Shown in pieces: positions 1 through 10,378 of a DNA stretch of 10,378 bases; within the stretch, counting starts at the first letter, position 1; each line of letters starts with the position of its first letter. The translations under genes and the position numbers were made by a program. This stretch comes from Pseudomonadota bacterium (GTDB lineage: Bacteria > Pseudomonadota > Alphaproteobacteria > Rhizobiales > Hyphomicrobiaceae): assembly GCA_021812845.1 (NCBI GenBank), contig JAKAML010000019.1, forward strand, positions 1 to 10,378. Reading direction: 5' to 3'. The notes below the pieces were generated by a model. That model had not been told where the DNA came from. It ran no database searches and was given only the letters and a program-made list of their open reading frames with translations.

Positions 1-78
1 CCTGGGTCGCATGCCGTCGGCATGACGCCTCTGCCGCGCGCCTTCACGCATGGCCCGGCGTCGGCGGAGGTGCATTGA
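1..78 (+). CDS. C-terminal end of an upstream phage gene (partial)
   Basis: Frame 1 is open from the window edge to a TGA at 76-78, giving about 25 residues that end in ASAEVH. The stop lies one base before the next start codon at 80. The same tgacATG junction is seen at 1873-1879, which supports this as a real gene end in the same operon. The tail contains a copy of the 18-bp palindromic repeat (9-26), read as HAVGMT. Nothing can be said about function because only the end is visible. Confidence 0.5.
   Translation, partial: PGSHAVGMTPLPRAFTHGPASAEVH
9..26. repeat. 18-bp palindromic element, family P copy 1
   Basis: GCATGCCGTCGGCATGAC, with arms CATGCCG and CGGCATG around a single T. It matches four further copies at 1017, 1077, 1957 and 4666. 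It lies in the C-terminal tail of the partial upstream gene and is read as HAVGMT, in the same phase as the other plus-strand copies. Confidence 0.7.
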
Positions 79-79
79 C

Positions 80-382
80 ATGAGGTCTCTTGATGGCGCT
101 TCGGTTGCCCAATCCCAACCGCGCAGCGAGCGCACCCCCTACCACTTCCGGCCGATGGCCGAGCTTACCCACGAGGAGCCGGTCGAGATGGCGCTCGCCG
201 TCTCCGGCCGCGTCGTCACCGGGCGGTTGATTCGGGGCATCGTCGCGCCGTGCTCGCGCACGTTCGTGCAGTGGGAAAGCGGCACCTGGGTCGTGTGCAC
301 GCCGATCGGCTGGCGCGAGTTCGTCACGATCGACGTGCTGGCAGAATGGAAGCAGCGCGAGCAAGGCAAGGTGGCGGCATGA
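80..382 (+). CDS. Small phage protein of unknown function, 100 aa
   Basis: I do not recognise this protein. The start at 80 is chosen because GGAGG at 66-70 sits 9 bases upstream; an in-frame ATG at 50 has no such site. The first 25 residues are polar and contain an in-frame copy of the longer palindromic repeat (95-124, read as GASVAQSQPR). The likely folded part begins near residue 26 and looks beta-rich, with alternating hydrophobic residues around VVTGRLIRGIVAP, FVQWESGTWVVCTP and FVTIDVLAEW. No signal peptide or membrane helix is seen. Its stop overlaps the next start (ATGA at 379-382), so the two are probably translationally coupled. Confidence 0.7.
   Translation: MRSLDGASVAQSQPRSERTPYHFRPMAELTHEEPVEMALAVSGRVVTGRLIRGIVAPCSRTFVQWESGTWVVCTPIGWREFVTIDVLAEWKQREQGKVAA
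95..124 (-). repeat. About 30-bp hairpin repeat, family Q copy A
   Basis: The plus strand reads GGCGCTTCGGTTGCCC, five variable bases (AATCC), then CAACCGCGC. The inner stem is GGTTG/CAACC and the outer stem GCGC/GCGC, with TTC bulged on one side. It differs from the copy at 4439-4471, read on the minus strand, only within the five variable loop bases. It lies inside the N-terminal part of the 80-382 gene. The strand given is arbitrary for a palindrome. Confidence 0.7.
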
Positions 383-642
383 GCTATCCGATCCCGCCAG
401 GGCCCGGCCGCGGGCCGGTCGAGGCGTGCGAGTGGTGCGGCGTGGTGCTGCTCGTGGCCGTCATCGCCGGTTGCTACGTCGCCGGCTTCGGCTACTCGGG
501 CTGGCTCGCCATCGCCATCGGCCTGCACGTCTGGCTGCTGGGCTTCCTGCTCGTTCGGCATCATGCCGCAGGCGCGTCTTCGACACGACCCGGCAAGACG
601 CAGACGCCCACCGACAAACCCCCTCACACGAAGCCGGAGTAG
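379..642 (+). CDS. Small inner-membrane protein with two predicted helices, 87 aa
   Basis: Two hydrophobic stretches are visible, about residues 21-38 (VVLLVAVIAGCYVAGFGY) and 40-59 (SGWLAIAIGLHVWLLGFLLV), joined by a very tight turn. They are followed by a polar tail rich in Thr, Pro and Lys. This is the pattern of a small helical-hairpin membrane protein with both ends in the cytoplasm. The ATG overlaps the stop of the previous gene (ATGA). No holin or spanin signature is clear. A holin is possible on size and topology, but the position within an early-type operon does not favour lysis. Function is unknown. Confidence 0.7.
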   Translation: MSYPIPPGPGRGPVEACEWCGVVLLVAVIAGCYVAGFGYSGWLAIAIGLHVWLLGFLLVRHHAAGASSTRPGKTQTPTDKPPHTKPE

Positions 643-645
643 CCC

Positions 646-1875
646 GTGGCCGATCCTCGTCATGTCTGGTTCAGCGTCGCGGCCTCGCCGCCGCCCGTGG
701 GCGTCGTGGTGCTGGTCATCTGGGACGGCCGGGCGGCCTTCGAGGCGGCGCGCGTCGTCGATCCACGTGCGCGGCGGCCAGCGCGCGGAACGCGAGTCGC
801 CGGGCACCAGCGAGAATGCTGGCTCACGCATGACAAGGGCCGTGCCGTGCTGCTGCCCGCCGACATGGACCCGCCGGACCCGCGCCGGCCGTGGGCCGGC
901 TGGCACACGCTGCACGGGGATGCGCCCGACTATTGGCGGCCGTCGCACCCGGAGAAGTGGCAGCTCCCGCTGCCCGCGCCGGCCTACATCCAGACGCCAT
1001 CGGAGCCATGTCTGGGGCATGCTTCCAGCATGACCCGCATGTGGTCGAGCACCGATCGGCCGCGCAGGTCGGCGGAGCCTGCCTCCGGCAGGACGGCGAT
1101 CGACCAGGTGGCGCGCGTCGGCATCGACGGCATGAGCGCCGCCGAGCTGGCGCGTGCAATGGAGGATATGCGCGCAGAGGCCCGCGCCGGCGCGCCGCAG
1201 GACGAGCCGCCGCCTGACGCACAATGGTGGCTCGATCCGCACGCCGTCACTTACTCGGCGCCGGGCGCCATCACCATGCGCGAGGCCGAGGGCCGTCTGA
1301 TGCGCGCCTTCGCAGCCGAGTGGTGGGTGCGCGTCGAGTGGCCACGGCTCAAGACGGCTGCCCAGGTGCTGGCCAATATGGCGAAGTCGCTGCCGCTGCC
1401 GCCGGGCGAAGCCGCCGCGCAGGACCCGATCTTCGCGCGGCCCCAGCCCACCGGCCGCGACCAGGACGACATGCTGGTGGCGCTGGGCTGGCTGCGCATT
1501 CTCCCGCGCGTGACCTGGAAGACGGTTGGCACGGTGCATCTCGGCCGTGCCGGCGTCGCCAAGGTGAAACAGAACGTGGGTGAGGTCGGCAACCCGCTGA
1601 ACCGCGGCGCCGAGGTGCTGCGCCTGCGCGCGAGCACGCCGCCGCTCACCTGGCGCCGGATCGGCGACGAGATCGGCCGGCCAGCCGAGGCCGCCCGCGA
1701 CCTCTACCGGGCGGCACTGGCCGAGGTGACGGCAGCGGCGAACGGGACGGCGACGGCGGAAGTCGAGGCGGTGCGGGCCAAGCGGCAGGCGGAGCGCGTC
1801 CGACTCGATGCGCTGAAGGCAAACAAGAAACAGGCAAAGACGGCGGCGCACGACGCGGCGCGCATGGAGGGGTGA
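646..1875 (+). CDS. Two-part phage protein: DUF551-like N-terminus and DUF6362-like HTH C-terminus, 409 aa
   Basis: It starts at GTG 646, with GGAG at 636-639 six bases upstream and the previous stop at 640-642. Residues 6-112 look like the DUF551 family of phage proteins: an initial W-F-S-V, a G-V-V-V-L-V strand, and a closing YWRPSHPEKWQLPLPAP. Residues 210-365 resemble DUF6362, with MLVALGWLRILPR and a helix-turn-helix-like stretch TWRRIGDEIGRPAEAARDLYRAAL near 335-358. Residues 370-409 form a basic Ala/Lys/Arg helix. The linker (about 113-160) carries two in-frame palindromic repeats, read as HASSMT (125-130) and PASGRT (145-150). A fusion of two phage genes across repeat DNA is a plausible origin. 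Family assignments are from memory of sequence style. A DNA-binding role is inferred. Confidence 0.7.
   Translation: MADPRHVWFSVAASPPPVGVVVLVIWDGRAAFEAARVVDPRARRPARGTRVAGHQRECWLTHDKGRAVLLPADMDPPDPRRPWAGWHTLHGDAPDYWRPSHPEKWQLPLPAPAYIQTPSEPCLGHASSMTRMWSSTDRPRRSAEPASGRTAIDQVARVGIDGMSAAELARAMEDMRAEARAGAPQDEPPPDAQWWLDPHAVTYSAPGAITMREAEGRLMRAFAAEWWVRVEWPRLKTAAQVLANMAKSLPLPPGEAAAQDPIFARPQPTGRDQDDMLVALGWLRILPRVTWKTVGTVHLGRAGVAKVKQNVGEVGNPLNRGAEVLRLRASTPPLTWRRIGDEIGRPAEAARDLYRAALAEVTAAANGTATAEVEAVRAKRQAERVRLDALKANKKQAKTAAHDAARMEG
1017..1034. repeat. 18-bp palindromic element, family P copy 2
   Basis: GCATGCTTCCAGCATGAC, with arms CATGCT and AGCATG around TCC. It lies within the interdomain linker of the 646-1875 gene and is read as HASSMT. 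Confidence 0.75.
1077..1094. repeat. 18-bp palindromic element, family P copy 3
   Basis: GCCTGCCTCCGGCAGGAC, with arms CCTGCC and GGCAGG around TCC. Relative to the CAT/ATG copies, the outer triplets have changed together to CCT/AGG, so the stem is kept. It is read as PASGRT in the linker of the 646-1875 gene. Confidence 0.75.
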
Positions 1876-1876
1876 C

Positions 1877-2596
1877 ATGGATCCGGAATTGGTGAAACTG
1901 CAACGGGAGGCAGAGGCGCAGGCGTTCGCGGCACGTCTCGGCATGACATCTGGGCAGCGCGCCTCCGGCGCGACGGCGGTCAGGCTGCCGCCGAGAACTC
2001 CAATCGGGGCTGGCGCGCGTCAGCCGGCGAGGGGCGCGGCGGAGCCGCAGCCGAGCCGTCAAGCAGAGTACGTCGACGACACGCCGCGCCGGCCGCGACG
2101 CAGCGAGATCGAGATCGAGGCCGAGGGCGAGCTGGACCACTATTGGGTGACGGTGGTGTCGATCGAGCGGCCGGTGCCGCGCCACTTCGGCGATAACCGC
2201 GGCATGCTGCCGATCTGGGTCGAGGCGCACGCCGACTGGCGGCAGTCGGGCCGCACCTTCGACCAGCAGCAGCCGTCGGAGGCGATGCGCGCCATCCGCC
2301 TGGCCGTGCTCGGCTGCCGCTCGGACGCGCATGCCCGCCGGCTGAAGGCGGCGCTCGACGAGGCGCTGGTCGGGCGCGCGAGCGACCTCGACGCGGATCC
2401 GCTGCGGCTGCGCTTCCGCAACGGCATCGACTTGGGCGACCTCGACGGCTGGTGGACGCCGCTGTTGCTCGACGTGTTGCTGCGCTGCGAGGCCGCCGCG
2501 ACCGACTTCGAGGTCTTCAACCGCGACGACCACGAGCGCATGGTGGCCGAGCGCGTGGCGCTCAAGGTGCGGCTGCAGAAGGAAGGGCGGCGGTGA
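1877..2596 (+). CDS. Phage protein of unknown function, 239 aa
   Basis: The start ATG at 1877 follows GGAGG at 1866-1870 and lies one base after the previous stop. I do not recognise a family. Residues 1-22 form a charged amphipathic helix. Residues 23-84 are a low-complexity Ala/Pro/Arg linker that carries an in-frame palindromic repeat (1957-1974, read as RASGAT). Residues 85-239 look globular, with a beta-like segment ending in HYWVTVVSIERPVPRHF, a helical stretch near EAMRAIRLAVLGC, and a conserved-looking GWWTPLLLDVLLRCEAAATDFEVFN near the end. The stop overlaps the next GTG start, so it is co-translated with the zinc-ribbon gene. Confidence 0.7.
   Translation: MDPELVKLQREAEAQAFAARLGMTSGQRASGATAVRLPPRTPIGAGARQPARGAAEPQPSRQAEYVDDTPRRPRRSEIEIEAEGELDHYWVTVVSIERPVPRHFGDNRGMLPIWVEAHADWRQSGRTFDQQQPSEAMRAIRLAVLGCRSDAHARRLKAALDEALVGRASDLDADPLRLRFRNGIDLGDLDGWWTPLLLDVLLRCEAAATDFEVFNRDDHERMVAERVALKVRLQKEGRR
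1957..1974. repeat. 18-bp palindromic element, family P copy 5 (CGC/GCG arms)
   Basis: GCGCGCCTCCGGCGCGAC, with arms CGCGCC and GGCGCG around TCC. The outer triplets are again a matched pair (CGC/GCG). It is read as RASGAT, in the same phase as the copies in the neighbouring gene. A loose half-copy, CTCGGCATGAC, ends about 11 bases earlier. Because the arms are pure GC, chance similarity is a little more likely here than for the other copies. Confidence 0.6.
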
Positions 2597-2805
2597 CGGA
2601 CAACAAAGGGCCGCGGATGTGGCGCGGTCGGGAGTGGCACGGGCCGTGCCCAGGCTGCCGCAAGCTGACGTTGCTCCCGACGTGTCTCGACAAGCCGAGC
2701 GATGTGCGGTGTTGCTGGTGCGGGCACGAGTTCACGGTCGCCCAGTTCTACACGTCAGTGAAAGCAGGCGGCTGGTGGACGGCGGAGGAGGCCGCGAAAC
2801 GATGA
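2593..2805 (+). CDS. Small zinc-ribbon protein, 70 aa
   Basis: GTG at 2593 overlaps the previous TGA (GTGA). The protein has CPGC near residues 19-22 and CCWCG near 40-44. These two CxxC knuckles about 18 residues apart are the layout of a zinc ribbon. The remainder is basic and aromatic (MWRGREWHGP at the start, WWTAEEAAKR at the end). Small zinc ribbons in phages often bind nucleic acid or RNA polymerase, but no target can be read here. Its stop overlaps the next ATG, so the chain of coupled genes continues. Confidence 0.7.
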   Translation: MTDNKGPRMWRGREWHGPCPGCRKLTLLPTCLDKPSDVRCCWCGHEFTVAQFYTSVKAGGWWTAEEAAKR

Positions 2806-3203
2806 TCCGGCTCTACACCGCCAGCAAGCTGCACCATGCCGACAAGTGGCGGGCGCTGTGCGCCACGAGCCGCCACGTGCAATGCCATGCCCGCTGGCTG
2901 AAGCACACCGCCATGGGCACGCCCGACACGGCCGAGCACGCCGCCGAGTTCTGGCTGCAGGACGAGCAGGACGTGCGCGACGCCGACGCGGTGCTGGTCT
3001 ACGCCGAGGCCGGCGACCACCTGCGCGGCGCGCTCGTCGAGGCTGGCATCGCCATCGCCGCCGGCATTCCGGTGATCGTGGTCGGCGAGCATCCCGACTA
3101 CGGCACCTGGCAGCATCACCCCGGCGTGCGCCGCACCGCCGACCTCGAACAGGCGCTGCGGTTGCTCGATGGCGTGCAACCGCGTTACAGGAGGGAGGCA
3201 TGA
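2802..3203 (+). CDS. Nucleoside 2-deoxyribosyltransferase-like protein, 133 aa
   Basis: The protein opens with a beta strand and turn (MIRLYTASKLHHADKW), typical of the small flavodoxin-like fold of nucleoside 2-deoxyribosyltransferases and related N-glycosidases. A central D-x-D-A-V-L-V-Y (about 60-67) is followed by GALVEAGIAIAAGIPVIVVG (about 76-95). That matches the family pattern of a helix bearing a Glu (E80, candidate nucleophile) followed by a G-x-P-V-I strand. Enzymes of this group break or exchange the bond between base and deoxyribose in nucleotide salvage. A phage version could recycle host nucleotides or act on a nucleotide signal. The fold is fairly clear, the substrate is not. 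The start overlaps the previous stop (ATGA), and the end overlaps the next gene. Confidence 0.65.
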   Translation: MIRLYTASKLHHADKWRALCATSRHVQCHARWLKHTAMGTPDTAEHAAEFWLQDEQDVRDADAVLVYAEAGDHLRGALVEAGIAIAAGIPVIVVGEHPDYGTWQHHPGVRRTADLEQALRLLDGVQPRYRREA

Positions 3204-3448
3204 GCGACCGCGTCAACCCTCACACAGGCCGGAGGCCGTTCGAGCGCGGGCCGTGGCATCGGTTCTTCGCTTGGACACCCCGCCTCACCGGCTTTGATCC
3301 GCGTGTCTCGGGCGGCGTTGTGTGGTTGCGCTGGGTGTGGCGGCGTGAGCAGGCCGACGGGTACGGGCATCCGTACATCCGCTACGAGGTTGACCGCGGA
3401 CTCGGAGAGCCGAAGGTCGATCGCGATTGGCAGGACACTCGGCTGTGA
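3200..3448 (+). CDS. Small basic phage protein of unknown function, 82 aa
   Basis: The ATG overlaps the previous stop (ATGA) and is preceded by a strong purine-rich site, GGAGGG at 3190-3195. The protein is basic and unusually rich in Trp and Arg (WHRFFAW, VVWLRWVWRREQ). No cysteine pairs, membrane helix or known motif is seen. It may be a small adaptor or nucleic-acid-binding protein, but no function can be assigned. Confidence 0.6.
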   Translation: MSDRVNPHTGRRPFERGPWHRFFAWTPRLTGFDPRVSGGVVWLRWVWRREQADGYGHPYIRYEVDRGLGEPKVDRDWQDTRL

Positions 3449-3453
3449 AACAT

Positions 3454-3500
3454 CCTGCGGCCGGCAACCGGCAGGACCTTTGAACGTCCTGCGCAGGAGG
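3454..3500 (+). promoter_or_regulatory. Nested inverted repeats over a Shine-Dalgarno site
   Basis: The short gap between two genes contains CCTGC (3454-3458) facing GCAGG (3471-3475), then GCAGGAC (3471-3477) facing GTCCTGC (3486-3492), then the palindrome CCTGCGCAGG (3488-3497). The last runs into the AGGAGG (3495-3500) that serves the ATG at 3506. The arms compete, so the mRNA could switch between an open and a partly covered ribosome site. The geometry is seen directly; any control role is inferred. Confidence 0.35.
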
Positions 3501-3505
3501 AAGCG

Positions 3506-3760
3506 ATGCACATCAAGAAAATGACGATCGAGACGCACGACGGCATGGTCTTCGAAGCAGATGGGTCGTCGATCGCAGAGCTGATCGTCGAAAATCGCAC
3601 GCCCGTAGGCGTAGAGTTTGGTGGTCGGCATCGCCATACCGGCGAGCGGATCGTCTCCGTGACGATCAAGGCCGTGTGCCGCTATTTCGATCCAGACCTA
3701 GCCGCCGGAAGGCGGCGCCAGCGAGCCGGCGTTTTACCCCCGCCTTGGGAGGAAGAGTAA
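3506..3760 (+). CDS. Small phage protein of unknown function, 84 aa
   Basis: ATG 3506 follows a near-perfect AGGAGG at 3495-3500. The first 60 residues look like a small beta-rich domain (MTIETHDGMVFEADGSS, ELIVENRTPVGVEFGG, RIVSVTIKAVCRYF). The end (AAGRRRQRAGVLPPPWEEE) is low complexity. It is encoded by hairpin-forming DNA, GCCGCC (3701-3706) facing GGCGGC (3711-3716), so the tail may have been added by repeat DNA. No family recognised. Confidence 0.6.
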   Translation: MHIKKMTIETHDGMVFEADGSSIAELIVENRTPVGVEFGGRHRHTGERIVSVTIKAVCRYFDPDLAAGRRRQRAGVLPPPWEEE

Positions 3761-3764
3761 GCCC

Positions 3765-4064
3765 ATGAAGATCGTGTGCGACGCGACGAACAACACCCCC
3801 GAGACCATCGCCAATGGCGAGCTGCACGCGAGCTTCGTGCCGGAGACGCCGCTGGATATCGCCGCCCTGGTCGCCGCCAGGGCTCGGGACCTGGCGGCCG
3901 ACCCGGATGACATCGCCGTCGAGGCCGATCCCGAGGACGCGACCAAGATCATCGTGACGCGCCGGATGGCGCCTCATCTCGAGGCGCTGGCAATACCGGC
4001 AACGGTTCGTTTCGAGTTGCCGCTGCCGGTTGCCGACCCCGGTGACGACGGTTTCCAGGGATGA
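3765..4064 (+). CDS. Small acidic phage protein of unknown function, 99 aa
   Basis: The start is preceded by GGGAGGAAGAG at 3747-3757, partly overlapping the end of the previous gene. The protein is acidic, with DIAALVAARARDLAADPDDIAVEADPEDATKIIVTRR in the middle: a helix followed by a beta-hairpin-like stretch that could be a small compact domain. The end is FELPLPVADPGDDGFQG. It is the last convincing gene of the plus-strand operon, and repeat-rich DNA without a convincing gene follows. Function unknown. Confidence 0.6.
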   Translation: MKIVCDATNNTPETIANGELHASFVPETPLDIAALVAARARDLAADPDDIAVEADPEDATKIIVTRRMAPHLEALAIPATVRFELPLPVADPGDDGFQG

Positions 4065-4125
4065 GCGACGGTTGCCGGCGGGTGCCGCGCGGGGGACCGG
4101 AAGGGCCACAAACGCGGGCCATGCA

Positions 4126-4150
4126 ACGGTTTTTGAGCCCCGGAAACCGT
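4126..4150. repeat. Hairpin with TTTTTGAGCCC core, copy 1
   Basis: ACGGTTT (4126-4132) faces AAACCGT (4144-4150), a perfect 7-bp stem around an 11-base loop. The 11-base string TTTTTGAGCCC (4130-4140) recurs exactly in a second hairpin at 7922-7940. It is AT-rich relative to its surroundings. Confidence 0.5.
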
Positions 4151-4163
4151 AGCCGGAAACCAT

Positions 4164-4196
4164 CGGCGCGGACGCGGGTGGGCATCCGAAGCGCCG
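4164..4196 (-). repeat. Hairpin repeat, family Q copy D
   Basis: Read on the minus strand: outer arm CGGCGC, bulge TTC, inner arm GGATG, loop CCCACCCG, inner arm CGTCC, outer arm GCGCCG. It has the same 33-base layout as the copy at 4439-4471. The inner stem there is GGTTG/CAACC; here a T-A pair has become A-T and a second pair has become a G-T wobble. These paired changes keep the fold. It lies in DNA with no convincing gene. Confidence 0.75.
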
Positions 4197-4234
4197 GAAA
4201 CCGAGCTGGCGCTGGGCGCGGCCGGCAACCCGAG

Positions 4235-4315
4235 GCAACTGGTTGCTTGGCCGCTCCGGGGCAAGCCCCGACGCGGCTGCCCGCGCGGGCGCAGCGATGC
4301 GGAGCATCGCTCCGC
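4235..4315. repeat. Cluster of short perfect palindromes
   Basis: In 81 bases: GCAAC-TG-GTTGC (4235-4246), CGGGGC-AA-GCCCCG (4257-4270), GCCCGCGCGGGC (4279-4290), GCGATGC-GGA-GCATCGC (4294-4310) and GCGGAGC-ATC-GCTCCGC (4299-4315). The last two share bases and cannot form together. No T-run follows any of them, so ordinary terminators are unlikely. Confidence 0.6.
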
Positions 4316-4318
4316 GAT

Positions 4319-4340
4319 GGCGTCGGCACCCGAAGCGCCG
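4319..4340 (-). repeat. Hairpin repeat, family Q copy E (short form)
   Basis: Read on the minus strand: GGCG, then CTT, CGG, loop GTG, CCG, A, CGCC. It keeps the GGCGCTTCGG start of the family and the two-tier stem, but the inner stem and loop are shorter than in the 33-base copies. Confidence 0.6.
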
Positions 4341-4395
4341 ACAAGAAAGTGGCTCGGCAATGATTGGGGCGGTGTAGATACAAGCACGAGGCAAC

Positions 4396-4429
4396 AAAAA
4401 GCCCCGTGACCAGTGGTGGCCACGGGGCT
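4396..4429 (-). terminator. Rho-independent terminator of the leftward membrane-protein gene
   Basis: AGCCCCGTG (4400-4408) faces CACGGGGCT (4421-4429), a perfect 9-bp GC-rich stem with a 12-base loop. On the minus strand the stem is followed directly by a run of five T (AAAAA at 4396-4400 on the plus strand; the first pairs in the stem). It lies 54 bases beyond the stop of the 4483-5484 gene. There is no T-run on the plus-strand side, so it acts leftward only. Confidence 0.85.
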
Positions 4430-4438
4430 GGGTAGGAT

Positions 4439-4471
4439 CGGCGCGGTTGTGGGTGGGCAACCGAAGCGCCG
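4439..4471 (-). repeat. Hairpin repeat, family Q copy B (best-preserved)
   Basis: Read on the minus strand: CGGCGC, TTC, GGTTG, loop CCCACCCA, CAACC, GCGCCG. Both stem tiers are perfect and TTC is bulged on one side. It sits between the stop of the leftward gene (4483) and its terminator, so it would form in the 3' untranslated part of that transcript. Confidence 0.8.
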
Positions 4472-4482
4472 AAGAGACAAGC

Positions 4483-5484
4483 TCAGGCGGCCAGGGCGAT
4501 CCGAAGCTCACGCCCCTCGCGAGTGACGGTGAGCTGGCCGGAAACCTCGCGCCAGCGCTTCGAGGCCTCACCCTTCGTCACGCCCATCTCGGTCGCCAAC
4601 TCGTCGTTGGAGAGCGGGCGCTTCGTCCGGCGCAGGGCCACGATCACGGGGTGGTCATGCGGAACGCATGCCTCCGGCATGACCGGAATCGGGGCGGAGT
4701 GCCCGCCGTTGGTCGGCGGTGGCGTCGGCGCGCTGGTTGCGGTGCGGGCAACCGAAGGCGGGCGAACGTTGTCGTTGGCCATGGCAACCGGCATGCGGCT
4801 TGGCCGGTGGGCGAACCCGAAGCCGAAGGCCACGATGGCGGCCAGCTCGAACAAAAGCGCGTAGAGAAAGGGCTCGATCAGGTGAAAGACCTCCTTCGTG
4901 CGCTCGCGTTCGAAGCCGATCAGCGCGGCAACGCGGGCCGCCCGGTCAGCCTTGGGGGCTGCGACCTGGCGGGGACCGATCTTGCCGAGCTTGGTCTCGA
5001 GCAGGGCGACGTGGCTGCGCACCTCGGCGGCGCGCTGCTGCCAGTCCTTGCAGTTGCGGCCACAGCCGCCCTTGCCGGTCTCGATCGCGACCATCCGATC
5101 CGCGTCAGCAAGGCGCTGCTTGGCGGTGGCGAGGTCGGTCTCGGTCTCGTCGCGCTGGGCGTTGTGATCCTCAACCGTCAGCGCCGCCGTGTCGGCCGTG
5201 GCAGCCTGCCGGCCTACGGAATTGTAGACGGTGGCGAAGGTGCCAAGCGCGAACAACACGGCGAAGCCCGCCGCAGAGATCAGGCGCCATTCGCGCAGCG
5301 CCGAGCCGATCAGGTGGCCGGAGGCGATGGTGATGGCGACAACGATCGGCATGAGGGCGTGCTCAAGCTCCCAATGCCCGGTGCGCAGAGCGTCCGAGCA
5401 CAGGATGGCGAGAGCGCCGCCGGTGGCGGCGAAGCCCGCCGCTCTTGCGAGCCAGCGGGAAGCGGTGGTAGTGGTGTTAGACAT
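4483..5484 (-). CDS. Membrane protein with periplasmic coiled coil and cytoplasmic winged-helix-like tail, 333 aa
   Basis: The start at 5484 follows GGAAGGAAAG on the minus strand. Four membrane helices are likely: about 11-30, 42-62, 67-88 and 201-225. With the N-terminus inside, the loop 89-200 falls in the periplasm. It is charged and heptad-like (DETETDLATAKQRLADADR; EVRSHVALLETKLGKIG) and holds CGRNC (141-145), a possible disulfide or metal site. Residues 277-333 would be cytoplasmic and look like a winged helix: HPVIVALRR, LSNDELATEMGVTKGEASKRWREV as helix-turn-helix, then TVTREGRELRIAL as the wing. The linker (about 227-276) contains two palindromic repeats, read as SVARTAT and VMPEAC. 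It may be a membrane-bound regulator that passes an envelope signal to DNA. No family name is recognised; function is inferred. Confidence 0.85.
   Translation of the reverse strand: MSNTTTTASRWLARAAGFAATGGALAILCSDALRTGHWELEHALMPIVVAITIASGHLIGSALREWRLISAAGFAVLFALGTFATVYNSVGRQAATADTAALTVEDHNAQRDETETDLATAKQRLADADRMVAIETGKGGCGRNCKDWQQRAAEVRSHVALLETKLGKIGPRQVAAPKADRAARVAALIGFERERTKEVFHLIEPFLYALLFELAAIVAFGFGFAHRPSRMPVAMANDNVRPPSVARTATSAPTPPPTNGGHSAPIPVMPEACVPHDHPVIVALRRTKRPLSNDELATEMGVTKGEASKRWREVSGQLTVTREGRELRIALAA
4666..4683. repeat. 18-bp palindromic element, family P copy 4
   Basis: GCATGCCTCCGGCATGAC on the plus strand, with arms CATGCC and GGCATG around TCC. It lies inside the 4483-5484 gene, which runs on the other strand, and is read there as VMPEAC, just before the winged-helix-like domain. 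Confidence 0.75.
4730..4759 (-). repeat. Hairpin repeat, family Q copy C
   Basis: On the minus strand: TTC, GGTTG, loop CCCGCACCG, CAACC. The core TTCGGTTGCCC is identical to copies A and B, but the outer stem is degraded. It lies in the linker of the 4483-5484 gene and is read as SVA, the same codon phase as copy A in the 80-382 gene. Confidence 0.65.
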
Positions 5485-6017
5485 GGGACTTTCCTTCCAA
5501 GGGTGGTTCCTGGAGGCTCGCCGCCCGCTGCTCTAACAGCGGGGCCAACGGTGGGCCTTCTTCGTTTCAGTCGGGAGTGGCGCTTGGCGGCGCCGGCTGG
5601 GTTAGTGCCCGGCGATCGAAGCTCGCTCGGCAGCTTTAGGTCGGTGGCAGGTTCGGTTCAGGCGGTGGGTTCGGGTTCGAGAGCAAGTTGATGAGTTTAG
5701 TGGAGGGGTGATCCGCCCGTCGGCGGCCCTCGATGGTCGGCGGTGAACGTCTCCGCCAATTCAGGCTGGTGGACCCTGCGGGCTTCACTGGGCGGCGCTT
5801 GTGGCGGCCGGGTGCAGGAAGACGCGCTGGGCGGATTGATTGTGTCGTCTGGACGATCGCGGAGTGAGCGTTCAGGCATAGCTTCGCCTTCCGCTTCGCT
5901 CGGGCCTTTCGGGGGTCCTCTCTTTCCGGCTTCCCGTGGGGTGGTTCACCACCCTCGCCTCTTCGGCTCTTCCGTCGGGTCACTTCCGTTCGAGGGCCTC
6001 AGGCCGTCTCATCTGAT
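5485..6017 (-). other. Long leader with no firmly supported gene
   Basis: The DNA between the leftward promoter (about 6022-6050) and the membrane-protein start is over 500 bases with no convincing gene. One minus-strand reading frame (5697-5879, 60 aa, starting MPERSLRDRPDDT) has an ATG and a weak GAAGGCGAAG upstream, but its composition is Pro/Ser/Arg-rich. Overlapping frames are equally open. A GGTGGT-TC-ACCACC palindrome lies at 5941-5954 and a 7-bp hairpin at 5524-5543. The region may be an untranslated leader or the remains of older genes. Confidence 0.45.
5524..5543 (-). promoter_or_regulatory. Hairpin 40 bases upstream of the membrane-protein start
   Basis: CCCGCTG (5524-5530) and CAGCGGG (5537-5543) form a perfect 7-bp stem with a six-base loop. 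No T-run follows on the minus strand, so it is not a standard terminator. It would lie in the leader RNA just before the ribosome site of the 4483-5484 gene, or could be an operator in DNA. Confidence 0.4.
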
Positions 6018-6021
6018 GCCT

Positions 6022-6050
6022 AATATACGCCTAATAGGCGTAGTCGTCAA
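6022..6050 (-). promoter_or_regulatory. Leftward sigma-70-type promoter
   Basis: On the minus strand, TTGACG (plus 6045-6050) is followed by exactly 17 bases and then TATATT (plus 6022-6027), close to the consensus on both boxes. Transcription would start near 6015 and run toward the membrane-protein gene at 5484. No competing gene lies between that is better supported. The spacer is filled by the operator palindrome, so a bound repressor would block polymerase directly. Confidence 0.7.
6026..6042. promoter_or_regulatory. Operator palindrome inside the leftward promoter
   Basis: TACGCCTAATAGGCGTA is a perfect palindrome with 7-bp arms and a 3-bp centre, lying between the -35 and -10 boxes of the leftward promoter. 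A further half-site, GCCTAAT (6018-6024), repeats the GCCTAAT at 6029-6035 with an 11-bp offset, about one helical turn, and overlaps the -10 box. The likely binder is the XRE-type protein encoded at 6132. Confidence 0.7.
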
Positions 6051-6087
6051 GGTGAGCTAGGGCCCGCCGCCCTTCGGCTTCTGCCCC

Positions 6088-6112
6088 GTCCAATCACTTT
6101 TCGTGATTAGAC
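6088..6112. promoter_or_regulatory. Second, unrelated inverted repeat in the control region
   Basis: GTCCAATCAC (6088-6097) faces GTGATTAGAC (6103-6112) across TTTTC, giving 10-bp arms with one mismatch. It shares no sequence with the GCCT/AGGC operators. It could be the site of a different regulator, such as the winged-helix-like tail of the 4483-5484 protein, or a leader hairpin of the repressor mRNA. Confidence 0.45.
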
Positions 6113-6127
6113 GGCCTAAAAGGCGTA
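6111..6127. promoter_or_regulatory. Second operator-like site at the repressor start
   Basis: ACGGCCTAAAAGGCGTA matches the palindrome at 6026-6042 in 13 of 17 positions. Its right half (AGGCGTA) is identical, and GCCT-AAA-AGGC is itself palindromic. It overlaps the ribosome-binding region of the 6132 gene, which would suit autoregulation. Confidence 0.6.
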
Positions 6128-6131
6128 TGGA

Positions 6132-6422
6132 ATGCTCGAAAACATGGCTCAGAAGGGAAAAACAGGCGTATCGGCCGCCATGGGAGCGCCGGAGTATCGC
6201 GACGCAATCGCGGCTCTCGGCTACAGCCAGCAGGCGTTTGCAACGCTGGTTGGCGCGTCGCCGCGAACGGGCCAGAAGTGGGCGCTCGGCGAGTCGCGGG
6301 TGCCCGGTAGCGTGGCGCTGCTGATCCGACTTCTGATGGCCCGGCCCGAACTTAAGCCCGTGGTGGAATCGATGACGGCGCTGGCGGTCAGGGTGCGGCG
6401 CGAGGGCAAGGCTGCGGCGTGA
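6132..6422 (+). CDS. XRE-type helix-turn-helix regulator, probable phage repressor, 96 aa
   Basis: Residues 22-69 form a compact helix-turn-helix domain: YRDAIAALGYSQQAFATLVG, then ASPRTGQKWALGESRVPGSVALLIRLL. The recognition helix is around SPRTGQKWALG (43-53). The remainder is a short basic C-terminus with no peptidase or dimerisation domain, so it is closer in size to Cro or small XRE repressors than to full CI. Start 6132 has AAGG at 6120-6123 eight bases upstream; an in-frame ATG at 6144 is also possible. It lies directly beside two related operator palindromes, which supports a role in controlling the leftward promoter and its own synthesis. The domain is clear; the lysogeny role is inferred. 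Confidence 0.8.
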   Translation: MLENMAQKGKTGVSAAMGAPEYRDAIAALGYSQQAFATLVGASPRTGQKWALGESRVPGSVALLIRLLMARPELKPVVESMTALAVRVRREGKAAA

Positions 6423-6494
6423 CCCGTTTTGGACCCTTGCTGGGGAAAAATCGGCAATTCGCCCCGGAAATCGACCGACGAGGTGGGGGAAGAG

Positions 6495-6821
6495 ATGCGG
6501 GCTTTGGTCGTTGGTTGTGGTGTGGCGGTCGGGGCGATCTCGGCGGTTGCGCAGAGCAGTGATCTGCGCGGCACGGAGATCGTGGGCTATCATGCCACTG
6601 CGGTGTCGCTGGCGACGCAGAAGTGCGGCGGCGAAATCGGACGGGCGCTGCGCGACTTGGCTAACATGCACGATGCCGACTTCCGCTTTGGCATGAGCCG
6701 CGCCATCGGCGACTGGAGCCAGAAGCTCTCGGGAGATGCAGCCAACGCCTGCGCCGCTCTGCGCAGCCAGTACGGCCCGAGCGGAACGGTTGTCCCCGGC
6801 GCTTGGGTGCTGCCTAGGTAA
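6495..6821 (+). CDS. Small exported protein with signal peptide, 108 aa
   Basis: ATG 6495 is chosen because GGGGGAAGAG precedes it and it begins a good signal peptide, MRALVVGCGVAVGAISAVAQS, with likely cleavage after AVA (about residue 19). In-frame sequence upstream would bury this signal. The mature part is about 88 residues, mostly helical, with two cysteines (TQKCGGEIG and AANACAALR) that could form a disulfide in the periplasm. A conserved-looking stretch is MHDADFRFGMSRAIGDWSQKL. No family recognised. Standing next to the repressor, it could be a lysogenic-conversion or superinfection-exclusion protein. That is a guess from position and export. Confidence 0.7.
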   Translation: MRALVVGCGVAVGAISAVAQSSDLRGTEIVGYHATAVSLATQKCGGEIGRALRDLANMHDADFRFGMSRAIGDWSQKLSGDAANACAALRSQYGPSGTVVPGAWVLPR

Positions 6822-6893
6822 CGGCCGCAAGAATGGGCCTTGACGGATAACCGCGAATCTGTGCGAATCGTTGGCATGCTCGCGAGAGCTATG

Positions 6894-6925
6894 GCCGGAT
6901 GGGGAAACCCCTCCGGCTTTCGCGT
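6894..6925 (+). terminator. Rho-independent terminator after the exported-protein gene
   Basis: GCCGGA (6894-6899), one unpaired T, GGGG, loop AAA, CCCC, TCCGGC (6912-6917), then TTTCGCGTTT. The stem is ten GC-rich pairs with one bulge, and the tail is T-rich though interrupted. It ends the repressor/exported-protein unit and separates it from the packaging and tail genes. No clear promoter was found between it and 7055. Confidence 0.7.
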
Positions 6926-7054
6926 TTCTGGGGCGCGGTAAGGCCGCCTTTCCGCACTTTGGCGCTCACGGCCACAGGCCAGCGCATCACCCGACCGGGC
7001 ACACGAGACAAGGCCCGCCGACCCAAGCCCTGGAACATATCGCAGGACAGCCGC

Positions 7055-7276
7055 ATGACCGCCGCCGCGCCACACGTCGCGCCGATGATCGATGTCGTGC
7101 CGATCGCCGCTCGCGTCTTGACGCCGCAGGTGATCTGCTGGTCGCACAACTGCCGCGAGGAAGCGAAGATCGGCGACGCGCTGGTTGGCTTCGGCAACCG
7201 TGGCGGGCTGCACTACAACGACCTGTGCTGCCCGCGCTGCGGCGCCAAGTGGCGGCAGTTCGTAGTGGCGGGCTGA
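7055..7276 (+). CDS. Small metal-binding phage protein, 73 aa
   Basis: The start at 7055 is chosen because AGGA (7044-7047) lies seven bases upstream; longer in-frame starts run back through the terminator hairpin. Cysteines occur as ICWSHNC and then, about 27 residues later, LCCPRCG, giving C-x4-C and CxxC pairs that suit a zinc-ribbon-like site. Between them is a Gly-rich segment (DALVGFGNRGGLHYND). The protein ends KWRQFVVAG. It lies just upstream of the tail and terminase genes. No specific role can be named. Confidence 0.65.
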   Translation: MTAAAPHVAPMIDVVPIAARVLTPQVICWSHNCREEAKIGDALVGFGNRGGLHYNDLCCPRCGAKWRQFVVAG

Positions 7277-7278
7277 GC

Positions 7279-7830
7279 ATGGCGACCATTGCGTTCAAGT
7301 GGCAGGGCAACGGCATTGCCCGGCTGACCGCCGCGGTCGACAAGCTCGAAGGACCGCGCAAGCGGGCCGCGTTACGTCGTGCCGTCAACCACACGGGCGA
7401 CAAGACGTTCACGGTGGTGAGGCGCGTTCTGGCGAAGGAGATGGGCCTGACGCAGGCCGACCTTCAACGGCGCGGCCTCTCGAAGCGGAAGGCGAACGAC
7501 GCCAGCCTCACCTACTCGATCATCGGTCGTGGCAAGCATATCCCGCTGAAAGACTTTGCTTCTCGCCAAGGCGCTCGTGGCGTGTCGGCGGCCCCGTGGG
7601 GCATCCGGCGCATGTTCAAGCACACGTTTATCGTCGCCTCCATCGGCGGCAACGTGTTCAAGCGCATCGGCAAGAAGCGGCTTCCGATCGAGAAGCTGTG
7701 GGGTCCGGCCGTCCCGCGCGAGATGGTGCGCGAGGCCACGGCAACAGCCTTCCAGACCACCGTGGCAGCCAACCTGCCAGGGCGAGTTGAGCATGAGGTT
7801 CGCGTGCTCACCGACGGCGTGGTGTCCTAG
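7279..7830 (+). CDS. Phage minor tail protein, GpZ-like, 183 aa
   Basis: The sequence fits the prophage minor tail protein Z (GpZ) family. An early helical part has ALRRAVNHTGDKTFTVVRRVLAKEMGLTQADLQRRGLSKRKA, and later come IPLKDFASRQGARGVSA, KHTFIVASIGGNVFKRIG and KRLPIEKLWGPAVPREM. The R-x-P-I-E-K-L-x-G-P-x-V-P signature is characteristic. In lambda, GpZ helps complete the tail tip that joins the head. The ATG lies two bases after the preceding stop, with only a weak ribosome site (GGCGGGCTGAG), so translation is probably coupled. Its place before the terminase genes is unusual: lambda has Z after the head genes. Confidence 0.85.
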   Translation: MATIAFKWQGNGIARLTAAVDKLEGPRKRAALRRAVNHTGDKTFTVVRRVLAKEMGLTQADLQRRGLSKRKANDASLTYSIIGRGKHIPLKDFASRQGARGVSAAPWGIRRMFKHTFIVASIGGNVFKRIGKKRLPIEKLWGPAVPREMVREATATAFQTTVAANLPGRVEHEVRVLTDGVVS

Positions 7831-7961
7831 CCATCGGCTGGGCTTCGCGAACGCCGTTCAAAGTTAGGGACCGTACCGGGCACACCCCCGGTGCGGGCGC
7901 GCTGCGGCCCGGCATTTGCCCATTTTTGAGCCCGTAAAATCGCCACTTCGGATTCGGAAAC
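7831..7961. other. Short gap before the terminase genes
   Basis: No gene is seen in this 131-base gap. It holds ACCGGG (7875-7880) facing CCCGGT (7887-7892), a GC-rich stretch GTGCGGGCGCGCTGCGGCCC, and the AT-rich hairpin at 7922-7940. In lambda-like phages the cos site lies just before the small terminase gene, so this gap is the natural place to look for it. No cos sequence can be identified by eye. Confidence 0.4.
7922..7940. repeat. Hairpin with TTTTTGAGCCC core, copy 2
   Basis: ATTTT (7922-7926) faces AAAAT (7936-7940). The string TTTTTGAGCCC (7923-7933) is identical to that in the hairpin at 4126-4150, although the outer arms differ. It lies 22 bases before the small terminase start. 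Confidence 0.45.
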
Positions 7962-8471
7962 ATGGCTCTGAATGGCGTTCATGAAGAAATATCCGTCAAA
8001 TTGCTGGCGGGGGTGCTCGGCGTCAGCGAACGCTGGGTGCAACAGCTTGAGAAACAAGGGGTTCTCAAGAAGAACGGCCGAAGCCGCTACGACCTTGCGG
8101 CGTCGGTTCAAGCCTATACCAAATTCAAGGTCGAAAGCGAAGTGGCCCGTGCCGTGCCCGAGGAATCGAACCCCGGCGAGCGTGTCAAGGCCGAGCGGGC
8201 CCGCAAACTGAAACTCGCCAACGACGAAAAGGAGCGGCGCCTCGTGCAGATGCCGTCTGCCGTGGCCGCCCTCGATGCCATCGTCGGGCCGCTGAAGGCG
8301 GACCTGGCCGGCGTCCCAGCCCGCGTCACGGACGATGTCGCTCTGCGCCGGCGGATCGAGGATGCCACTGACGCCGTTCTCCGCGGTCTCGCCGACCGAT
8401 TTGCCAAAGCTGGCAGAGATCTTCGAGCGGGCCGAGATGCTTTGTCGTCCGGCGACGAGGACGACGCCTGA
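7962..8471 (+). CDS. Terminase small subunit, Nu1-like, 169 aa
   Basis: Residues 9-52 form a winged helix-turn-helix like lambda Nu1 (EISVKLLAGVLGVSERWVQQLEKQGVLKKNGRSRYDLAASVQAY), used to recognise the packaging site. The middle part (NPGERVKAERARKLKLANDEKERRLVQM) is the charged helix typical of the family. The C-terminal half (AVAALDAIVGPLKADLAGVPARV) leads to the region that contacts the large subunit in lambda. It directly precedes and overlaps the large subunit gene, which supports the call. The ribosome site is weak (CGGATTCGGAAAC). The acidic end (SSGDEDDA) is encoded in the overlap. Confidence 0.85.
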   Translation: MALNGVHEEISVKLLAGVLGVSERWVQQLEKQGVLKKNGRSRYDLAASVQAYTKFKVESEVARAVPEESNPGERVKAERARKLKLANDEKERRLVQMPSAVAALDAIVGPLKADLAGVPARVTDDVALRRRIEDATDAVLRGLADRFAKAGRDLRAGRDALSSGDEDDA

Positions 8472-10378
8472 CCAGTGGGCGCGCGAGAACCGTGTCTATC
8501 CGCCGAGCATGGACCGCCCCGGTCCGCGCGATCCGTCGCTGACGCCCTATGTGATCGACTGGGAGCGCTCGTTCCACAGCGTGCTCTACAGCACAACGTG
8601 CCTCGTGTGTGGCTCGCAGATGGGCAAGTCGGAAGCCATCCTCGACGTCATCGGCCACCGCTTCGACGAGCGCCCGACGCCGACGCTCTACGTCGGGCCG
8701 TCGCAGGACTTCATCGTCGACGAAATCGAGCCGCGGGTGATGGACCTGATCAATCAGGCTCCGGCGCTGGCGCGCAAGCTGTCGCGCGGCAAGAAGAACA
8801 AGCGCTTCCGCAAGGTGATCGGCGGCGTCGCCCTGAAGTTCGCCTGGGCCGGCTCCGCCACCCAGCTGTCCGGCACCACGGCCGGCCTCGTGATGGTCGA
8901 CGAGTACGACCGCATGATGGCCGACGTGTCCGGCGAGGGCGATCCGCTCGAGCTCACCCGCGCGCGCGGTTTCACGTTCCGGGATCGCAAGTACGGCGTC
9001 ACGTCGACGCCGAAAAAGGGCAACATCGACATCGAGACCGATGCAAATTCGGGGCTCGAGTTCTGGAAGCGCATGCCGCCCGAGGACATCGAGAGCCCGG
9101 TGTGGAAGCTGTTCCAATCCGGGACCATGTACCACTTCGCCTGGCCATGCCCGGCGTGCAACGACTACTTCATCCCGCGCTTCAAGCAGCTCGCGTGGCC
9201 GAAGGACGCCACGCCGTCACAGGCGCTGGAGCACGCCCACTGCACATGCCCGCGCTGCGGCGGCGTGATCGAGGAGAGCCACAAGCCCGACCTCAACGCG
9301 CGCGGCGTCTACGTCGCGCCCGGCCAGACGGTCGACGCCGACGGCACCATCCACGGCGAGCCGCCGAAATCGTCGACCATCTCGTTCTGGGTGTCGGGGC
9401 TGTGCAGCCCGTTCGTCACCTTCGGCGAACGCGCGCGCGACTACCTCGAGGCCAAGAATTCCGGCGACCCGGCCAAACTGCAGACGGTGATCAACACCGG
9501 CTTCGGCGAGCTGTGGGCGCCCGGCGGCGGCGACGCGCCGGAGTGGACCGAGGTGGCGCGCCGCAAGATGCCCTACCGGCTCGGCGATCTGCCGGCCGGC
9601 ACGGTCTACCTCACCTGCGGCGTCGACGTGCAGAAGAACCGCCTCGTCTACGCCATCCGCGCCTGGGGCGCGCGCGCCACGTCGTGGCTGATCGCGCGCG
9701 GTGAGCTGCACGGCGAGACGCACGAGGAGGAGGTCTGGGAGGACTTGGCAGACCTGATCGAGACGCCGATCCACGGCCTGATGATCAGGCGTTGCCTGGT
9801 CGACTCGGGATTCCGGCCCGGCAAACCGTTCCAGGTGCCGGTCAACCGGGTCTACGAGTTCTGCCGCCGCCACGCCCGCGTCTGCTCGCCGACCAAGGGC
9901 CGCGCGACGCAGTCGACGCCGGTCAGGAAGTCGAAGATCGAGGTCACGCCGAAAGGCGCCGCCCGCAAATATTCGCTCGAGCTGCTGCTGGTCGACACCG
10001 ACTGGGCCAAGAGTAGCGTGCACGAGCACATCCGTTACCCGTCCGACGCGCTCGGCGCCTGGCTGCTGCCGGACGACATCGACGATGCGTTCTGCGCCCA
10101 GATCGTGTCGGAGGCCCGCGTCAAGCGGCCGTCCGGCAAGGTGCAATGGGTGCCCCGCTCGCGCGACAACCACTTTCTCGATTGCGAGGCGCTGAACTGG
10201 GCCGCCGGCCACCTCTTGAATGCGCAGCGCATCAAGGAGGGCCGCGGGCTCAAGTCGGCCGTGGTCGCCGACACCGACGAGGACGTGCCGCTGGCCGACG
10301 AGACCGTCGCCGCCGTGGCCGTCCCGACGCCGCCGGCGCCCGCGCCGAAGCCCGCGAAGCCGCCGTCCGCCGCGTCCG
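8362..10378 (+). CDS. Terminase large subunit, GpA family (3' end cut by the window)
   Basis: This motor and nuclease packages phage DNA from cos ends. Numbering from ATG 8362: GSQMGKS (84-90) is the ATP-binding loop; LVMVDEYD (D180, E181) is the Walker B. CPAC (263-266) and CTCPRC (294-299) form a zinc-like insertion. CGVDVQ (D422), CLVDSG (D481) and NHFLDCEALNW (D607) fit the nuclease acidic residues. Codon 672 is the last complete one; the tail is Pro/Ala-rich, so little is missing. The start is uncertain. ATG 8362 keeps LAEIFERAEMLCRPATRTTPDQWARENRVYPP, which matches the N-terminus of lambda GpA, but overlaps the small subunit gene by 110 bases. ATG 8437 would shorten the overlap to 35 bases and lose part of that match. 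Confidence 0.9.
   Translation, partial: MPLTPFSAVSPTDLPKLAEIFERAEMLCRPATRTTPDQWARENRVYPPSMDRPGPRDPSLTPYVIDWERSFHSVLYSTTCLVCGSQMGKSEAILDVIGHRFDERPTPTLYVGPSQDFIVDEIEPRVMDLINQAPALARKLSRGKKNKRFRKVIGGVALKFAWAGSATQLSGTTAGLVMVDEYDRMMADVSGEGDPLELTRARGFTFRDRKYGVTSTPKKGNIDIETDANSGLEFWKRMPPEDIESPVWKLFQSGTMYHFAWPCPACNDYFIPRFKQLAWPKDATPSQALEHAHCTCPRCGGVIEESHKPDLNARGVYVAPGQTVDADGTIHGEPPKSSTISFWVSGLCSPFVTFGERARDYLEAKNSGDPAKLQTVINTGFGELWAPGGGDAPEWTEVARRKMPYRLGDLPAGTVYLTCGVDVQKNRLVYAIRAWGARATSWLIARGELHGETHEEEVWEDLADLIETPIHGLMIRRCLVDSGFRPGKPFQVPVNRVYEFCRRHARVCSPTKGRATQSTPVRKSKIEVTPKGAARKYSLELLLVDTDWAKSSVHEHIRYPSDALGAWLLPDDIDDAFCAQIVSEARVKRPSGKVQWVPRSRDNHFLDCEALNWAAGHLLNAQRIKEGRGLKSAVVADTDEDVPLADETVAAVAVPTPPAPAPKPAKPPSAAS

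Follow-up and report, generated by a model that had tools for sequence, protein, structure and literature searches.

An interspersed, untagged REP-like hairpin family of Hyphomicrobium-type bacteria, also carried by some of their phages

Introduction

The closest described counterparts of the hairpins reported here are REP repeats, which are known with a GTAG or a CGTC tag. In the sections of PMC3733652 and PMC6006769 drawn on here, REP stems are described as having alternative complementary residues. The same sections of PMC3733652 place CGTC-tagged REPs (including dRS3, RPE-4 and RPE-6) in Alphaproteobacteria, where they are intergenic and sometimes lie in genes, with no dedicated transposase known. 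How REP-like repeats multiply without a RAYT is stated there, for the CGTC repeats, to be an open question. IS200/IS605 elements form a single-strand hairpin and show strand-linked behaviour involving the lagging-strand template (PMC6006769, relevant sections).

Here we describe an interspersed hairpin family that Hyphomicrobium-type bacteria share with some of their phages. No description of it was found in the titles and abstract beginnings of the open-licence papers that our searches listed, and the words 'Hyphomicrobium' and 'phage' are absent from the main text of PMC3733652.

Results

Copies in the window

The window is the whole 10,378-nucleotide stretch of DNA analysed. An initial annotation had reported five copies of one hairpin in it. 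This holds for four, which all match our covariance model R1 and carry the core motif GGCGCTTCGGNTGCC without mismatch (95-124 on the plus strand; 4164-4196, 4319-4340 and 4439-4471 on the minus strand), while the fifth, at 4730-4759, is marginal. The four occurrences of the motif compare with 0.03 expected from 200 dinucleotide shuffles. The features are listed below with scores from R1, whose training set included copies B and D, and from a second model, R2.

80..382, plus strand: gene with copy A in its N-terminus, MRS-LDGASVAQSQPR-SERTP; the homolog P0058 has MQS-SERTP
83..128, plus strand: copy A, hairpin 95-124 preceded by a pyrimidine-rich 5' flank (83-94); R1 38.5 bits, E 6.2e-9; exact core motif
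4162..4207, minus strand: copy B, hairpin 4165-4195 and its 5' flank; R1 48.8 bits, E 1.1e-11; fold
4279..4351, minus strand: copy C, complete, with a 30-nt loop insert (about 4292-4321); R1 28.7 bits, E 2.6e-6; R2 33.3 bits
4437..4482, minus strand: copy D, hairpin 4440-4470 and its 5' flank; R1 55.4 bits, E 2e-13; fold
4483..5484, minus strand: called 333-aa phage-type gene containing copy E
4730..4760, minus strand: copy E, marginal; R1 14.9 bits, E 0.012 for the inner hairpin alone; R2 24.7 bits, E 0.0066

The inner stems GGATG/CGTCC (4164) and GGTTG/CAACC (4439) are as first described. Copy C proved longer than 4319-4340: its 3' arm sits beyond the loop insert, at about 4283-4291 of the minus strand, and its predicted minimum-energy fold differs from that of the family. 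The fold of copy D (4439-4471) was matched by none of 200 shuffles, either as RNA or as DNA, and that of copy B (4164-4196) by 0/200 as RNA and 5/200 as DNA. Copies A (95-124; 17/200 as RNA, 9/200 as DNA) and E (4730-4759; 17/200 as RNA, 45/200 as DNA) fold no better than shuffles. An Rfam 15 covariance-model search of the window gave no match at the copies and one chance-level match elsewhere. An intrinsic terminator was considered and rejected: such a terminator has its T-run directly behind the hairpin, whereas here the T-rich stretch lies 5' of it and becomes A in the opposite strand.

Both in-gene copies, A and E, are read in frame as S-V-A, in agreement with the earlier claim that they encode SVA in the same phase. 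Relative to P0058, copy A gives the product of gene 80..382 twelve extra amino acids in frame; separate gene calling puts the start of this gene at 155, downstream of the copy. Directly after the stop codon of gene 4483..5484 comes copy D, flank included. The 333-aa protein of this gene had no relatives in a viral search and no near match in the phage collection. Among eight loci with relatives of the window's terminase, only L219 has matches, all weak: one with R1 and two with R2 (25-28 bits).

Hairpin design and co-variation

In each unit a T-rich 5' flank leads into a bulged hairpin of about 31 nt. The outer stem is GGCGC/GCGCC and the inner stem GGxTG/CAyCC; the 5' arm carries a TTC bulge, and the loop starts CC[C/G]AC. 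Across 135 distinct copies both stems co-vary, and the bulge and the loop motif are mostly conserved. With an alignment fitted to the structure, and with kinship among copies ignored, 97.5 per cent of stem cells are paired (89.5 ± 0.4 when shuffled) and double changes number 88 (22.6 ± 3.4 when shuffled, at most 10 in slid registers). Some outer-stem swaps occur that the training set did not contain. The conserved fold with changing sequence that had been proposed is thus borne out against both kinds of control. On the element strand, G-T pairs fill seven cells and A-C pairs nineteen, thirteen of these at one position. An A-C pair on the element strand is a G-T pair on the opposite strand.

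Range and placement

A covariance-model search had been suggested as a check, and it returned many further copies, in phages as well as in bacteria. The family is present in 46 of the 103 genomes searched from the same bacterial family (own genome included) and absent from the other 57; a sample of 189 other genomes from across the class had none. A reversed-pattern control gave no match in 60 genomes. Because many copies were added and co-variation exceeded its controls, neither of the contrary outcomes named in the initial annotation (no further copies in related genomes, no excess covariation in a larger alignment) occurred. Scored copies range from one to at least 83 per genome, with 82 in G069, which is a single contig.

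Host copies are mostly intergenic (94/99 outside called genes, 5/99 inside) and sit mostly next to gene 3' ends. In G001, twenty-nine lie between convergent genes, twenty-one between tandem genes, two between divergent genes and one within a gene. Between tandem genes, in all sets with viral copies included, thirty-three have the same orientation and twenty-six the opposite. Neighbouring host copies form head-to-tail arrays (53 direct pairs, 4 inverted); the phage pairs are 6 direct and 7 inverted.

Element strand and locally G-rich strand tend to be the same, though unevenly so. The two coincide in 77 of 107 clusters, in 51/77 without G069 and in 41/66 without the genus of G069 (P = 0.06), and the agreement is strong in one genus only. 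It holds at seven of ten loci in G015 and is opposite or mixed in G000 (0/3), G002 (0/3) and G003 (2/5).

One phage has twenty-two matches within 21.5 kb, roughly 50 times the host density, and several of its copies follow closely behind stop codons. When the same sites were compared among related phages and among related hosts, copies were present in some and absent in others. These differences span whole stretches, with no clean single-insertion junction or clean empty site seen. The possibility that a phage copy adjoins a mobile gene was considered and rejected; Pfam gave no match for the candidate, a 444-aa gene that L024 has in addition.

Tags, RAYTs and known systems

The initial annotation had likened the repeats to REP or RAYT-type elements. 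Their character as interspersed REP-like hairpins was upheld, but a link to RAYTs was not. Neither GTAG/GTGG nor CGTC occurs at the 5' foot (0-2 nt 5' of the hairpin) of any of 95 non-array copies; for CGTC, scored like the other tags at the 5' foot, the 3' flank has no such consensus either. The RAYT model NF047646 (NCBIfam) was over its cut-off in one of sixteen carrier genomes and reached E <= 0.001 in four of sixteen. Pfam Y1_Tnp (PF01797) matched three of the sixteen (G003, G070, G096), and neither model matched G069. No copy above 17 bits lies in the twelve loci around Y1 or RAYT matches, where the best score is 16.5 bits. The RAYT link was rejected on these two protein models and the neighbourhood of their matches. 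No mobilising enzyme was found, nor was a linked REP-associated transposase, for which a check had been suggested.

Among known kinds, REP repeats come nearest, though neither their GTAG or CGTC tag nor an associated RAYT was found. Like GTAG-tagged REPs (REP/BIME/REPIN), these are short bulged hairpins in many copies, mostly intergenic and clustered, and alternative complementary stem residues are common to both. They differ in having no GTAG/GTGG tag and no associated RAYT, and in their head-to-tail host pairs where GTAG REP pairs are mostly inverted. With CGTC REPs they share alphaproteobacterial hosts, intergenic and sometimes genic positions, and the lack of a known dedicated transposase. 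Unlike those, they lack the CGTC tag, and neither of their first two stem positions is an A-T pair; the loop is longer (6-8 nt or more, versus 4-5), and the stem is a bulged one of 5+5 bp rather than one of 8-9 bp. In one gene a copy contributes extra residues in frame, as Rickettsia palindromic elements (RPE) and other in-frame MITEs do, but the present unit is about 36 nt and mostly intergenic, whereas RPEs measure about 150 bp (PMC10969869, in the part compared). The strand-linked hairpin with its T-rich 5' flank also recalls IS200/IS605 ends; this is a resemblance only, as the copies have neither a transposase gene next to them nor defined ends.

Discussion

We consider it probable that the copies form a new REP-like family without tags and that they spread as single-stranded hairpins through an activity acting in trans, a mechanism that we infer. 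What is recognised would be the hairpin in single-stranded DNA, most likely that of the lagging-strand template, and a putative trans-acting activity would spread it. Local tandem duplication could produce the arrays, and phages may acquire copies and carry them between hosts.

Other explanations fit parts of these data. The hairpin might instead act as RNA, as a 3'-end stabiliser or protein-binding transcript element that is kept and spread by protecting host and phage messages. The location of most copies beside gene 3' ends, the dense-phage copies closely behind stop codons and the conserved fold with changing letters are what this would lead one to see, and many REPs are argued to be transcribed (PMC3733652, in the sections compared). 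Yet orientation between tandem genes is mixed (33 same, 26 opposite, viral copies included), G-T cells are fewer than A-C cells on the element strand (7 and 19) and Rfam has no match at any copy, and we regard an RNA role as unlikely.

KOPS and Chi are names of polar motifs in chromosome maintenance and recombination. A motif of that sort, selected for orientation, would explain the strand tendency, but the family is absent from more than half of the genomes in its own bacterial family, varies from one to at least 83 copies, turns over in site between relatives and is far from complete in strand agreement, which makes this reading very improbable. An ordinary REP mobilised by a RAYT, with the tag or the enzyme overlooked, would match the bulged hairpin, intergenic placement and clusters, and a few carriers do have Y1 genes; with all 95 non-array copies untagged, a RAYT over cut-off in one carrier of sixteen and none in single-contig, 82-copy G069, it is largely refuted and we give it a slim chance. 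That the copies are chance hairpins in GC-rich sequence gains something from the marginal copy E and from the folds of A and E, which many shuffles equal. The motif excess in the window, the empty reversed-pattern control and the absence of the family from the other genomes sampled in the class refute it for copies A to D, and its probability is negligible.

Spread as single-stranded hairpins, the reading that we prefer, could be extended to a third, untagged class of REP-like repeats. Such hairpins would spread at replication forks without a RAYT, through a putative ssDNA activity, with phages amplifying them and ferrying them between hosts and with the loop as a recurrent landing site of CGTC-type palindromes. 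We offer this extension tentatively, as possible but on balance doubtful. Phage transport, if true, would be a route of spread absent from the sections of the REP literature compared here. The strand tendency, if true in finished genomes, would indicate a replication-linked step and is directly testable. The family provides a test case for how REP-like repeats multiply when no RAYT is present: 82 copies are scored in a single-contig genome that gave no RAYT match, close relatives differ in their sites, and there are phages that carry many copies.

Hairpin copies in the window

The parent genome is 2.04 Mb and 54 per cent complete, and the window is its entire contig C15. Window genes include a phage-type small terminase, large terminase and neck/tail protein; the gene at 2802–3203 lies at the Pfam cut-off for nucleoside 2-deoxyribosyltransferase. 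On its own strand, the hairpin unit reads as a T-rich stretch and then GGCGC-TTC-GGxTG-CC[C/G]AC..-CAyCC-GCGCC. The initial annotation placed five copies here, which the analysis delimits as follows.

Copy A, 83–128 (+), in a 100-aa gene at 80–382 (+)
Copy B, 4162–4207 (−)
Copy C, 4279–4351 (−)
Copy D, 4437–4482 (−)
Copy E, 4730–4760 (−), in a phage-type gene at 4483–5484 (−) encoding a 333-aa protein

Four of the five hold firm through GGCGCTTCGGNTGCC, which is present four times against 0.03 expected from shuffles; copy E is only a marginal match to the hairpin models. The fold of copy D beats 200/200 shuffles both as RNA and as DNA, and that of copy B beats 200/200 as RNA and 195/200 as DNA. 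Folds of copies A and E are unexceptional, with equal or better shuffles numbering 17/200 (RNA) and 9/200 (DNA) for A and 17/200 and 45/200 for E. Copy C is whole only if a 30-nt loop insert is permitted, and its predicted best fold differs from the family hairpin. Between copies C and D, 4400–4429 on the minus strand reads by eye as AGCCCCGTG...CACGGGGCT followed by TTTTT, a putative intrinsic terminator of gene 4483–5484.

Range and stem co-variation

The exact pattern gave forty-one matches in 7/60 genomes, including four in the window's own, and the same pattern read backwards had no match in these sixty. A first covariance model, built from thirty-nine copies, found matches in 16/36 genomes from the window's bacterial family (own counted) and 1/24 from other families. 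Further copies in related genomes, for which the initial annotation proposed such a search, were also recovered by a second model, built from 150 hits, in 46/103 genomes of the family (own counted). Across the class, this model found none in 189 sampled genomes at E ≤ 1e-4, the window's own genome excluded. Copy numbers are lower bounds, as only top candidates were scored, and are highest in genomes G001 (at least 83) and G069 (at least 82, on one contig).

The outer stem was held constant by the way copies were selected for the first alignment, which left mainly the inner pair x–y free to vary (A–U 19, U–A 11, G–C 6, C–G 1, other 2). In a larger alignment, which took in 150 of the 188 model hits and contains 135 distinct ones, the same pair is A–U 64, U–A 48, G–C 16, C–G 1 and other 6. 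The outer stem did not vary among the training copies, yet here one of its pairs is swapped from G–C to C–G in ten copies, and the pair at its base is G–C in 101, C–G in five, U–A in four and A–U in two; these swaps lie outside the training data. Across the 135 copies, 97.5 per cent of cells are paired (89.5 ± 0.4 when shuffled). The compensatory changes proposed in the initial annotation are borne out by eighty-eight double changes against 22.6 ± 3.4 in shuffles and at most ten in slid registers, and four pairs show a double change (2.4 when shuffled; 2/500 shuffles reach four), an excess that is not a probability because the alignment was fitted to structure with relatedness uncontrolled.

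The TTC bulge is near-universal (three exceptions seen: TCC, TTT and TCT), A replaces the G after it in thirteen copies, and the loop motif varies to CCTAC, CCCAG and CCCAA. In some copies, a C added to one arm is accompanied by a G added to the other, which preserves the bulge position. Where x is G, the loop mostly opens with CCGAC rather than CCCAC (exceptions in loci L053 and L202); this coupling may mark a subfamily or reflect a third base in the interaction.

Placement, phage carriage and turnover

By hexamer-based gene calls, 5/99 host copies lie inside genes (G001 1/53, G002 3/8, G003 0/12, G031 0/14, G015 0/8, G027 0/1, other contigs of the window's own genome 1/3), and the three in G002 are all close to one end of a single gene. 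G001 copies are placed between convergent (twenty-nine), tandem (twenty-one) or divergent (two) genes. In viral loci, 5/24 copies fall within called genes. REPs, too, are found downstream of genes and sometimes within them, according to PMC3733652. Host neighbours within 150 nt of each other are direct in fifty-three cases and inverted in four (one a copy nested in another), whereas published REP families contain few head–tail pairs (PMC3733652); phage neighbours are direct in six and inverted in seven. Array spacers repeat within one array and differ between arrays, as expected of local tandem duplication.

Fourteen stretches with the exact pattern lie on eight viral contigs. Proteins were scanned from six of these: five encode portal, terminase, head, sheath, baseplate, integrase or Mu-type tail proteins, and the sixth a primase. 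Contig 3300035000_000010 holds twenty-two model hits within the 21.5 kb examined, a density that, like the window's, is biased upward because both were found through carrying copies; host G069 has about eighteen copies per Mb. Phages related to the one on this dense contig, found via their sheath protein, have one second-model hit (L228, 21.5 kb), one (L229, 21.5 kb), none (L230, 5.5 kb) and one marginal (L231, 4.1 kb). The dense phage carries copies behind its sheath gene: two head to tail, with TTTTAGTT ahead of each, and one inverted. L231 has a single marginal inverted copy at this site, where the model finds nothing in L228, L229 or L230. In another locus, L024:6342–7676 is a 444-aa gene adjoining a hairpin copy, with no Pfam match, that is missing at the same place in a 99 per cent identical relative.

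Hosts vary at one convergent gene pair, where clusters differ between G003 and G002 and the stretch in G001 is shorter, with no core-pattern match. The window's 100-aa gene reads MRS-LDGASVAQSQPR-SERTP, against MQS-SERTP in the one other homolog found; the 36 extra nt are the element plus part of its flank. The extra N-terminal stretch is possibly a start-site difference, the gene caller starting the gene downstream. Copy E showed no comparably clean extra stretch against homologs.

Strand tendency and proposed mechanism

The G-rich strand is assumed, following established practice, to be the leading strand. In G069, 75/82 copies (26/30 clusters) lie on a single strand, on which GC skew is positive in 18/20 sampled 20-kb windows, and the same 400 kb scanned on both strands gave fourteen plus and no minus hits. 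This 4.47-Mb contig (G069:C1, L236–L255) has a one-sided skew, unlike an ordinary two-replichore chromosome, and its assembly may have an artificial order or orientation.

Clusters with the element on the local G-rich strand, by genome
G069 26/30; G001 17/25; G015 7/10; G031 7/7
G027 1/1; G003 2/5; G002 0/3; G000 0/3
G070 9/10; G096 4/7; G080 3/5; G097 1/1

Overall agreement is 77/107 clusters (P = 6e-6), in tallies that mix windows of 3–60 kb and cluster distances of 3 and 10 kb, sample copies in part and include several local skews near zero. It is 51/77 (P = 0.006) minus G069 and 41/66 (P = 0.06) minus the whole genus (G069, G070, G027). One genus thus shows a strong tendency; in the others it is no more than suggestive.

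A bulge and loop motif kept on a co-varying stem suggest a folded single strand recognised by something. Copies between tandem genes (all sets pooled) match gene orientation in thirty-three cases and oppose it in twenty-six; this near-indifference to gene direction, together with the replication-strand tendency, favours a hairpin acting as single-stranded DNA over one acting as mRNA. In the single-stranded DNA reading, the element strand would lie on the lagging-strand template, on which IS200/IS605 elements act according to PMC6006769.

The linked REP-associated transposase (RAYT) suggested in the initial annotation did not materialise: the RAYT model NF047646 exceeded its cut-off in only 1/16 carrier genomes and Y1_Tnp was present in only 3/16, both searches giving matches in control genomes including E. 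coli, and twelve loci around such matches had no hairpin copy above 17 bits. Spread may depend on some other enzyme, or may now be by tandem duplication and phage-borne transfer only. Most published REPs belong to GTAG- or CGTC-tagged classes, and CGTC repeats, like the hairpin family, have no known transposase (PMC3733652 for the REPs); the 5′ foot of the hairpin family has neither tag. As tested, it works like a REP and is a member of neither described tagged class.

Nested and second palindromes

Among eleven long-loop copies compared by eye, eight hold another palindrome, or an insert resembling a hairpin, within the loop.

Loop-nested palindromes (by eye)
Window 4279–4351 (copy C)
L020:1320–1395
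L179:8324–8397
L019:4865–4937
L024:9985–10075
L025:4794–4863
L207:10245–10310
L026:725–784

Six of these inserts open with GTC and five close with GAC (that of copy C, by eye, does neither). They resemble CGTC-type repeats, as if the hairpin loop were a preferred insertion site for CGTC-like palindromes. Of the other three copies, L198 has a different insert, L193 spans two copies that overlap, and within L190 lies an inverted copy of the family itself. The window also contains a separate family of shorter palindromes (GTCATGCCGGAGGCATGC and the like) at 17–43, 1077–1102, 1957–1982 and 4666–4691, whose minus-strand start resembles that of the CGTC-tagged REPs in PMC3733652. The palindrome at 4666–4691 coincides with about seven residues (VMPEACV) of the 333-aa protein that are additional to those of its homologs.
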